Assembly: GCF_003574625.1 (NCBI RefSeq)
Contig: NZ_QNUJ01000008.1
Coordinates: forward strand, 62,001 to 126,000
Origin: Shinella zoogloeoides
GTDB taxonomy: Bacteria > Pseudomonadota > Alphaproteobacteria > Rhizobiales > Rhizobiaceae
Length of the DNA stretch: 64,000 nucleotides
Direction: 5' to 3'
The notes under the pieces are model-generated. The model was not told the DNA's origin, made no database searches, and saw nothing but the letters and a program-made list of their open reading frames with translations. Positions 1 through 64,000 of this stretch are shown piece after piece (positions within the stretch are counted from its first letter, which is position 1; each line of letters begins with the position of its first letter). Position numbers and translations under genes: made by a program.

Positions 1-597
1 GCAAAGCTCGACTGTGTCATCACGCCGGTCGCCTGGGACGGCATCATCCCGGCGCTGACCTCCAACAAGATCGACATGATCATCGGCTCGATGTCGATCA
101 CGCCGGAGCGCCAGCAGACCATCGACTTCTCCGACAAGTACTATAACACGCTGCCGGGCATCATCGGCCCGAAGGACCAGAAGTTCGAGCCGACGCCCGA
201 GGGCCTTGCCGGCAAGACGCTCGGCGTGCAGGTGGCGACCATCCACCAGGTCTATGCCAACAAGTACTTCGCCCCGGCCGGCGTGACGGTCAAGGAATAC
301 CAGACGCAGGACGAGGCCAACAACGACCTCGCCGCCGGCCGCATCGATGCGGTGCAGGCCGATTCCGTGGCGATGCTGGAATTCCTCAAGTCCGAGCAGG
401 GCGCTGCCTGCTGCGACATGAAGGGCATGGTCAAGGACGATCCGGAAGTTCTCGGCCTCGGTGTCGGTGTCGGCCTGCGCAAGGGCGAGACCGAGCTGAA
501 GGACAAGGTCAACGCCGCGATCAAGGCGATCCGCGAGAACGGCAAGTACGAAGAGTTCTCGAAGAAGTATTTCGACTTCGACATCTACGGCGGCTGA
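1..597 (+). CDS. Amino-acid ABC transporter substrate-binding protein (5' end outside window)
   Basis: Periplasmic solute-binding protein of the SBP_bac_3 (polar amino acid) family. It captures an amino acid and delivers it to the two permeases encoded downstream. The frame is open from base 1, so the signal peptide and roughly the first 70-80 residues lie outside the window. The family signature GSMSITPERQQTIDFSDKY starts at base 85 and is followed by the usual second-lobe pattern (GKTLGVQVATIH). The C-terminus ends with a typical KYFDFDIYGG helix and tail. The ligand cannot be read from the sequence; lysine/arginine/ornithine-type proteins look closest. A palindromic repeat separates it from the permeases, an arrangement that often keeps binding protein mRNA more abundant than permease mRNA. 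Confidence 0.93.
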   Translation, partial: AKLDCVITPVAWDGIIPALTSNKIDMIIGSMSITPERQQTIDFSDKYYNTLPGIIGPKDQKFEPTPEGLAGKTLGVQVATIHQVYANKYFAPAGVTVKEYQTQDEANNDLAAGRIDAVQADSVAMLEFLKSEQGAACCDMKGMVKDDPEVLGLGVGVGLRKGETELKDKVNAAIKAIRENGKYEEFSKKYFDFDIYGG

Positions 598-617
598 TTT
601 CGCCTGCGGGGCGCTTG

Positions 618-755
618 CCCCTCACCCTAACCCTCTCCCCGCTTGCGGGGAGAGGGGACGTGCCCAACGCAATGCCGGGGTCTTGGGAAACCGGTGCGGC
701 ATATTCCCTTCGCCCCGCAGCCAAGGAGAAGGCGGCTGGCAGGCCGGATGAGGGG
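618..755. repeat. RIME-like palindromic mosaic element, long form (138 bp)
   Basis: The element is bounded by CCCCTCA at 618 and TGAGGGG at 755. Its left part is a perfect 12-bp hairpin (631-642 with 645-656, 2-nt loop). A second related half follows, containing AAACCGGTGCGGCATAT. A near-identical long copy lies at 40142-40277 and shorter copies at 40434-40505 and 61476-61537. The architecture matches the Rhizobium-specific intergenic mosaic elements described in Rhizobiaceae; the family name is from memory and not checked by alignment. Here it sits inside an ABC transporter operon. Confidence 0.85.
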
Positions 756-813
756 CGAGCCTCTCCCCGAAGAAGAAACGCCGCGAAATTGACCTGAAGG
801 AATCTGAACCCCC

Positions 814-1542
814 ATGGCCGATGCCGGATCGCTGATCAACTGGAGCCTGCTAGCCATCCAACCGCCCGGCTGGGGCGGGGTCCTGCTCGGCGGGCTCTGG
901 AATTCCATCCAGATCGCCGTCGGCGGCTATGGGCTCGGCCTCATCCTCGGCACCGGCGGCGCCATGGGCAAGCTCTATGGCGGGCCGGTCACGAAGGACC
1001 TGCTGGAGGTCTATACGACGCTCGTGCGCGCCGTACCGGAGCTCGTGCTGATCCTCATCCTCTATTATGCCGGCACGGACGTGCTGAACCAGATGTCCGC
1101 GGCCCTCGGCTGGGGGACGGTCGATATCAGCGGTCTTGCCGCCGGCATCTTCGTCATCGGCGTCGTGCAGGGCGCCTATTCCACCGAGGTGCTGCGCGGG
1201 GCGATCAAGGCGGTGCCGGCGGGCGAGATCGAGGCGGCGCGCGCCTATGGCATGTCGCCGGTGCAGATCATGCGCCGCGTCACCCTGCCCGCCATGTTGC
1301 CGCACGCCATTCCCGGCCTCTCCAATCTCTGGCTGATCGCCACGAAGGATACCGCGCTCTTGGCCGTCGTCGGCTTCAGCGAGCTGACGCTCGTCACGCG
1401 CCAGGCAGCGGGCAGCACCAAGGCCTATCTATTGTTCTTCTGCGCGGCCGGCGTGCTCTATCTGATGATCACGCTCGTCTCGAACGTGCTGATCGGCTTC
1501 ATCGAGCGCCATTACCGGCGCGGCATGACGAGGCCGGCCTGA
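814..1542 (+). CDS. Amino-acid ABC transporter permease (HisQ-like)
   Basis: Inner-membrane permease of the His/Glu/Gln/Arg/opine family, one half of the heterodimeric channel. The 242 residues contain about five hydrophobic segments. The cytoplasmic EAA loop that docks the ATPase is visible at residues 140-152 (EAARAYGMSPVQI). Its stop codon overlaps the start of the second permease by one base, so the pair is translationally coupled. No ATPase gene is visible downstream, so it must lie upstream of the window or elsewhere. The start at 814 follows an AAGGAATC ribosome site. Confidence 0.93.
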   Translation: MADAGSLINWSLLAIQPPGWGGVLLGGLWNSIQIAVGGYGLGLILGTGGAMGKLYGGPVTKDLLEVYTTLVRAVPELVLILILYYAGTDVLNQMSAALGWGTVDISGLAAGIFVIGVVQGAYSTEVLRGAIKAVPAGEIEAARAYGMSPVQIMRRVTLPAMLPHAIPGLSNLWLIATKDTALLAVVGFSELTLVTRQAAGSTKAYLLFFCAAGVLYLMITLVSNVLIGFIERHYRRGMTRPA

Positions 1543-2360
1543 TGAGCGAGCAAACCATCTCCGCCATGGCGCTGACCGAGCTGCCGTCCAAGCAGAGCTT
1601 CTTCAAGCCGCACCGCATCGTGCTGATGGCGATCGCCGCCATCCTCGTCTTCTGTGTCGTCTGGTTCATGCGCTGGGACTGGGTGCCGAGATATTCCGGC
1701 CGCCTTGCCTATGGCGTCGGCGTCACGCTGCTGATGCTGTTCAGCACCGCCTTTATCGGCTTCCTCCTCGCCGTTCCGATCGGCCTCGTGCAGGTGACGG
1801 GGCCGTGGCCGCTCAAGATGCTGGCGAAGGGCTTCTGCACCGTCATCCGCGGCACGCCGCTGCTCCTGCAGCTCTGGCTGCTCTATTACGGGCTCGGCTC
1901 GCTGTTTCCGCAGTTCCCGAGCATCCGCAGCTCCTTCCTGTGGCCCTATCTGCGCGAGGCCTGGCCCTATGGCGTGGCGGCGCTGACCATCTCCTTCGCC
2001 GCCTATGAGGGCGAGGTGATGCGTGGCGCCTTTGCCGGCGTGCCGCGCGGCGAGCTGGAGGCCGCCCGCGCCTATGGCATGAGCCCGTTCACGGCCTTCC
2101 GCCGCATCTGGCTGCCGCGCGCCGTGCACCGTGCCCTGCCGACGCTGAACGGCGAGACCGTTCTCCAGCTCAAGTCGACGCCGTTGGTCGCGACCATCAC
2201 GGTGATCGACGTCTATGCCGTCATCTCCAAGGTGCGGCAGGAGACCTACATCACCTACGAGCCGCTGCTGCTGCTGGCGCTCATCTATCTCTGCCTGACC
2301 GCCATCCTGGTGGTCGCCTTCCGCTATTTCGAAAGCAAGATCCCGACGCGTGGTGCCTAG
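1542..2360 (+). CDS. Amino-acid ABC transporter permease (HisM-like)
   Basis: Second membrane permease of the same amino-acid importer. It has 272 residues, with a long hydrophobic segment near residues 27-45 and a binding-protein-dependent transport domain. The EAA loop starts at residue 173 (EAARAYGMSPFTAFRRIWLP). The FRRIWLPRA stretch is typical of HisM/ArtM partners. It overlaps the upstream permease stop (ATGA at 1542) and is followed without a gap by the amidohydrolase start at 2361, so the three genes are almost certainly co-transcribed. Confidence 0.93.
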   Translation: MSEQTISAMALTELPSKQSFFKPHRIVLMAIAAILVFCVVWFMRWDWVPRYSGRLAYGVGVTLLMLFSTAFIGFLLAVPIGLVQVTGPWPLKMLAKGFCTVIRGTPLLLQLWLLYYGLGSLFPQFPSIRSSFLWPYLREAWPYGVAALTISFAAYEGEVMRGAFAGVPRGELEAARAYGMSPFTAFRRIWLPRAVHRALPTLNGETVLQLKSTPLVATITVIDVYAVISKVRQETYITYEPLLLLALIYLCLTAILVVAFRYFESKIPTRGA

Positions 2361-3530
2361 ATGACGATCCATACGACCCTGCTCAATTCCATGCCGGAAC
2401 TGGTGGCGATCCGCCGCGACCTGCATGAACACCCGGAACTCGGCCTCGAGGAGGTCCGCACCTCCGACGTCATCGCGGGGCATCTCGAAAGCTACGGCTA
2501 CAAGGTGACGCGCGGCCTTGCGAAGACGGGCCTCGTCGCGACGCTGACGAACGGCACGGGCAGCAGGTCCATCGGCATCCGGGCCGATATCGACGCGCTG
2601 CCGATCCATGAGGAGACGGGCCTTGCCTATGCCAGCAAGACGCCTGGCAAGATGCATGCCTGTGGTCATGACGGCCACACCACCATGCTGCTCGGCGCGG
2701 CCAAGGCGATTGCCGAGCGGCGCAATTTCGACGGCACGGTGCACCTGATCTTCCAGCCGGCGGAGGAGAATTTCGGCGGGGCGAAGATCATGGTGGAGGA
2801 GGGGCTGTTCGAGAAATTCCCCTGCGACGCCGTCTTCGCGCTCCACAACGAGCCGAACCTGCCCTTCGGCCAGTTCGCGCTGCGCGAAGGGCCGATCATG
2901 GCGGCGGTCGACGAGGCGCGCATAACGGTCAACGGTGTCGGCGGCCACGGCGCCGAGCCGCAGGAGACGCTGGATCCCATCGTCTGCGGCGCTTCCATCG
3001 TCATGGCGCTGCAGACCATCGTGTCGCGCAACATCCATCCGCTCGATCCGACGGTGGTGACGGTCGGCTCGTTCCATGCGGGCTCGGCCAGCAACATCAT
3101 CCCGAGCCGGGCGGAGATCGTCGTCGGCATCCGCTCCTTCGACCCGGCCGTGCGCGACGAGCTGGAGCGCCGCATCCGCCTCATCGCCGAGCGGCAGGCC
3201 GAGAGCTACGGCATGAGCGCGGCGGTGAACTACCAGCGCTTCTACGACGCGACCGTCAACCACAAGGCCGAGACCGATCTGGTGCGCGCCCTCGCCACCC
3301 GCTTCGCCGGCGCCGACAAGGTGGTCGATCTCGAGCGTCCCTTCATGGGCAGCGAGGACTTCGCCTATATGCTCAAGGCGCGGCCCGGCACCTATTTCTT
3401 CCTCGGCGGCAGCACCGGCGGGAACGACAGGTCGCTCCATCACCCCGCCTATAACTTCAACGACGATCTCCTGCCCGTCGGCGCCGCCTTCTGGACGGAA
3501 CTCGCCGAGCACTACCTGCGCGCCGCCTGA
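2361..3530 (+). CDS. M20 family amidohydrolase (hippurate hydrolase/N-acyl amino acid deacylase type)
   Basis: Zinc-dependent M20D peptidase-family amidohydrolase that cleaves N-acyl or N-carbamoyl amino acids in the cytoplasm. The metal site is complete: H99, C101 and H103 lie in MHACGHDGH (98-106), and E135-E136 lie in PAEEN. The C-terminal GSEDFAYML motif carries the distal ligand region. The dimerisation (lid) domain lies roughly at 180-295. At 389 residues it has the usual length. Being the last gene of an amino-acid uptake operon suggests that the imported ligand is an N-acylated or conjugated amino acid released by this enzyme; that is inference, since the family is broad. Confidence 0.9.
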   Translation: MTIHTTLLNSMPELVAIRRDLHEHPELGLEEVRTSDVIAGHLESYGYKVTRGLAKTGLVATLTNGTGSRSIGIRADIDALPIHEETGLAYASKTPGKMHACGHDGHTTMLLGAAKAIAERRNFDGTVHLIFQPAEENFGGAKIMVEEGLFEKFPCDAVFALHNEPNLPFGQFALREGPIMAAVDEARITVNGVGGHGAEPQETLDPIVCGASIVMALQTIVSRNIHPLDPTVVTVGSFHAGSASNIIPSRAEIVVGIRSFDPAVRDELERRIRLIAERQAESYGMSAAVNYQRFYDATVNHKAETDLVRALATRFAGADKVVDLERPFMGSEDFAYMLKARPGTYFFLGGSTGGNDRSLHHPAYNFNDDLLPVGAAFWTELAEHYLRAA

Positions 3531-3733
3531 GTTCGGCGGGCCTCCGCCCGCTGGTTCAGGCTCGGGATGTCGATGCGGCTCGCATGCATGGCGTCGGCGA
3601 AATGCCGCACGCGGGCGATTGTCGCGCTGCGGCAACGTGGGGCAGGGGGCCGGAATTGACCTTTCCCATTTCCGGTCCACATTCTTGCTGACGGCAGCCG
3701 AGAGGACTGCGGCGCTCGGAAAGGATGGGTCGA

Positions 3734-5149
3734 ATGTTCGAAACGCTGGATGCAACGCTGCTCGCCCGGCTGCAATTCGCCTTCACGATCTCCTTTCACA
3801 TCGTCTTTCCCGCCTTCTCGATCGGCCTTGCGAGCTATCTCGCCGTGCTGGAGGGCCTCTGGCTCTGGACGAAGGACGAAGTCTATTTCGCGCTCTTCAA
3901 TTTCTGGAAGACGATCTTCGCGCTTACCTTCGGCATGGGCGTCGTGTCGGGCATCGTCATGTCCTACCAGTTCGGCACCAACTGGAGCGTCTTCGCCGAC
4001 AAGGCGGGCCCGGTCATCGGGCCGCTGATGGGCTACGAGGTGCTGACTGCCTTCTTCCTCGAGGCGGGCTTCCTCGGCGTCATGCTGTTCGGCCTCAACC
4101 GCGTCGGCCCGAAGCTGCATTTCTTCGCCACGCTCATGGTCGCCCTCGGCACGCTGATTTCGGCGACCTGGATTCTCGCGGCCAATTCCTGGATGCAGAC
4201 GCCCGCCGGCTTCTCCGTCAACGCGGCGGGCCAGTTCGTGCCCACCGACTGGTGGGCGGTGATCTTCAACCCGTCCTTCCCCTACCGGCTCGTGCATATG
4301 GTGCTGGCCGCCTACCTCACCACGGCCTTCGTGGTCGGCGGCGTCGGCGCCCTCCATCTCCTGCGCGGCGACGCGCCGAAGCGGGCGGGGAAGATGTTCT
4401 CGATGGCGATGTGGATGGCGGCGCTGGTCGCGCCCATCCAGATATTTGCCGGCGACATGCACGGCCTTAACACGCTGGAGCACCAGCCCGCCAAGGTCAT
4501 GGCGATGGAAGGCCACTTCCAGAGCCATCCGGACGGCGCGCCGCTCATCCTCTTCGGCCTGCCGAATGCGGCCGAACAGCGCGTCGACTACGCTATCGAG
4601 ATTCCTAAGCTGTCGAGCCTCATCCTCAAGCACGACCTGAATGCGCCGCTGGCGGGTCTCGATACGGTGCCGCGCGACCTGCAGCCGCCCGTCGCGGTCG
4701 TCTTCTGGTCCTTCCGCGTCATGGTCGCCATCGGCTTCGCCATGCTCGGCCTCGGCCTGTGGTCGCTCTGGTGTCGCTGGCGCGGCACCCTCGGCGAGAA
4801 CCGCTGGCTGCATCGCGCCGCCGTGCTGATGGGGCCTGCCGGCTTCCTCGCCGTGCTCGCCGGCTGGGTGACGACGGAGGTCGGCCGCCAGCCCTACACG
4901 GTCTACGGCCACCTGCTGACGGCCGATTCCGTCGCGCCCGTCGACGCGCCGGCCGTCGCGACCTCGCTGATCGCCTTCATCATCGTCTATTTCCTCGTCT
5001 TCGGCGCGGGCACCTTCTACATCCTGCGCCTGATGGGCCGCCTGCCGCGCGATCCCCTGCCCGAGGAAGAAGGCCCCATCCGCACGGCCGGCATCACGCC
5101 TGCCGCCGCCGTCTCCAGCAAAGCCGGGAGCCATCGCCATGGTGCTTGA
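3734..5149 (+). CDS. cioA: Cytochrome bd-type quinol oxidase subunit I (CIO type)
   Basis: Subunit I of the bd-type terminal oxidase, which reduces oxygen to water with quinol and carries the haems. Axial histidine candidates are H22 (TISFHIVFPAFS) and H188 (YRLVHMVLAAYL). The quinol-site region has GRQPYTVYG where classical CydA has GRQPW, and the protein is short (471 residues). Both fit the cyanide-insensitive (CIO) branch with a short Q-loop. An ATG at 3725 is also in frame, but the AAGG ribosome site touches it directly, so the ATG at 3734 is preferred. The gene overlaps subunit II by 11 bases. Confidence 0.93.
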   Translation: MFETLDATLLARLQFAFTISFHIVFPAFSIGLASYLAVLEGLWLWTKDEVYFALFNFWKTIFALTFGMGVVSGIVMSYQFGTNWSVFADKAGPVIGPLMGYEVLTAFFLEAGFLGVMLFGLNRVGPKLHFFATLMVALGTLISATWILAANSWMQTPAGFSVNAAGQFVPTDWWAVIFNPSFPYRLVHMVLAAYLTTAFVVGGVGALHLLRGDAPKRAGKMFSMAMWMAALVAPIQIFAGDMHGLNTLEHQPAKVMAMEGHFQSHPDGAPLILFGLPNAAEQRVDYAIEIPKLSSLILKHDLNAPLAGLDTVPRDLQPPVAVVFWSFRVMVAIGFAMLGLGLWSLWCRWRGTLGENRWLHRAAVLMGPAGFLAVLAGWVTTEVGRQPYTVYGHLLTADSVAPVDAPAVATSLIAFIIVYFLVFGAGTFYILRLMGRLPRDPLPEEEGPIRTAGITPAAAVSSKAGSHRHGA

Positions 5150-6143
5150 CCTTCCCTTCCTCTGGGCGGCCATCATCGCCTTCGCGGTGCTCGCCTATGT
5201 CATCCTCGACGGTTTCGACCTCGGCGTCGGCATCCTCTTCCCCTTCTTCAAGCAAAAGCACGACCGCGACGTGATGATGAATTCCGTCGCGCCGGTCTGG
5301 GACGGCAACGAGACCTGGCTGGTGCTGGGCGGCGGCGGGCTGATGGCCGTCTTCCCGCTTGCCTATGCGACCATCCTGCCGGCGCTCTACATGCCGCTCA
5401 TCCTCATGCTGCTCGGCCTCATCTTCCGCGGCGTCGCCTTCGAATACCGCTGGCGCACGAAGCGCGGCGAGTTTCTCTGGGACATCGCCTTTGCCGGCGG
5501 CTCCATGGTGGCCGCCTTCATGCAGGGCGTGGCGCTCGGCGCGCTGGTGCAGGGCATTCCCGTCACGGGCCGCGCCTATGCCGGCGGCTGGTGGGACTGG
5601 CTGACGCCCTTTTCCGTCGCGACCGGCATCGCCCTGCTCGTCGGCTATGGCCTGCTCGGCGCCACCTGGCTGGTGATGAAGACCACCGGCGAACTTGCCG
5701 CCCGCGCGCGCCGCTACGCCTTGCGCGCCGGCATCGGCACGCTCGCCGCCATGGGCGTCTTCAGTCTCTGGACGCCCTTCCTGGAGCCGCTCTATTTCGA
5801 GCGCTGGTTCGGCTGGCCGACCATCGTCTTCAGTCTGCTGGTGCCGCTGCTCGTGCTCGGCTGCTTCGCGATGCTGATCCATGGGCTAAAAACCGAGCAC
5901 GATTCGCGGCCGTTCATCGCCGCGCTCGGCCTTTTCGTGCTCGGCTTTGCCGGCATCGGCATCAGCTTCTATCCCTATATCGTGCCGGCCTCGCTGACGA
6001 TCTGGGAGGCCGCCGCGCCGGAGGAGAGCCTTGCCTTCCTCATCGTCGGCGCGGTCGTGCTCGTGCCGATGATCCTCGGCTACACCGCCTATGCCTACTG
6101 GGTCTTCCGCGGCAAGGTCGACCCGGAAGAGGGTTATCACTGA
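5139..6143 (+). CDS. cioB: Cytochrome bd-type quinol oxidase subunit II
   Basis: Subunit II of the bd oxidase, a 334-residue protein with about nine membrane segments. The N-terminal pattern DGFDLGVGILFPF and the motif PVWDGNETWLVLGGGGL are diagnostic of CydB/CioB. It stabilises the haem-bearing subunit I. The start overlaps the end of cioA, and its stop codon overlaps the start of the small DUF2474 gene (ATGA-type overlap at 6141-6145), so all three are one translational unit. Confidence 0.94.
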   Translation: MVLDLPFLWAAIIAFAVLAYVILDGFDLGVGILFPFFKQKHDRDVMMNSVAPVWDGNETWLVLGGGGLMAVFPLAYATILPALYMPLILMLLGLIFRGVAFEYRWRTKRGEFLWDIAFAGGSMVAAFMQGVALGALVQGIPVTGRAYAGGWWDWLTPFSVATGIALLVGYGLLGATWLVMKTTGELAARARRYALRAGIGTLAAMGVFSLWTPFLEPLYFERWFGWPTIVFSLLVPLLVLGCFAMLIHGLKTEHDSRPFIAALGLFVLGFAGIGISFYPYIVPASLTIWEAAAPEESLAFLIVGAVVLVPMILGYTAYAYWVFRGKVDPEEGYH

Positions 6144-6259
6144 TGGGGCAGGAGCGCTCGACGGTCACGAAACTGCTGTGGTTCGCCGGCCTGTGGGCGG
6201 GCGGCGTGCTCGCCGTCAGCCTCGTCGGGTTCGCCATCAAATTGGCGCTCGGGGCCTGA
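6143..6259 (+). CDS. DUF2474 family small membrane protein (CydX-like)
   Basis: A 38-residue peptide with one predicted transmembrane helix (about residues 12-35, LLWFAGLWAGGVLAVSLVGF). It is too small for routine gene callers. Its ATG overlaps the cioB stop. Small single-span peptides at the end of bd-oxidase operons (CydX, YnhF, CioX/DUF2474) bind subunit I and stabilise the haems in characterised systems; the same role is inferred here from size, topology and position. The body after the coding region (6260-6463) holds no other clear gene. Confidence 0.85.
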   Translation: MGQERSTVTKLLWFAGLWAGGVLAVSLVGFAIKLALGA

Positions 6260-6463
6260 CATCACCTTACGTGAGGGCGTCCAGCCTCGCGCCAGCTTTC
6301 TTGCCTAGGTTCCGCCTCGGCCAGCATGCAGGCCCGCAGGCGAAAGACAGGACCGCACCCTCCTTTTGCCCACCCCCGGGCCTGCATGTGGCCTTGCGAC
6401 ACGCAGCCGCCTTTTCCCCACACCATTCCTCTGCTATCCGGGTCCGCAAAACAGGAGACCGGA

Positions 6464-6763
6464 ATGGCGAAGACTGCGGCAGACTGCACGACGATGGCGG
6501 AAATCCGGGAGAATATCGACCGGGTCGACAACGGGCTGATGGCGCTCTTCGCCGAACGCTGGACCTTCATCCGCCGCGCCGCCGAGATCAAGGCGGGCCT
6601 CGGCATTCCCGCCGACGTGCCGGAGCGCGTGAGGCAGGTGCGCGACAACGCCCACCGCAATGCCGAGGCGCACGGTCTCGAAGGCGGTTTCTATGAGGAG
6701 ATCTGGGCGCAGCTCATCCAGCACGCCATCGCCTACGAGAAAGCGGAACTCGGCGAACCCTGA
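6464..6763 (+). CDS. Chorismate mutase (AroQ class, monofunctional)
   Basis: A 99-residue all-helical AroQ-type chorismate mutase converting chorismate to prephenate. Helix 1 carries the family pattern IRENIDRVDNGLMALFAER, followed by R-R-A-A-E-I-K (KAGLGIPADVPERVRQV) as in chorismate mutase and isochorismate-pyruvate lyase proteins. The PheA at 51318 lacks a mutase domain, so a free-standing mutase like this could supply prephenate to it. A PchB-type lyase is an alternative that only a structure-based alignment would exclude. The ATG at 6464 follows an AGGAGA ribosome site; longer in-frame starts lack this. Confidence 0.85.
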   Translation: MAKTAADCTTMAEIRENIDRVDNGLMALFAERWTFIRRAAEIKAGLGIPADVPERVRQVRDNAHRNAEAHGLEGGFYEEIWAQLIQHAIAYEKAELGEP

Positions 6764-6778
6764 TCGGGAGCGGAAGAG

Positions 6779-7771
6779 CTAGATCTGGTTGCGCCGGCCG
6801 AGATGGTCCTCCCAGTCGAGCGCGGTGCGCACGATGAAGGAAAGGTCGTCATGCTCGGGCATCCAGCCGAGCTCCTTCATGGCGACCGCCGGATCGGCGA
6901 CGACGAGCACCGCGTCGCCCGGCCGCCGTTCGGCGAACCGCACCGGGAAGTCCTTGCCGGACGCGGCCCTGACCTTCTCCAGCACCTCCAGCACCGAGAA
7001 GCCGCGGCCATAACCGCAATTGGCGACGATCGACCCGCCGCCCGCCCGCATGCGCTGCAGCGCCTTCAGATGGGCATTGGCAAGGTCGGAGACGTGGATA
7101 TAGTCGCGGATGCAGGTGCCGTCCGGCGTCGGATAGTCCGTGCCGTAGACCTCCATGCCCGTGCGCTTGCCGAGCGCGGCCTCGCAGGCGACCTTGATGA
7201 GATGGGTCGCGCCTTTGGTCGACTGGCCGGTACGCCCGCGCGGATCGGCTCCCGCCACGTTGAAGTAGCGTAGCGCCGTATAGGTGAAGTCATGCGCGGC
7301 GGCGGTATCGCGCAGCATGATCTCGGTCATCAGCTTGGAGGAGCCGTAGGGCGATTCCGGCCGGAGCGCGGCGGTCTCCGACACCGGCTCGGTGCCGTCC
7401 GGCGTGCCGTAGACGGCGGCGGTGGAGGAGAAGACGAAATGCGGCACCTTCGCCGCGACGGCCGCGGCGATCAGCGCGCGTGACTTGACCGTGTTGTTCT
7501 CGTAATAGGAGAGGGGATCGGCGACCGATTCCGGCACCACGATCGAGCCGGCGAAGTGGATGATCGCATCGATGCGGTTTTCCGCGAATATCTGCGCCAG
7601 CAGCGCGGCATCGGCGATGTCGCCCTCGTAGAACCGGGCTTCCGGCGCCAGCGCCCAGCGGAACCCGGTGGAGAGCCGGTCGAGCACCACGACGTCCTCG
7701 CCGGCATCGACCAGCGCCCAGACCATGTGGCTGCCGATATAGCCCGCCCCACCCGTTACCAGAACCGCCAT
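6779..7771 (-). CDS. galE: UDP-glucose 4-epimerase
   Basis: Short-chain dehydrogenase-type epimerase interconverting UDP-glucose and UDP-galactose, which feeds exopolysaccharide and LPS synthesis in rhizobia. It has an N-terminal Rossmann NAD site (TGGAGYIGSH), the catalytic YxxxK as YGSSK, and the GalE-specific stretches RYFNVAGADP and TPDGTCIRDYIHV. At 330 residues it is the normal length. It is transcribed convergently with the chorismate mutase and divergently from the AAA ATPase. No dedicated operon partner is visible. Confidence 0.95.
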   Translation of the reverse strand: MAVLVTGGAGYIGSHMVWALVDAGEDVVVLDRLSTGFRWALAPEARFYEGDIADAALLAQIFAENRIDAIIHFAGSIVVPESVADPLSYYENNTVKSRALIAAAVAAKVPHFVFSSTAAVYGTPDGTEPVSETAALRPESPYGSSKLMTEIMLRDTAAAHDFTYTALRYFNVAGADPRGRTGQSTKGATHLIKVACEAALGKRTGMEVYGTDYPTPDGTCIRDYIHVSDLANAHLKALQRMRAGGGSIVANCGYGRGFSVLEVLEKVRAASGKDFPVRFAERRPGDAVLVVADPAVAMKELGWMPEHDDLSFIVRTALDWEDHLGRRNQI

Positions 7772-7875
7772 GCAAACCTCCGAATCGCAAGAATAGCAGG
7801 CATATCAACCCGCCTGCCCATGGGACGCAACCGCAATTGCGCCCGGCCCTTTTCCCGTCCGAGAAAGGTAAGAAT

Positions 7876-8409
7876 ATGTCCGATCGCTTCATCGTGCTGT
7901 CCGGCTGCTCCGGCGGCGGAAAGTCCACCCTGCTGGAAGAGCTCGCCCGGCGCGGCCATGCCGTTGTCGAGGAGCCCGGCCGCCGCATCGTGCAGGAGGA
8001 ACTGGCCGCCGGCGGCAGCGCGCTGCCCTGGCTCGACCTTGCCGCTTTTGCCCGCCGCGCGGTGGAGTTGGCGCTCGCCGACCGGCAGCGCATGGCCGGT
8101 CATCCCGGCCTCGTCTTCTTCGATCGCGGGCTGGTGGATGCCGCATCCGCGCTGGAAGCGTCCGGCGGCGAGCCGGTCCTGGCGGCGCTTGCCGCGGCAC
8201 ATCGCTACAACCGCAAGGTCTTCCTCACCCCACCCTGGCCGGAGATCTATGCCGGCGATGCGGAGCGCCGCCACGGCTTCGACGCCGCGCTCGCCGAATA
8301 TGCCCGTCTCGAAAGGGCCTATCCCGCGCTCGGCTACGAGACGGTGAACCTGCCGAAGGCGCCGGTCATCGAGCGCGCCGATTTCCTGCTCGCTTGTCTG
8401 GCGGAATGA
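7876..8409 (+). CDS. AAA (AAA_28-type) ATPase/kinase of unknown substrate
   Basis: A 177-residue P-loop protein. Walker A is GCSGGGKST at residues 10-18 and the Walker B-like strand is LVFFDRGLVD. The fold resembles small predicted ATPases or nucleotide kinases (AAA_28 family), in which an acidic DRG follows the beta-strand. The ATG at 7876 is preferred over an upstream in-frame codon at 7837 because a GAAAGG ribosome site precedes it. It stands alone between galE and an aminotransferase; its function is unknown. Confidence 0.8.
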   Translation: MSDRFIVLSGCSGGGKSTLLEELARRGHAVVEEPGRRIVQEELAAGGSALPWLDLAAFARRAVELALADRQRMAGHPGLVFFDRGLVDAASALEASGGEPVLAALAAAHRYNRKVFLTPPWPEIYAGDAERRHGFDAALAEYARLERAYPALGYETVNLPKAPVIERADFLLACLAE

Positions 8410-9576
8410 TCAGCGCGCGGCGATGTAGCGGGCAAGCCGCTCGGCCGCTTCCGCGACCTGGCCGCTATCCCGAAGGAAGCAGGCCCGCATGAAGAACTCG
8501 CCGCCGGGACCGAAGGCCGTGCCCGGCGCAAGGCCGACATTGGTGCGGTCGACGATGTCGAGCGCGGCAAGGCGCGAATCCGTCACGCCGTCGATCTTCA
8601 GGAAGGCATAGAGCGCGCCGTCCGGCTTCAACGTTTCCACCCGGTTGGTGGTGATCAGCGCGTCGCAGAAGATGTCGCGGTTCCGCGCCGCCTTGTCGAT
8701 ATTCGCCTGCACGAAGGCATCGCCCTCGTCGAGCGCCACGACGGCGCCCTGCTGCAGGAACTGCGGCACGCCGGAGGTGGAATACTGGATGAGGTTTTCC
8801 AGAACCTGGCCGATTTCCGGAGGGGCGACGATCCAGCCGACGCGCCAGCCGGTCATCGACCAGTTCTTCGAGAAGGAATTGACGAAGATCACCCGGTCGC
8901 CGTCCTCCATCACGTCGAGAAAGGAGGGCGCCCGGCCGCCGGCATAGTGATAGAGCGCATAGATCTCGTCGGCCATGATCCACAGATCGTGCCGCCGGGC
9001 GATGGCGAGGAGGCTGGCAAGGTCCTCGCGCGTCGCCGTCCAGCCGGTCGGGTTCGACGGCGTATTGACGAAGAGCACGCGCGTCTTCGGCGTGATCGCG
9101 GCCTCGACGCGGCCAAGGTCGAGCTGCCAGCGCCCGCCGGTAAAATCGAGCGGCACGGCGATGGTGTTGGCGCCGGAAAGCTCCGCCGCCGCGGCAAAAT
9201 TCGGCCATGCCGGCGTCAGGTAGACCATGTCGTCGCCCGGCGAGACGAGTGCCTCGATGGCAAGCTTGATCGCCTGCATGCCCGAGCCGACCACGTAGAA
9301 ATGCTCGTCCGGCAACATCGCGCCGAAGCGCCGCGCATAGTAGCGCGACAGCGCCGCCCGAAGTTCCGGAATCCCCCGCTGCCAGGTGTAGAAGGTCTCG
9401 CCCCGCAGCAGCGCATCGGAAGCAGCGCGCGCGATGAATTCCGGCGTCGGCAGGTCCCCTTCGCCGACCCACAGCGGGATCAGCCCCTCGCGCCCGCGCG
9501 CATAGTTGACGACTTCGACGATCCCGCTCTCCGGCGCACGGAGCGAGCGGGGGCTGAGGCTTTCGACGATGGTCAT
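8410..9576 (-). CDS. Pyridoxal-phosphate-dependent aminotransferase (class I/II)
   Basis: Fold-type I aminotransferase, 388 residues, with the PLP Schiff-base lysine at K237 in NSFSKNWSMTGWRVGW. Other family marks are NTPSNPTG in the small cofactor-binding loop and the ADEIY strand. It probably acts on aromatic or neutral amino acids; substrate specificity cannot be read. The ATG at 9576 starts the conserved MTIVESLSPR segment; a codon five residues upstream is also open. Its stop lies directly against the stop of the ATPase gene on the other strand, a compact convergent pair. Confidence 0.88.
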   Translation of the reverse strand: MTIVESLSPRSLRAPESGIVEVVNYARGREGLIPLWVGEGDLPTPEFIARAASDALLRGETFYTWQRGIPELRAALSRYYARRFGAMLPDEHFYVVGSGMQAIKLAIEALVSPGDDMVYLTPAWPNFAAAAELSGANTIAVPLDFTGGRWQLDLGRVEAAITPKTRVLFVNTPSNPTGWTATREDLASLLAIARRHDLWIMADEIYALYHYAGGRAPSFLDVMEDGDRVIFVNSFSKNWSMTGWRVGWIVAPPEIGQVLENLIQYSTSGVPQFLQQGAVVALDEGDAFVQANIDKAARNRDIFCDALITTNRVETLKPDGALYAFLKIDGVTDSRLAALDIVDRTNVGLAPGTAFGPGGEFFMRACFLRDSGQVAEAAERLARYIAAR

Positions 9577-9775
9577 GGCGTCACTCCGCAATCCCGCCTT
9601 CGCCCGGAACGGCGAGGTGCCCAGGATCCGGAGCTTTGTGTTTCAACCGCATTGTCCGATGCCGAAGCGATCCCGCCTCGGCTGCAAATGCTCTAGCGGT
9701 TTTTCCGCGGCCGTTCACGCGAGTTTCGCTGACGGATGCATCGAATTCGGTGATGGGAAGACACTCGCCCCTCGC

Positions 9776-9958
9776 TCAGCCGTCAAGCCCCATCAGGTCT
9801 TCCGCCCGCGGGCGGCGAAGGGGAACGTCCTTGAGGCTCTGGGCGACCTCGGCCAGCGCGGAAAGCGCATGCACGATGTTCTGCATGTCCCTTTCACGGG
9901 TGGCCGCGATGTCGATTGCGGGAAGGAAGGCAGGCTCTGACGATTCGGACTTCCGCAT
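9776..9958 (-). CDS. Small protein of unknown function (60 residues)
   Basis: Unrecognised small, soluble, helix-rich protein ending in RRPRAEDLMGLDG. The ATG at 9958 follows an AAGGA ribosome site; an upstream GTG at 10042 is in frame but has no clear site. It is the last chromosomal gene before the left junction of the island at 10224. Codon use is like the surrounding chromosome. Confidence 0.5.
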   Translation of the reverse strand: MRKSESSEPAFLPAIDIAATRERDMQNIVHALSALAEVAQSLKDVPLRRPRAEDLMGLDG

Positions 9959-10500
9959 TGTCGCATCCTTTTCCGGATTGCTCTGCAAGGAAACGCCGGC
10001 TCCCACGACGCCCGGCTCACGAAATGTCACGCTCACTGTCACTCGAATGGTCTTTCACTCTGATTCGCCTAGCTTATCAGTTTTACCTTGCGTGAGAATC
10101 CCCTGAAACGAGATGGTGCTGTAAGCCGCGGAGGACGGGTCGGAAAAGCGTGCGATCACGCCGAAACGGCGATGGAATCGCAGGCAAAAGATCAGGAGAC
10201 TTTGTGGCTTCTTGAGGGAAGAGATGGTGCCCGGAGGCGGATTTGAACCACCGACACGCGGATTTTCAACAGGACTGGGAACTATGACAACTTGGCTCGT
10301 CTTGTGCCGATTGGTTTCAACAAGATGTTGAGCGCCTTATATCCAGAGCTGCCGATCCGCATCATCCGATTTCAGCGTCACGCAGTCAAGATCAACGATT
10401 TTGACTCCCATAAGTTACCCATAGCTGGGCAAGCGAATAGTTAGCTTGGTGAACGAGGTCGCTCGCGGAAGGCACGTTCAAGAGTGACTGCATTGGGGCC
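9959..10500. other. Gene-poor stretch holding the left island junction
   Basis: Contains chromosomal sequence up to 10223, the 46-bp attL copy at 10224-10269, and 231 bases of island DNA with no convincing gene. A frame reading NRTGNYDNLARLVPIGFNKM and onward, without a start codon, runs from the att site to a stop near 10441; it may be the tail of a gene truncated by integration, but nothing in it is recognised. Confidence 0.5.
10224..10269. repeat. attL: 46-bp direct repeat, 3' fragment of tRNA-Phe
   Basis: Identical to 22261-22306. It corresponds to the tRNA-Phe 3' part from the anticodon loop through the T-arm to CCA (minus strand). Identity ends at 10269, where the left copy continues CAGGACT instead of the anticodon-stem sequence. 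It is not a functional tRNA. Confidence 0.93.
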
Positions 10501-12132
10501 GTGAATGGACAGTCGGCTCGTGGCGGCCGTCGTTCATTAGCATCATTCCTCGCGGACCTGTCACGAGTGTGGTGGTGGGGCCTTTGGCTAAACCTCGAAT
10601 CCTGCGAAGATGTTTGGGAGGTAGAGGAGAGACTTCAGTTGGCCGCGCGATCAGCAACAGTTACCATTCCAGATGTAGAGGCGATGTCCGATGAAGAATT
10701 GGCCGAATTCGCCTTCATGCGCGACGGTAAATGGAGCAATCATACGAAGGCTCTACTGCGCCGGTTTAAGACCGAACGTCTGAGTCTGAACCGAGCATGG
10801 GCGGCGACTTGGCACGGTTGGTCATGTCCATGCTGCAAGCGCACGAAGCCGCAGATTGCGCGGCTCAATTCGGCCGGGGTGCTCCTATGCGAGCTTGAAG
10901 TGCATCACGATCACCTCGCCGATTGGGCGGGGAAGCTGTTCGAGGAATTGAACCCACTCACTGAAGACAAGGAATTCGCCGTTCAACGGTCGAAGGCAAA
11001 GACCGCCTTGCTCCAGTTTGTCGAGCGGTTCGAACGGACGCCCGTCTGCATTGATTGCAATCTGGCGGACAACAGGGCGAAGACGCTCATCGGTAAGGAG
11101 GTCGATGAGAACTTCACGTTCTCGCCGAAGGAAATAGCGGCCTTCATCAATGTCACGGACAACCACGTTCATGGGATCGACGTGGACAAGGCTCGCGAGA
11201 TTTGGACACGCGTGAAGCCGGATTTCGAAGATCGACTCGACTTCACGGAGCGCATGGCGAAGCGTTTCGCAAACGGAAAGAACCGGCGCGAGATTGCACC
11301 GGTGCGGGTGAATTTCTGGATGGATGAAACTTCACTCCTCTGGGAACAGTTTTCCCGCGCCACACCGGGTCACGGGAATAGCTTCGGCTGGAGGTTGATC
11401 GAACGATCCGTCTCCAGAGACGCGATAGGTAAGTCGGCCAAGCGTAAGGTGATCATTCAGGGCAAACCGCCTACCGATGAAGAGTACGCGCGGGTCAATA
11501 TCCAGAATAGGGAACAGAAGCATTGGCCGAAGGTCGGCGACGACTGGAAATGCGGATGCTGCCAGCGATCAAAGCGGGAAATATGCCGCAAATCCAGCAA
11601 CTCCGGGAAATGGACGGCGAGAATCCATATCCTGTACGACTGGATCGCCGAGGAAGACCCGAGCGCGCTCTATTGGCGTGGGGCTGAGGCCATTGCGCAT
11701 ATGGTCATCGGAAGCCATGCCCCGGTGCTCGTCTGCCAAGACTGCCGGGAGGTTCAAACTCAGGCCAGCAAGCTTACGGGGCTAAGTTCGTGGTCCCTCA
11801 CCGTACAGGACATCAACGCGGCGATCGTCAGCGTGACGCCTTACCAGCGGCACGAGGTGGACGAGGAGTTGGCGAAGGAGGCCGCTGAGAACAACCGCGA
11901 ATTGGTTGTGGCCGTCACCGACTACCACGAACACGAGCGGGATGCCCGTGCCAAGCTGGGTCGTGCCAAATGGCTCGCTAAGCTGCACAGGTGTTCGTTT
12001 GAAGACATCATCCCGACGCTTGCCTTCGAGTATGCCGAAGCCGTCGAAGTCGAGATGGACGAAGGCCAAGCCTACATCACATGGCTTTTCGCAGAAGGGC
12101 AACGTTTTGAACAGTTGCGTTCTGCGGAGTAG
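10501..12132 (+). CDS. Tandem HNH/zinc-ribbon protein (one intact, one degenerate module)
   Basis: A 543-residue protein from a GTG start. Module 1 looks like a metal-dependent HNH nuclease core: C109-x2-C112, then HHDH at 135-138, then C183-x2-C186 followed by N187. Module 2 repeats the layout: C351-x2-C354, H376 within RIHILYD, and C412-x2-C415. The double histidine is lost and no Asn follows the second pair, so module 2 is probably structural. The spacing from the first Cys pair to the His is nearly the same in both (23 and 22 residues), supporting an internal duplication. An acidic N-terminal region (1-100) and a C-terminal helical tail flank the modules. Its role is unknown; a DNA-cleaving defence or mobile-element function is inference. 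It is first in the island and has no obvious operon partner. Confidence 0.7.
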   Translation: MNGQSARGGRRSLASFLADLSRVWWWGLWLNLESCEDVWEVEERLQLAARSATVTIPDVEAMSDEELAEFAFMRDGKWSNHTKALLRRFKTERLSLNRAWAATWHGWSCPCCKRTKPQIARLNSAGVLLCELEVHHDHLADWAGKLFEELNPLTEDKEFAVQRSKAKTALLQFVERFERTPVCIDCNLADNRAKTLIGKEVDENFTFSPKEIAAFINVTDNHVHGIDVDKAREIWTRVKPDFEDRLDFTERMAKRFANGKNRREIAPVRVNFWMDETSLLWEQFSRATPGHGNSFGWRLIERSVSRDAIGKSAKRKVIIQGKPPTDEEYARVNIQNREQKHWPKVGDDWKCGCCQRSKREICRKSSNSGKWTARIHILYDWIAEEDPSALYWRGAEAIAHMVIGSHAPVLVCQDCREVQTQASKLTGLSSWSLTVQDINAAIVSVTPYQRHEVDEELAKEAAENNRELVVAVTDYHEHERDARAKLGRAKWLAKLHRCSFEDIIPTLAFEYAEAVEVEMDEGQAYITWLFAEGQRFEQLRSAE

Positions 12133-12274
12133 ATAACCGTCGCCTCGCGGAATTCGACCCGCCTCAGCCCGCTTCGCAGGCGACCACGTCTCCTCCTTCA
12201 AGCGGCAAGTAAAAATTACGCGCACCCCCACAATTCACAACTGTCCGTGACACTTGGGGATTTCCCGCTTGTTT

Positions 12275-12293
12275 ATGATTTGTTCCTAATCAT
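12275..12293. promoter_or_regulatory. Perfect dyad ATGATT-N7-AATCAT, candidate operator
   Basis: A 6-bp inverted repeat with a 7-bp spacer, 47 bp upstream of the small gene at 12340 and in the promoter-like AT-rich stretch. The XRE regulator encoded at 12681 is the natural candidate to bind it. Chance occurrence cannot be excluded. Confidence 0.35.
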
Positions 12294-12339
12294 GTGCTAT
12301 GTACGTTGCACAATGAACTGAGTCGGAGATTTTGGACCG

Positions 12340-12648
12340 ATGAAGAAGCGTCATGAAGAGTGGTACAAGCTGACAGGTGAAACCAAGCCGAATGCTGCGA
12401 ACACAGCATTGCCTCCTATCCGCGTGCTCGACCTGCCCGGTTTTCAGGGAATTGAAGATAAGCTTTGCATCTACACCCCGAACCGTGGCGCGCTGTCTCC
12501 AGAAATGGACGCCATGATCGATGACCTTTCGACGGCAACGTTCGGCATCACCGCGAACGATACTTTGTTCGAACTGCCTGAGAACTACAGCCGACTTTGC
12601 ACCCGGAATATTGCATCTGGTCAACTAACAGGAACTTTACATCGATAA
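12340..12648 (+). CDS. Hypothetical protein (102 residues)
   Basis: Unrecognised soluble protein with a basic N-terminus (MKKRHEEWYKLTGETKP) and an acidic middle (PEMDAMIDDLSTATFG). No membrane segment, signal peptide or known motif is visible. It precedes the XRE regulator gene by 32 bases and may be co-transcribed. Codon use and GC are lower than in the chromosomal flanks, as elsewhere in the island. Confidence 0.5.
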   Translation: MKKRHEEWYKLTGETKPNAANTALPPIRVLDLPGFQGIEDKLCIYTPNRGALSPEMDAMIDDLSTATFGITANDTLFELPENYSRLCTRNIASGQLTGTLHR

Positions 12649-12680
12649 ACATTCGCGGAAGTTCACATCAATATACCGGA

Positions 12681-13022
12681 ATGGTGGACGATGTAGCAAT
12701 TGTGGTGGGGCGACGGCTAAGAGGCATACGGGAAGCGGCCGGTCTCACCCAGGCGGAGCTTGCTGCTCTTGCTTTGAAATCTGTCGAGACCGTATCGAAT
12801 TTCGAGCGTGGTAGGACATTGCCGAGTATTCGGACACTTGCGCTCTTAGCTGAGCGGCTTGACTGTTCGGTTGCTGACTTTTTTGATTTATCCCCCATAG
12901 CGCCGCGCCATGATGATCCGTTCATCGCGGCTGTAACCCTTAAGAGCAAACTTCTGAACGAGCGCGACAAGACGCTCCTCTTCGGAATTCTTGATCTCAC
13001 GACTAACCAGTCGCGGGATTAA
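12681..13022 (+). CDS. XRE-family transcriptional regulator
   Basis: A 113-residue DNA-binding protein with an N-terminal HTH_3 domain: the helix pair is readable as LRGIREAAGLTQAELA and SVETVSNFERGRTLPSI, typical of lambda-repressor-like regulators. The C-terminal part (residues 65-113) is a short helical extension that may dimerise. The ATG at 12681 (MVDDVAIVVG) is preferred; the frame is open further upstream but overlaps the preceding gene. It probably regulates island genes, perhaps including its own promoter region. Confidence 0.82.
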   Translation: MVDDVAIVVGRRLRGIREAAGLTQAELAALALKSVETVSNFERGRTLPSIRTLALLAERLDCSVADFFDLSPIAPRHDDPFIAAVTLKSKLLNERDKTLLFGILDLTTNQSRD

Positions 13023-13084
13023 TCCTGACAACCGAGCTCGTGTTCTCTTATTAGATGGATCGTCCTGAACCGAAGGAGACGATC

Positions 13085-13300
13085 ATGATCGAGAAAGCCC
13101 CCGAAATCATCACTCTCAAAGCGTTGTGCGCCGAATTGAAGATCGACGCGAAAGAAGCGGGCGAAAGTTTGCGCGATGCAGTCCGCGATCCGAAGAAATA
13201 TCCCGAACTGGTAAAGTCGCATAAGCCGCGCGCACCGCGGCAATGGCTGAAAGGATCACCAGGCGAAAAAGAAGCGAGAGGTCTCTTGGCGATAGCATGA
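13085..13300 (+). CDS. Small hypothetical protein (71 residues)
   Basis: Charged protein with the N-terminal pattern ITLKALCAELKIDAKEAGESLR, a possible short DNA-binding or excisionase-like helix-turn-helix, followed by a basic tail (HKPRAPRQWLKGSPGEKEAR). The ATG at 13085 has a strong AAGGAGA ribosome site 7 bases upstream; an in-frame ATG at 13055 does not. Its size, charge and position in an island would suit an excisionase or accessory DNA-binding protein, but there is no diagnostic motif. Confidence 0.5.
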   Translation: MIEKAPEIITLKALCAELKIDAKEAGESLRDAVRDPKKYPELVKSHKPRAPRQWLKGSPGEKEARGLLAIA

Positions 13301-13656
13301 CAGTCTACCCAAGGTGGCCATGCCAATTCTAGGCAGTGGCCGCTTTGCGCAGTCGTTTCGCCACTCACCCGGCTTGCACGGCCTCCTTAAAACTGCCGCT
13401 CGGCTTATGTGGGCTACTTGTCCAGTTTGAGTTGGGGAGCAGCCGAGCCGGCTACGGTAGAAAAGTGCCCATATCGGCGTCTTCTCTTGTTCAATCGCAT
13501 CATCTGGGCCGCTTTCACACAGAGAAGCTGTGTTTCGGCGTGAAAATAAAAAGGAAAATATTCTAATGAAGCGGGAGAAATAATTCAATTTTTGATAAAT
13601 TATACTAAATCTATCATGGCTTCTCCGCCGTTTGATTAAGGTGCAGCAGAAAATTC
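13301..13656. other. AT-rich intergenic stretch without a supported gene
   Basis: Lies between two convergent genes. The right half (13540-13620) is markedly AT-rich compared with the rest of the window. No tRNA, hairpin terminator or gene with a ribosome site could be supported. It probably marks a junction between modules of different origin in the island. Confidence 0.5.
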
Positions 13657-14511
13657 TTATACGGCCGTCAACATTATGTCCCTGAGACCAAGCGCAAGTG
13701 CATTCTGACGCTGCCCATCGAGCGTTGGGGATATACAAACCATGACTGTCACGTTCGAGAGCGCGGGAAAGCCGTCGTCAGGTCCCAAAAGTCTTGTGCC
13801 GGGTAGTATGTCAGATCGAACAAGCGGAGAAACAGCAAGGCCGGCCTGAACGACAGCTTGAAGAGCGGATATATGAGCGCTCATATAAGCAATCTTGTAT
13901 TCGCGACCAACTGACGCGAGCGCATTTATCGCCCATTTTCTGAAGATGCAGCCTTCTGGGAAAAGTGCCAGAGGAACCTGCTTGTGAAAATGGACGTTTG
14001 AATGCTCGGAGGTCACCCAGAACACAGGCTGCGTCTGCAATACCATTCCGTCTTTCGTATCCGTCTCAGATGAGAGGATCGATAGATCAAGCTCCCCGCG
14101 CGTTAGCATGGGTTTGAGTTCAACCGTGGGCGCGCAATGTAAGTATAGGCTAACGCTTGGGAACTCGTTTGAGAAGCGACTGAGAAAGCCTGGAAGAAGC
14201 GCTATATAGTCATCAGGTACCCCAAGTCTGACAGTCCCCGTAAGCTCACGGGATGTTGCGCGCTCGATAAGTTCGCCGGAAATTTTAAGTATTCGTCTCG
14301 CATCGGAGACGAGGTCACGGCCGCGTTCGTTAAGTTCGATTTTTCGACCTGAACGGACGAACAGGTTGGCACCTAAGTCCTCCTCAAGCTTCTTCAATTT
14401 GATGCTGACTGCGGATTCGCTGCGAAAAATGAGCTTTGCTGCTCCCTTGCAGGTGCCGGAATCGGCAAAGGCTACGATCGTCTGAAGTAGGTCGAGGTCA
14501 ATTGTTTTCAT
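13657..14511 (-). CDS. LysR-family transcriptional regulator
   Basis: LysR-type regulator, 284 residues. The N-terminal winged helix is clear: LDLLQTIVAFADSGTCKGAAKL followed by SESAVSIKLKKLEEDLG and FVRSGRKIELNERG. The C-terminal part (about residues 90-284) is a periplasmic-binding-protein-like effector domain. It is divergent from the AA_synth-EthD-aminotransferase operon, with a 116-bp shared intergenic region carrying nested dyads and a T-N11-A motif, the usual arrangement for a LysR regulator controlling the adjacent operon. The ATG at 14511 (MKTIDLDLL) matches family N-termini better than the codon three residues upstream. Confidence 0.9.
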   Translation of the reverse strand: MKTIDLDLLQTIVAFADSGTCKGAAKLIFRSESAVSIKLKKLEEDLGANLFVRSGRKIELNERGRDLVSDARRILKISGELIERATSRELTGTVRLGVPDDYIALLPGFLSRFSNEFPSVSLYLHCAPTVELKPMLTRGELDLSILSSETDTKDGMVLQTQPVFWVTSEHSNVHFHKQVPLALFPEGCIFRKWAINALASVGREYKIAYMSAHISALQAVVQAGLAVSPLVRSDILPGTRLLGPDDGFPALSNVTVMVCISPTLDGQRQNALALGLRDIMLTAV

Positions 14512-14525
14512 CGCCAACAAGCTTT

Positions 14526-14563
14526 GGAAAACCGAAAGCTAAACTGAGATAATTTAGTTTTCC
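14526..14563. promoter_or_regulatory. LysR-type operator region between divergent genes
   Basis: Two overlapping dyads: outer GGAAAAC (14526-14532) with GTTTTCC (14557-14563), inner CTAAA (14539-14543) with TTTAG (14553-14557). The inner dyad contains T-N11-A (14540-14552), the consensus shape of LysR-type recognition. It lies between the LysR gene and the operon starting at 14628. Confidence 0.55.
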
Positions 14564-14627
14564 GCGAGAAAACCTAGCTGCTTAACTGAGCTCCTGTCAA
14601 CGCACATGAGGGAGGGAAAGACAGCCT

Positions 14628-15176
14628 ATGATTGCAGAAATCCGTAAAATCTCCGTCTCGATCGAAGAGACGTTGGAAGACATGGGTAAGAGGGTAAATC
14701 CCAAGGCAGTCAAGGTTGCAGTCGCAGCCGTGGTCAAGAACCCATTCGCTGGGCAATACGTCGACGACCTTTCCGGTCTTTATGACCTGGGCGCTGAGGT
14801 CGCGGACATCCTGACCAAGCGCGCGCAAGAGGCCCTTGGCTCCCTCGCGGGAGAAATCAGCGCTTATGGAAAAGGCGCGATCGTGGGCGTCGATGGGGAA
14901 ATCGAGCATGCGGCAGCGCTTATCCATCCGAAATTTGGGGCGCCGGTCAGATCGGCAATCGGTGGCGGCAAAGCCATCATCCCATCGACCAAGAAAGTTG
15001 GTGGGCCAGGCGCTGCGATCACCATGCCACTCGTGAACCGCGACGACATCTGGGTTTTCGACGACATGGACGGCATCGAAATCAGCATCCCGGATGCGCC
15101 CCGGTCCGACGAGGTTGTCGTCGCGCTCGCCTTCGGCGTCAACGGCCGCCCCCTGAAGCGCATCAAGGGGGTATGA
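14628..15176 (+). CDS. Amino acid synthesis (AA_synth, PF06684-type) family protein
   Basis: A 182-residue protein with the composition and motifs of the poorly characterised AA_synth/DUF1185 family: an N-terminal IRKISVSIEETLEDMG, a central GEIEHAAALIHPKFGAPVR and a C-terminal VALAFGVNGRPLKRIKG. The molecular function of the family is not established; members commonly sit in catabolic clusters with transporters. First gene of a tightly packed operon (3 bases to the EthD gene). A GGAGGG ribosome site precedes the ATG. Confidence 0.8.
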   Translation: MIAEIRKISVSIEETLEDMGKRVNPKAVKVAVAAVVKNPFAGQYVDDLSGLYDLGAEVADILTKRAQEALGSLAGEISAYGKGAIVGVDGEIEHAAALIHPKFGAPVRSAIGGGKAIIPSTKKVGGPGAAITMPLVNRDDIWVFDDMDGIEISIPDAPRSDEVVVALAFGVNGRPLKRIKGV

Positions 15177-15179
15177 CGG

Positions 15180-15488
15180 ATGTTCAAAGCCGCAATTCTT
15201 CTCAAGCGAAAAGAGGGAGTTAGTGCGGAAGAGTTCGCCGATTGGTGGCTTAACCGACATGCCCCGCTCGCGCGAGACCTCCCGAAAGTTCGCCGGGTCG
15301 TGTTCAATCTGGTGAAGGACGGCCCGTACGACGGGATATCGGAACTCTGGTTCGACTCCGAAGAAGCGCTCCAGCAAGCCTACGCCTCGGACCATGGCAA
15401 GGCCGTCGCCGCCGACACGCTCTCAATGGTCGCTGAGCGGATACGCCTCCCCGTTTCGGAGCATGTGATCAAGGAGATGACGCCATGA
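15180..15488 (+). CDS. EthD-domain protein
   Basis: A 102-residue ferredoxin-like-fold protein of the EthD family. The diagnostic pattern is the N-terminal FKAAILLKRKEGVSAEEFADWW followed by the N-R-H motif (LNRHAPLARDLPKV). EthD proteins occur with oxidative or hydrolytic catabolic enzymes and some act as small isomerases or decarboxylases; the exact reaction here is unknown. The stop overlaps the aminotransferase start by four bases (ATGA), showing translational coupling. Confidence 0.85.
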   Translation: MFKAAILLKRKEGVSAEEFADWWLNRHAPLARDLPKVRRVVFNLVKDGPYDGISELWFDSEEALQQAYASDHGKAVAADTLSMVAERIRLPVSEHVIKEMTP

Positions 15489-16843
15489 ACCAGCCTGTGC
15501 TTCAGAATTATCAGGAAACGAACCGAAGCCTGCTTGAGCGGGATAATCGGCATCTTCTGCATGCGCTACATAATCCGGAATCCCACCTTTCCGGTAACGC
15601 ATGGGTCAAGGGGGATGGCACCGATCTGTACGACGGTGACGGTCGCCGATACATCGACGCAATGTCCGGCTTGTGGAACGTGACGCTCGGTCATGGCCGT
15701 AAGGAGCTGATCGACGCTGCCACTCGGCAATTGTCGACATTGGCTTACTGCTCGGGCTATTCGGGAAACACCAATCCGCGCGCGACGGAACTCGGCGAAA
15801 AGCTCGCGGAGATCACGTATCCCTCGATCAACCACTTCTTCTTCACATCAGGCGGTGGCGAATCCACCGATACGACGATCAAAGTGGCGCGCTCCTACTG
15901 GAAGGCCGTCGGCAAGCCGAACAAGGTGAAGATCATCAGCATGACCGGCGGATACCACGGCACCACGCTCGGTGCCATGTGTGCGACCGGAATGCCGTCC
16001 TATTGGGCAGCCTTCGAGCCCCGTATGCCTGGCTTCGTCCACATCCCGCTGCATCATCGCCATAGAGCCACGGCGCAGTCCGAAGATGAAGTCGCGGCTC
16101 TCGCCGCTGCGGATCTGGAAAACGCTCTCCTGGAGCAAGACCCGGAAACGGTTGCCCTTTTCATTATCGAGCCCGTCATGGGGGGCGGGGCCTATGTCGT
16201 TCCAGACGGCTATTTCAAGCGGGTGAGGGAAATCTGCGATCGACACAACATTCTTCTGGCTACCGATGAAGTCATTACCGGCTTCGGGCGGACCGGCAAA
16301 ATGTTCGCGCTGGAGCATTGGGGCGTGCAGCCGGACATCGTGCAATTCGCAAAGGGGATTACCAGCGGGTACGTCCCACTCGGCGGGGTCGGCGTGTCTG
16401 ATCGGATTTCTGAGGCGTTCGGTAACGTAAAAAATGCGCCGTGGATGCACTGCTACACTTACAGCGGACACCCAGTCGCCTGCGCGGTGGCCCTCGCAAC
16501 GATCAATGTGCTTGAAAAGGAGCATCTTGTCGAACGGGCGGGAGCTCTCGGCGCTCGCCTTAAATCTCGTCTTGAAACACAACTCTCGGATAGCCTCCAC
16601 GTCGGCGAGATCCGCGGTCTGGGTTTGGTCTTGGCCATTGATCTCGTTCAAGATCGCAGTGCCGGCACCCCCTTCGACGCCAAAGAGAACGCGGGACCGC
16701 GCGCGTTGGCGGCTTGCAGGGAGGCCGGCCTCATCACCCGTGGGCGGGGTGACACAATCTATCTCGGTCCTCCGTTCACTATCGCAGAAGGAGAAGTGGA
16801 CCGGCTCGCCGACATCGTGACCGAAGCCGTGAGAGGTATCTAA
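15485..16843 (+). CDS. Class III (omega) aminotransferase, aspartate aminotransferase family protein
   Basis: PLP-dependent class III aminotransferase of 452 residues. The Schiff-base lysine is K290 in FAKGITSGYVPLGG. The PLP phosphate and ring contacts appear as TSGGGEST and LLATDEVITGFGRTG. Family relatives transfer amino groups from beta-alanine, GABA, taurine or other omega-amines to pyruvate. Context in an operon with an EthD protein and a branched-chain type binding protein suggests catabolism of an imported amine or amino acid; the substrate is unknown. The complete length argues that the gene is functional. Confidence 0.9.
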   Translation: MNQPVLQNYQETNRSLLERDNRHLLHALHNPESHLSGNAWVKGDGTDLYDGDGRRYIDAMSGLWNVTLGHGRKELIDAATRQLSTLAYCSGYSGNTNPRATELGEKLAEITYPSINHFFFTSGGGESTDTTIKVARSYWKAVGKPNKVKIISMTGGYHGTTLGAMCATGMPSYWAAFEPRMPGFVHIPLHHRHRATAQSEDEVAALAAADLENALLEQDPETVALFIIEPVMGGGAYVVPDGYFKRVREICDRHNILLATDEVITGFGRTGKMFALEHWGVQPDIVQFAKGITSGYVPLGGVGVSDRISEAFGNVKNAPWMHCYTYSGHPVACAVALATINVLEKEHLVERAGALGARLKSRLETQLSDSLHVGEIRGLGLVLAIDLVQDRSAGTPFDAKENAGPRALAACREAGLITRGRGDTIYLGPPFTIAEGEVDRLADIVTEAVRGI

Positions 16844-16901
16844 ACGCCGACCACGGACCTGCGCCCGAAAAATTGCCACTCACTAACAACAGGGGAACAA
16901 C

Positions 16902-18026
16902 ATGAAGTACGCATACGGAATTGGATTGCTGCTTGCCACTGTCGTCGGTTTTTCCAACCCGAGTCTGGCGGAAATCAAACTCGGCCTCGCGGGACCGCTG
17001 ACAGGGCCGAATGCCTCGCTCGGCGCGCAGCTCAAACGCGGTGCCGAGCAGGCAGTCGCCGATATCAACGCCGAAGGCGGCATCCTCGGTGAGAAAATCG
17101 AAATCGTCGTCGGCGATGACGTTTCCGACCCACGACAAGGCGTTTCCGTTGCCAACCGATTTGTCGCCGAGGGCGTCAATTGGGTCGTTGGCCATATCAA
17201 CTCCGGTGTTTCGATCCCGGCATCGGAAGTTTATCATGAAAACAATATTCTTCAGATCACGCCCGGATCTACGTCACCGACCTATACGGACCGCGGCATG
17301 TGGAACACCTTCCGAACCTGCGGACGCGATGATCAACAAGGCTCGGTGGCAGGCGACTTCATCGCAAAACATCTTGCCGGCAAAACGGTAGCCATCGTCC
17401 ACGACAAGACGGCGTACGGGCAAGGGGTGGCGCAGGAGACACAGAAGGCACTGAACGGCGCAGGTGTGAAGGAAACCTTCTTCGAGGGTATCAGTCCCGG
17501 AGAGAAAGATTATACCGCCTTGGTGTCGAAGCTGAAGGAAGCGAAAGCCGATGTCGTATATTTCGGCGGCATGTATCCGGAAGCGGGGCTCATCATCCGC
17601 CAGATGAGAGACCAGAGCCTGGATACGGTCCTGGTTTCCGGCGACGGCATAGTGTCCAATGAATTCGCGAGCATCGCAGGGCCGGGATCGGCGGGAACGC
17701 TGATGACCTTTACCGCCGATCCCCGGAAGATCCCGGAAAACAAGCCGATCGTCGACAAATTCCTCGCCGCCGGTTTCAACCCCGAATCCTATACGCTTTA
17801 CGCTTATGCGGCGGTGCAGATCATGAAGCAGGCCGCAGAAGCCGCTGGCTCCACCGACAGCCAGAAGATGGCAGAGGTCATGCACTCCGGCAAAGAGTTT
17901 GACACGGTGGCGGGCAAGATCAGCTACGACGAGAAAGGCGACATGAAGGACCCGCGTTACGTCGTCTATGAGTGGAAGCCCGATGCGACGGGCAAAATCG
18001 ACTACGCTAACAACGAAGTCGAATGA
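16902..18026 (+). CDS. Branched-chain amino acid-type ABC transporter substrate-binding protein
   Basis: Periplasmic binding protein of the LivJ/Peripla_BP_6 family, 374 residues, with a signal peptide (residues 1-23, cleavage around NPSLAE). The mature start IKLGLAGPLTGPNASLGAQ and the segment GEKIEIVVGDDVSDPRQGVSVANRF are typical. The partner permeases (LivH, LivM) and ATPases (LivG, LivF) are absent. Immediately downstream begins a truncated phage gene, so the transporter cassette was probably cut at this junction. It may still deliver ligand to another Liv system. Confidence 0.9.
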   Translation: MKYAYGIGLLLATVVGFSNPSLAEIKLGLAGPLTGPNASLGAQLKRGAEQAVADINAEGGILGEKIEIVVGDDVSDPRQGVSVANRFVAEGVNWVVGHINSGVSIPASEVYHENNILQITPGSTSPTYTDRGMWNTFRTCGRDDQQGSVAGDFIAKHLAGKTVAIVHDKTAYGQGVAQETQKALNGAGVKETFFEGISPGEKDYTALVSKLKEAKADVVYFGGMYPEAGLIIRQMRDQSLDTVLVSGDGIVSNEFASIAGPGSAGTLMTFTADPRKIPENKPIVDKFLAAGFNPESYTLYAYAAVQIMKQAAEAAGSTDSQKMAEVMHSGKEFDTVAGKISYDEKGDMKDPRYVVYEWKPDATGKIDYANNEVE

Positions 18027-18054
18027 AGGCGGGCTCCTCGAACCTGCAACGTGA

Positions 18055-19227
18055 CGGTCGAGGGTTTACGTAACGGGCGACGTGGTTGGCCCGGCTGGGG
18101 CGACCGACGGGCATATTGCCGTGTTCGATGGAGCAACCGGCAAGGTGTTGAAAGATGGAGGCGCGCCGTTCAGTGGGGCCTACGCTGACCTTTCCGGCAA
18201 GCCCTCGCTTGGCGGCGCAGCGGCCCTCAACGTCGGGACCACGGCGGGAACGGTCGCTGCTGGTGACGACGCCCGCTTTTCGGCAGGCGGCAGCAGCAAG
18301 AACGAAGCTATCTTCGCGCTGGAGATAGCTGACCTTAAGGGTTCACGTCTCGGGATGGTTGGCGGCGTCGCGGATGCTTTCGATGACGAAAGTGGCGTGA
18401 ATGTTGGTGGCTCGACAAACCAGTCCTACGATGCTGCGAATGATTGGTATGTGCCCGTAGCAGTGGAATCCAGCCAGATCTCTCCGCCCCTGACGTCCAA
18501 CACTGGCGTCGGGGTAACGGTTTCCGCCTCGACGGTCTATGGGGCTGGGCAGGAGGCCTGGAGGGCGGCGGATGACGACAGCACCGACACGCATTGGCAC
18601 TCGGGGAACGTCGCCCTTCCTGCGACTTGGTATTCGACTTTTTCGACGGCGCGTCGGCTGACGTCGTACCGCTTACGTTGGCGCGCAGCGACGTCAGCGC
18701 GGCCAACCGCATGGGAGATCTCCGGGTCCAATGATAACAGCAGTTGGACCGTCGTTGATACGAGAACCGGGCAGTCTCCCAATCCAAACGCCGGAGGGAC
18801 ATTGTATAAGATCGCTACCCCCGGATCTTATCTTTACTACCGTATAGTCTTTACCGCCTCCGACAACACTTTTGCGTCAATGCGAAACATCCAGTTGAAT
18901 GTCGATTCAGCGCTCAACATGAGCTTGGTTTCCACTGCCTATCCGACGCCAATGGTGCCGCCAGTCGCGCGAATCGTTTTGCAGATCGTGCCAACTGACG
19001 CCATCGCCATCAATACCGACGTCACCGCAGAAGTGTCACGCGATGACGGCGCTACTTGGACAACCGCCGCGCTCGCCTTGGCCAGCAGCCTCAGCGGCAT
19101 CGCTCTTTACGAGGACAACGATGTGAATCTCTCCTCCCAACCTTCCGGCACGTCAATGAAATGGCGCGTAAAAACCCTGAACAACAAGAACGTTGCCGTT
19201 TCTGGCGTCGTTATGCAGTGGAGTTAA
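18055..19227 (+). pseudogene. 5'-truncated phage tail-fibre/stalk gene with F5/8-type C domain
   Basis: The open frame runs from the TGA at 18052 to 19227. Its N-terminal reading GDVVGPAGATDGHIAVFDG followed by GKVLKDGGAPFSG is the repeated collar motif of phage tail fibre and structural proteins, and in intact genes it lies well inside the protein. Here nothing precedes it, and no ATG with a ribosome site exists near it (first possible start GTG at 18082). The middle (about bases 18500-18900) resembles a discoidin/F5-8 type C carbohydrate-binding domain (TWYSTFSTARRLTSYRLRWR). It may be a decayed prophage remnant, although the remaining frame is uninterrupted. Confidence 0.65.
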
Positions 19228-19228
19228 A

Positions 19229-19435
19229 ATGGCACCTCGAATTTTTGGAAATGTCGTGCGCGCTGAATGCGCTGTGATCCGCGTCACCGCCGAAGAGGCG
19301 ATGGCGCACATGCAAGAGAAAATGAAAAAGGCGCAAGGCGCAGAAGCGGAGGCATTCAACAAAAAGTTGGAAAATCCACTTTCGCTTTTGCCTTACAAGC
19401 AAACGTGTCGCACAATGACGGCGTGGGAAAGATGA
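19229..19435 (+). CDS. Small hypothetical protein downstream of the fibre fragment
   Basis: A 68-residue protein beginning MAPRIFGNVVRAEC, with a helical charged middle (EEAMAHMQEKMKKAQGAEAEAF). The start lies one base after the fibre gene stop, so the two came in as one phage-like unit. Its stop codon is inside a strong hairpin at 19430-19457. No family is recognised. Confidence 0.5.
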   Translation: MAPRIFGNVVRAECAVIRVTAEEAMAHMQEKMKKAQGAEAEAFNKKLENPLSLLPYKQTCRTMTAWER

Positions 19436-19457
19436 GAGCGTTCCAGCGCTCTCATCT
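19430..19457 (+). terminator. Perfect 11-bp hairpin at the end of the phage-like unit
   Basis: AGATGAGAGCG (19430-19440) pairs with CGCTCTCATCT (19447-19457) around a 6-nt loop. No T-run follows, so it may protect an mRNA end or act as a Rho-dependent or two-way terminator. Confidence 0.5.
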
Positions 19458-19739
19458 CCCGCGGGCATAGCGCCAGTAGTCGGGGGAGCGGGAAATGCTG
19501 CGGTGTCAACGCACCCGCTTCCTCCGAACTACCCAAGCATTATGGCGCATGCTGTGGTGTGTCGCCTCCCCGCGAAACGAGTAATCCACAGACCAATTGC
19601 AGAATTTCGTTCTTGTATTGTTCCGTGCAGACGCGGAAGGCCTTGCGGCTGACGTGGTCTCGGGCGTGAGTACTTTACAAACCCCATTGCAAACCGACGG
19701 TTCCCATCCCTATCTGATCTAAGGGCAGAGGGGCGCATC
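19458..19739. other. Intergenic stretch without a supported gene
   Basis: Between the hairpin and the GTG-initiated membrane protein gene. No RNA gene, conserved motif or credible coding frame was seen. It presumably holds the promoter for the gene at 19740. Confidence 0.4.
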
Positions 19740-20345
19740 GTGAGTTATCGGATTATCGCAGTTATTTTGCTTTTCGTATTGGTCGGCGCTTTGGGTGCCG
19801 CGACTTGGTTCCACGGAACTGGCTCGCTTTGTGAACCCGGAGAAGCATGTGTGCGAGAGTGGATTTCTGCGACAAGCGGGTGGGCGGCTGTGCTAGTGGC
19901 GCTGCCCACAATTCTCTATCTTTCACGGCAGGTGCGCGATGCGGACCGTCACCAGAAAACGAGCTTTGCAATCCAGATGCGAAGACATGCGATACTAGCA
20001 AATCGCACTCGAGACATTGCCTACACAGCAATTATGATGCTCGACTTGTACCTCAAGCGTGTTCCGGAGGGGCAGGCTCCAGACATCAGAGAGGTGGATA
20101 AAGAGACAGTCGTGGGGATTATTCATCACCTTAGAGATACGACTATATCGACTTTTGAGGGCGAAATCGCCAACCCTATGGGGCTGCCGGCCTATGGGAC
20201 TTCGCTCATCGTCGAGAAAGGTTACGATGGTGACGACCGCGCCGCGTTCGCCGCTCCAGATATGGCAAGATCCTTTTTCGAGAGCATTGCGAAGCAAGCT
20301 GAAAGCTATCTATCGGAGGTGAAAACCATCACTGGGACCGGGTAG
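19740..20345 (+). CDS. Membrane-anchored protein of unknown function
   Basis: A 201-residue protein with two N-terminal membrane helices (about residues 4-25 and 46-62, separated by a short periplasmic loop with two cysteines, CEPGEAC) and a soluble charged C-terminal domain (RQVRDADRHQKTSFAIQMRR onward). The topology suggests a sensor or effector with a cytoplasmic helical domain. GTG start preceded by AGAGGGGCG. No recognised family. It is convergent with the regulator-linked gene at 20425. Confidence 0.6.
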   Translation: MSYRIIAVILLFVLVGALGAATWFHGTGSLCEPGEACVREWISATSGWAAVLVALPTILYLSRQVRDADRHQKTSFAIQMRRHAILANRTRDIAYTAIMMLDLYLKRVPEGQAPDIREVDKETVVGIIHHLRDTTISTFEGEIANPMGLPAYGTSLIVEKGYDGDDRAAFAAPDMARSFFESIAKQAESYLSEVKTITGTG

Positions 20346-20424
20346 TTACAGGGCGCCTTTCCGACCAAAGCGACTGCGATCTCACGGTCGGTGGCGATGA
20401 GAGGGAGTTTTGAGAGGGGGTCGG

Positions 20425-21066
20425 TCACTCATACTTCCAGTTCGTCCATGTATCCCACCGCTTTAACTCTGCGCGCCCTTCCTTCGTTAGATACCATTGT
20501 TGCTCCCCACGAGGGTCGTTTTCGCCAGCTCGTACAACGCCGATCTCAGAAAGTTTCCGCATAGTCTTTTCGCCAGCCTGCGGGATGCGGTCAATGGTAT
20601 TGCGTTTTCGGTTCTTGGACATAAAGCGCAGGACGCCCATTTCTCGGCCGTCGAGACCATATTGCGGCCGGTATTTGGCTCGCTCCGCGGTATTCCTTCG
20701 TGACCACTCTATCGTGCCTTTTGTCGCAGCGGCCTTCTCATATTCCTCGCGCCTTTCCTGTTCATCGACTTCGCGCCAGAACTTCGTTTCGTCTATCCAT
20801 TCTTCTGCGACTTTGGTTAGGAACGGCGACGCATCAGTGGCACGTATCACCACGGCCCACCCTTCGTCTCCGTCGGCACTGTCGACGAATATCCGACGCT
20901 GAACACTGTAAAACTGAAAGGTCTCGCTGAGGATCTCGCGGCGGGCGATCGTGTCTCCCACGTTGGGGCATGCCCCACCGAAGCGACTGATTGGCCCGCC
21001 GCCCAGGGCCTCCAGTTTCCCATCGGGCAACAGCTCATAGAGCCTTATGGTGTAGTCGAGGCTCAA
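20425..21066 (-). CDS. Hypothetical protein coupled to an XRE regulator (213 residues)
   Basis: Soluble protein with three regions: an N-terminal beta-rich part (MSLDYTIRLYELLPDG), a highly charged central helix (VDEQERREEYEKAAATKG) and a C-terminal winged-helix-like segment (KTMRKLSEIGVVRAGENDPR then WYLTKEGRAELKRW). Its ATG overlaps the stop of the upstream XRE gene (ATGA at 21063-21066), indicating translational coupling. The pair could be a regulator with co-regulator, or a toxin-antitoxin-like couple with the HTH gene first; the sequence does not decide. Confidence 0.6.
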   Translation of the reverse strand: MSLDYTIRLYELLPDGKLEALGGGPISRFGGACPNVGDTIARREILSETFQFYSVQRRIFVDSADGDEGWAVVIRATDASPFLTKVAEEWIDETKFWREVDEQERREEYEKAAATKGTIEWSRRNTAERAKYRPQYGLDGREMGVLRFMSKNRKRNTIDRIPQAGEKTMRKLSEIGVVRAGENDPRGEQQWYLTKEGRAELKRWDTWTNWKYE

Positions 21067-21296
21067 TCCTGCCGATCCCGCAGGCGAACGCCGGGGCCGT
21101 TGCCGTTTTGGTCTATGAATATGACGCCCGCAGCCACAAGGGCTTGGCGGATGGCGGTGATGGCCTCGTTCGACACGATTCGTCGATTCTTCTCAAAATC
21201 GACCACGGTGGATAAGCCCAATTGTGCCGCCTCGGCCAGCGTCGGTTGCGTCCAATCTAAAAGAGCTCTCGCAGCTCGGCTCTGTGCAGGTGTCAT
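21063..21296 (-). CDS. XRE-family helix-turn-helix regulator (77 residues)
   Basis: Small single-domain repressor. The N-terminal SRAARALLDWTQPTLAEAAQLGLSTVVDFE carries the HTH_3 pattern common in Rhizobiales regulators that start MTPAQSRAARALLDW. Its start codon is four bases from a 17-bp operator dyad and another identical-core dyad lies 38 bp further, so autoregulation and control of the divergent gene at 21383 are likely. It is coupled to the downstream 213-residue gene by overlap. Confidence 0.85.
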   Translation of the reverse strand: MTPAQSRAARALLDWTQPTLAEAAQLGLSTVVDFEKNRRIVSNEAITAIRQALVAAGVIFIDQNGNGPGVRLRDRQD

Positions 21297-21299
21297 CTA

Positions 21300-21316
21300 T
21301 CAACATTTTCTGTTGA
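21300..21316. promoter_or_regulatory. Operator dyad 1 (TCAACA-N5-TGTTGA)
   Basis: 17-bp inverted repeat directly upstream of the XRE start at 21296. It shares its half-site with operator 2; flanks (TA before, CG after) are also shared. It is placed to block the XRE promoter or ribosome access. Confidence 0.75.
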
Positions 21317-21337
21317 CGCCCTAATGCGTCTGAGCTA

Positions 21338-21354
21338 TCAACATATTATGTTGA
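21338..21354. promoter_or_regulatory. Operator dyad 2 (TCAACAT-N3-ATGTTGA)
   Basis: 17-bp perfect inverted repeat in the same divergent intergenic region, 38 bp centre-to-centre from operator 1 and 29 bp before the start of the gene at 21383. Two copies of one motif between divergent genes are the hallmark of a phage-type switch or autoregulated pair. Confidence 0.78.
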
Positions 21355-21382
21355 CGACTCAAACGCAACGAGGTGGTCCGAA

Positions 21383-21721
21383 ATGACGAAGAACACGGTT
21401 AATGAATCCTTTCCGTTTGCAGCAATGGCGGCGCTCCATGCCGCGCTTAATGCGGTGGCTCGCGAGTATGAGCCCATGCCGGATGAGGCAATGGACTATA
21501 TCAATGAGGCAATCGACATCGTTTCCCATGCCATCATAGCGGCTCCGGCAACTACTGAGGCTGAAGTCGCGCACAAGTTCAGGCATGCGGCGACTCTCAT
21601 TGGTGATGAGGGAGGCATGTTTGTGCACGAACCCGCCGCGGTGCGCGCCGCTATGACTGCTCTGCGCGAACTCCGCTTCCGTGAGCATATTGAGAACTAC
21701 GGCTGGCCTGTAAGCGGTTAA
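21383..21721 (+). CDS. Hypothetical protein (112 residues) under the twin operators
   Basis: Soluble, helix-rich protein (MAALHAALNAVAREYEPMPD; AMDYINEAIDIVSHAIIAAP) without membrane segment or recognised motif. An AACGAGGTGG ribosome region precedes the ATG. It is divergent from the XRE gene and shares its operator region, so it is likely repressed by it. Confidence 0.6.
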   Translation: MTKNTVNESFPFAAMAALHAALNAVAREYEPMPDEAMDYINEAIDIVSHAIIAAPATTEAEVAHKFRHAATLIGDEGGMFVHEPAAVRAAMTALRELRFREHIENYGWPVSG

Positions 21722-21736
21722 TAGCCTGTCTCCCCA

Positions 21737-21795
21737 GGCCCGTTAGCTCAACCGGACAGAGCAGCAGCCTTGTTCGAGTCCGGGGCGGGCCACCA
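21737..21795 (+). pseudogene. tRNA remnant lacking the anticodon-loop 3' half and T-stem 5' strand
   Basis: Reads as a tRNA at both ends. The acceptor stem is GGCCCGT (21737-21743) pairing with GCGGGCC (21785-21791), followed by ACCA. A canonical D-arm (TAGCTC...GAGC) follows, then GCAGCCTT, the start of an anticodon arm. It then jumps to GTTCGAGTCC of the T-loop. It is 59 nt long rather than 76-77, so about 17 nt covering the anticodon loop 3' part, variable loop and T-stem 5' strand are missing. It cannot decode. The original specificity is unknown; an Arg or Lys tRNA is possible from the partial loop. Confidence 0.75.
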
Positions 21796-22025
21796 TATTC
21801 GCCGTGACCGTTCCTCCTTTCCGGTCATGACGGCGCGCTCCCGGTTCTCCTCTGCCGGTCGAGCGCGGCCTTTTATTCCCTCGGCGCAAGCTGAGGGCGG
21901 AGCGGCGGAAGCCTGTCGGTATGCGAACGCTGTAAGATGCAGATGCGCCCGCTCCACATGAATCCCCGCACCTGCGCGCGATGGGGAGCGCCAGGGTGCG
22001 GTCCCGCCTGATAACAAGGGCGGGG

Positions 22026-22065
22026 GCTGCCGTGTCCTTTCCCTTCTTGTCGGGGACACGGCAGC
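22026..22065. other. Long hairpin with 12-bp perfect stem
   Basis: GCTGCCGTGTCC (22026-22037) pairs perfectly with GGACACGGCAGC (22054-22065) around a 16-nt pyrimidine-rich loop. It sits in the 467-bp gene-free stretch between the deleted tRNA and the tRNA-Phe junction (21796-22261), which has no supported coding gene. It could be a terminator without T-run, a structured RNA, or a recombination or transfer-related site. Confidence 0.5.
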
Positions 22066-22135
22066 TACACAGGGCTACCACAGCCTAGCGCGGTCTACCC
22101 CGCCCCCACACGTGCGGCGCGCTTGGCGACCCATC

Positions 22136-22219
22136 CGTGTTGCAAATGTGTTGCACGGAATTAATTGCAACACGTTGCAACCATTGAAAACATTGCGTTT
22201 TCTAGCAAACGTGTTGCAA
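22136..22219. repeat. Cluster of CGTGTTGCAA motifs beside the island junction
   Basis: Three exact copies: 22136-22145 (+), 22165-22174 (-) and 22210-22219 (+), plus a near copy TGTGTTGCAC at 22147-22156. All lie within 84 bp and end 42 bp before attR. Such clustered short repeats close to an attachment core resemble integrase arm-type or excisionase sites, though iteron- or regulator-binding sites are alternatives. Confidence 0.6.
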
Positions 22220-22260
22220 GGCCGTTTTGAAGAGGAATTTAGGCTAAGCCTTTGAATTTT

Positions 22261-22306
22261 ATGGTGCCCGGAGGCGGATTTGAACCACCGACACGCGGAT
22301 TTTCAA
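22261..22306. repeat. attR: 46-bp direct repeat within the tRNA-Phe gene
   Basis: Identical to 10224-10269. Covers the tRNA-Phe 3' part including CCA. The intact tRNA continues to 22337, so the incoming element rebuilt the 3' end of the gene. Confidence 0.93.
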
Positions 22307-22337
22307 TCCGCTGCTCTACCAACTGAGCTATCCGGGC
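22262..22337 (-). tRNA. tRNA-Phe (GAA)
   Basis: 76-nt tRNA including encoded CCA. The acceptor stem GCCCGGA pairs with TCCGGGC; the D-arm is GCTC...GAGC. The anticodon arm is GCGGA-TTGAAAA-TCCGC with anticodon GAA, and the T-arm contains GGTTCGAATCC. It is the integration target of the island and lies downstream of yacG on the same strand. Confidence 0.97.
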
Positions 22338-22511
22338 ATCCGGCTTGGATTTCGAGTGAAATCCGTGGGGCGTTTGGTTTCGCCCCGGAAGCGAGCGGGG
22401 TTATAGCATCTTGCGAAAATGTGTCCAGCCCCATGGGCGGTTTTTTGCGGGAAAAATGGCGGGCTTTTCAAGTTGCGGAAAAGATTGCGTTTTTGCCTTT
22501 GCGGCAAGGCG

Positions 22512-22721
22512 TTACCGGTCGTCTTCGTCGGCTTTCGTCTCGTCGTCGGCGACGGGGATGGCATAGGAGCCGGAGAGCCAGCGGTTGAGGTCGACGTCGC
22601 GGCAGCGGTTGGAGCAGAAGGGATAGTTCTCGCGCGAGGAGGGGCGCCGGCAGATCGGGCAGGGGATAGCCTTGCGCAGGGGCGCCACGGTAGCGGAGGG
22701 CTTTTCGGTCTCGTCGGCCAT
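22512..22721 (-). CDS. yacG: DNA gyrase inhibitor YacG
   Basis: A 69-residue zinc protein. The four-cysteine site is CPICRRP followed by FCSNRCRDVDLNRWL, the YacG signature. In E. coli YacG binds gyrase and inhibits it. The ATG at 22721 lies next to the maf stop, so it is the distal gene of the maf-yacG unit. The acidic tail (ADDETKADEDD) is common in rhizobial homologues. Confidence 0.93.
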   Translation of the reverse strand: MADETEKPSATVAPLRKAIPCPICRRPSSRENYPFCSNRCRDVDLNRWLSGSYAIPVADDETKADEDDR

Positions 22722-22722
22722 G

Positions 22723-23343
22723 TCAGGCATCCGCCCAGCCGGCATGCACGTCGAAACCCTCGCCGGAAAGGAGGGCGAGCGTCTCGTAGAGCGGCAGGCC
22801 GACGACATTGGTATAGGAGCCCACCAGCTTGACGACGAAGCTGCCGGCAATGCCCTGGATGGCATAGCCGCCCGCCTTGCCGCGCCATTGGCCGGAGGCG
22901 AGGTAGTGCTCGATGTCGCTGGCCGAGAGGCGCTTGAAGCGCACCTTCGTGTCGATGACCCTCTGGCGCACGGTGCGATCCGGCGTGATGAGGCAGACGC
23001 CGGTGAAGACGCGGTGGCTGCGGCCGGAGAGAAGATGCAGCGCGCTGGAGGCCTCGTCGATCATCTCCGTCTTCGGCAGGATGCGCCGGCCGACGGAAAC
23101 GACCGTGTCGGCCGCAAGGATGTAGCTGCCGGCAAAGGCCGGGTCGCCCTTGACGGCGGCGAGCGCCGCCTCGGCCTTGCCGGTCGACAGGCGCCGCGCC
23201 AGCGAGCGGGGATGCTCGGAGCGCTTCGGCGTCTCGTCGATATCCATCGGCATCAGGCGCGTGGGCGCAATGCCCGCCTGCGCGAGCAGTTCGACGCGGC
23301 GCGGCGAGCCGGAGGCGAGGATGAGCTTTTCGGTCTGCGCCAT
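22723..23343 (-). CDS. maf: Maf family nucleotide pyrophosphatase
   Basis: House-cleaning pyrophosphatase acting on non-canonical or modified nucleotides (Maf/HAM1-like fold), 206 residues. The N-terminal [14 protein letters not shown] is the family signature and [15 protein letters not shown] holds the catalytic aspartate region. The ATG at 23343 ([11 protein letters not shown]) is preferred over an upstream codon at 23394. It precedes yacG and follows infA in the conserved rhizobial run. Confidence 0.93.
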
Positions 23344-23436
23344 GATGTCTCCGGGAAAGCGCCGGGATGCGCCGGTCTTCGCTCTGCGGCGCAATGCCGG
23401 GCGAGGGCGCGGCCTCCGGGGCTTGCGGGAAGCCGC

Positions 23437-23655
23437 TTACTTGAAACGATAGGTGATGCGACCCTTGGTGAGGTCGTAGGGGGTCATCTCGACCAGCACC
23501 TTGTCGCCGGCGAGAACGCGGATGCGGTTCTTGCGCATGCGGCCCGCGGTGTGTGCGATGATCTCGTGCTCGTTTTCGAGCTTGACGCGGAAGGTCGCGT
23601 TCGGGAGCAGTTCCGTCACGACGCCGGGGAATTCGAGGACTTCTTCTTTTGCCAT
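23437..23655 (-). CDS. infA: Translation initiation factor IF-1
   Basis: A 72-residue S1/OB-fold protein that binds the 30S A site during initiation. Sequence stretches such as [20 protein letters not shown] and [22 protein letters not shown] are near-universal for IF-1. Full length. A plausible promoter lies upstream at 23721-23749, so it may be transcribed separately from the phosphatase gene. Confidence 0.97.
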
Positions 23656-23720
23656 CTTTGAGCGATATTCCTGTGAGGTGGATTCGGGGAGGCAGGATGC
23701 CCGCCTCGAAAAGTTGCCGG

Positions 23721-23749
23721 AAACTACACAATCCCCGGTGCTTTGTGAA
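23721..23749 (-). promoter_or_regulatory. Candidate housekeeping promoter for infA
   Basis: On the minus strand TTCACA (23744-23749) and TAGTTT (23721-23726) are spaced by 17 bp; the predicted start is near 23714, about 58 bases before the infA ATG. Confidence 0.4.
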
Positions 23750-23799
23750 CACCGAAGCGCCGGCTTTCTGCATTTGCCGTTCTTGCGGCCGTTTCCGCG

Positions 23800-24261
23800 T
23801 CAGCCGGGGCCTTTCAGCCGCTTCTCGATCAGCATCTTCAGGAACTCGCGAACGTCCCGGTAGGATGCCAGGATCTGCTCGCGCGTGCCGGTGGCGACCG
23901 TCGGATCGGGCGTCGGCCAGTACATCACGTCGACGGCCATGGAGCGCGTGAGCTCGAGGGCGGCATGGTGCGCCTCCGGGGCGAGCGTGACGATGAGGTC
24001 GAAGTAATCGTCCTCCAGCTCGTCGAGCGAATGGGGCGCATGGCGGCCGAGCGAAAGGCCGACCTCGCCGAGCACCGCGTCGACGAAGGGATCGCGCTCG
24101 CCGGGGCGCACGCCCGCCGAGGCGACATAGGTGCCGGGCAGGAGGCTGCGGGCGATCGTCTCGGCCATCGGCGAGCGCACAGCATTCATGCGGCACATGA
24201 AGAGGATCGAACGGGGCGTTCGCGGCCGGGCGTCCTGCACTGCCGGGAAGGCACCCTCCAT
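23800..24261 (-). CDS. Low-molecular-weight protein-tyrosine-phosphatase family protein
   Basis: A 153-residue LMW-PTP/arsenate-reductase-fold protein. The catalytic P-loop is C23-x5-R29 (CRMNAVRS). The distal aspartate lies in WPTPDPTV rather than the classic DP dipeptide, as in rhizobial relatives. Substrate is unknown: tyrosine phosphatase and thioredoxin-coupled arsenate reductase share this fold. It begins four bases after the UPF0262 stop, in the hisD-UPF0262-phosphatase operon. Confidence 0.85.
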   Translation of the reverse strand: MEGAFPAVQDARPRTPRSILFMCRMNAVRSPMAETIARSLLPGTYVASAGVRPGERDPFVDAVLGEVGLSLGRHAPHSLDELEDDYFDLIVTLAPEAHHAALELTRSMAVDVMYWPTPDPTVATGTREQILASYRDVREFLKMLIEKRLKGPG

Positions 24262-24265
24262 CCGC

Positions 24266-24742
24266 TCACCCGCGCCAGTAGAGAACGCAGACGAGCGTGA
24301 ACAGGCGCCGGGCCGTGTCGAAATCGAAACGGATCTTGCCGGAAAGCCTGTCCATTAATGTCTGCGATCCCTCGTTATGGATGCCGCGCCGGCCCATGTC
24401 GATCGCCTCGATCTGGCTTGGCGTGGCCGAGCGGATCGCCTGGTAGTAGCTCTCGCAGATCAGGAAGTAATCCTTCACGATGCGGCGGAAGGGCGTCAGC
24501 GAGAGGATATGGGTGGCGACTGCCTCGCCGGCCTCCGTGCGGATCGCGAAGACCAGCTTGGAATCGAGAAGCGAGATGTGCAGGCGGTAAGGGCCGCCAG
24601 CATGGCCGATCGGCTCGAAGGTGTTTTCCTCGATGAGGTCGAAGATGGCAACGGCACGCTCGTGCTCCACATCCGGCGTGGCCTGGCCGATCGTATCGTC
24701 CAGCACCACGTCGCAGAGGCGAAAGCTGCCCTTCGTGCCCAT
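24266..24742 (-). CDS. UPF0262 family protein
   Basis: A 158-residue protein of a family confined largely to alphaproteobacteria, with the conserved stretches [21 protein letters not shown] and [22 protein letters not shown]. Function unknown. It follows hisD by three bases and precedes the phosphatase, a gene order conserved in rhizobia, which supports the taxonomic assignment. Confidence 0.9.
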
Positions 24743-24745
24743 GCC

Positions 24746-26044
24746 TCACGTCTCCATGTTGAGCCGGATGGCGACGGAACGGGCGTGGGCGCCGAGCCCT
24801 TCGGCTTCGGCGAGCGTGACGGCGGCGGGGCCGAGGGCGCGAAGCTGGTCGGGGCCGAGGCGCAGGATCGACGTGCGCTTCATGTAGTCGAGCACCGAAA
24901 GACCCGAGGAGAAGCGCGCGGAGCGGGCGGTCGGCAGCACATGGTTGGAGCCGCCGACATAGTCGCCGATGACCTCCGGCGTATGGCGGCCGACGAAGAT
25001 GGCGCCGGCGTTGCGGATTGCCGGCAGCAGGGCGTCGGGATCGGCGGTGGCGATCTCCAGATGCTCGGCGGCGATGCGGTTTGCCAGCGGCACGGCCTTT
25101 TTGAGATCGGGCACGAGAATGGTCGCACCGAAATCGCGCCAGCTTGCAGCGGCCGTCTCCGAACGCGCCAGCGTCTTGAGCTGGCGCTCGACGGCGGCCT
25201 CGACGGCATCGGCAAGGGCAGGGCTGTCGGTGACGAGGATCGACTGGGCGCCGACATCGTGCTCGGCCTGGGCGAGAAGGTCGGCGGCGAGCCAGTCCGG
25301 ATCGTTGTCGCTATCTGCGATGATGAGGACTTCCGAGGGACCGGCGATCATGTCGATGCCGACCGTGCCGAAGACCTGGCGCTTGGCGGCGGCGACGAAG
25401 GCATTGCCGGGGCCGGTGATCTTGGCGACGGGGGCGATGGTCTGCGTGCCATAGGCGAGCGCGGCGACGGCCTGTGCACCGCCGATGCGGTAGATCTCGT
25501 CGACGCCGGCAATGCGCGCGGCGGCGAGCACGGCGGGGTTGATCTCGCCTTCCTTGGCCGGCACCACCATGACGATGCGCGGAACGCCGGCGACCTTGGC
25601 CGGCACGGCGTTCATCAGAACCGAACTCGGATAGCTCGCGGTGCCGCCCGGAACATAGAGGCCGACGGCGTCGATGGCTGTCCAGCGCGAGCCGAGGCCG
25701 ACGCCGATATCGTCCTCGTAGATGTCGTCCTTCGGCATCAGGCGGGCATGGTGCTTCTCGATGCGCTGGGCGGCGAGCTCGAGCGCGGCGATGATCTTCG
25801 GATCGACGGCGTCATAGGCCGCCTCGATCCCCTCCAGCGACACGCGCATGGAGGTGGTCGAAAAATCGAGGCCGTCGAACTTCTTCGTATAGTCGGCGAG
25901 CGCCTTGTCGCCGCGGGCGCGCACATCGTCGATGATGGTGCGAACGATGGCGTTGACGTCCTCGGAGACCTCGCGCTTGGTGGTCAGGAAGGCAGCGAAC
26001 CGGCTTTCGAAATCGCTGCTCTGGTAGTCAAGTCTGATCGCCAA
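24746..26044 (-). CDS. hisD: Histidinol dehydrogenase
   Basis: Zinc- and NAD-dependent enzyme carrying out the last two steps of histidine synthesis, histidinol to histidine. Characteristic stretches are LYVPGGTASYPSSVLMNAVP, GNAFVAAAKRQVFG and IAGPSEVLIIAD. Family length (about 430 residues) and the N-terminus AIRLDYQSSDFE point to a TTG start at 26044 (432 residues). The frame is also open to an ATG at 26131, but that adds an unconserved stretch overlapping the DUF2948 stop. The start is therefore moderately uncertain. Confidence 0.93.
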   Translation of the reverse strand: MAIRLDYQSSDFESRFAAFLTTKREVSEDVNAIVRTIIDDVRARGDKALADYTKKFDGLDFSTTSMRVSLEGIEAAYDAVDPKIIAALELAAQRIEKHHARLMPKDDIYEDDIGVGLGSRWTAIDAVGLYVPGGTASYPSSVLMNAVPAKVAGVPRIVMVVPAKEGEINPAVLAAARIAGVDEIYRIGGAQAVAALAYGTQTIAPVAKITGPGNAFVAAAKRQVFGTVGIDMIAGPSEVLIIADSDNDPDWLAADLLAQAEHDVGAQSILVTDSPALADAVEAAVERQLKTLARSETAAASWRDFGATILVPDLKKAVPLANRIAAEHLEIATADPDALLPAIRNAGAIFVGRHTPEVIGDYVGGSNHVLPTARSARFSSGLSVLDYMKRTSILRLGPDQLRALGPAAVTLAEAEGLGAHARSVAIRLNMET

Positions 26045-26091
26045 GTCGCAAGTTCCCGTCGTCTCCCGGCGAAAAGCGCCGGACCAATGCC

Positions 26092-26529
26092 TTAAACCGC
26101 CGGATGGCGGGGTTTCAAGCTGGTTTCCCATGCTCCGCCGGTATCTGCAAGCTGAACTTCGACGCATTCCACATCGAGGGCGACGGAAGCATTGCCGGAG
26201 AGCACGAGTTCGAGCGTGCCGTCCGGGCCCTCGCCCTTCTGGGCGAAGTTCACGGCGAGGAGAGAGAAGACGCTTTCCTTGTCCTTGCGGTCGATACCGA
26301 GGGAGCGCACGGCGGTGACGCGCTTGAAGGCGATGACCGCGCGACGGCGCTCGAAGCTCTTGCCGCGCCCGCCGGCCTTTTCCCAGACGAAGCGGTTGAC
26401 GACGACCGAAAAGACATGGTGGCGGGCGTCATAGGCAAGGCCGTCGGTCTTGAAGACCGCGTCCTGCAGGTGGGCCGAGACGACGGAGAGGTCTTCCGTG
26501 TCGAGGGCGAGCAGTTTCAGGCTGTCCAT
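26092..26529 (-). CDS. DUF2948 family protein
   Basis: A 145-residue protein beginning MDSLKLLALDTEDLSVVSAHLQ, typical of the alphaproteobacterial DUF2948 family that lies between murA and hisD. Function unknown. The start at 26529 follows a GGAAGGACGC ribosome site. No membrane segment. Confidence 0.9.
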   Translation of the reverse strand: MDSLKLLALDTEDLSVVSAHLQDAVFKTDGLAYDARHHVFSVVVNRFVWEKAGGRGKSFERRRAVIAFKRVTAVRSLGIDRKDKESVFSLLAVNFAQKGEGPDGTLELVLSGNASVALDVECVEVQLADTGGAWETSLKPRHPAV

Positions 26530-26623
26530 TGTGCGTCCTTCCCGCGGATATGCGGCATCTCGAAGTGTCAACCACGAGATAGGACGGCGCGCGGCGGACT
26601 GCAACTCCGCCGCGCGCAGAAGC

Positions 26624-27916
26624 TTAGTCGCTGACGCGTTCGACGATCGCACCGCAGCGCGTGAGCTTTTCTTCCAGCCGCTCGAAGCCTCGGTCGAGAT
26701 GGTAGACGCGCGAGACCATTGTCTCGCCTTCGGCGGCAAGGCCGGCGATGACGAGCGAGACGGAGGCGCGCAGATCCGTCGCCATGACGGGCGCGCCGCG
26801 CAGGCGCTCGACGCCTTCGATCTTGGCCGTCTGGCCGGAGAGCGAGATCTTCGCGCCGAGACGGGCAAGCTCCTGCACATGCATGAAACGGTTTTCGAAG
26901 ATCGTCTCGGTGATGTGCGAAATGCCGTTCGACTTGGTCATCAGGCCCATGAACTGCGCCTGGAGGTCCGTCGGGAAGCCCGGGAAAGGATCGGTCACGA
27001 CATCGACCGGCTTGATGCCGCCGCCGTTGCGCACGATGCGGATGCCGCTTTCCGTCGAGGTGATCTCGGCGCCGGAACGGCGGATCGCTTCGAGTGCGGT
27101 GTCGAGCAGGGAGGCTTCCGTGCCTTCCAGAACGACGTCGCCGCCCGTCATGGCGACGGCCATGGCATAGGTGCCGGTCTCGATGCGATCAGGCAGCACG
27201 CGGTGGCGCGCGCCGGAAAGCTGGTCGACGCCTTCGATGGTGATGGTGGAGGTGCCGGCGCCGGAAATCTTCGCGCCCATGGCGTTGAGGCACTTGGCGA
27301 GATCCTGCACTTCAGGCTCGCGGGCGGCGTTGCCGATCACGGTCGTGCCGCGGGCAAGGGTCGCCGCCATCATCATGACATGCGTCGCGCCGACGGAAAC
27401 CTTCGGGAAGCTGTAGCGCGCGCCGATCAGGCCGCCTTCGGGCGCCGTCGCCTCGACATAGCCGCCGTCGATCTCGATCTTCGCGCCGAGCGCGGCCAGC
27501 GCCTCGATGAAGAGGTCGACCGGACGCGTGCCGATGGCGCAGCCGCCCGGCAGCGAGACGCGGGCCTTGCCTTCGCGGGCGAGCAGCGGGCCGATGACCC
27601 AGAAGGAGGCGCGCATCTTCGAGACCAGCTCGTAGGGGGCGGTCGTATCGACGATGTTGCGCGAGGTGAAGTGGACGGTGCGCGAATAGCCTTCGCCCTG
27701 GCGCTCGCGGCGGCCGTTGACGGAGATGTCGGCGCCGTGGTTGCCGAGGATGCGGATGAGCTGCTCGACGTCGGCAAGATGCGGCACGTTTTCCAGCGTC
27801 AGCGTGTCGTCGGTGAGGAGCGAGGCGATCATCAGCGGCAATGCGGCATTCTTGGCGCCGGAGATCGGGATGATGCCCCGAAGCTCATTGCCGCCTACAA
27901 TCCTGATACGATCCAT
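26624..27916 (-). CDS. murA: UDP-N-acetylglucosamine 1-carboxyvinyltransferase
   Basis: First committed step of peptidoglycan synthesis: transfer of enolpyruvate from PEP to UDP-GlcNAc; target of fosfomycin. 430 residues. [11 protein letters not shown] carries the N-terminal lysine, [14 protein letters not shown] contains the active-site cysteine, and the C-terminal [14 protein letters not shown] is conserved. The fosfomycin-sensitive Cys is retained. First gene of the minus-strand housekeeping run. Confidence 0.96.
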
Positions 27917-28082
27917 GCGTGACTACGGGCCGTGCCCGCCTTTCCTAGTGAGTATAGGCTTTCGGAGATGGCGGCTTCTTAGAGCATCGCGATCGAAAAA
28001 TGAAGACCGTGCCGGCCGCATGGTTATTTGCGCCCGGTTCCGGAAACCGTCCCCCGTAGCCTTCATGATGAAGACATCCCGA

Positions 28083-28271
28083 CTAACCGTCCGATTCGTC
28101 TTTTTTTGCGGCAGGAAGACCCACCGTCTCGTCCGCATCGCCCGCGCGCCGGGCGCGCGCCTGCTGCTTGCGGCGCTGCAGATTGTCCCGCAGCGTCTTC
28201 GCCAGCCGCTCGGCCCGAAGCTCCGCTTCCGTCCTGATCTTCCGGCTTTCCGTCTCGTCTTTCCCGCTCAT
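28083..28271 (-). CDS. Small conserved basic protein (62 residues)
   Basis: Highly charged protein (TEAELRAERLAKTLRDNLQR then RRKQQARARRAGDADE). It is probably a single long helix and is similar in feel to small proteins found next to murA in rhizobia. Function unknown. The ATG at 28271 has an AGAAGGG ribosome site; the frame continues upstream without one. Confidence 0.65.
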   Translation of the reverse strand: MSGKDETESRKIRTEAELRAERLAKTLRDNLQRRKQQARARRAGDADETVGLPAAKKDESDG

Positions 28272-28352
28272 ATCCCTTCTCATAATGAAATCCGCACCCC
28301 GAAAAAAGCGCCGCCCATATCAGATTTGTTACGATAATCGCGATTTGGCCGC

Positions 28353-28381
28353 TTGCACTGCCCGATCACCTGTGGCAATAG
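28353..28381 (+). promoter_or_regulatory. Candidate promoter of tRNA-Thr
   Basis: TTGCAC (28353-28358) and CAATAG (28376-28381) separated by 17 bp, ending 38 bp before the tRNA. The -10 is weak. Confidence 0.4.
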
Positions 28382-28418
28382 GCCCTCGCTCACGCGGAAC
28401 AGCCCTGTTTCGCAAGAT

Positions 28419-28493
28419 GCTGCTATAGCTCAGGGGTAGAGCACTCCCTTGGTAAGGGAGAGGCCGAGAGTTCAAATCTCTCTAGCAGCACCA
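28419..28493 (+). tRNA. tRNA-Thr (GGT)
   Basis: 75-nt tRNA including encoded CCA. The acceptor stem GCTGCTA pairs with TAGCAGC; the anticodon arm is CTCCC-TTGGTAA-GGGAG giving anticodon GGT; the T-arm is GAGAGTTCAAATCTCTC. It is a single gene, not in a cluster. The following 266 bases to the next gene contain only a small TGCACGG/CCGTGCA hairpin. Confidence 0.96.
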
Positions 28494-28759
28494 TTTTTCT
28501 CCCTGATAAATCGGCACTTGCGCGCATTTTTGTCATGCGGCGGCCTCGCGTCTCAATGCATGCACAAGCAACCTAGGGCGTGAACTGCACGGACTCAGCC
28601 GTGCAAACCTCTCGCAGTCCGTTCCGATCTGTTTCACATCGATATACAATCGGCTAACCGTCCCAATTCCTGGCGCATGGATTACTGGATGATGCCGACA
28701 TAATGCGGGAGACGAGGATTGCGGCGGAAAGTCGAGCGTAAGGAGACGAACAATTGCGT

Positions 28760-28861
28760 ATGATGATCGCCATCGCCTGTATCCTGATCTCCGGCCTAAC
28801 CCTGACGAACTGCGCAGGGCGCCAGTGCAGCGATTGGCCGGGGACGTGCATAATTCAGTGA
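28760..28861 (+). CDS. Tiny Cys-containing lipoprotein-like peptide (33 residues)
   Basis: ATG at 28760 after AAGGAGACG. The peptide has a hydrophobic signal (MMIAIACILISGLTL), a lipobox-like TNC and a short tail with two further cysteines (AGRQCSDWPGTC). The -1 residue Asn is not the usual Gly/Ala, so lipidation is uncertain. It resembles small Rz1-like or entericidin-like lipoproteins in size only. It stands alone between tRNA-Thr and the AraC gene; function unknown. Confidence 0.5.
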   Translation: MMIAIACILISGLTLTNCAGRQCSDWPGTCIIQ

Positions 28862-28885
28862 TGGGCGCGCGCGCTGGCGCAGGCG

Positions 28886-29884
28886 TCAGGTCGCGATCTT
28901 TCCAGTCTCTCCTGCGCTTGTCGCCACCTTCTTGCGCGTCATGCCCGGCGGTTCTCCGACGATGCGTTTGAAGGCTCGGGCGAAGGCGGCTTGGGAGCTG
29001 AAGCCGAGGCGGCGGGCGGCGGTGTCTATGGTGAGTTTGTCGCGGCGGAACCATTGCTCGGCTAGGCGCATGCGTAAGGCGAGGACGTAGCGCTGCGGGG
29101 TGACGCCGGTTACCTCGACGAAGCGCTTGGCGAAGACGGAGCGGGAGCTGCCCATTTCCCGGGCCATGTCGGCGAGCGTCCAGTTGCGGCCGGGTTCGCG
29201 GTGGAGGGCGGCGATGACGCGGCCGAGCCGCGGGTCGCGCAGGGCCTCGATCCAGCCCGTGGCGTCGCCGCAGCCGCATTCCACCCAGCCGCGCACGATG
29301 GAGGCGGCGATGACGTCGGCAAGGCGCGCGAGGATGCCGGCGGAGCCGACGCGTTCCTCGGCCATTTCCCGTTCCATGGCGGCGAGCAGCGGCATCAGCT
29401 CCGGCTGGCGGCCGATCAGCGCGCCGACGGACATGACCTGCGGCATCAGGCCGACCAGCGGATGCAGTGTGTCGAGTTCGAATTCCATGCGGCCGGTGAA
29501 GATGAGGACGTCGTTTTCCCGGTTGGTCTCCTTGACGCAGGCCTCCACAGCCGCGACGTCCGAGCACAGCGGCTTTCGCGTATAGCTCTCGTAATCGCGG
29601 ATCGTGACGTTCGCGGCGGTGACGATCTCGTGCATCTCGCCGCGCGGCAGGAGCACGGCATCGCCGCAGCAGAGCTCTCGCTGGATCTGCCCGGGCGCGC
29701 GCAGGAAAACGTTGCCGCGAGCGATGAAGTGGAAACGGGCTTCCGCCCGCACGGGAAAGCGGATGCCGAAGGGCGGGCTGAGTTGGAGCCGGCCGTAGCT
29801 GGCACCGCGCAGGCGCATGCCCATCAGGAGCTCGCTGACGGGGTCATGCGCATTTTTCGATGGGTCGGACGATCGATCAAACAT
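28886..29884 (-). CDS. AraC-family transcriptional regulator (cupin sensor)
   Basis: A 332-residue regulator. The N-terminal cupin-type effector domain is about residues 10-190 (HFIARGNVFLRAPGQIQREL). The C-terminal double helix-turn-helix covers about 225-325, including WTLADMAREMGSSRSVFAKRF and AARRLGFSSQAAFARAFKRIVG. Cupin_6-type AraC proteins usually sense a small molecule and activate a divergent exporter or oxidoreductase. It is divergent from the MFS exporter with only a 78-bp gap, so it probably controls it. The ATG at 29884 is the first standard start; a TTG further upstream is in frame. Confidence 0.9.
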   Translation of the reverse strand: MFDRSSDPSKNAHDPVSELLMGMRLRGASYGRLQLSPPFGIRFPVRAEARFHFIARGNVFLRAPGQIQRELCCGDAVLLPRGEMHEIVTAANVTIRDYESYTRKPLCSDVAAVEACVKETNRENDVLIFTGRMEFELDTLHPLVGLMPQVMSVGALIGRQPELMPLLAAMEREMAEERVGSAGILARLADVIAASIVRGWVECGCGDATGWIEALRDPRLGRVIAALHREPGRNWTLADMAREMGSSRSVFAKRFVEVTGVTPQRYVLALRMRLAEQWFRRDKLTIDTAARRLGFSSQAAFARAFKRIVGEPPGMTRKKVATSAGETGKIAT

Positions 29885-29962
29885 TGCGGATAAAATGGCA
29901 TTGTGCGTCTTGTGTTTCAACCCACTTCTGGAGCACGCACTGCAACAGGAAAGGGATGGCAG

Positions 29963-31153
29963 ATGACGGATGCAACAATCGTGGCGGCGGAGAGCGAGGC
30001 GGATGCGCCCCCCGCCTGGGGCGCGGTCCTCGCGATGACGCTCGGCGTGTTCGGGCTGGTGGGCGCGGAGTTCCTGCCGGCGAGCCTGCTGACGCCGATG
30101 GCGGCGGACCTGCGCATCTCCGAGGGCATGGCCGGGCAGGCGGTGACGGCGACGGCCGCCGTCGCGCTGGTGACGAGCCTTCTCATCACCGTGGTGACGC
30201 GCAGGCTCGACCGGCGGCTTGTGCTCGTCGGGCTTTCGGTCCTGCTGATCTTCTCGAACCTTCTGGTCGCGATGGCGTCGAACCTTCCCATGCTGCTCGT
30301 CGGCCGTGTGCTGCTCGGCATGGCGCTCGGCGGCTTCTGGACGCTATCGGCGGCGACGATGATGCGGCTGGTGCCGGAACCCTATGTGGCCAAGGCCCTG
30401 TCGGTGATGTTCCTCGGCGTGTCGGCGGCGACGGTCTTCGCCGCGCCCGTCGGCAGCTATGTCGGCGACATCGTCGGCTGGCGGAATGTCTTCCTCGGCG
30501 CTGCCGTGCTCGGCGCGATCGCGCTCGTCGTGCAGCTTGCCACGCTCCCCTCGCTGCCGCCGCGCGGCCATTCGCGCTTCGGCACGCTCGTGGAGGTGCT
30601 GGCGCGGCCGGGCGTGGGTTTCGCGATGTTCGCGATCCTGCTCGTCTTCACCGGCCATTTCGCCTTCTTCACCTATATAAGGCCCTTCCTCGAAACGGTA
30701 ACGGGGGTCGGCGTCGAGGGTGTCGCGGCCGTGCTGCTCGGCTTCGGCGTCGCCACCTTCTTCGGCAATTATCTCGGCGCGGTGCTGCTCGAACGCTCCA
30801 TGCGCTTCACGCTCGCGATCATGCCGGTCGTGATGGCCGTGCTGGCGCTGTCGCTCTCGGCCTTCGGCGGCAATCTTGCGGGCGATGCGGCCATGGTCGC
30901 GCTCTGGGGCCTTGCCTTCGGCGCGGTGCCGGTCGCCTGGTCGACCTGGATCACCCGGGCAGTACCGGACGAAGCGGAAAGCGCCGGTGGCCTCTTCGTC
31001 GCGGCGATCAACTTCGCCATCGCGACGGGGGCGGCAGCCGGCGGAGCGCTGTTCGACGCGAGCGGCGTTGCGAGCGTCTTCGTCGCAAGCGGCGTCGTGC
31101 TGATCCTTGCCGCGCTGACCATCGTCTCGGCCGTCCGCACTCGCCCGGCATGA
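29963..31153 (+). CDS. MFS transporter (arabinose efflux/AraJ-like)
   Basis: Twelve-helix major facilitator of 396 residues. It starts with a short cytoplasmic tail and helix 1 (VLAMTLGVFGLVGAEFLPASL), then the loop 2-3 arginine pattern TRRLDRRLVLVG of the DHA1 efflux group. NVFLGAAVLGAIALVVQLAT marks the second half of the N-domain. Probably exports a sugar or drug-like compound. The ATG at 29963 is chosen because the upstream 20 codons overlap the promoter region shared with the AraC gene. Confidence 0.9.
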   Translation: MTDATIVAAESEADAPPAWGAVLAMTLGVFGLVGAEFLPASLLTPMAADLRISEGMAGQAVTATAAVALVTSLLITVVTRRLDRRLVLVGLSVLLIFSNLLVAMASNLPMLLVGRVLLGMALGGFWTLSAATMMRLVPEPYVAKALSVMFLGVSAATVFAAPVGSYVGDIVGWRNVFLGAAVLGAIALVVQLATLPSLPPRGHSRFGTLVEVLARPGVGFAMFAILLVFTGHFAFFTYIRPFLETVTGVGVEGVAAVLLGFGVATFFGNYLGAVLLERSMRFTLAIMPVVMAVLALSLSAFGGNLAGDAAMVALWGLAFGAVPVAWSTWITRAVPDEAESAGGLFVAAINFAIATGAAAGGALFDASGVASVFVASGVVLILAALTIVSAVRTRPA

Positions 31154-31243
31154 CCACAGGCGGCGGCTCCGGCGAGCCGCCGCCACTATTCGGTGGCGCG
31201 AAAACCCGATATTGCGGAAGGATCGCTTCACCGGGGACATTTC

Positions 31244-31924
31244 ATGGATTTCATGCGCCTGCTGCAGTCGCTGGAGGAACTGCTCTACGAGCTGGCATCC
31301 TGGCTCGTCTTCTATCCGGTGACGCTCTGGCGCACGCTCACCCGTCCGCGCGACATGATGCGCTATGCCGACAGCGAGCTGGGCGATACGCTCGAAAAGC
31401 GCTATACGGATACGCTGAGCCCGCCGCTCTTCCTGCTCCTGACCCTCCTCTTCGCCCACGGACTGGAACTGGCGCTGATCGCCCATCGGGACGACGGCAT
31501 GCTGCCCGCCCTGCTGCGGGACGATGCGAACCTGCTGATCTTCCGCGCCTTCCTCTTCAGCATCTTCCCGCTGCTGATGGCGGTGCAGCTTCTGAGGCGG
31601 GCCGGCCTTGCGCTCGATCGCGAGACGCTGAAGGCCCCGTTCTACAGCCAGTGCTACGTCGCGGCGCCCTTCGCCTTCGGCTTCAGCGCCGGCATGAACA
31701 TCATGCGGGCCGGCCGTCACGAGATGATCGTCGCGGGCGGCGCGATCGCGCTGCTTTCGCTGCTCTGGTATTTCGTCGTGGAGGTTCGCTGGTTCCGGCA
31801 CGACCTCGGGATCGGGCGCTTCCTGGCGCTCTGGCTCGTGGTGCGGACGGTACTGGCGGCTTTCGCGCTGGTCGTTCTGGCCAGTTTGGCTCTCTCCTAT
31901 GGACTGGGAAGCGGCCCGCACTGA
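31244..31924 (+). CDS. Integral membrane protein (permease-like, unknown)
   Basis: A 226-residue protein with an amphipathic N-terminal region (FMRLLQSLEELLYELASWL) and about four to five membrane helices (PPLFLLLTLLFAHGLELAL, LIFRAFLFSIFPLLMAVQLL, MIVAGGAIALLSLLWYFVV and a C-terminal pair). The N-terminal RTLTRPRDMMRYADSEL resembles Yip1-like membrane proteins of rhizobia. Function unknown. It follows the MFS gene by 90 bases. Confidence 0.75.
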   Translation: MDFMRLLQSLEELLYELASWLVFYPVTLWRTLTRPRDMMRYADSELGDTLEKRYTDTLSPPLFLLLTLLFAHGLELALIAHRDDGMLPALLRDDANLLIFRAFLFSIFPLLMAVQLLRRAGLALDRETLKAPFYSQCYVAAPFAFGFSAGMNIMRAGRHEMIVAGGAIALLSLLWYFVVEVRWFRHDLGIGRFLALWLVVRTVLAAFALVVLASLALSYGLGSGPH

Positions 31925-31996
31925 TTGGGCTGTCATCTTCCATCCGTTTCGGTCTAGAACACCGGTCGACGAAACTGGAAGGAGCGTTGCTGCACG

Positions 31997-33151
31997 ATGA
32001 CGAAGGCTGGAGATTTTTCGCGGGGAACGTTTGTCGGGCGCGTCTGGCGGCCGGATATGCAGGGGCCGGCGGTCGTGGCGCTGCGGGCCGGCAAGCTCTA
32101 TGACATCACCTCCGGGGCCGCGCCTACCATGCGGGACCTGCTGGAGGCTGACGATCCGGCAGCGATCGTCCGCGCGGCCGGAGGTGAAGACCTCGGCGCG
32201 CTCGATGCGGTGCTGGAAGCCTCGGTCGAAGGCGCCGGCGATCTCTCCCGGCTCCATCTGCTCGCGCCCTGCGATCTCCAGGCGGTGAAGGCCTGCGGCG
32301 TCACCTTCGCCCGCTCGATGATCGAGCGCGTGATCGAGGAGAAGGCGGCGGGCGATCCGGCGCTGGCGGAGAAGATGCGCACGCGCGTCACGGCCATCAT
32401 CGGCGACAGCCTGCGCGACCTGAAGGCGGGTTCGGAAGCCGCCGCGAAGGTCAAGGCCGCGCTGATCGAGGAAGGCGTCTGGTCGCAATATCTCGAAGTC
32501 GGCATCGGGCCGGATGCGGAGGTCTTCACCAAGGCCCCGGTGCTTGCCGCCGTCGGCTGGGGCGCGTCCGTCGGCTTGCACCCGATCTCCAGATGGAACA
32601 ATCCGGAGCCGGAGGTCGTGCTCGCCGTCGACAGCGCCGGCCGCGTCAAGGGCGCGACGCTCGGCAACGACGTCAATCTGCGCGACGTCGAGGGCCGTTC
32701 GGCGCTGCTGCTCGGCAAGGCGAAGGACAACAATGCCTCCGCCGCCATCGGCCCCTTCATTCGCCTCTTCGACGAGACCTATTCCATCGAGGACGTGCGC
32801 AAGGCCGATCTCGATCTCCTGATCGAAGGCGAGGACGGCTTCGTGCTGAAGGGCCGCAGCACCATGCGCGAGATCAGCCGCGACCCACTCGACCTCGTTT
32901 CCCAGACCATCGGCCGGCATCACCAGTATCCGGACGGCTTCATGCTGTTCATGGGCACGCTGTTCGCGCCCGTCGAGGACCGCGACGCGCCGGGGCAGGG
33001 CTTCACCCACAAGATGGGCGACCGGGTGACGATCTCCAATGCGGAACTCGGCGCGCTGGTCAACACCGTGCGCCTTTCCACCGAATGCCCGCCATGGACC
33101 TTCGGTGTCTCCGCGCTGATGCGCAACCTCTCTTCGCGCGGCCTTCTCTGA
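31997..33151 (+). CDS. Fumarylacetoacetate hydrolase (FAH) family protein
   Basis: A 384-residue FAH-superfamily enzyme. The metal site is visible as the E-x-E of NNPEPEVVLAVDSAGRVKG followed by the aspartate in GNDVNLRDVEG, and the C-terminal GDRVTISNAELGALVNTV is the usual end. The relatively long N-terminal domain resembles 2-keto-3-deoxy sugar acid dehydratases and hydrolases (arabinonate pathway type). It has its own leader and is separated from the leucine operon by 136 bases, so a role in leucine breakdown is not implied. Confidence 0.85.
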   Translation: MTKAGDFSRGTFVGRVWRPDMQGPAVVALRAGKLYDITSGAAPTMRDLLEADDPAAIVRAAGGEDLGALDAVLEASVEGAGDLSRLHLLAPCDLQAVKACGVTFARSMIERVIEEKAAGDPALAEKMRTRVTAIIGDSLRDLKAGSEAAAKVKAALIEEGVWSQYLEVGIGPDAEVFTKAPVLAAVGWGASVGLHPISRWNNPEPEVVLAVDSAGRVKGATLGNDVNLRDVEGRSALLLGKAKDNNASAAIGPFIRLFDETYSIEDVRKADLDLLIEGEDGFVLKGRSTMREISRDPLDLVSQTIGRHHQYPDGFMLFMGTLFAPVEDRDAPGQGFTHKMGDRVTISNAELGALVNTVRLSTECPPWTFGVSALMRNLSSRGLL

Positions 33152-33287
33152 GGCAATCGCAAATCCGCGATCGGCGGCCCGGAAATTAAGGGGCCGCTCC
33201 TCCCAATCCCCGCCAAAGCGACTACATTAGGAGAGTGGCTTTCGTGGAGGAGGGCCGCAGGCCGCGCGGCCGCGAGGGAGGATCGAC

Positions 33288-34451
33288 ATGTATGACGCCG
33301 GCATGAGCTTCGGGCTTGGCGAGGATATCGAGGCGCTGCGCGAGAGCGTGGGGCGCTTTGCGGCCGACAGGATCGCCCCGCAGGCCGCCGCGATCGACCG
33401 CAGCAACGACTTTCCGATGCCGCTCTGGCGGGAGCTGGGCGATCTCGGCCTTCTCGGCATCACCGCGCCGGAAAGTTTCGGCGGCGCCGGCATGGGCTAT
33501 CTCGCCCATTGCGTGGCGATGGAGGAGATCAGCCGCGCCTCGGCCTCGGTCGGCCTCAGCTACGGCGCCCATTCCAATCTCTGCGTCAACCAGATCGTCC
33601 GCAATGCCTCGCCGGCGCAGCGGGAACGGTACCTGCCGAAGCTGATCTCCGGCGAACATGTCGGCGCGCTCGCCATGTCCGAGCCGGGGGCGGGGTCGGA
33701 TGTCGTGTCCATGAAGCTGCGGGCGGAAAAGCGCGGCGACCGCTATGTGCTGAACGGCAACAAGATGTGGATCACCAATGGGCCTGACGCGGATGTACTG
33801 GTGGTCTATGCCAAGACCGATCCCGAGGCCGGCCCGCGCGGCATCACCGCCTTCCTCGTCGAGAAGGGCTTCAAGGGCTTCTCCACCGCGCAGAAGCTCG
33901 ACAAGCTCGGCATGCGCGGCTCCAATACCTGCGAGCTGGTCTTCACCGACTGCGAGGTGCCGGAGGAGAACGTGATGGGCACCGTGGGACGCGGCGTCAA
34001 CGTGCTGATGTCCGGCCTCGACTATGAGCGCGTCGTGCTGTCGGGCGGCCCGCTCGGCATCATGGCCGCCTGCCTCGATGTCGTGGTGCCCTATCTTCAC
34101 GAGCGCAAGCAGTTCGACCGGCCCATCGGCGAGTTCCAGCTCATGCAGGGCAAGGTGGCCGACATGTATGTCGCGCTCAATGCCTGTCGCGCCTATGTCT
34201 ATGCCGTGGCGAGCGCCTGCGACCGTGGCGAGACGACGCGCAAGGACGCCGCCGGCTGCATCCTTTATTCGGCCGAGATGGCGACCAAGCTGGCGCTGGA
34301 GGCCATCCAGTCGCTCGGCGGCAACGGTTATATCAACGATTATCCGACCGGCCGCCTGCTGCGCGATGCGAAACTCTACGAGATCGGCGCTGGCACCTCG
34401 GAAATCCGCCGCATGCTGATCGGCCGCGAAATCTTCCAGGAGACGCTGTGA
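33288..34451 (+). CDS. ivd: Isovaleryl-CoA dehydrogenase
   Basis: FAD-dependent acyl-CoA dehydrogenase oxidising isovaleryl-CoA to 3-methylcrotonyl-CoA. 387 residues. [19 protein letters not shown] and [18 protein letters not shown] are the FAD-binding signatures, and the C-terminal [20 protein letters not shown] is the acyl-CoA dehydrogenase motif that carries the region of the catalytic base in the IVD group. First gene of the leucine degradation operon; it overlaps mccB by four bases (ATGA). A GGGAGGATCGAC ribosome site precedes it. Confidence 0.95.
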
Positions 34452-36058
34452 TGCCGGTTCTCCCTTCGGCCGTTAACACGCGCAGCGAGACCTTCGCGGC
34501 AAACCGCAAGGCGATGCTCGATGCGCTGGCCTTGGTGGAAGAGGCGGCGAGCCTTGCCATGGACGGCGGCGGGGCGAAGGCGCGCGAGCGCCACCTTTCC
34601 CGCGGCAAGCTGCTGCCGCGCGAGCGGGTGGCGCAGCTTCTCGACCCCGGCTCGCCCTTCCTCGAAATCGGCCTCACCGCCGGCCACGGCCTTTATGACG
34701 GCGCCTCGCCCTCCGGCGGCATGATTGCCGGCATCGGCCGCGTCTCCGGCCGCGAATGCATGATCGTCTGCAACGACGCAACGGTGAAGGGCGGCACCTA
34801 TTATCCCATCACCGTGAAGAAGCATCTGCGCGCGCAGGAGATCGCGGCGCAGAACCGTCTGCCCTGCATCTACCTCGTCGATTCCGGCGGGGCGAACCTG
34901 CCCAACCAGGACGAGGTGTTTCCGGACCGCGATCATTTCGGCCGCATCTTCTACAACCAGGCGCAGATGTCCGCCGCCGGCATCCCGCAGGTCGCCGTGG
35001 TCATGGGAAGCTGCACGGCGGGCGGGGCCTATGTGCCCGCGATGAGCGACGAGACCGTCATCGTCGAGAACCAGGGCACGATCTTCCTCGCCGGCCCGCC
35101 TCTGGTAAAAGCTGCGACGGGTGAGGTGGTGACGGCGGAAGACCTTGGCGGCGGCGATGTCCACACCCGCCTTTCCGGCGTCGCGGACCATCTCGCGCGC
35201 GATGATCGCCATGCGCTCGGCATCGCTCGCCAGATCGCCGCCAATCTCAATACACGTAAGCCGGAGGTTACCACGTCAGGAGATGGCGACGCCCCGCTCT
35301 ACGACCCGGAAGAGATTCTCGGCATCGTGCCGGCCGACACGCGCACGCCCTATGACGTGCGCGAGGTGATCGCCCGCGTGGTCGACGGCTCGCGTTTCGA
35401 CGAGTTCAAGGCCCGCTTCGGCACCACGCTCGTCTGCGGCTTCGCGGCCCTCCACGGCCTGCCCGTCGGCATTGTCGCCAGCAACGGCGTGCTCTTCTCC
35501 GAGGCGGCGCTGAAGGGGGCGCATTTCATCGAGCTCTGCGCCCAGCGCGCCATTCCGCTTCTCTTCCTGCAGAACATCACCGGCTTCATGGTCGGCCGCA
35601 AATACGAGGCGGAGGGCATCGCCAAGCATGGCGCCAAGCTCGTCACCGCCGTCGCCACTGCAGACGTGCCGAAGATCACGGTGCTGATCGGCGGCTCCTA
35701 TGGCGCGGGCAATTACGGTATGTGCGGTCGGGCCTATTCGCCGCGTTTCCTCTGGACCTGGCCGAACAGCCGCATCGCCGTCATGGGCGGCGAGCAGGCG
35801 GCCGGCGTGCTGGCGACCGTCAAGCGCGAGGGCATCGAGCGGGCGGGCGGGAGCTGGAGCATGGAGGAGGAGGCCGCCTTCAGGCAGCCGACCATCGACA
35901 TGTTCGCTCGCCAGAGCCACCCGCTCTATGCCTCGGCAAGGCTCTGGGACGACGGCATCGTCGATCCGCGCCGGACGCGCGACGTTCTGGCGCTTTCGCT
36001 CTCGGCGGCGCTCAACGCGCCCGTCGAGCCCACCCGTTTCGGCGTCTTCAGGATGTAG
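34448..36058 (+). CDS. mccB: 3-Methylcrotonyl-CoA carboxylase beta subunit (carboxyltransferase)
   Basis: Carboxyltransferase half of methylcrotonyl-CoA carboxylase, transferring CO2 from carboxybiotin to 3-methylcrotonyl-CoA. 536 residues. The crotonase-like fold motifs [32 protein letters not shown] and the C-terminal [20 protein letters not shown] are typical of the MCC rather than the propionyl-CoA carboxylase branch. It is coupled to ivd by overlap and followed by ridA and the biotin subunit. Confidence 0.95.
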
Positions 36059-36070
36059 AGGAGGCAAGTC

Positions 36071-36454
36071 ATGAAACGCGAATCGATCAATGCCAAAAAT
36101 GCACCCGCCCCGCGCGGCGGCTATTCGCAGGCCGTGAAGATCGAGGATTTCAAGACGCTGGTCTTCATCAGCGGCCAGATCCCCGTCTCGGACGACGACA
36201 AGGTGCCGGAGACGTTCGAGGATCAGGCCCGGCTCGTCTGGCGCAATGTCGATGCGCAACTGAAGGCGGCGGGCATGACCAAGGCCGACCTCGTCAAGGT
36301 CACGACCTTCCTTTCCGACCGGCACCACGCCACCGCCAACCGCGAGATCCGCAGCGAATATCTCGGCGCCGTCGCGCCGGCGTTGAGCGTCGTCATCACC
36401 TCGATCTTCGACGGAAAATGGCTGCTGGAAGTCGAAGCCGTCGCAGCCCAGTGA
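36071..36454 (+). CDS. RidA family protein (reactive intermediate deaminase)
   Basis: A 127-residue trimeric RidA/YjgF protein hydrolysing reactive enamine/imine intermediates. The motif GGYSQAVKIEDFKTLVFISG, the arginine-containing strand near the C-terminus (REIRSEYLGAV) and VEAVAAQ are as expected. A clear AGGAGG ribosome site lies seven bases before the ATG. Its insertion between the two carboxylase subunit genes is unusual and suggests it protects an operon enzyme; no particular substrate can be named. Confidence 0.92.
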   Translation: MKRESINAKNAPAPRGGYSQAVKIEDFKTLVFISGQIPVSDDDKVPETFEDQARLVWRNVDAQLKAAGMTKADLVKVTTFLSDRHHATANREIRSEYLGAVAPALSVVITSIFDGKWLLEVEAVAAQ

Positions 36455-36468
36455 GAAGCGGAGCCGGG

Positions 36469-38454
36469 ATGTTCAGGAAGATCCTCATCGCCAATCGCGG
36501 CGAAATAGCCTGCCGCATCATCCGCACCGCAAGGCGCATGGGTGTCGCGACGGTCGCCGTCTATTCGGATGCCGACCGGGCGGCGCTGCATGTCGGGATG
36601 GCCGACGAGGCAATCCGCATCGGCCCGGCGGAGGCGGCGAAGAGCTATCTGAACGGCCCGGCGATCATCGAAGCGGCGCGGGCGAGCGGTGCCGAGGCGG
36701 TGCATCCCGGCTACGGCTTCCTCTCGGAAAACCCCGATTTCGTCGAGGCGGTGGAGGCCGCCCGCCTCGTCTTCATCGGCCCCTCGGCCAATGCCATTCG
36801 GGCCATGGGCCTCAAGGACGCCGCCAAGGCGCTGATGGAAAAGGCCGGCGTGCCCGTTGTGCCCGGCTATCACGGTCACAGGCAGGAAGCGGCCTTCCTC
36901 GCCGGCGAGGCGGCGGCCATCGGCTACCCCGTGCTGATCAAGGCGCGCGCCGGCGGCGGCGGCAAGGGCATGCGGCGGGTGGATGATCCCGCCGATTTCT
37001 CCGCCGCGCTGGAAAGCGCCCGCCGCGAGGCCGAAAGCGCCTTTGGCGACGGCCGCGTGCTGGTCGAGAAATACATGGCCAAGCCCCGCCACATCGAGGT
37101 GCAGGTCTTCGGCGACGGGCATGGCGATGTCGTGCATCTCTTCGAGCGCGACTGCTCGCTCCAGCGCCGCCACCAGAAGGTGATCGAGGAAGCGCCGGCG
37201 CCCGGCATGACGGCGGAGATGCGCGCGGCAATGGGCGCGGCGGCCGTGCGCGCCGCGGCGGCGATCGGCTATAGCGGCGCGGGCACGGTGGAGTTCATCG
37301 CCGACGTTTCCGAGGGGCTCCGGCAGGACCGGTTCTATTTCATGGAAATGAACACGCGCCTGCAGGTGGAGCATCCGGTGACGGAGGCGATCACCGGCCT
37401 CGATCTCGTCGAGTGGCAGCTCCGCATCGCTGCCGGCGAGCCCCTGCCGAAGCGGCAGGAAGAGCTTGCCATCGACGGCTGGGCCTTCGAGGCGCGGCTT
37501 TATGCGGAAAATCCGGCCCGCGACTTCCTGCCCGCGACCGGCCGCCTCTCGGTCTTCGATGTGCCGGAGGGCGTGCGCGTGGATTCCGGCGTGCAGGCCG
37601 GCGATGTCATCACCCCCTATTACGATCCGATGATCGCCAAGGTGATCGCCCATGGCCGCGACCGCGCCGAGGCGCTGGCAAGGCTCGAAGGGGCGCTCCG
37701 GCAATGCCGTGTCGGCGGACTGGTGACCAATGCCGGCTTCCTCGCCCGCCTGTGCCGCCTGCCGGCCTTTGCGGCGGGGGACGTCGATACGGGCCTCATC
37801 GGCCGCGCGGGCGAAAGCCTGCTGGCGGAACCCGATGCCTCCGAGGAGGCCTTCGCGCTCGCCGCCCTCTCGGCGCTCGGCTTCCTCGAAGCCGCCACTG
37901 AACCCGATCCCTGGGGGCGGCTGCGCGGCTTCCGGCTGTGGGCCGAGGCGGCGCGAACGGCCTTCCTCGATCACGGCGGCGTGGAACATGCGCTGCGCGT
38001 GACGATCCGCGGCAAGGAGAATTTCCGGATCGAGCACAACGGCCTTGCGACGGACCTGCGCCTGCACTCCGTCGACGGATCGTCCCTCCAGGTAGATGTC
38101 GACGGCCATATCCTCCCGGCGACGGTTCACCGCGATGGGTCAGCCATCTCCGTCTTCTTCGGCGGCCACGGCCATGCCTTCGCGACTGCCGGAGAGGCCC
38201 GCCACCACGGCGAGGCGGCGGCGGGCGGCGACCGGCTTTCGGCGCCGATGCCGGGGCTGGTGCGGATCGTGGCGGTGGAGCCGGGCGCGCGCGTCGCAAG
38301 GGGCGAGCCGCTCGTCACCATGGAGGCGATGAAGATGGAACTGGTGCTGGCCGCTCCGCGCGACGGCGTGGTGGCGGCGGTGCCGGTGGCGGTGGGCGAC
38401 CAGGTGGCGGAAGGCGCGCTGCTTCTCGCGCTGGAGCCCGAGGAGGCGACATGA
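36469..38454 (+). CDS. mccA: 3-Methylcrotonyl-CoA carboxylase alpha subunit (biotin carboxylase/carrier)
   Basis: A 661-residue biotin-dependent subunit. Order of domains: biotin carboxylase N-domain (MFRKILIANRGEIACRII), ATP-grasp (ARAGGGGKGMR), biotin carboxylase C-domain (EMNTRLQVEHPVTEAITGLD), a linker, then the biotinyl domain with the biotin-accepting lysine K622 in EAMKMEL. It carboxylates its own biotin using ATP and bicarbonate. The start at 36469 is chosen because MFRKILIANRGE is the near-universal N-terminus; the frame is open far upstream in the antisense-free space of mccB. It overlaps the lyase gene by four bases. Confidence 0.96.
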   Translation: MFRKILIANRGEIACRIIRTARRMGVATVAVYSDADRAALHVGMADEAIRIGPAEAAKSYLNGPAIIEAARASGAEAVHPGYGFLSENPDFVEAVEAARLVFIGPSANAIRAMGLKDAAKALMEKAGVPVVPGYHGHRQEAAFLAGEAAAIGYPVLIKARAGGGGKGMRRVDDPADFSAALESARREAESAFGDGRVLVEKYMAKPRHIEVQVFGDGHGDVVHLFERDCSLQRRHQKVIEEAPAPGMTAEMRAAMGAAAVRAAAAIGYSGAGTVEFIADVSEGLRQDRFYFMEMNTRLQVEHPVTEAITGLDLVEWQLRIAAGEPLPKRQEELAIDGWAFEARLYAENPARDFLPATGRLSVFDVPEGVRVDSGVQAGDVITPYYDPMIAKVIAHGRDRAEALARLEGALRQCRVGGLVTNAGFLARLCRLPAFAAGDVDTGLIGRAGESLLAEPDASEEAFALAALSALGFLEAATEPDPWGRLRGFRLWAEAARTAFLDHGGVEHALRVTIRGKENFRIEHNGLATDLRLHSVDGSSLQVDVDGHILPATVHRDGSAISVFFGGHGHAFATAGEARHHGEAAAGGDRLSAPMPGLVRIVAVEPGARVARGEPLVTMEAMKMELVLAAPRDGVVAAVPVAVGDQVAEGALLLALEPEEAT

Positions 38455-39326
38455 AGCGGCGCATCGAAATCGTCGAAATGGCGGCTCGCGACGGCCTGCA
38501 GAACGAGAAGGCGATCATCCCGGCCGCCGACAAGATCGCCCTGATCGACCTCCTCTCCGGCTGCGGCTTCCGGCGCATCGAGGCGACGAGCTTCGTCAGC
38601 CCGAAATGGGTGCCGCAGCTTGCCGACGGCGCCGAGGTGATGGCCGGCATTCGCCGCCGGCCGGGCGTTTCCTATTCGGCGCTGGTGCCCAACATGAAGG
38701 GTTACGAGGCGGCGCGGGCGGCCCGTGCCGACGAGGTCGCCGTCTTCCTTTCGGCCTCCGAGGGCTTTTCGCAGGCCAATCTCAACTGCTCGATCGCCGA
38801 GAGCATCGAACGCGCCCGCCCGGTGGCCGAAGCGGCGCGGCAGGACGGTATTCCGCTGCGCGGCTATGTCAGCTGCGTCGTGCGCTGCCCCTATGACGGG
38901 CCGGTCGCGCCGCAGGCCGTGGCGGAGGTCGCCCGCCAGCTCCTCGACCTCGGCTGCCATGAGGTGAGCCTCGGCGACACGATCGGGCGCGGCTGGCCGA
39001 GCGAGGTGGCGGCCATGCTGGAGGCGGTGCTGGAGATCGCCGCGCCGGAAAACCTCGCCGGCCATTTTCACGATACGAGCGGAATGGCGCTCGACAATAT
39101 CCGTGTCGCGCTCGATCATGGGCTCTCCGTCTTCGACGCCTCGGTCGGCGGGCTCGGCGGCTGCCCCTTCGCGCCCGGCGCGCGCGGCAATGTGGATACG
39201 CTCGCCGTCGCCGACATGCTGGCCGAGACGGATTACGAGACGGGGCTCGACCCGGAAAAGCTCGCCGCTGCCGCGGCCTTCGCCCGCCGCATCACCGGCA
39301 TGCATCATGAGGAGGTGCAGCCATGA
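38451..39326 (+). CDS. Hydroxymethylglutaryl-CoA lyase
   Basis: Cleaves HMG-CoA to acetyl-CoA and acetoacetate, the last step of leucine breakdown. 291 residues, TIM-barrel of the HMGL family: EMAARDGLQNEK near the start, and the active-site loop SVGGLGGCPFAPGARGN containing the catalytic cysteine. The start (38451) overlaps the mccA stop. It differs from isopropylmalate and citramalate synthase relatives by lacking the C-terminal regulatory domain. Confidence 0.95.
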   Translation: MKRRIEIVEMAARDGLQNEKAIIPAADKIALIDLLSGCGFRRIEATSFVSPKWVPQLADGAEVMAGIRRRPGVSYSALVPNMKGYEAARAARADEVAVFLSASEGFSQANLNCSIAESIERARPVAEAARQDGIPLRGYVSCVVRCPYDGPVAPQAVAEVARQLLDLGCHEVSLGDTIGRGWPSEVAAMLEAVLEIAAPENLAGHFHDTSGMALDNIRVALDHGLSVFDASVGGLGGCPFAPGARGNVDTLAVADMLAETDYETGLDPEKLAAAAAFARRITGMHHEEVQP

Positions 39327-40123
39327 ACTTCGAGACGATTTCCGTATCCGTCGACCGGCGCGGCGTCGCCGCCCTGACGCTGCGCCGCCACGCCCAGCAC
39401 AATGCGCTGTCCGGCCTGATGATCCGCGAACTGACGGCCGTCGCCGGCCTGCTTTCCGAGGACCGGGCGGTGCGCGCCGTCGTCCTCACCGGGGAGGGCG
39501 AGAGCTTCTGCGCCGGCGGCGACCTCAACTGGATGAAGGAGCAGATCGCCGCGACGCGCGAGGAGCGCATCGCCGAGGCGCGCCGCCTCGCGCTGATGCT
39601 GAAGGCCCTGCGCGACCTGCCGAAGCCGCTCATCGCCCGTGTCAACGGGCAGGCCTATGGCGGCGGCGTCGGGCTCATCAGCGTCTGCGATGCGGCGATC
39701 GCCATGGAGGGCGCCCGCTTCGGCCTCACCGAAACCCGCCTCGGCCTCATCCCGGCGACGATCAGCCCCTATGTCGCCGCGCGCATCGGCCCCGCGGCCT
39801 TCCTGCGCTTCGCCACCTCCGCCCGCCTGTTCGATACGGCGACCGCACGGGACATCGGCCTCGTGAGCCGCATCGTGGCGCCGGAGGCGTTGGACGAGGC
39901 CGTGGAGGCAGAGGTCGTGCCCTATTTCGCAGCCTCGCCAAATGCAGTGGCAGCGGCGAAGGCGCTCGCCCATGCGCTCGCCCCGCCCATCGACGACAAG
40001 GTCATCGAGATGACGCTGACCCGGCTTGCCGATACCTGGGAGACGCCCGAGGCGGGTGAGGGGATTTCGGCCTTTCTGGAGAAGCGCAAGCCGGGTTGGG
40101 TGTTGGCCGACGCGAAGGCGTGA
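39323..40123 (+). CDS. Enoyl-CoA hydratase, probably methylglutaconyl-CoA hydratase
   Basis: Crotonase-fold hydratase, 266 residues. The oxyanion-hole region appears as GEGESFCAGGDLNWMKEQ and ARVNGQAYGGGVGLISVCD. Its position between the lyase and the operon end indicates the step 3-methylglutaconyl-CoA to HMG-CoA, although crotonase specificity cannot be proven from sequence. The start overlaps the lyase stop (four bases). Confidence 0.9.
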   Translation: MNFETISVSVDRRGVAALTLRRHAQHNALSGLMIRELTAVAGLLSEDRAVRAVVLTGEGESFCAGGDLNWMKEQIAATREERIAEARRLALMLKALRDLPKPLIARVNGQAYGGGVGLISVCDAAIAMEGARFGLTETRLGLIPATISPYVAARIGPAAFLRFATSARLFDTATARDIGLVSRIVAPEALDEAVEAEVVPYFAASPNAVAAAKALAHALAPPIDDKVIEMTLTRLADTWETPEAGEGISAFLEKRKPGWVLADAKA

Positions 40124-40141
40124 CATTGCGGGTTTGGCTTG

Positions 40142-40277
40142 CCCCTCACCCTAACCCTCTCCCCGCAAGCGGGGAGAGGGGACGTGCCCCACGAACGGTT
40201 ATTGCTTGAGGAAACCGGTGCGTCATATCCCCTTCGCCCCGCTTGCGGGGAGAAGGTGCCGGCAGGCGGATGAGGGG
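40142..40277. repeat. RIME-like palindromic element, long form (136 bp)
   Basis: Same layout as 618-755: ends CCCCTCA and TGAGGGG, a 12-bp hairpin (40155-40166 with 40169-40180) and the AAACCGGTGCGTCATAT junction. It lies just after the leucine operon. Confidence 0.85.
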
Positions 40278-40287
40278 CATGCCGAAG

Positions 40288-40310
40288 ACAAGAAGGAAAT
40301 GCCTTCTTGT
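40288..40310 (+). terminator. Hairpin ACAAGAAGG/CCTTCTTGT between repeat copies
   Basis: 9-bp perfect stem, 5-nt loop. No T-run follows. It may terminate the leucine operon or be part of the repeat array. Confidence 0.4.
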
Positions 40311-40315
40311 GCCGC

Positions 40316-40367
40316 CCCCTCATCCGACCCTTCGGGCCACTTCTCCCCGAGGGGAGAAGGGAAGGAC
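40316..40367. repeat. Inverted partial palindromic element
   Basis: Begins CCCCTCATCCG, the reverse complement of the right end of the other copies, and contains a 9-bp hairpin CTTCTCCCC/GGGGAGAAG (40340-40359). It is a third, opposite-orientation unit in the cluster. The stretch 40124-40532 has no gene. Confidence 0.65.
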
Positions 40368-40433
40368 GGCGACGTCGAATTCCATAGGCGATGACCTGGC
40401 CGCCTACGGGGAGCAGGGGGCGGGCCATTGGTT

Positions 40434-40505
40434 GAGGAAACCGGCGCGGCATATCTCCTTCGCCCCGCTTGCGGGGAGAAGGTGGCCGGCAGGCCGGATG
40501 AGGGG
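40434..40505. repeat. Right-half copy of the palindromic element
   Basis: Starts GAGGAAACCGGCGCGGCATAT and ends TGAGGGG; matches the right half of the long copies, including CGCCCCGCTTGCGGGGAGAA. Confidence 0.8.
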
Positions 40506-40532
40506 CAGACCCACCCTAAAATAAAGATCTCC

Positions 40533-42617
40533 CTACTCGATAAACACCCGCACGCTTGCCGCCCGCCCCGCGGCGTCGATCACCGTCAGCGTCGAGAAGC
40601 CTGCGCCTTCCGGCGTCCACTGCGTCGTGCGCCGGCGTGCGGCGTCGGGCAGCACCTTGCCGTTGGCGAGCCAGCGGAAGGGCGCGCGGCCGCCCTGGAG
40701 CTTCAGGACGAGCGGCGAGATCGCGCCCGCCGCCGTCGCGCCGAGTTCCACATGGGCGCCCTCCGGCGGATAGACGATTTGCGGCGCGGGCTCGCGCCCG
40801 GCGGTCGCGACGAGGCCGTTCGCGGTGGTGGAAAAGCGGCGCATGCTGGCCGGCAGTTCCGATTGCGCGATGCGCACGGCGCCCGCCGGCGCGCGGGGCA
40901 GCGCGGTGATGGCGATGCCGGAGCGCGAGAAGGCTTCGAAGAGGATGGGCGCGGCGGCGCCATAGCCCGTCAGGCCCGGCACGGCCCCGTTGTCGGCGCG
41001 GCCGACCCAGACGCCGAGCACATGCCGGCCGTCATAGCCGACCGACCAGGCGTCGCGGTAGCCGTAGCTCGTGCCGGTCTTGTAGGCGATGCCGAGCCGG
41101 CGGCTGCCGGTCGGCGGGATGACGGCGGACAGCACGTCCGAGACCTGCCAGACAGCGACGGGATCGAGCAGCGGATCGCCGTCGATGACGGCGGCATCGC
41201 CCGCGATGCCATCGCCGAGCCGGACCGGCATGCCGCGATTGGCGAGCGCGGCATAGAGCTGGGTGAGGTCGCGCAGCGTGATGCCGAGGCCGCCGAGGCC
41301 GATGGCAAGGCCGGGCGTCTCGCCCGGCGGCAGCTCGGGCCGCACCTCGGCGCGGCGGAAGCGCACCATCAGCCGCGTCGGGCCGACGGCGTCGAGCAGG
41401 CGCACGGCCGGTACGTTGAGGGACAGCTGCAGGGCCTTGCGCACGCTGATGTCGCCCTGGTAGGTCATGTCGAAATTGCGCGGGCGATAGCCGGAGAAAT
41501 CGGCGGGACGGTCCTCGACGATGGTCTCCTGCGCGACGAGGCCTTCCTCGAAGGCGAGGCCGTAGATGAACGGTTTCAGCGCCGAGCCGGGCGAGCGGCG
41601 GATGCGCGTCATGTCGATCCAGCCGGCGCGGCTGCCGTCGAAATAATCCGCCGAGCCGACCTCGCCGAGGATCTCGCCGGTGCGGGCATCGGCCATCACC
41701 ATGGCGATGGAGACCTTTGGGCCGAGCCGCTCGGCCGCCTCGCGGGCGACGGTCTCCAGCCCGTCCTGCACCGTGCGGTCGAGCGTGGTGCTGCGCGTGA
41801 CCGCCTTCGGGTCCTTGCGCAGCGCGAGTTCCGAGAGATGGGCGGCGTAGGATGGAAGCTGCCGGCGGCGGGTGGGGATGGCCTCGGCGCTCGCGCGCTC
41901 GGCCTCGCCCTCGCCGATGATCTCCGAGACGGCCATGCGGTTCAGCACGCGCTCGCGCGCCTTTTCCGCGACGTCCCGGTGCCGGTCGGGCCGGCGCTTT
42001 TCAGGAAGCTGCGGCAGGGCGACGAGGAGGGCGGCCTCAGCGACGGAAAGCCGCTTCGGCTCCTTGCCGAACCAGGCGAGGCTTGCCGCCCGCACGCCTT
42101 CCAGATTGCCGCCATAGGGGGCGAGCGTCAGGTAGAGGTCGAGGATCTCGGCCTTGGAGAGCCGCCGTTCGAGTTGGACGGCGCGCGCCATCTGGCGCAG
42201 CTTGGCGAGCATCGACCGGCTCTCGCGCGGCTCGATCAGGCGGGCGACCTGCATGGAGAGCGTCGAGCCGCCCGAAACGATATGGCCGCTGGTGACGAAC
42301 TGGCCGGCGGCGCGCAGCAGCGCCAGCGGATCGATGCCGGAATGCGCGTTGAAGCGCCGGTCCTCGTAGGCAAGCAGCATGCGGATGAACTGCGGATCGA
42401 CATCGGCGGCGGTGGTCTTCAGCCGCCAGTGCCCCTGCGGCGTCGCGAAGGCGCGCAGCAGCCGGCCGTCACGGTCGAGCACTTCCTTCGAGACGGTATC
42501 CGCCACCGCGACGGGCGGCGGATAGGCGCGGTCCGCACGGTCGAGCCCGAAGGCGAGGGCGGCAATGGCCGCCGCCCCGCTCAGGGAACCGACGAGGAGC
42601 TTGCGCCAGAGCGCCAT
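40533..42617 (-). CDS. pbpC: Penicillin-binding protein 1C
   Basis: Bifunctional class A PBP of 694 residues. N-terminal membrane anchor, then glycosyltransferase GT51 (YEDRRFNAHSGIDPLALLRA), then transpeptidase with the active-site SxxK in SPGSALKPFIYG, and the C-terminal BiPBP_C immunoglobulin-like domain ending VRVFIE. It is adjacent to an alpha-2-macroglobulin gene on the same strand, a pairing known from E. coli (pbpC-yfhM) and thought to link peptidoglycan repair to periplasmic protease trapping. It starts 12 bases after the macroglobulin stop, with an AGGAGGGG ribosome site. Confidence 0.95.
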   Translation of the reverse strand: MALWRKLLVGSLSGAAAIAALAFGLDRADRAYPPPVAVADTVSKEVLDRDGRLLRAFATPQGHWRLKTTAADVDPQFIRMLLAYEDRRFNAHSGIDPLALLRAAGQFVTSGHIVSGGSTLSMQVARLIEPRESRSMLAKLRQMARAVQLERRLSKAEILDLYLTLAPYGGNLEGVRAASLAWFGKEPKRLSVAEAALLVALPQLPEKRRPDRHRDVAEKARERVLNRMAVSEIIGEGEAERASAEAIPTRRRQLPSYAAHLSELALRKDPKAVTRSTTLDRTVQDGLETVAREAAERLGPKVSIAMVMADARTGEILGEVGSADYFDGSRAGWIDMTRIRRSPGSALKPFIYGLAFEEGLVAQETIVEDRPADFSGYRPRNFDMTYQGDISVRKALQLSLNVPAVRLLDAVGPTRLMVRFRRAEVRPELPPGETPGLAIGLGGLGITLRDLTQLYAALANRGMPVRLGDGIAGDAAVIDGDPLLDPVAVWQVSDVLSAVIPPTGSRRLGIAYKTGTSYGYRDAWSVGYDGRHVLGVWVGRADNGAVPGLTGYGAAAPILFEAFSRSGIAITALPRAPAGAVRIAQSELPASMRRFSTTANGLVATAGREPAPQIVYPPEGAHVELGATAAGAISPLVLKLQGGRAPFRWLANGKVLPDAARRRTTQWTPEGAGFSTLTVIDAAGRAASVRVFIE

Positions 42618-42628
42618 GGCGTCCCCTC

Positions 42629-45600
42629 CTACTCGGCCTTGACGACCTGCATGCGGCCGGTCGCCGTGCGGGCGGAGTATTGCGGACGATACATGTCCTC
42701 CACCTGCGCGGCCGGCAGGTCGTAGGTGCCGGGGGTCACGGCGCGCACGACATAGGCGAGCGTCACCTCGCGATTGTCGCCCTCGCTGCGGTTGAAGGCC
42801 GCCACGAAGCGGTCGTAGCGGAACTCCGTATGCGCCGCCTCGGTCTGGCCGAGCCAGTCGAAGTTGGAAAGCTTCGCGCTGTCGACGAGGCTCGGATTGT
42901 CGATCTCGAAGCCGGCGGGCAGGAGGTCGGTGATGATGATGCGCGACGGCCAGCTGTTGTGCTCCGTCACCTTCAGCACCACGACGTAGCGCTCGTTCTG
43001 CGTCGCCTCCGTGATGTTCGCCTCCTCGCCGTCGAGCGTGTAGTACGTACGCTCGATGGCGAAGCCGTCGCCGCCGGCCGGCAGCGGATCGGCGGGGGCC
43101 GCGACGGTGGTCAGCATGGCCGCGACCGGCTCGCCGGTGCGGTTGGCGACGGTCAGCGGATGTTCCAGCAGGGACTTGCCGGTCATCTGCGCGGCATAGC
43201 CGCCGTCGCGCGCCGCGCCATTGATCTCCAGCTTCAGGCCCTTGTCGGCATCGCGCACGGAGCGCGCGGCGAGCAGCATCCAGGTCTGTTCCTGCGTGCT
43301 GGTCCAGCGCTTGTTATCCCACTCCCTGGCGACGAGCTTGGTCAGGTCCGGGATGACGTCGGGAACCGGCCGGCTTTCCGCGGCGAGCGCCAGGATCGCC
43401 GCGCCGTCACGCAGCGACGAGCCGTAGTCGGTGCGCGAGAGGCTGGCATTCATGGCGGTCTCGCGCGACAGGCCGAGCGCGTTGGAGAAGATCGTCATCG
43501 AGCGCTGGGCATCGCCGTAGAGGCCGAGCGCGCCGGCGATCTGGGCGCGGGCGAGCGGCGAGGAGAACTCGGGGAGCTTCGTATCCGCATAGTAGCGCAG
43601 GTCGCTGATCGCGGCCTTGCGGTTGCGGGCGAGCACATAGAGCGCATAGGCGATCTCGTTGCCCTGGGTCGAGACGTTGACGTCGTAGGAGAGGGCGTTC
43701 TGCAGGTTGGAGAGCGCCTGCACCATGGCCTTTTCCGGCACCTCGAACTTCTGCTCGCGGGCGCGGGTCAGGAAGTCGGTGACGAAGGCGTCGAGCCAGA
43801 GGTCGCCATAGCCGGGAGACCAGAGGCCGAAGCTGCCGGAGGAGGACTGGTTGGCGAGGACGCGATAGATGGCGTCCTGCACCCGCTTCTGCGTTTCCGT
43901 GTCCTCCGGCAGGCCGGACTGCCTGGAAAGCTCGCTCAGATAGAGGAGCGGCAGGGCGCGGCTCGTCGTCTGCTCCGTGCAGCCATAGGGATAGCGGTCG
44001 AGCGCCATCAGCAGGGCCGGAATGTCGAAGGCGGCGGCGCGCGAGACGTTGAGGCTCACCGAGGCGCCGGCAAGCTGGCTGTCGGCGAGCAACTGGTCGT
44101 CGATGGTCAGGCTGCCATTCGCGGCGATCTCGATGGGCCGGCGCGTGGTGATGGGCATGGCGGCCGGACGCACCGGCACGTTGAGCACCTGCTCCAGCGA
44201 CATGTCGGCCCCGTTCGTCAGCTTGACGGTGACAAGGCCGTCGCCGGCTTCCCCGCCGATCAGCGGCAGGGTGAGCGCGGTCTTGCCGCCGGGTTCGAGC
44301 TTCAGCACCTCGCCGGCGCCGGTCTGATCGACCATGACCGAGGCGTTGTGCGTGACCTCGACCGTATAGTCGCCGGCCGGCGCATCGGTATTGGCGATGT
44401 CGAGCCGCAGGTCCGCGCGGTCCCCGGGGGCGAGGAACTTCGGCAGGCTTGCCGTCACCACGACCGGATCGCGGATGACGACATCCTTCGACGCGCTGCC
44501 GACGCCTGTCTTCGTCCAGGCGACGGCCATGACGCGGGCGGTGCCGTTGAACTGCGGAATGTCGAAGCTGACCTTGGCATTGCCCTCCGCATCCAGCTTC
44601 ACCGGACCGGCGAAGAAGGCGACGAGCTTTTCCTTCGGCGGGTTGCCCTGGAGCGCCCCTTCGCCGCCGTCGCCGCCGGTGCGCAAGCGCCCCGTCGTGC
44701 CGAGCGAGCCGTCGATCAGGCGGCCGTAGATGTCGCGGATCTCCATGCCGAGGCGACGCTGGCCGAAATACCAGCCGGCCGGATCGGGTGCCTCGTAGCG
44801 GGTGAGGTTGAGGATGCCGACATCGACGGCGGCGACCGTGATATAGGCCTCCTCATTCGCGCCGGCGCCCGCGACCTTCAGCGAAATGTCGAGCGGCTGG
44901 CGCGGCAGGGTCTTTTCCGGCACGTCGAGCGCGATGTCGAGTTTGCGCTCGGCGGGATCGACCTTCAGCCAGGTGATGCCGATGGCGCGCATCGGCATGC
45001 GGCTTTCCTGGTCGGAGCCGGGGCGGAAGAGCGTCGCGGTGACGTAGGAGCCCGAGCCCCATTCCTCGGTGACCGGGATTTCCACCTCGCCGCCTTCGGC
45101 GCCGATGGTGGCGGTCTGGGTGGCGATCAGGCTTTCCGCGCCGATGGTGACGAGGAGCTGGCCGGCATGGCGCGGCGAGACCTTGAGCTTCGCCGTCTCG
45201 CCGACGGCATAGCTTTCCTTGTCGAGCGAGATTTCCAGCGCGTCGGGCGTTTCCGTCGAGCTTGCCGCGACATACCAGCCGGCGTCGAACTCGATGCTGG
45301 TCGCCGGGCCTTCCGGCTCGGGGCTCTCCACTTCGAGGCGGTAGCGGCCCCAGGTGACGGGAACCGAGATGCGGCCGCCGTCGGCGGCGACGTCCAGCGT
45401 GCCGTTGGCGATCTGCGTCGTCGAGAGCACCGGCTCGTAGCGCCAGGAGCTGCCGTCGCGATACCATTGATAGTTCCGCTCGACGGAGAGCAGCTTCCAG
45501 GGCAGGCCCTGCATCGCCGCCTTCGCGCCGTCCGGATCGACGGCGACGACGTGGAAGTTGGCGACGCTGTTCTCCGAAAGCTCGCCGCCAAATTCCGGCT

Positions 45601-48085
45601 TCACGCCGATCATCGGGCCGGATGCCTTGACGGGCAGCGTCAGGTTGCGTTCGACGGCGCGGCCGCCCGCTTCCTTCATGCGCAGCGTCACGCGCGCTTC
45701 GAGGCGCTGCGTGGTAGAGGGAAGGTCGGAAACGGTGAGGTCGAAGGTCGTCTTGCCCTCGTCGTCGAGCACGTCGAGGCCGTCGAGCGGGACGCGGTTT
45801 TCCTCAAGCGCCTCCTCGTCGGCAAGGCCGAAGACATAGTTCGGATAGGCGGCATCCTGGCGCGTCGGCTTCAGGGCGACGTCGCCCTCGATCTCGAGCC
45901 CGGCGCCCGGCGCGCCGTAGAGATAGCGGCCCTCGACCGTGATGGGCGCCGGCGTCTCGGCATCGACGAACTTGGCGTCGGTCTTCATGTCGAATTCGAT
46001 GCGGTCCGGCACGAAGTCGTCGACGAGGAACTGCTTCTCGGCGATCGCCATGCCCTTCGGGTCGGTATAGACCTGCATGGTCCAGGTGCCGCGCATGCTG
46101 TTTTCCATAAGCGGCAGGTCGACGGCATAGCCGCCGAGCGTCGCGCCGTCGGCCACCATGCGGCGGTCCTCGACGCCGTCCGGGCGGCTGAAGACGAAGG
46201 TGAGCGGCAGCTTCTCGACGGCGTTCGATTCGATATCGCGGGCGAGCGCTGCGACATGCACCGTCTCGCCGGCGCGGTAGATGCCGCGTTCCGTCCAGGT
46301 GAGCACGTCGATGGCGCCCGGCGCCGGGCGGCCGGTGACGCCGCGGTCGGAAAGGTCGAAGCCGGCGCGCGTCATGTCGAGGAAGACGAAGTCGCCTTCG
46401 CCTTTCTTCGCGAGGATCACGGCGGGCGTGTTGGCGGCGGTGCCGCGGATGAGGCCGGCGGTGAAGCTGGCGCGGCCGTCGGCATCGGTCGTCGCGGTGC
46501 CGAGCACCTCGTTGTTCTTGGCGATCAGCTGCAGCTCGACGCCTTCCAGCGGGCCGGCGCTGTCGAGCGAGCGGGCGAAGACGTTGAGGCCGTCCGTGCC
46601 GGCATAGGTGGTGAGGCCAACATCCGAGACGACGAACCATTGCGTCGCCTTCGAATCCCACTCGTTGCTGCGGCCGTTCGTCGCCGCGGCGGTCAGCACG
46701 TAGACGCCGGGCTTGCGCTCGGGCAGCGCCTCGTCGACCGGGAAGCTGGTGACGACGTCCTTGTTGAGTTCCGGCGAGATGTCGATCTTGCCCTGCCAGA
46801 CGAGTTCGCCGTTGTCGTTCTCGATGCGGCTCGCCGAATAGCCGTCGAGCTGGGTGAGGAAGCGGCTGTCGGCCAGCAGCCCGGCGATGGCGCGGTCGCC
46901 GACGCGGTAGAGCTTCAGGTCGGCGCTGTCGGTGTTGACCGAGACGATGGGAATGCCGCGGCGGACGCTGTCGGGCAGTACGAAGCCGTCGCCGGTGAAG
47001 CGCACCATGGCGGTGCGGTCCTGCACGTAGATGTCGAGATCGACGGCAGCCGCGAGCGGCTCGTCGACGGAGGAGGGCAGGCCGGGACGGAAGGCGATCT
47101 TGTAGCGCTGGCCGTGTTTCAGACCCTCCACGCAGATCTGCCGGTCCTTGGCTTCCACGGCCTTGGGCGCAGCGCCGTCGAGCGTGACGAAGGAGGCGTA
47201 GTCGGCGCCGGACTTCACCAGCGGCTCGGAGAATTCCACGCAGGCCCGCGGGCTGGCGCTGTCGGAATCGATCGTGTGGCTCACCATGCGGAAGCCCTGC
47301 CGGGTCCGCAGGTTCAGATAGGCCGAGCGGACGGCGACGTCTTCCTGCTGCTCGAGGCTCGCCTTGTAGGCATTGATGCCGGCGCGGTAGCTGCCGGAAA
47401 CGTCGAGCGTGTCGCCGAGCACGGCAAGCGCCCGGGCGCGCGTCTCGGTCGTGCGCGAAAGCTGGTAGGCGTTGATCGCCGCAAGCGCGCCCTGGCCGGC
47501 GAGATAGCTGTTGTTGGTCGCCCGGCCCATGGATTCGGCCGTCTCGATCCAGAGATAATAGTCGTCCGGAGCCAGCGACAGCGCGCCGCGGAAGGCGGCG
47601 AGCGCCTGGTCGAAACGGTCCGATGCGGTCTCGATGCGGCCGAGCGAGGCGAGGCTTTCCGCCCCCTGGCCGACCTGGTCCGCCGGCAGGGCGAGATTGT
47701 CGCGGAAGGCGCGGGCATCGTTCAGCATGTATTCGCTGATGAAGGAGAGCGCGGGCGCGGCGCCGATATCGGCGGCATTGTCGGCCTTGACGATCTTGCC
47801 GGCGATGGCGCCCTGGAAATGGTTGATCTGGTTGAAGTCGCTCTTCAGGAAGCACCACTTCACCTTGGGATTATAGGTGAAGGCGCGGCATGACATGTCG
47901 TCGATGCAGTCGGTCTTGCACTGGTCGAGCGTCACGTCCTGCACGGTGCGCAGGTCGAAGCCGAAATAGTCGCTGTTCTCGGTGGTGACGATGGTGCGGG
48001 TTTCTTCCGCATGGGCGGCCAGCGGTGGCGAGGCGACGGCCGAAAGAACAAGAGCCGTGAAACCGAAGAATGCGCGCATAGACAT
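42629..48085 (-). CDS. Bacterial alpha-2-macroglobulin with N-terminal PAN domain
   Basis: A 1818-residue periplasmic protease-trapping protein. Signal peptide 1-26, then a PAN/apple-like cysteine domain (LDQCKTDCIDDMSCRAFTYN), tandem MG domains with MG2 (YRAGETVHVAALARD), and the thioester loop with C1369 in YGCTEQTTSRALPL. The CxEQ motif is intact, so a covalent thioester trap is expected. Unlike most bacterial homologues no lipobox is obvious, and the PAN domain is characteristic of alphaproteobacterial forms. The start at 48085 is chosen for an AGGAGG five bases upstream. The pbpC gene follows. A CtrA-type box lies 182 bp upstream. Confidence 0.94.
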   Translation of the reverse strand: MSMRAFFGFTALVLSAVASPPLAAHAEETRTIVTTENSDYFGFDLRTVQDVTLDQCKTDCIDDMSCRAFTYNPKVKWCFLKSDFNQINHFQGAIAGKIVKADNAADIGAAPALSFISEYMLNDARAFRDNLALPADQVGQGAESLASLGRIETASDRFDQALAAFRGALSLAPDDYYLWIETAESMGRATNNSYLAGQGALAAINAYQLSRTTETRARALAVLGDTLDVSGSYRAGINAYKASLEQQEDVAVRSAYLNLRTRQGFRMVSHTIDSDSASPRACVEFSEPLVKSGADYASFVTLDGAAPKAVEAKDRQICVEGLKHGQRYKIAFRPGLPSSVDEPLAAAVDLDIYVQDRTAMVRFTGDGFVLPDSVRRGIPIVSVNTDSADLKLYRVGDRAIAGLLADSRFLTQLDGYSASRIENDNGELVWQGKIDISPELNKDVVTSFPVDEALPERKPGVYVLTAAATNGRSNEWDSKATQWFVVSDVGLTTYAGTDGLNVFARSLDSAGPLEGVELQLIAKNNEVLGTATTDADGRASFTAGLIRGTAANTPAVILAKKGEGDFVFLDMTRAGFDLSDRGVTGRPAPGAIDVLTWTERGIYRAGETVHVAALARDIESNAVEKLPLTFVFSRPDGVEDRRMVADGATLGGYAVDLPLMENSMRGTWTMQVYTDPKGMAIAEKQFLVDDFVPDRIEFDMKTDAKFVDAETPAPITVEGRYLYGAPGAGLEIEGDVALKPTRQDAAYPNYVFGLADEEALEENRVPLDGLDVLDDEGKTTFDLTVSDLPSTTQRLEARVTLRMKEAGGRAVERNLTLPVKASGPMIGVKPEFGGELSENSVANFHVVAVDPDGAKAAMQGLPWKLLSVERNYQWYRDGSSWRYEPVLSTTQIANGTLDVAADGGRISVPVTWGRYRLEVESPEPEGPATSIEFDAGWYVAASSTETPDALEISLDKESYAVGETAKLKVSPRHAGQLLVTIGAESLIATQTATIGAEGGEVEIPVTEEWGSGSYVTATLFRPGSDQESRMPMRAIGITWLKVDPAERKLDIALDVPEKTLPRQPLDISLKVAGAGANEEAYITVAAVDVGILNLTRYEAPDPAGWYFGQRRLGMEIRDIYGRLIDGSLGTTGRLRTGGDGGEGALQGNPPKEKLVAFFAGPVKLDAEGNAKVSFDIPQFNGTARVMAVAWTKTGVGSASKDVVIRDPVVVTASLPKFLAPGDRADLRLDIANTDAPAGDYTVEVTHNASVMVDQTGAGEVLKLEPGGKTALTLPLIGGEAGDGLVTVKLTNGADMSLEQVLNVPVRPAAMPITTRRPIEIAANGSLTIDDQLLADSQLAGASVSLNVSRAAAFDIPALLMALDRYPYGCTEQTTSRALPLLYLSELSRQSGLPEDTETQKRVQDAIYRVLANQSSSGSFGLWSPGYGDLWLDAFVTDFLTRAREQKFEVPEKAMVQALSNLQNALSYDVNVSTQGNEIAYALYVLARNRKAAISDLRYYADTKLPEFSSPLARAQIAGALGLYGDAQRSMTIFSNALGLSRETAMNASLSRTDYGSSLRDGAAILALAAESRPVPDVIPDLTKLVAREWDNKRWTSTQEQTWMLLAARSVRDADKGLKLEINGAARDGGYAAQMTGKSLLEHPLTVANRTGEPVAAMLTTVAAPADPLPAGGDGFAIERTYYTLDGEEANITEATQNERYVVVLKVTEHNSWPSRIIITDLLPAGFEIDNPSLVDSAKLSNFDWLGQTEAAHTEFRYDRFVAAFNRSEGDNREVTLAYVVRAVTPGTYDLPAAQVEDMYRPQYSARTATGRMQVVKAE

Positions 48086-48266
48086 CAAGTCCTCCTACCG
48101 CTGCCGTCTCGTTGCCGCCACTCTTCAGACCCCGTCCCGGCTTGTCAATCGAAAGACCGGGCGTTTCGACGGGGCATGGAAGAGGTGACGCAGGAAATCA
48201 GGGGGAAGACGTTTGAGATCCGCCGTTCAATCGCCGGAAATGCGAAATTTTTCGATCCCTGCCGCG

Positions 48267-48281
48267 TTAACCTTTTGTTAA
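48267..48281. promoter_or_regulatory. CtrA-type box TTAA-N7-TTAA
   Basis: TTAACCTTTTGTTAA exactly fits the alphaproteobacterial CtrA consensus TTAA-N7-TTAA. Positioned 182 bp upstream of the macroglobulin start and 55 bp before the Pho box on the other side. Confidence 0.6.
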
Positions 48282-48321
48282 CCATATGGACGCAGACTGC
48301 AAAACATCGACGGGCGCTCTT

Positions 48322-48355
48322 CTGTCATATCGCTGTAACAGCGGGCGGCTAGAAC
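48322..48355 (+). promoter_or_regulatory. PhoB box and -10 element
   Basis: CTGTCAT (48322-48328) and CTGTAAC (48333-48339) are 7-bp repeats with a 4-bp spacer, as in Pho boxes. TAGAAC at 48350-48355 lies about ten bases after the box, the spacing of PhoB-activated promoters. Predicted start near 48362. Confidence 0.65.
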
Positions 48356-48361
48356 CTCGTC

Positions 48362-48476
48362 AGACACGAAAGTCGTGTTTCGCAAACGCGGTGACCACGG
48401 ATGTACTGGCACCTGCGCGAAACACTTCCCCGGTCAGGCCGGGATGAGGAAGCGGGGGTTCAACCCTCGCTTTTTT
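48362..48476 (+). ncRNA. Candidate phosphate-regulated small RNA
   Basis: About 115 nt between the Pho-type promoter and a strong intrinsic terminator. No open frame with a ribosome site lies inside. Predicted structure: 5' hairpin ACACGA/TCGTGT (48364-48378), a middle hairpin CCCGG/CCGGG (48429-48443) extended by CTTCC/GGAAG, and the terminator stem. The middle is single-stranded and could carry a seed. It might belong to one of the known alphaproteobacterial sRNA families, but I cannot assign it. The remaining 155 bases to the next gene hold only a GC-rich hairpin. Confidence 0.55.
48452..48476 (+). terminator. Intrinsic terminator of the candidate sRNA
   Basis: GCGGGGG (48452-48458) pairs with CCCTCGC (48464-48470), one G-U, loop TTCAA, followed by six T (48471-48476). 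Confidence 0.85.
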
Positions 48477-48631
48477 CATTTGTGCGGCCGGGTTCGGCTC
48501 CCCCTTGTTGCGCAGGTTCGGGTGAAGGCGTGTTTCCGCGCCGGGCGGGAATTGCTCCGGCCCGCCGATTGCCTTACCCATGAGGCCGCAGGGCGGCCGC
48601 CTTGCGGCTCCTGCCTCTCCCGGACGGTTTC

Positions 48632-49576
48632 ATGTCGGACGTCGCCTTCAATGTCCTGCCCATCTTCGCGCTGATCCTGATCGGCTGGCTGCTGGTCCGC
48701 ACCGGCTATCTCAGGGAGGAGCTGGGCGAGGGGCTCGGCGAGTTCGTCTTCCGCGTCGCGGTGCCGGTGCTGCTCTTCCGCACCATCGCGGAGGCGAATT
48801 TCTCCGGCGAATCGCCGCTGCGCATCTGGGTCGCCTATTTCGCCGGCGTCGCCTTCACCTGGACCGTCGCCCATCTCGCGGCGACGCTCGGTTTCGGGCG
48901 CGACCGGCGCATCGGCGTGCTCGCCGGGGTCTCCTCCGCCTTCGCCAACACCATCTTCATCGGCCTGCCGCTCGTCTCGCGCATCGTCGGCAACGACGGC
49001 GTGGTGGCGCTCTCCGTCCTCATCTCCGTGCATCTGCCGGTCATGATGATCGCCGGCACGGTGCTGATGGAGCGGGCCGAGCGCAAGGAGCACACGCGCG
49101 AACCGCAGAGTTTTGCGGCGCTGCTGCTCGGCATCGGCCGGAGCCTCGTGCGCAATCCGCTGGTGATCGGCCTTGTCGCCGGCGCGCTGTTCCATACCGG
49201 CGGCGTTCCGCTCTCCGGCCCGGTGAAGGTGGTGATCGACCAGCTCGCGGCCCTTGCCGCGCCTGCCGCGCTCGTCTCCATCGGCATGGCGCTCAACAAG
49301 TACAAGGTCGGCGGCAATGCCGGCATCGCGCTCGCCATGACCGGCCTCAAGCTCCTCGTCCTGCCGGGCTCCGTCTATGTCGCCTGCCGGCTGCTCGGCC
49401 TTTCGCCGGAATGGACGGCGGCGATGGTGCTGACCTCTTCCGTGCCGACGGGCGTCAACGCCTGGCTGCTCGCCAACCATTTCGGCGTCGGCCACGCGCT
49501 CGCCTCCTCGACCATCACCATGACGACGGCGTTCGGCGTCTTCACCGTTTCCTTCTGGGCCTGGCTGCTCGGCTGA
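48632..49576 (+). CDS. AEC family transporter (auxin efflux carrier-like)
   Basis: A 314-residue membrane protein with about ten helices, of the AEC (PF03547) family that exports auxin-like or other organic acids. N-terminal FNVLPIFALILIGWLLVRTGY and the central SSAFANTIFIGLPLV are family typical; the C-terminal SSTITMTTAFGVFTVSFW closes it. Substrate unknown; malate or malonate are possible for bacterial members. The ATG at 48632 (MSDVAFNVL) has a short leader; an in-frame start ten codons upstream adds a non-conserved tail. Confidence 0.88.
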   Translation: MSDVAFNVLPIFALILIGWLLVRTGYLREELGEGLGEFVFRVAVPVLLFRTIAEANFSGESPLRIWVAYFAGVAFTWTVAHLAATLGFGRDRRIGVLAGVSSAFANTIFIGLPLVSRIVGNDGVVALSVLISVHLPVMMIAGTVLMERAERKEHTREPQSFAALLLGIGRSLVRNPLVIGLVAGALFHTGGVPLSGPVKVVIDQLAALAAPAALVSIGMALNKYKVGGNAGIALAMTGLKLLVLPGSVYVACRLLGLSPEWTAAMVLTSSVPTGVNAWLLANHFGVGHALASSTITMTTAFGVFTVSFWAWLLG

Positions 49577-49598
49577 GATTCCCCTTCGCCGGCAACAA

Positions 49599-49624
49599 AA
49601 AACCCGGCGCGAAGGCCGGGTTTT
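49599..49624. terminator. Bidirectional intrinsic terminator
   Basis: AAAACCCGGC (49599-49608) pairs with GCCGGGTTTT (49615-49624), 6-nt loop. A/T runs on both sides fit termination of both the AEC gene and the convergent cytochrome c gene. Confidence 0.85.
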
Positions 49625-49648
49625 CCAAATCCGTGGCTGGCGCTCTTT

Positions 49649-50395
49649 TTACTGAGCGGCCGGCTGTTCCGTCGTGGTGCCCTGCGTCGCGCCGCCTTCG
49701 GCCGGAGCTGCGCCCTCGGTCGTGGTTGCCGCGCCGCCTTCGGCCGGGGTCGCTGCGCCGTCCTGCGTTGCCGCAGCGCCGCCTTCGGTGGCCGCGCCGC
49801 CCTCAGCGGGGGCTGCGCCTTCCGTCGCGGCCGCGCCTTCGCTAGAAGCGGTCGGCAGCGGCGCCGGATTGTCGGAGAGCGTGCGCAGATAGGCGATCAG
49901 GTTGGCGCGCTCGTCGTCCTTCTTGAGGCCGGCGAAGCCCATGGCGGTGCCCGGAACGTGCTTCTTCGGCGCTTCGAGGAAGAAGTTCAGGTGGTCGAAG
50001 TCCCAGACGACCTTGTGGCCTTCGGAGAAGGTGGTCATGCCTGCGGAATAGCTGAAGCCCTCATGCGAGGCGATCGGGCGGTTGACGACGTCCCAGAGGT
50101 TGGGGCCGACCTTGTTCGGTCCGCCCTTCTCCCCGGTGTGACAGCTCGCGCACTTCTTGAAGACGGTTTCGCCTGCGCCCGCGTCGGCGCTGGCGAGCAG
50201 GGTCGCGATCGGAACGGCCTTCGCGGCTTCCTCGCCGCCCGCTGCCTCGCCGCCCGTTTCCTCGGCCACGATCGCGAAGCCTTCCTTCTCGGGAGCGCCC
50301 GAATGGAAAATGCCTTCAGAAGCGATCGACACGGACATCAGTACGAAGACGGTGCCCAGAAGGGCACCCACGCCCATGTTCACATAAGAGTTCAT
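49649..50395 (-). CDS. cycM: Membrane-anchored cytochrome c (CycM-type, c552)
   Basis: A 248-residue c-type cytochrome with a single N-terminal anchor ([17 protein letters not shown]) and haem motif CASCH at residues 82-86. Distal methionine candidate in [12 protein letters not shown]. Transfers electrons between the bc1 complex and the aa3 oxidase in rhizobia (CycM). The C-terminal 60-70 residues are a low-complexity Ala/Glu/Gly/Thr tract (blocks like [15 protein letters not shown]) that is not part of the haem domain and probably a flexible linker or surface tail. Divergent from kdsB. Confidence 0.9.
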
Positions 50396-50547
50396 CCAAA
50401 CGCTCCCCTAGCAACCGGCGGACCTGACACCGGCCAGTCTTGAAATCGCGCGGAACCTATGTCTTTTGCTGCTTCGTTGCAACAGTGATTGTAGCCCCCG
50501 CACTGAGACTTATTGACACTTTTCCAGGGGGTTTTGAAGGGCCTGAG

Positions 50548-51303
50548 ATGAATCGCGCCAATTTTGACAAGAGCCTCGTCCTCATTCCTGCGCGCATGGC
50601 CTCGACCCGGCTTCCCGGCAAGCCGCTCGCCGACATTGCGGGCTTGCCGATGATCGTGCAGGTTGCGCGCCGGGCTGCCGCCGCCGATGTCGGCCGTGTC
50701 GTCGTCGCCGTCGATCACCAGGACATCTTCGACGCCGTCGTCGCGGCGGGCTTTGCCGCGGTGATGACCCGTGTCGACCACCAGTCCGGCTCCGACCGCA
50801 TCCACGAGGCGTTGACCAAGAGCGACCCGGAAGGCCGCGCCGAGTTCGTCATCAACGTCCAGGGCGACCTGCCGACCATCGATCCGGAAACCATCCGCGC
50901 CGCCCTGCGCCCGCTGGAGAACGCCGCGACCGATATCGCGACGCTGACGACCGAGATCCGCGACGAGCACGAGAAGACCAACCCCAACGTGGTCAAGATC
51001 GTCGGCTCGCCTGTCGGCGAACGCCGCCTGCGGGCCCTCTATTTCACACGCGCGACCGCGCCTTACGGCAACGGCCCGCTCTACCACCACATCGGCCTTT
51101 ATGCCTATCGCCGCAAGGCGCTGGAGACCTTCGTGACGCTGCCGCCCTCGACGCTGGAAAGGCGGGAATCGCTGGAGCAGCTTCGGGCGCTGGAGGCGGG
51201 CATGCGCATCGATGCGGAGATCGTTGACACCGTTCCGCTCGGTGTCGATACTCCCGCCGACCTCGAAAAGGCCCGCGCGATGCTCGCCGCCCATCCCATC
51301 TGA
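50548..51303 (+). CDS. kdsB: 3-Deoxy-manno-octulosonate cytidylyltransferase
   Basis: Activates KDO to CMP-KDO for lipopolysaccharide core synthesis. 251 residues. The N-terminal [20 protein letters not shown] is the CMP-KDO synthetase signature and [13 protein letters not shown] carries the conserved nucleotide-binding aspartate. The start at 50548 (MNRANFDKS) gives the normal length; the frame is also open upstream but extends across the cycM promoter region. It is followed by pheA after 14 bases. Confidence 0.94.
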
Positions 51304-51317
51304 TACGGATACCTGCC

Positions 51318-52169
51318 ATGATCACGAAGACCAACAAGATCGCCTTCCAGGGCGAGTTCGGCGCGAATTCCGACATGGCGAGCCGCGACATGTTCCCGAA
51401 CATGGAGCCGCTGCCCTGCCAGACCTTCGAGGATGCCTTCCTTGCCGTCGAGAACGGCGATGCCGATCTCGGCATGATCCCGATCGAGAACACGATTGCC
51501 GGCCGCGTCGCCGACATCCACCATCTCCTGCCGGAATCGCGCCTGCACATCGTCGGCGAATATTTCATGCCGATCCGCTTCCAGCTCATGGTGCTGCCGG
51601 GCGTGACGAAGGACGAGGTCCGCACGGTCCACAGCCATATCCACGCGCTCGGCCAGTGCCGCAAGATCGTCCGCCTCAACGGCTGGAAGCCGGTGATCGC
51701 GGGCGACACGGCGGGCGCGGCCAAGCTCGTCTCTGAGACCGGCGACCGCACCATGGCGGCGCTCGCCCCGCGCCTTGCCGCCGATCTCTACGGCCTGTCG
51801 ATCATCGCCGAGAATGTCGAGGATACGGAAAGCAACGTCACCCGCTTCGTCGTGCTCTCGCGCGATCCTGTGCCGGTCGTGCGCGACGGCGACGAGACCA
51901 TCGTCACCACCTTCGTCTTCAACGTGCGCAACATCCCCGCCGCGCTCTACAAGGCGATGGGCGGCTTCGCCACCAACGGCATCAACATGACGAAGCTGGA
52001 AAGCTACCAGATCGGCGGCAAGTTCTACGCCACGCAGTTCTATGCCGATATCGAGGGCCATCCGGACGACCTGCCGGTGCGGCGCGCGCTGGAGGAGCTG
52101 CGCTTCTTCTCGGAAAAGGTCCGCATCCTCGGCACCTATCGCGCGCATCCGATGCGCAGCGCGTTCTGA
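51318..52169 (+). CDS. pheA: Prephenate dehydratase
   Basis: Converts prephenate to phenylpyruvate in phenylalanine synthesis. 283 residues, monofunctional: no mutase domain. N-terminal IAFQGEFGANSDMASRDMFP and GDADLGMIPIENTIAGRVAD form the substrate site; the TRF motif is in NVTRFVVLSRD; the C-terminal ACT domain contains the feedback site (MTKLESYQIGGKFYATQFY). Free prephenate would come from a chorismate mutase such as the one at 6464. It probably forms an operon with kdsB. Confidence 0.94.
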   Translation: MITKTNKIAFQGEFGANSDMASRDMFPNMEPLPCQTFEDAFLAVENGDADLGMIPIENTIAGRVADIHHLLPESRLHIVGEYFMPIRFQLMVLPGVTKDEVRTVHSHIHALGQCRKIVRLNGWKPVIAGDTAGAAKLVSETGDRTMAALAPRLAADLYGLSIIAENVEDTESNVTRFVVLSRDPVPVVRDGDETIVTTFVFNVRNIPAALYKAMGGFATNGINMTKLESYQIGGKFYATQFYADIEGHPDDLPVRRALEELRFFSEKVRILGTYRAHPMRSAF

Positions 52170-52252
52170 GCGATCCGCCGGGAACTTGACGATCGTCAGG
52201 CGGCGCGGAACCGCGCCGCCGCGCGGGCATTTTTCATGGAAAGGAGATGCCC

Positions 52253-52489
52253 ATGCGCACGATCACCTATATTACCATTCTCGTATCGATGATGGTGAAT
52301 GCCGTCGTCTTCGGTGCCGGCACCATCGCCATCCTCACCGTCCCGGTCCTCAACGAGCACGCGAAATACCTGCTGCCGGCCTGGATCGTCGTCACCTTCC
52401 TCGTCAGTCCGGTCATCGCGCGCTTCGTGGCGCCGAGCCTCAGGCTGCGCGAGCATCCCGGCGACCAGCCGCATCTCGGCCTGCGCTGA
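52253..52489 (+). CDS. Small two-helix membrane protein
   Basis: A 78-residue protein with two hydrophobic segments (TYITILVSMMVNAVVFGAG and YLLPAWIVVTFLVSPVIAR) and a short polar tail. The ATG at 52253 is placed seven bases after an AAGGAG site; another ATG two codons upstream is too close to it. Function unknown. It sits between pheA and the convergent nudC. Confidence 0.75.
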   Translation: MRTITYITILVSMMVNAVVFGAGTIAILTVPVLNEHAKYLLPAWIVVTFLVSPVIARFVAPSLRLREHPGDQPHLGLR

Positions 52490-53464
52490 TCAGCCGTCCC
52501 AGTCGAGCCAGTCGCGCATCAGCCGGTGCGCGATGGCGCCCTTCGGCGGTGGCGTGGTCATGCCGGGCGCGACGCCCGAAAGTGCGCCGCGCGCCACCAT
52601 CGCCGCCGTCTCCTCGCGGGTGAACCAGCGGCAGTCCTCCAGTTCCGTTTCGTCGCGGCGGATGTCGAAGGAGATCGCCTCGCCATAGCAGCCGATCATC
52701 AGCGAATGCGGCATCGGCCAGGGCTGCGAGGCGTGGTAGCGCACGCGGCCGACCCGGATGCCGGATTCCTCGAAGGTTTCGCGGCGCACGGTATGCTCGA
52801 TCGTCTCGCCCGGCTCCAGGAAGCCGGCGAGGCAGGAATACATGCCCTCCGGGAAATGCGGCGAGCGGCCGAGCAGGCACAGGTCCCGCTCGAGATCGAT
52901 GACCAGCATGATGGCGACCGGGTCGGTGCGCGGAAAGATCGTGTGGCCGCAGGCCTCGCAGACGCGGCGGTAGCCGCCGATCTCCGAGCGGGTCGGCGAA
53001 CCGCACTTGCCGCAGAAGCGGTTGTTGCCGTTCCAGGTCATCAGGCTGGAGGCCTGGGCAAACTGGCCGAGCAGGTCGTCGTCGAGCATCTGCTGGCGGT
53101 AGAGCGTGCGCCCGTCGGCTGCCTTCAGCGGCTCCTGCAGCGTATCGGGATCGGCCTTGACGGGGATCGCCAGCCGCGGCTCGCCGTTCTTCAGGTAGCC
53201 GAGCAGGATGGCGTCCTCCGGCATCGGGCCGAGTTCGGCGAGCTCGTAGGGGGCGAAGAGCGGATCGATGATCTTCTCGTCGTGCTTGACGACCAGCTTG
53301 CCGCCGGCCAGCGCGAAGGCATGCACGTTCTGCGCCCTGAAAGCCTGCTCCAGGCAGTCCGGCGCACGGTGCTCCGACTGGCGGTCGAGGCTGTTTTCCG
53401 CAAAGGCCACCATGGTGCTGGGTTCCGGATGCGGGCGGTAGAGATCGAAAAGCGATGGCTTCAT
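52490..53464 (-). CDS. nudC: NAD+ diphosphatase (Nudix)
   Basis: Nudix hydrolase cleaving NAD(H) to NMN and AMP, or decapping NAD-RNA in characterised NudC. 324 residues. A zinc ribbon (CGKCGSPT, CEACGHTIFP) precedes the Nudix box GFLEPGETIEHTVRRETFEE, followed by SQPWPMPHSLM, the NudC-specific SQPWPFPxS motif. All catalytic glutamates of the box are present. The start overlaps the HIT gene stop by four bases. Confidence 0.93.
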   Translation of the reverse strand: MKPSLFDLYRPHPEPSTMVAFAENSLDRQSEHRAPDCLEQAFRAQNVHAFALAGGKLVVKHDEKIIDPLFAPYELAELGPMPEDAILLGYLKNGEPRLAIPVKADPDTLQEPLKAADGRTLYRQQMLDDDLLGQFAQASSLMTWNGNNRFCGKCGSPTRSEIGGYRRVCEACGHTIFPRTDPVAIMLVIDLERDLCLLGRSPHFPEGMYSCLAGFLEPGETIEHTVRRETFEESGIRVGRVRYHASQPWPMPHSLMIGCYGEAISFDIRRDETELEDCRWFTREETAAMVARGALSGVAPGMTTPPPKGAIAHRLMRDWLDWDG

Positions 53465-53892
53465 GGGGTCAGTGCGTCCAGCAGCTTGGCGGTGAAGGCC
53501 TTGGTTTCCTCGGCCGAGCGCGGCTCGGCGGTGCCGTGGCCCCAGATGGGGCCGGGCCAGTTCGGGTCGCCCTCGCTGCGCGCGACGACATGGACATGGA
53601 GCTGGCGGACGATGTTGCCGAGCGCGCCGGTGTTGATCTTCGTCGCGCCGGTCACCGTCTTCAGCGCCTCGGCCACGAGATTGGTCTCGAAGGTCAGCAT
53701 GGTCTGGTCGAGCGGCGTCAGGTCGAAGACCTCGCTGACATCCGCGCGCTGTGGCACGAGCACCAGCCAGGGCCAGCGCCTGTCCTTCATGAGGCGCAGC
53801 TCGCACAGGCCGATCCTCGTTACGAGATCGCTGTCGCGAACCAGCCGTTCGTCAGGTCGAAAATCGCTCAAGGGGTCCTCCCGAATGCTCAT
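53461..53892 (-). CDS. HIT domain protein
   Basis: A 143-residue histidine-triad nucleotide hydrolase. The triad is in QLHVHVVAR (H-x-H), with the preceding TGALGNIVR region. HIT enzymes cleave nucleotide phosphoramidates or Ap4A-like molecules. It overlaps nudC by four bases (translational coupling), so both may act on nucleotide by-products. Confidence 0.9.
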   Translation of the reverse strand: MSIREDPLSDFRPDERLVRDSDLVTRIGLCELRLMKDRRWPWLVLVPQRADVSEVFDLTPLDQTMLTFETNLVAEALKTVTGATKINTGALGNIVRQLHVHVVARSEGDPNWPGPIWGHGTAEPRSAEETKAFTAKLLDALTP

Positions 53893-53994
53893 TGCAACGC
53901 ACTACCAGCAAAAGCGTAAAGCGGATTTACGTCCGGTACAGACGATTCATGCCACGCACCCGATTTCGCTCCAACAGTTTTTTATCGCCTCCGC

Positions 53995-54023
53995 TTGCAT
54001 TCGGATGGAATATTGCCGATATG
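53995..54023 (+). promoter_or_regulatory. Promoter of SRP RNA
   Basis: TTGCAT (53995-54000), 17-bp spacer, GATATG (54018-54023). The predicted start is near 54029, where the RNA stem begins. Confidence 0.6.
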
Positions 54024-54027
54024 GGGA

Positions 54028-54128
54028 GCGGGAGGTTGGTGGTGGACGAGCCACTCGCCAACCGGGTCAGGTCCGGAAGGAAGCAGCCCTAACGAGCCCC
54101 GGCACGGGTCATCGTGCCAGCCTCCCAC
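54028..54128 (+). ncRNA. ffs: Signal recognition particle RNA (4.5S type)
   Basis: About 100 nt. The apical domain is readable as GGTCAGGTCCGGAAGGAAGC, the tetraloop GGAA flanked by the Ffh-binding symmetric and asymmetric loops. The outer stem GGGAGGTTGG (54030-54039) pairs with CCAGCCTCCC (54117-54126). It binds Ffh to target membrane proteins. Position before dnaX is typical of Rhizobiales. Ends are approximate. Confidence 0.93.
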
Positions 54129-54172
54129 CTTTCCGTCCTGTCGGGACAGACGTTCGATTAACGGCAGGGTCG

Positions 54173-56047
54173 ATGAGCGACGCAACCTCAAATCCGTCCA
54201 CCGAGAAGCCGGCCGCCTACCGGGTGCTTGCCCGCAAGTATCGCCCGAAGGATTTCTCCGACCTCATGGTCGGCCAGGAGCCGATGGTCCGCACGCTGAC
54301 CAACGCCTTCGAGACCGGCCGCATCGCCCAGGCCTATATGTTGACCGGCGTGCGCGGCGTCGGCAAGACGACGACCGCCCGCATCCTCGCCCGCGCGCTG
54401 AACTACAAGGCGCCGGAGATCGACAAGCCGACCATCGACCTTCGTGTGCCCGGCGAGCATTGCCAGGCGATCATGGAAGGCCGCCATGTCGACGTCATCG
54501 AGATGGATGCCGCCTCCCATACCGGCATCGACGATATCCGCGAGATCATCGAGCAGGTGCGCTACCGCCCCGTCTCGGCGCGCTATAAAGTCTATATCAT
54601 CGACGAAGTGCACATGCTCTCCACGCAGGCCTTCAACGGCCTGTTGAAGACGCTGGAAGAGCCGCCGGAGCATGTGAAGTTCATCTTCGCGACGACGGAA
54701 ATCCGGAAAGTGCCGATCACCGTCCTGTCGCGCTGCCAGCGCTTCGACCTGCGCCGCATCGGCGCGTCGGATCTCGTCGGCCTCTTCACCACCATCCTCG
54801 GCAAGGAAGGCGTCGAGTTTGAGCCGGACGCGCTCGCCATGGTCGCCCGCGCGGCCGAAGGCTCGGCGCGTGACGGCCTGTCGCTGCTCGACCAGGCAAT
54901 CGCCCATGGCGCGGGCCGTGTCGAGGTGGAGGCCGTGCGCTCCATGCTCGGCCTTGCCGACCGCGCCCGCATCGTCGATCTCTTCGAGCACATCGTGAAG
55001 GGCGACGCGGCGGCGGCGCTGGCCGAATTCGCCGCACAGTACGAGGCGGGCGCCAGCCCCTCGGTCGTGCTGACGGACCTTGCCGACTTCACCCATCTCG
55101 TCACCCGCATGAAATATGTGCCCGATGCTGCCGGCGACCAGTCGCTGAGCGAGATCGAGCGCACGCGCGGCGTCGAATTCGCCAATTCCATCGCCGTCAC
55201 AGCGCTTTCGCGCATGTGGCAGATGCTGCTCAAGGGCATCCCGGAAACGGAAGCCTCCAGCCGTCCTGCGGGCGCCGCCGAGATGGTCATCATCCGCCTT
55301 GCCCACGCCGCCAACCTTCCCTCGCCGGAAGAGGCCGCGCGCCGCCTTACCGAGCTTTCGAGCGGCGAGGGCGGCGGCAATGGCGGCCGCGCGCCGCAAT
55401 CCGGCGGTTCTTCCGGCCAGCCTTCCGCGCAGGCGTCCGTTTCCGCCGTCGCGCGCCAGCCGGATGCACCGCTGCGCGCCCAGTCGAACGGCGCGACTAT
55501 GCTGCGCGCCGTGCCGCAGGCCGAGCCGGCGCCCCAGCCCGTCGGCCGCACCGAGGCCGCGCCTGCCGAACAGCCGGCCGTCACGCCGAAAGTGCCGGTC
55601 CAGTCGATCTCCGACATCGCCGATCTCTGCACGAAGAACCGCGACATCCGCCTGCGCGCCCTCGTGCGCGCCTTTGTGCGCCCCGTCAGCGTCGAGCCCG
55701 GCAAGCTGGAAATCGGCCTTGCTCAGGATGCCCCCAAGTCGCTTATCCCCGATCTCCAGAACCGGCTTCTGGAATGGACCGGCATCCGCTGGCTGGTGAT
55801 CCTTTCGCGGGAGGCCGGCGGGCCGACCCTGTCGGAAGCCGAAACCATGGCGCAGGAAGCGCGTGTCGCCGATGCGCGCCAGGACCCCGACGTCGCCGCC
55901 ATCCTGCAGCGCTTCCCCGGCGCCAAGATCACCGACGTGCGCATCAAGGTGCAGGAAACGGAAGACGAGGCCGAGACCGTCGAGGCCGTGGCCGCTGCCG
56001 AATCCGCCGAGGGCGACATCCTGCCCGGCGACGATATCGAACATTAA
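54173..56047 (+). CDS. dnaX: DNA polymerase III subunits gamma/tau
   Basis: Clamp-loader ATPase, 624 residues. Conserved N-terminus [20 protein letters not shown], Walker [10 protein letters not shown], sensor region [20 protein letters not shown] and AAA domain to about residue 260. The usual zinc-binding Cys cluster is reduced to one cysteine (GEHCQ), as is common in Rhizobiales. A Gly/Ser/Ala/Pro-rich linker (about 400-470) precedes the C-terminal polymerase-binding part. No obvious gamma-producing slippage site was confirmed. The ATG at 54173 follows the SRP RNA; the frame is open for long upstream but that region encodes the HIT and nudC genes on the other strand. Confidence 0.95.
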
Positions 56048-56075
56048 GATAGCTAGAGACGAAGAGGAGAGGCCG

Positions 56076-56399
56076 ATGCGCGACATCATGGGCATGATGG
56101 GCAAGGTCAAGGAAATGCAGGCCAAGATGGAGAAGATGCAGGAGGAGATCGCCGCGCTCGAAGTGAGCGGCACCTCCGGCGGCGGCCTCGTCTCCGTAAC
56201 GCTCGACGGCAAGGGCACGCTGAAGGGCCTGAAGATCGCCCCCTCGCTCTTCAAGGAAGACGATGTCGAGATCCTCGAGGACCTGATCGTCGCCGCCCAC
56301 AAGGACGCCAAGGAAAAGGCGGAAGCTCAGGCCGCCGAGAAGACCAAGGCGCTGACCGCCGGCCTGCCGATCCCGCCCGGCTTCAAACTGCCGTTCTGA
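56076..56399 (+). CDS. ybaB: YbaB/EbfC nucleoid-associated protein
   Basis: A 107-residue DNA-binding protein with the helical [20 protein letters not shown] and the core [20 protein letters not shown] followed by the C-terminal PGFKLPF. Binds DNA nonspecifically and is commonly linked to recR and dnaX. AGGAGAG ribosome site before the start. Confidence 0.95.
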
Positions 56400-56433
56400 T
56401 CCTGTAGGTTTAGGGCTCAGAGGAGGAATTCCC

Positions 56434-57045
56434 ATGAGCCTGACGACCCTGCTTGTCTTTGCCGGCGCGCTGATGATGGCGGCCGGCTCGCCCGGCCCGA
56501 GCATCGCCGCTCTTGTCGCCCGCGTCTTGTCCCGCGGGCCGAGGGACGTGCTTCCCTTCCTCGCCGCCATGTGGATCGGCGAGGGCGTCTGGCTCACCTG
56601 CGCCGTGCTCGGCCTTGCCGCCATTGCCGAAACCTTCCAGGCCGCCTTCGTCGCCATCAAGTGGCTCGGCGTCGCATACCTGCTCTATCTCGCCTGGAAG
56701 ATGTGGTCCGCGCCGACCGATACGGGCGAGGAGGCCTTGCCTGAGGCGCGCTCGGGCGTAAAGCTCTTCTTCGCCGGGCTGACGGTGACGCTCGGCAATC
56801 CCAAGATCATGATGTTCTATGTCGCGCTGCTGCCGGCGATCATCGATCTTGGCGCCGTCACGCTCGCCGGCTGGGCGGAACTGGTGGCGACGATGTTCGT
56901 CGTGCTCGTCGCCATCGATCTTGCCTGGGTCTTCCTCGCGTCGCGCGCCCGGCTGTTCCTGAAAAGCCCGCGCGCCGTGCGCATCGCCAACCGTGTCAGC
57001 GCCGGCACCATGGCCGGTGCCGCGGCCGCCATCGCCACCCGCTGA
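56434..57045 (+). CDS. LysE family amino acid exporter
   Basis: A 203-residue RhtB/LysE-type exporter with about five to six membrane helices. The first helix region carries the family signature AGSPGPSIAALVARVLSRGP, and ITLGNPKIMMF-like TVTLGNPKIMMFYVALLP is the central motif. Substrate is unknown. It interrupts the dnaX-ybaB-recR order together with the MOSC gene. Confidence 0.92.
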   Translation: MSLTTLLVFAGALMMAAGSPGPSIAALVARVLSRGPRDVLPFLAAMWIGEGVWLTCAVLGLAAIAETFQAAFVAIKWLGVAYLLYLAWKMWSAPTDTGEEALPEARSGVKLFFAGLTVTLGNPKIMMFYVALLPAIIDLGAVTLAGWAELVATMFVVLVAIDLAWVFLASRARLFLKSPRAVRIANRVSAGTMAGAAAAIATR

Positions 57046-57660
57046 TCAGCCGGTGAGCGCCGCGCGCAGCTTGTCGTTGATCGGCGCGGCGAGGTAGCGG
57101 AGGCGGTCCTCCTCGGCAAGGTTTCGGCCGTAGGTGCGCAGCAGTTCCGGCATGGTGACGGGCTCGCCGTCGAAGGGCGTGTAGGTCACGGCATCGCCGG
57201 CCTGGATGACGCCGTCGCGCAGGACGCGGCAGTAGAAGCCCGGCCGGCCCGCCTGCATGAAGCGTTTCGCAAAGGCCGGATCGCCCATCCGGGCGGTCAG
57301 CGTGTTGCAGGGAATGCGGGTGGAGGTCACTTCGAGGAGCACGCTCTCCGTCTCGAACCGGTCGCCGACGGAAACGCTGCGGCTGTCGACGCCCGAGATG
57401 ACGAGGTTTTCGCCGAAGGTGCCGGGCGCGACGGTGCGGCCGAGTTCCTTCGACCACCAGTCGAGATCGACGGAGCCGAGGCCGTAGACCGCCTGTTCCG
57501 GCCCGCCATGGTGCTTGCGGTTGCAGATGGCGTCGCCCAGAAGGCCCTCGCGGTCGACGACCAGCGCCGCATCGGTCGGCGTCTTGAAAATGCCGGTCTT
57601 GTAGCTTTTGCCGGGAACCGGCCGGGCAAGGCCCGTGCATACCGCGACTATCCTGATCAG
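57046..57660 (-). CDS. MOSC domain protein, CTG start proposed
   Basis: A 204-residue protein with a MOSC (molybdenum cofactor sulfurase C-terminal-like) beta-barrel: N-terminal RIVAVCTGLARPVPGKSYKT, central GPEQAVYGLGSVDLDWWSKE and the Cys in STRIPCNTLTARMGD as in YiiM-type proteins. YiiM relatives reduce N-hydroxylated compounds. Family members begin at MRIVAVCTG; here the codon is CTG at 57660, preceded by GGGAGG. An ATG at 57723 is in frame but its use would overlap the divergent recR start, so CTG initiation is more plausible. Start uncertain. Confidence 0.85.
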   Translation of the reverse strand: MIRIVAVCTGLARPVPGKSYKTGIFKTPTDAALVVDREGLLGDAICNRKHHGGPEQAVYGLGSVDLDWWSKELGRTVAPGTFGENLVISGVDSRSVSVGDRFETESVLLEVTSTRIPCNTLTARMGDPAFAKRFMQAGRPGFYCRVLRDGVIQAGDAVTYTPFDGEPVTMPELLRTYGRNLAEEDRLRYLAAPINDKLRAALTG

Positions 57661-57716
57661 CGCTGCCTCCCGGGAGGTGGATTCCGTTTCTCCTTGATAT
57701 GGGCTAGATACCGGCA

Positions 57717-58322
57717 ATGGCAAAACGAGTCACCGGCCCCGAAATCGAAAAACTCATCCAGCTTCTGGCGAAGGTGCCGGGCCTCGGGCCGCGCTCGGCG
57801 CGCCGCGCGGCGCTGCATCTCGTCAAGAAGAAGGACCAGCTTCTCGGCCCCCTCGCCGAGGCGATGGGCGAGGCGCATCGCAAGGTGCGCATCTGCTCGT
57901 GCTGCGGCAATGTCGATACCAGCGATCCCTGCACCGTCTGCACGGATGTGCGGCGCGACCAGTCGGTCATCATCGTCGTCGAGGACGTCTCCGACCTCTG
58001 GGCGCTGGAGCGCGCGGGCGCGATGAACGCGGCCTACCACGTTCTCGGCGGCACGCTCTCGCCTCTCGACGGCGTCGGGCCGGACGATCTCAACATCCGC
58101 GGCCTCGTCGACCGGGTGGCGAAGGGGGACGTGCGCGAGCTGATCATCGCCGTCAACGCGACCGTCGAGGGCCAGACGACGGCGCATTATATCACCGACC
58201 AGCTCACCGGCCTCGACGTGAAGATTACACGCCTCGCCCATGGCGTGCCGGTCGGCGGCGAGCTCGACTATCTCGACGAAGGCACCCTGACGGCGGCGCT
58301 GCGCGCCCGCACGGCGATCTGA
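57717..58322 (+). CDS. recR: Recombination mediator RecR
   Basis: A 201-residue protein of the RecFOR pathway. N-terminal HhH ([20 protein letters not shown]), the C4 zinc site [18 protein letters not shown], and the Toprim domain with the segment [20 protein letters not shown]. Full length. Near its ATG, the divergent MOSC gene begins. Confidence 0.95.
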
Positions 58323-58337
58323 GGAAGGTTTTTGACG

Positions 58338-59717
58338 ATGCTTGGATGGCTGCGGCGTTTCACCCCCCTCTGCCCTGCCGGGCATCTCCCCCACAAGGGG
58401 GGAGATCGGCTGGGGGTAAGGCGGTGCCACGATTCAATCTCCCCCCCTGTGGGGGAGATGCCCGGCAGGGCAGAGGGGAGTATCGCAACCCGCCTCGTAC
58501 TCGCAATTGCCATGACCCTTGCCGCTCTCCCCGCCCATGCCGCCTCCAAGGCCGAGGTGGAGAAGATGTTCCGCACCTGGATCGACAAGGACCTCTGGCC
58601 GTCCGCGCAGAAGGCCGGCGTCGGCGAGAAGACTTTTCGCGCTGCGATGGAGGGTGCGACACTCAACTGGGACCTGCCCGACCTCGTTCCGCCCGGCTCC
58701 AGGCCGAAGAAGGAGCAGGCGCAGAGCCAGGCGGAGTTCTCCTCGCCGGGCGCCTATTTCTCCGAAAAGCGGCTACAGAGCCTTGCCGGCCGGGGAGGCA
58801 GCCTTGCCAGCACCCATGCCGCCACGCTGCGCAGGATCGAGAAGCGCTTCGGCGTGCCGGGCGAGGTCGTCCTTGCCGTTTGGGGCCGCGAATCCGGCTT
58901 CGGCAGCGCGAAGATCCCCTATTCGGCCGTGGACGTGCTGGCGACGAAGGCCTTCATGTCGACGCGCAAGGACATGTTCCGCAAGGAGCTGATCGCCGCC
59001 CTCCATATCGTCGACGGCGGCGACCGCACGGTGGACCAGCTCAAGGGCTCCTGGGCCGGCGCGCTCGGCCAGCCGCAGTTCATGCCGACGAGCTTCCTGA
59101 AATATGCCGTCGATTTCGACGGCGACGGCGTGCGCGACATCTGGGGCTCGGTGCCGGACAGCCTCGCCTCCATCGCCAATTACCTGGCGCAGAAGGGCTG
59201 GCAGGCCGGCCGCGGTTGGGGTTACGAGGTCTCCATTCCGGATGGCGTCTCCTGCGCGCAGGAAGGCCCGGACCTCGCCAAGCCGATCTCGGCCTGGGCA
59301 TCGGGCGGCATCACGCGCATTTCCGGCAAGGCGTTTCCGGCCGGCGAGGCGAAGGCATCCGGCATGATGCTGGTGCCGGCCGGAACGCACGGACCGGAAT
59401 TCATCGTCACGCCGAATTTCTACGTGATCAAGGAATACAACAATTCCGACCTCTACGCCCTCTTCATCGGCAATCTCGCCGACCGCATCGCCTTCGGCAG
59501 CGGCCCGTTCCGGGGCGAATGGGGCGATGTCGGCAAGATGCTGCGCTCGGACGTGCTGGCCATGCAGAAGGCGCTCGTCGCCAAGGGCTACGATGTCGGC
59601 AAGGTCGACGGCCTGCCCGGCTACAAGACGCGCCGTTCGCTCGGTGACTGGCAGGCCAAGAGCGGGCTTGCGCCGACCTGCTATCCCGATGCCTCGCTGA
59701 AATCCCGGCTTCGCTGA
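58338..59717 (+). CDS. Lytic murein transglycosylase (MltB family) with a repeat inside the signal peptide
   Basis: A 459-residue periplasmic enzyme cleaving peptidoglycan. Catalytic E185 is in VWGRESGFGS; SLT_2 fold features such as GALGQPQFMPTSFLKYAVDF are conserved; the C-terminus is a PG_binding_1 domain (MQKALVAKGYDVGKVDG). Removing the 114-bp element 58365-58478 (38 codons, no stop) gives the N-terminus MLGWLRRFTSIATR followed by LVLAIAMTLAALPAHA, a textbook signal peptide. As encoded, the element adds a Gly/Pro/Arg-rich insertion between the n-region and the hydrophobic core. Export may be delayed, or start at a later codon (58512). A frame to the TTG at 58332 is also open. Confidence 0.9.
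   Translation: MLGWLRRFTPLCPAGHLPHKGGDRLGVRRCHDSISPPVGEMPGRAEGSIATRLVLAIAMTLAALPAHAASKAEVEKMFRTWIDKDLWPSAQKAGVGEKTFRAAMEGATLNWDLPDLVPPGSRPKKEQAQSQAEFSSPGAYFSEKRLQSLAGRGGSLASTHAATLRRIEKRFGVPGEVVLAVWGRESGFGSAKIPYSAVDVLATKAFMSTRKDMFRKELIAALHIVDGGDRTVDQLKGSWAGALGQPQFMPTSFLKYAVDFDGDGVRDIWGSVPDSLASIANYLAQKGWQAGRGWGYEVSIPDGVSCAQEGPDLAKPISAWASGGITRISGKAFPAGEAKASGMMLVPAGTHGPEFIVTPNFYVIKEYNNSDLYALFIGNLADRIAFGSGPFRGEWGDVGKMLRSDVLAMQKALVAKGYDVGKVDGLPGYKTRRSLGDWQAKSGLAPTCYPDASLKSRLR
58365..58478. repeat. 114-bp palindromic element inside the transglycosylase signal sequence
   Basis: 42-bp inverted arms (58365-58406 and 58437-58478) with one mismatch, the outer 28 bp perfect, spacer 30 bp. It begins CCCCTCTGCC and ends GGCAGAGGGG. 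It is a different sequence from the CCCCTCACC repeats but of similar size and GC-rich architecture. Length is a multiple of three, with no stop in the reading frame used by the gene. Confidence 0.93.
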
Positions 59718-59736
59718 TGCTTGAGGCGGCTCCGCC

Positions 59737-61374
59737 TCAATGGATTTCCATCTGCTGCTTGAACCGCTCGTATTGATGCGGAACGATCGTCTGCCGCTCG
59801 ATCATGCGGTGGACGCGCGGCGGCTCGGTGCCGCGATGCAGGAGGCTCAGCTTCTCGCCGTTGGCGGCGTCCGCATGGGTGCGGCGCTGGTTGTGGCGCA
59901 CATATTCCACCCAGGTCGGCACGTGGTAGGTCTCCGTCCAGACCGTCGGGTTCTCCAGGTCGCGCATCAGCGCCCATTGGCCGGCGCCGTCGCGGATGCG
60001 GATGCGCCGCCGCTCGGTCATGGTCTCCAGGAATTCGGGGATGTCCGCTTCCGCGATCTCGTAGTCGATGAGGATGACGATAGGCCCGCTGCGCGGCTTC
60101 AGGTCGAGCGGCAGGTCCGGTTCGCTGAAGCGGCCCAGCGGGTCGACATTGAGGCTCTGCAGTTCCGGCAGGCCGTAGCGAAGGCCGAGCGCCGCACCGG
60201 CGATCATGACGACGGCGGAGGCGAGAAGCGCGGCCTGCGCGCCATGCGTGTCGGCCGTCGTGCCCCAGATCCAGCTTCCGGCGGCGATGCCGCCGAAGGT
60301 CGTCGTCTGGTAGAGCGAGAGCGCGCGGGCGACGACCCAGCGCGGCGTCGAGAGTTGCACGGTCGTGTTGAACAGAGAGAGCGCCATCACCCAGGAGGCG
60401 CCGGCGATGAGGAGCACCGCGCCGGTGAGGATGGCGGACGAGCTGAGCGCGCAGACGCTCGCACTCACCGCAAAACCCGCAAAGGCAAGGCGCGCGATGG
60501 TCTCGCTGGTCAGGCGCTCGCGCACCGCGGCATTCATCAGCGCGCCGCTGATGGCGCCGAGCCCGAAACAGCCGAGCAGCACGCCGAAGGTGAGCGGCCC
60601 GCCCGCCACGAGGTCGCGGGCGATCAGCGGCAGCAGCGAGAGGATGGAGCTGGTCGCAAGGCCGAAGGCGAAGCCGCGCAGCAGCACCTTGCCGATGTTC
60701 GGCGACATGGAGACGTAGCGCAGGCCCGCCGAGATGGCGCGGCCGAAATCCTCGCGCGGCAAGGCGCGCGGCGAGATGTTGGGCTGCCAGCGGAAGAGCG
60801 CATAGAGCAGGGCGAAATAGCTGAGCGCGTTCGCGGCGAAGGCCGCCGCCGCGCCCGCCGCCGCCACGATCACGCCGCCGATGGCGGGGCCGACGCTGCG
60901 GGTGATGTTGAAGCCCATGCTGTTGAGCGAGACGGCGGCCGGCAGGTCCTCGCGCGGCACCATGTCGCCGACCGAGGCCTGCCAGGCCGGGTTGTTGAGC
61001 GCGGTGCCGCAGCCGATCAGGAAAGTGAAGGCAAGGAGCAGCCAGGGCGTGATGAGGCCGTACCACGCAAAGACCGTCAGGGCGATCGAGACCGCGAACA
61101 TGAAACACTGCGCCGTCAGCATCAGCCTGCGCCGGTCGAAATTGTCGGCAAGCGCCCCGGCGGCGACGGAGAAGAGCATGATGGGCAGGGAAGTCGAGGC
61201 CTGCACCAGCGCCACCATGTTGGCGGAGGAGGAGATCGAGGCCATCATCCAGGCCGCGCCGACGGACTGGATGAGCCCGCCGAAATTGGAGATCAGGCTT
61301 GCCGCCCAGATCAGCCGGAAGGTTTCGTTTCGGAAGGGGGCGAGGGGGGATGTCCGGTCCGGCACGATGGGCAC
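59737..61374 (-). CDS. MFS transporter with C-terminal ABM-like domain
   Basis: A 545-residue exporter of the MFS_3 (enterobactin-type) family. Twelve helices in residues about 10-405 with RNETFRLIWAASLISNFG at the start and the A-motif region ALADNFDRRRLMLTAQ. The last ~130 residues (PIVILIDYEIAEADIPEFLE onward) form a soluble domain resembling an antibiotic-biosynthesis monooxygenase fold and ending MEIH. The fusion is common in rhizobial homologues. Substrate unknown. Convergent with the transglycosylase gene. Confidence 0.88.
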   Translation of the reverse strand: MPIVPDRTSPLAPFRNETFRLIWAASLISNFGGLIQSVGAAWMMASISSSANMVALVQASTSLPIMLFSVAAGALADNFDRRRLMLTAQCFMFAVSIALTVFAWYGLITPWLLLAFTFLIGCGTALNNPAWQASVGDMVPREDLPAAVSLNSMGFNITRSVGPAIGGVIVAAAGAAAAFAANALSYFALLYALFRWQPNISPRALPREDFGRAISAGLRYVSMSPNIGKVLLRGFAFGLATSSILSLLPLIARDLVAGGPLTFGVLLGCFGLGAISGALMNAAVRERLTSETIARLAFAGFAVSASVCALSSSAILTGAVLLIAGASWVMALSLFNTTVQLSTPRWVVARALSLYQTTTFGGIAAGSWIWGTTADTHGAQAALLASAVVMIAGAALGLRYGLPELQSLNVDPLGRFSEPDLPLDLKPRSGPIVILIDYEIAEADIPEFLETMTERRRIRIRDGAGQWALMRDLENPTVWTETYHVPTWVEYVRHNQRRTHADAANGEKLSLLHRGTEPPRVHRMIERQTIVPHQYERFKQQMEIH

Positions 61375-61475
61375 TCATTCTCGATGCAGTGTTGTGTGCA
61401 ATCTAGTCCATGGGACGAAAGCGGCAAGCCGGTGGCGGCGATTGTCTCGAAACTGTTCGTTTGTGGATTGGGCCG

Positions 61476-61537
61476 CCCCTCACCCTAGCCCTCTCCCCGC
61501 AGGCGGGGAGAAGGTGGCCGGCAGGCCGGATGAGGGG
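61476..61537. repeat. RIME-like palindromic element, short form (62 bp)
   Basis: Bounded by CCCCTCA and TGAGGGG. The CCTCTCCCCGC/GCGGGGAGAAGG core resembles the long copies, but the central junction found there is missing. It lies upstream of the MFS gene and before the rimP leader. Confidence 0.78.
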
Positions 61538-61632
61538 TCATCATTGGGCGCTGGTGGGGACGGACGGAATGCCGAACTTGCAATTCCGGCGAACCCGGTC
61601 TATATCACCCTCAAATTCTTGATCGTCAGATG

Positions 61633-61664
61633 AAGAGTGGGCCCGCGAGGACCCGCTCTTTTTT
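61633..61664 (+). terminator. Intrinsic terminator in the rimP leader
   Basis: AAGAGTGGG (61633-61641) pairs with CCCGCTCTT (61652-61660; one wobble), loop CCCGCGAGGA, followed by a six-T run from 61659 to 61664. It is 49 bases upstream of rimP, so it may terminate an upstream transcript or act as an attenuator of the rimP-nusA operon. Confidence 0.7.
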
Positions 61665-61712
61665 ATTGCCCCGATCAAGCGCATCATAACGACTTTCCCG
61701 GGAGGGCATGTC

Positions 61713-62327
61713 ATGACCGACACGACCCAGACAGAAATCGCCGCCGAGCCGCGGCTCGTCGTCGAGACCGGCCTCGACCGGCGCGTTGCCGACATCATCG
61801 AGCCGACCATCGAGCAGATCGGCTACCGCCTCGTGCGGGTCCGGCTTTCCGCGCAGAACGGCGCGACGCTGCAGATCATGTGCGAGCGCCCGGACGGCAC
61901 GATGACCGTGGAGGACTGCGAGCAGGTCTCCATGGCCGTCTCGCCGGTGCTCGACGTTGAGGATCCGATCGACAAGGCGTATCATCTGGAAGTGTCGTCG
62001 CCCGGCATCGACCGGCCGATGGTCCGCAAGTCGGACTTTTCGCGGTGGCTCGGCCACCTGCTGAAATGCGAGACGTCGATCCTCGTCGACGGGCGCAAGC
62101 GCTTCCGCGGCAAGATCGTCGCGACCGACGAGAACGGTTTCACGCTGGAACGCGACCAGCCCGCCGCCGGCGACGAGCCGACGGTCGTCATCCCCTTCAC
62201 GGCGCTTGCCGAGGGCCGGCTGATCCTGACCGACGAGCTGATCCGCGACGCGCTGGCCGCCGACAAGAAGGCGAAGGCGGCGCAGGCCGCCAACCAGAAC
62301 GACGAAGACGGCGACGACGAAGAATAG
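61713..62327 (+). CDS. rimP: Ribosome maturation factor RimP
   Basis: A 204-residue 30S maturation factor. The N-terminal domain contains [18 protein letters not shown] and the [20 protein letters not shown] motif; the C-terminal Sm-like part is followed by an acidic, charged tail ([11 protein letters not shown]). Precedes nusA in the conserved operon rimP-nusA-infB. Start at 61713 with GGGAGGG nearby. Confidence 0.95.
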
Positions 62328-62441
62328 TTTGTGAGTGCGTTCCGCCCTTGCGGCGGAGCGGAGAGGACGGAACCGGAGCGGCGCGCCGCTCCAGATATTG
62401 CCGGCGGCGATGCCCCGGCCTGAGACCATGGAGACCTGAAA

Positions 62442-64000
62442 ATGGCAGTCAGTGCGAACCGGCTTGAGCTTCTGCAGATCGCGGATGCCGTGGCCCGTGA
62501 AAAGGTCATCGACCGCGAGATCGTGCTTGCCGCGATGGCCGACGCCATCCAGAAGGCGGCCCGCTCGCGTTACGGCACGGAATCCAACATCCGCGCCGAC
62601 ATCAATTCCAAGACGGGCGAAATCCGCCTCCAGCGCCTGCTGGAAGTCGTCGAGCACGCCGAAGATTACTCGACCCAGATCCCGCTGGAACTGGCGCGCG
62701 ACCGCAACCCGGACGCCAAGCTCGGCGATTTCATCGCCGACCCGCTGCCGCCGATGGATTTCGGCCGCATCGCCGCCCAGTCGGCCAAGCAGGTCATCGT
62801 GCAGAAGGTGCGCGAAGCCGAGCGTGACCGCCAGTACGACGAATACAAGGACCGCATCGGCGAGATCGTCAACGGCACGGTCAAGCGCGTCGAATACGGC
62901 AACGTCATCGTCGATCTCGGCCGTGGCGAAGGCATCATCCGCCGCGACGAGATGATCCCGCGCGAAAACATGCGCTACGGCGACCGCGTCCGCGCCTATG
63001 TCTACGACGTGCGCCGCGAGCAGCGCGGCCCGCAGATCTTCCTGTCGCGTACCCATCCGCAGTTCATGGTGAAGCTCTTCACCATGGAAGTGCCGGAAAT
63101 CTACGACGGCATCATCCAGATCAAGTCGGTTGCCCGCGACCCCGGCTCGCGCGCCAAGATCGCCGTCATCTCGAACGACTCGTCGATCGATCCGGTCGGC
63201 GCCTGCGTCGGTATGCGCGGCTCGCGCGTCCAGGCCGTCGTCGGCGAGCTTCAGGGCGAGAAGATCGACATCATTCCGTGGTCGCAGGATCCGGCCTCCT
63301 TCATCGTCAACGCCCTGCAGCCGGCGGAAGTCGCCAAGGTCGTTCTGGACGAGGATGCCGAGCGCATCGAAGTCGTCGTTCCGGATGAGCAGCTTTCGCT
63401 CGCCATCGGCCGCCGCGGCCAGAACGTGCGCCTCGCCTCGCAGCTCACCGGCTGGGATATCGACATCCTGACGGAAGCCGAAGAGTCCGAGCGCCGCCAG
63501 AAGGAATTCAACGAGCGCACCAACCTCTTCATGGAATCGCTCGACGTCGACGAGATGGTCGGTCAGGTTCTGGCTTCGGAAGGCTTCGCCGCCGTTGAAG
63601 AGCTTGCCTATGTCGATCTCGACGAAATCGCCTCCATCGACGGCTTCGACGAAGACACGGCCCAGGAAATCCAGACCCGCGCCCGCGAATATCTCGAGCG
63701 CATCGAGGCCGAGATGGATGCCAAGCGCAAGGAGCTCGGCGTCGCCGACGAGCTGCGCCAGATCGACGGCATGACGGGCCAGATGCTCGTCGCCCTCGGC
63801 GAGGACGGCATCAAGACGATCGAGGACTTCGCCGGCTGCGCCGCCGACGACCTCGTCGGCTGGACCGAGCGCAAGGACGGCGAGACGAAGAAGTTCGAGG
63901 GTCTCTTCTCGAAGTTCGAGGTCTCCCGCGCCGAGGCCGAAGCCATGATCGTGCAGGCCCGCCTTGCGGCCGGCTGGATCACGGAAGAGGACCTCGCCAC
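62442..64000 (+). CDS. nusA: Transcription termination/antitermination protein NusA (3' end outside window)
   Basis: RNA polymerase elongation factor. Visible 519 codons: N-terminal domain ([20 protein letters not shown]), S1 domain around residues 130-200 ([20 protein letters not shown]), two KH domains ([20 protein letters not shown] and [16 protein letters not shown]), then the acidic C-terminal repeats with helix-hairpin-helix motifs ([20 protein letters not shown]). It runs off the end without a stop. 114 bases after rimP. Confidence 0.97.

Follow-up and report, generated by a model that had tools for sequence, protein, structure and literature searches.

An in-frame palindromic repeat in the predicted signal peptide of a Shinella lytic transglycosylase, and its recurrence in other genes of the genus

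Palindromic repeats that lie in frame within protein-coding genes are established in Rickettsia and Wolbachia and have been reported for enterobacteria, Neisseria and REP-rich species, according to the portions of the sources consulted (PMC10969869, PMC2229807, PMC3767692, PMC3733652, PMC2759123). In particular, the Rickettsia palindromic elements (RPE) and the Wolbachia palindromic elements are described in these excerpts as repeats of 100-150 bp with many copies, located in frame in unrelated conserved genes and also in intergenic regions (PMC10969869, PMC2229807, PMC3767692). REP elements, in the part of the source consulted, include palindromes inside the open frames of several species, and the REPs of the GTAG and CGTC families are 20-40 bp units that end in these motifs, with transposase genes linked to the GTAG family (PMC3733652). 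The enterobacterial RU/ERIC, the Yersinia repeats and the neisserial Correia elements are small mobile repeats that the excerpts describe as fused in frame to genes, as MITE fusions. The Rhizobium-specific intergenic mosaic elements (RIME) are about 108 bp long and comprise two large palindromes; their type locus lies between chvI and chvG in S. meliloti and NGR234 and, to our knowledge, they are limited to the Rhizobiaceae. Rhizobial RIME and the A, B and C palindromes of Sinorhizobium meliloti are characterized, in the portion of the source consulted, by a conserved secondary structure, dozens of copies and intergenic locations (PMC2573895).

Within the window (the whole 64,000-nt stretch of DNA that was analysed), a lytic transglycosylase gene occupies positions 58338 to 59717 of the forward strand, to which all features below belong, and encodes 459 aa plus a stop codon. 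Its product matches NCBIfam TIGR02283 (MltB_2) above the cut-off, with the Pfam domains SLT_2 at residues 78-382 (E = 2.8e-95) and PG_binding_1 at residues 404-455 (E = 4.3e-8). The upstream neighbour is recR (57717-58322; NCBIfam TIGR00615, E = 1.5e-64, above the cut-off), whose stop codon (58320-58322) is followed by GGAAGG (58323-58328), judged from the sequence to be a likely ribosome-binding site for the ATG at 58338; a recR match lies near the transglycosylase gene in 75 of the 78 loci compared. The dN/dS of the transglycosylase core is 0.06-0.21 in nine pairs, all element-bearing, and by this measure the host gene is under purifying selection.

The frame from ATG 58338 is open across a palindrome into the enzyme. 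It begins with the eight codons MLGWLRRF (58338-58361), the predicted n-region of a signal peptide, whose leader type is common to the element-free loci L033 and L044. These codons are followed by a left arm read as TPLCPAGHLPHKGGD (58362-58406), a core separating the arms (58407-58436) and a right arm read as ISPPVGEMPGRAEGS (58437-58481), which includes an in-frame ATG at 58458. Further downstream are a putative hydrophobic core of the signal peptide, LVLAIAMTLAAL (58494-58529), assigned by reading the sequence, and PAHA (58530-58541), a probable signal peptidase I site with cleavage after A68; many orthologues end similarly, and the predicted precursor contains the segment TPLCPAGHLPHK... 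The arms are 45 nt long and 96% complementary. With the 30-nt core they make up an insert of 120 bp, or 40 codons without a stop, which separates the first eight codons from the hydrophobic core of the MltB_2 signal peptide. A preliminary description of this DNA had claimed a near-perfect inverted repeat of 42 bp (58365-58478) with 38 stop-free codons in frame; the repeat is confirmed with slightly wider limits, and the insert stays open over 40 codons and on into the enzyme.

The element's potential for RNA structure is extreme. Its calculated fold has a free energy of -108.1 kcal/mol (z = -11.3; 0 of 200 shuffles equal it), and the longest stem with two or fewer mismatches is 45 nt, compared to at most 15 nt when the 401-nt region was dinucleotide-shuffled 25 times. 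Each arm forms its own hairpin and also pairs with the opposite arm. Moreover, the left arm is stop-free in all six frames, a property also reached by 835 of 5000 mononucleotide shuffles of the arm. Like MITEs, the element has terminal inverted repeats; no clean target-site duplication could be delimited, and the host sites differ in length among species. An Rfam scan of the window returned nothing at the element, the gathering score being reached only by two tRNAs and the 4.5S (small SRP) RNA.

The element is a dispersed repeat. It matches at least 31 places in its own 5.4-Mb Shinella genome (G000), after manual merging of 78 matches and with all 40 candidates of the genome scored, and both arms are present at 17 of these places, where the copies measure 117-156 bp. 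Based on codon-position GC and start codons, read by eye and without a gene caller, 14 of the 17 two-arm copies were judged to lie between genes and three lie in frame in genes, one of them within a signal peptide. A congener (G003) yielded 41 two-arm copies, a partial set because 40 of its 115 candidates were scored; seven are in frame within genes, including three in signal peptides and a doubtful one at the N-terminus of a terminase (L223), which was entered as in frame, with an upstream part that may form a small gene of its own. The remaining copies of both genomes were judged intergenic, and it is the 3 of 17 and 7 of 41 copies in genes that depart from the intergenic location of RIME.

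Across a sample of the order, with four candidates scored per genome, matches at an E value of 1e-3 occur in 16 of 199 genomes; matches under 1e-10 occur in five genomes of the same family, including this one, and in one of family f41, and the element is missing from at least two genomes of its own family. Among plasmid records, 183 match, 73 of them from Rhizobium and 70 from Sinorhizobium; the matching records include ones of S. meliloti, S. fredii NGR234 and Shinella zoogloeoides (NZ_CP131131.1:128920-129039), the last at the coordinates of a G018 hit. The Y1_Tnp transposase was not found in the element's own genome (0/1), with the control search giving a match in 5 of 14. Two further kinds of sequence were observed beside the two-arm copies. 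Lone half elements of 36-40 bp (L021-L023 and L134-L140, own genome), several of which share a similar flank that ends in gaggct, seem to form a monomeric repeat class of their own. Copies L002 and L012 (own genome) and L193, L202 and L204 (G003) end in GGGGGGTATG, so that a purine run followed by an ATG lies at the element's edge; the gene that follows L002 is not in frame with its ATG.

These properties allow a comparison with the described repeat families. Like RIME, the Shinella element is a structured rhizobial repeat with dozens of copies; the copy in the window is 120 bp long and has a hairpin in each arm. Unlike RIME, which the excerpts describe as intergenic, the element has some of its copies in genes. 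The chvI-chvG region, read for a two-hairpin arm in five genomes, none a type strain, contained it in 0 of 5. By these descriptions, the element may belong with RIME. It resembles REP elements as a palindrome within open frames, and it differs from the GTAG and CGTC REPs in its 120-bp length, as opposed to their 20-40 bp units, and in the lack of a Y1_Tnp match in its genome, as opposed to the transposase linkage of the GTAG family.

The mltB site itself is variably occupied. The transglycosylase gene is present in all 21 Shinella genomes searched, which were chosen independently of the ranking of relatives described below, and its leader contains the element in 8 and is missing it in 13. The preliminary description had predicted an uninterrupted leader by excising the element and proposed a comparison with close relatives for the empty form; such forms exist, as two of the 13 element-free loci, L033 and L044, match the leader type without the element (MLRRLRRFTPRLAF.. 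and MLRWLRRFIPF..), and their leaders, MLRRLRRFTPRLAFATALALAAFPAHAAS and MLRWLRRFIPFALLLAVALPAQGAS, are similar to the predicted one. The same mltB insert is common to G000 and G018, which belong to a single species, and six further Shinella genomes have inserts at the site. Among the named loci, drawn from the best 80 of 388 relatives, the leader holds a two-arm element in 17 of 57, or of 56 when the duplicate L054 is set aside, a share that is not a frequency because of this ranking and because one of the six search patterns for these loci, HLPHKGGD, falls within the element. Moreover, one arm is visible in L070, where the contig ends, possible remnants occur in L058 and L107, and the mltB leaders of L078 and L086 hold other palindromic families. 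The leader of L078, from another Rhizobiales genome, contains the in-frame sequence SVIPVLVTGIQ..WIPATRARMTE, which we take to be a repeat, the third observed.

A tree of recR and the MltB core (74 rows, representing 74 of 78 loci; L054, L070, L103 and L104 are outside it, the last two having no recR match) requires the element label to change at least 16 times, with 14 changes forced by starred branches. Judging from this tree, the element at the mltB site has undergone repeated gain or loss. A single ancient insertion, kept by selection in the Rhizobiaceae, would explain why, in most leaders, the insert has one common frame and one common position, past the n-region and before the hydrophobic core, and some of the contrary evidence could also have arisen by gene conversion from other copies; a single insertion is unlikely, however, in view of the at least 14 forced label changes (losses possibly among them), the differing arm subtypes, the other palindromic families in L078 and L086, and the arm being read in another frame in L099 and L101. 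The leader of L031 is a different, short one although its core is 98% identical to those of L024 and L025; since the whole leader differs despite this identity, leaders seem to be exchanged as blocks.

The core between the arms also lies in reversed orientation in some orthologues. At mltB, the cores of G000, G018 and G006 align to that of G003 with an identity of 0.80-0.87 when inverted and 0.53-0.57 when direct; to that of G007 the reversal is less clear and below the cut-off, with 0.73-0.77 inverted and 0.63-0.67 direct. The mltB core of G004 has values of 0.91 inverted and 0.61 direct to G016, and 0.76 and 0.58 to G020. Further, the cobN cores of G004 and G016 have values of 0.78 inverted and 0.61 direct, and the imelysin core of G016 has 0.93 and 0.60 to G004 and 0.75 and 0.60 to G003. 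Gapped identities of unrelated cores reach about 0.6, which makes values of 0.75-0.78 weaker evidence than 0.9. The inverted cores sit at the same junctions at all three sites (mltB, cobN and imelysin), and all forms are open; no aminotransferase pair passes, nor does the one NicO pair, and many pairs are too diverged. The simplest cause, as far as the sequences indicate, would be recombination or template switching between the arms, and replacement of the core from another copy may be an alternative to inversion.

The element is in frame in five genes at six sites (mltB, two in CobN, and one each in a class-IV aminotransferase, a NicO transporter and an imelysin). A search of the genome for other in-frame copies, which the preliminary description had suggested, thus brought up CobN and the class-IV aminotransferase, with further ones in the congener. 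Over all six sites in Shinella, 34 of 34 intact alleles are in frame; about 10 are the alleles that revealed the sites (one each, and five at CobN site 2), and the other 24, located through the host gene alone, are in frame without exception (24/24). The host genes were noticed via an open frame that spans the element, and out-of-frame insertions elsewhere could have been missed. In 46 copies judged non-genic, 181 of 276 frames are open, so that an open insert is easily obtained and one that has the right length as well is less so.

At CobN site 1, the element is intact in 7 of 21 genomes, decayed in L146, represented by another palindrome family in L152 and absent in 12; all 21 segments are in frame and stop-free, and the insert, aligned to structure 9uk9, falls between chain residues 187 and 198. 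CobN site 2 has an intact copy in 6 of 21 genomes and is empty in 13; of the other two, G009 retains a remnant in frame and G013 one out of frame. The G013 locus (L160) has a degraded remnant and a short ORF of 858 residues, which may reflect a broken gene or an error in the sequencing. The class-IV aminotransferase (PF01063; NCBIfam 'hypothetical protein' family PRK07546; weakly like aminodeoxychorismate lyase) has an intact element in 8 of 21 genomes, a second family nested in it or replacing it in L174 and L175, remnants in L178 and L180 and an empty site in 9, with 21 of 21 in frame. An AlphaFold2 model of this protein (mean pLDDT 74.5, pTM 0.69) places insert residues 57-102 between a helix and a strand with a pLDDT under 50, and the insert is therefore predicted to be disordered within an otherwise mostly confident fold.

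Two other sites lie in signal peptides. The element is found in 2 of 21 NicO transporter leaders, with a second family in one, and in 3 of 21 imelysin leaders, with a second family in two; alternative starts are available at NicO (GTG and TTG in L239, GTG in L240). In the imelysin leaders L263 and L275, hydrophobic stretches flank the insert, as if the signal core were partly duplicated. The second palindromic family has a similar build (CCCTCATCC.. with CCTTCTCCCC hairpins) and was observed in L258, L275, L282, L152, L174 and L175 of Shinella and in the mltB leader L086, where it occupies, in frame, protein sites also used by the first family, in one case nested in it. The arm of the first family is read in several frames in different host genes (TPLCPAGH.., PPLPCRAS.. 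and PPSALPGI..). Overall, signal peptides represent about one percent of coding sequence, yet they hold 3 of 7 in-frame copies in G003 and 1 of 3 in the element's own genome, which looks like an enrichment, in small numbers.

The kept frame argues for translation of the insert in mltB. The comparison covers 27 interrupted leaders from Rhizobiaceae and relatives: 25 with this element, plus L078 and L086; L054, whose leader is the same as that of L026, and L070, cut by the contig end, are outside the count. Insert lengths vary among species. Followed backwards from the mature enzyme, the frame stays open across the insert in all 27 leaders, as far as a start upstream of it (26 ATG and 1 TTG, the latter being the sole upstream start of L101). 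Of the two shifted frames, one is open in 11 leaders and the other in 2, with an upstream ATG in 3 and 0, respectively. The compared rows are related and these counts are not independent. A start inside or after the insert is disfavoured, as nothing would then keep the frame, and we infer that ATG 58338 is the start codon. The preliminary description had held that its reading would be refuted by relatives that have the interrupted start and initiate downstream of it; relatives do share the interrupted start, while use of a downstream start is disfavoured by the frame kept in all 27.

The candidate for such a start is the ATG within the right arm (58458-58460), from which translation would begin MPGRAEGSIATRLVLAIAMTLAALPAHA, leaving the part upstream of it as an untranslated leader. 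This ATG has a purine-rich run before it and a plausible short signal peptide after it, and repeats in NH2-terminal regions may be extragenic through misannotation, according to the part of the source consulted (PMC3733652). The use of this ATG is nevertheless very unlikely: all 27 leaders keep the upstream frame and start, L099 and L101 read the arm in another frame that has no such ATG, and the purine run abuts the ATG without spacing, inside the predicted -108 kcal/mol hairpin. Moreover, CobN and the aminotransferase offer no such escape; within these conserved enzymes, reading through the element is forced.

Counted at codon positions 1, 2 and 3, the changes within the element are 1,1,1; 1,4,1; 0,3,2; and 3,11,7 for the four mltB pairs, out of five, that allowed the comparison; one cobN pair gives 1,0,1, and three aminotransferase pairs give 0,0,2; 1,0,2; and 1,0,2. 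The four mltB pairs have no third-position excess within the element, and so the frame, not the peptide, looks constrained. Selection on the inserted peptide is not claimed, as the changes are too few and inconsistent.

Alternatively, the palindrome could have been selected for gene control at the RNA or DNA level, as a pause, an RNase target or a protein-binding site, with its frame being secondary. The hairpin potential, the place just past the start codon and the near-perfect arms would suit such a role, which is quite improbable given that the element recurs in unrelated genes and mostly, as judged, between genes, that 13 of 21 Shinella orthologues do without it (including L031, with its 98% identical core), and that no intrinsic-terminator T run follows it. 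A pseudogene, or an error of assembly, is scarcely credible as an account of the interrupted gene: nothing beyond the insertion itself speaks for it, and against it stand a dN/dS of 0.06-0.21, the same insert in G000 and G018 and site inserts in six other Shinella genomes.

By far the most probable explanation is that the locus carries a dispersed, non-autonomous mosaic palindromic repeat, in frame in the n-region of the signal peptide, which is translated from ATG 58338, removed at export and mostly tolerated. One copy of a Rhizobiaceae repeat would have inserted in frame into the signal peptide n-region of a periplasmic lytic transglycosylase; translation would start at ATG 58338 and read through all 40 codons; and signal peptidase would cut off the foreign residues together with the signal peptide after PAHA, so that the mature enzyme would be unchanged. 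Because the arm is stop-free in six frames, chance insertions may survive where extra residues are tolerated, as in n-regions and protein linkers. A placed copy would then be inherited, be lost, decay or be nested by other palindromes, and its core may turn round without closing the frame. The inserts in CobN and the aminotransferase would stay in the protein as a linker or a disordered loop.

A wider proposal, tentative and on balance doubtful, is that Rhizobiaceae palindromes use signal peptides as a protected home, with more than one family resettling the same leaders and the core flipping in place, possibly as a slow coding switch that tunes the export of envelope proteins. According to this proposal, the residues are discarded at export, and more than one palindrome family could therefore settle repeatedly in the same leaders; the flipping core would provide lineages with different n-regions that are all open.

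Among the described systems, the Shinella element is like the RPE in its size, its many copies and its in-frame positions in unrelated genes; it is unlike them in belonging to another bacterial family, in recurring in signal peptides and in having cores inverted in place. Its arm is read in several frames, whereas the excerpts describe RPE with a conserved peptide. The resemblance of an insertion in an export signal to Rickettsia palindromic elements, proposed in the preliminary description, finds support in behaviour, namely in the empty relatives, the other in-frame copies and the 27 of 27 frames; the best reading by analogy is that the element would work like an RPE. In RU/ERIC, the Yersinia repeats and the Correia elements, the repeat itself gives the hydrophobic signal, whereas the Shinella element adds a polar stretch before or within existing signals. 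Among the matches listed from the open-licence literature, the excerpts contained no report of translated palindromic elements in Rhizobiaceae, nor of repeated insertion into signal peptides, several families at a single site or inverted in-frame cores.

Element-bearing and element-free orthologues stand side by side in one genus, which makes the choice between a neutral passenger and an altered protein directly testable. Overall, these free-living bacteria show a coding-palindrome behaviour that is best known from Rickettsia and Wolbachia.
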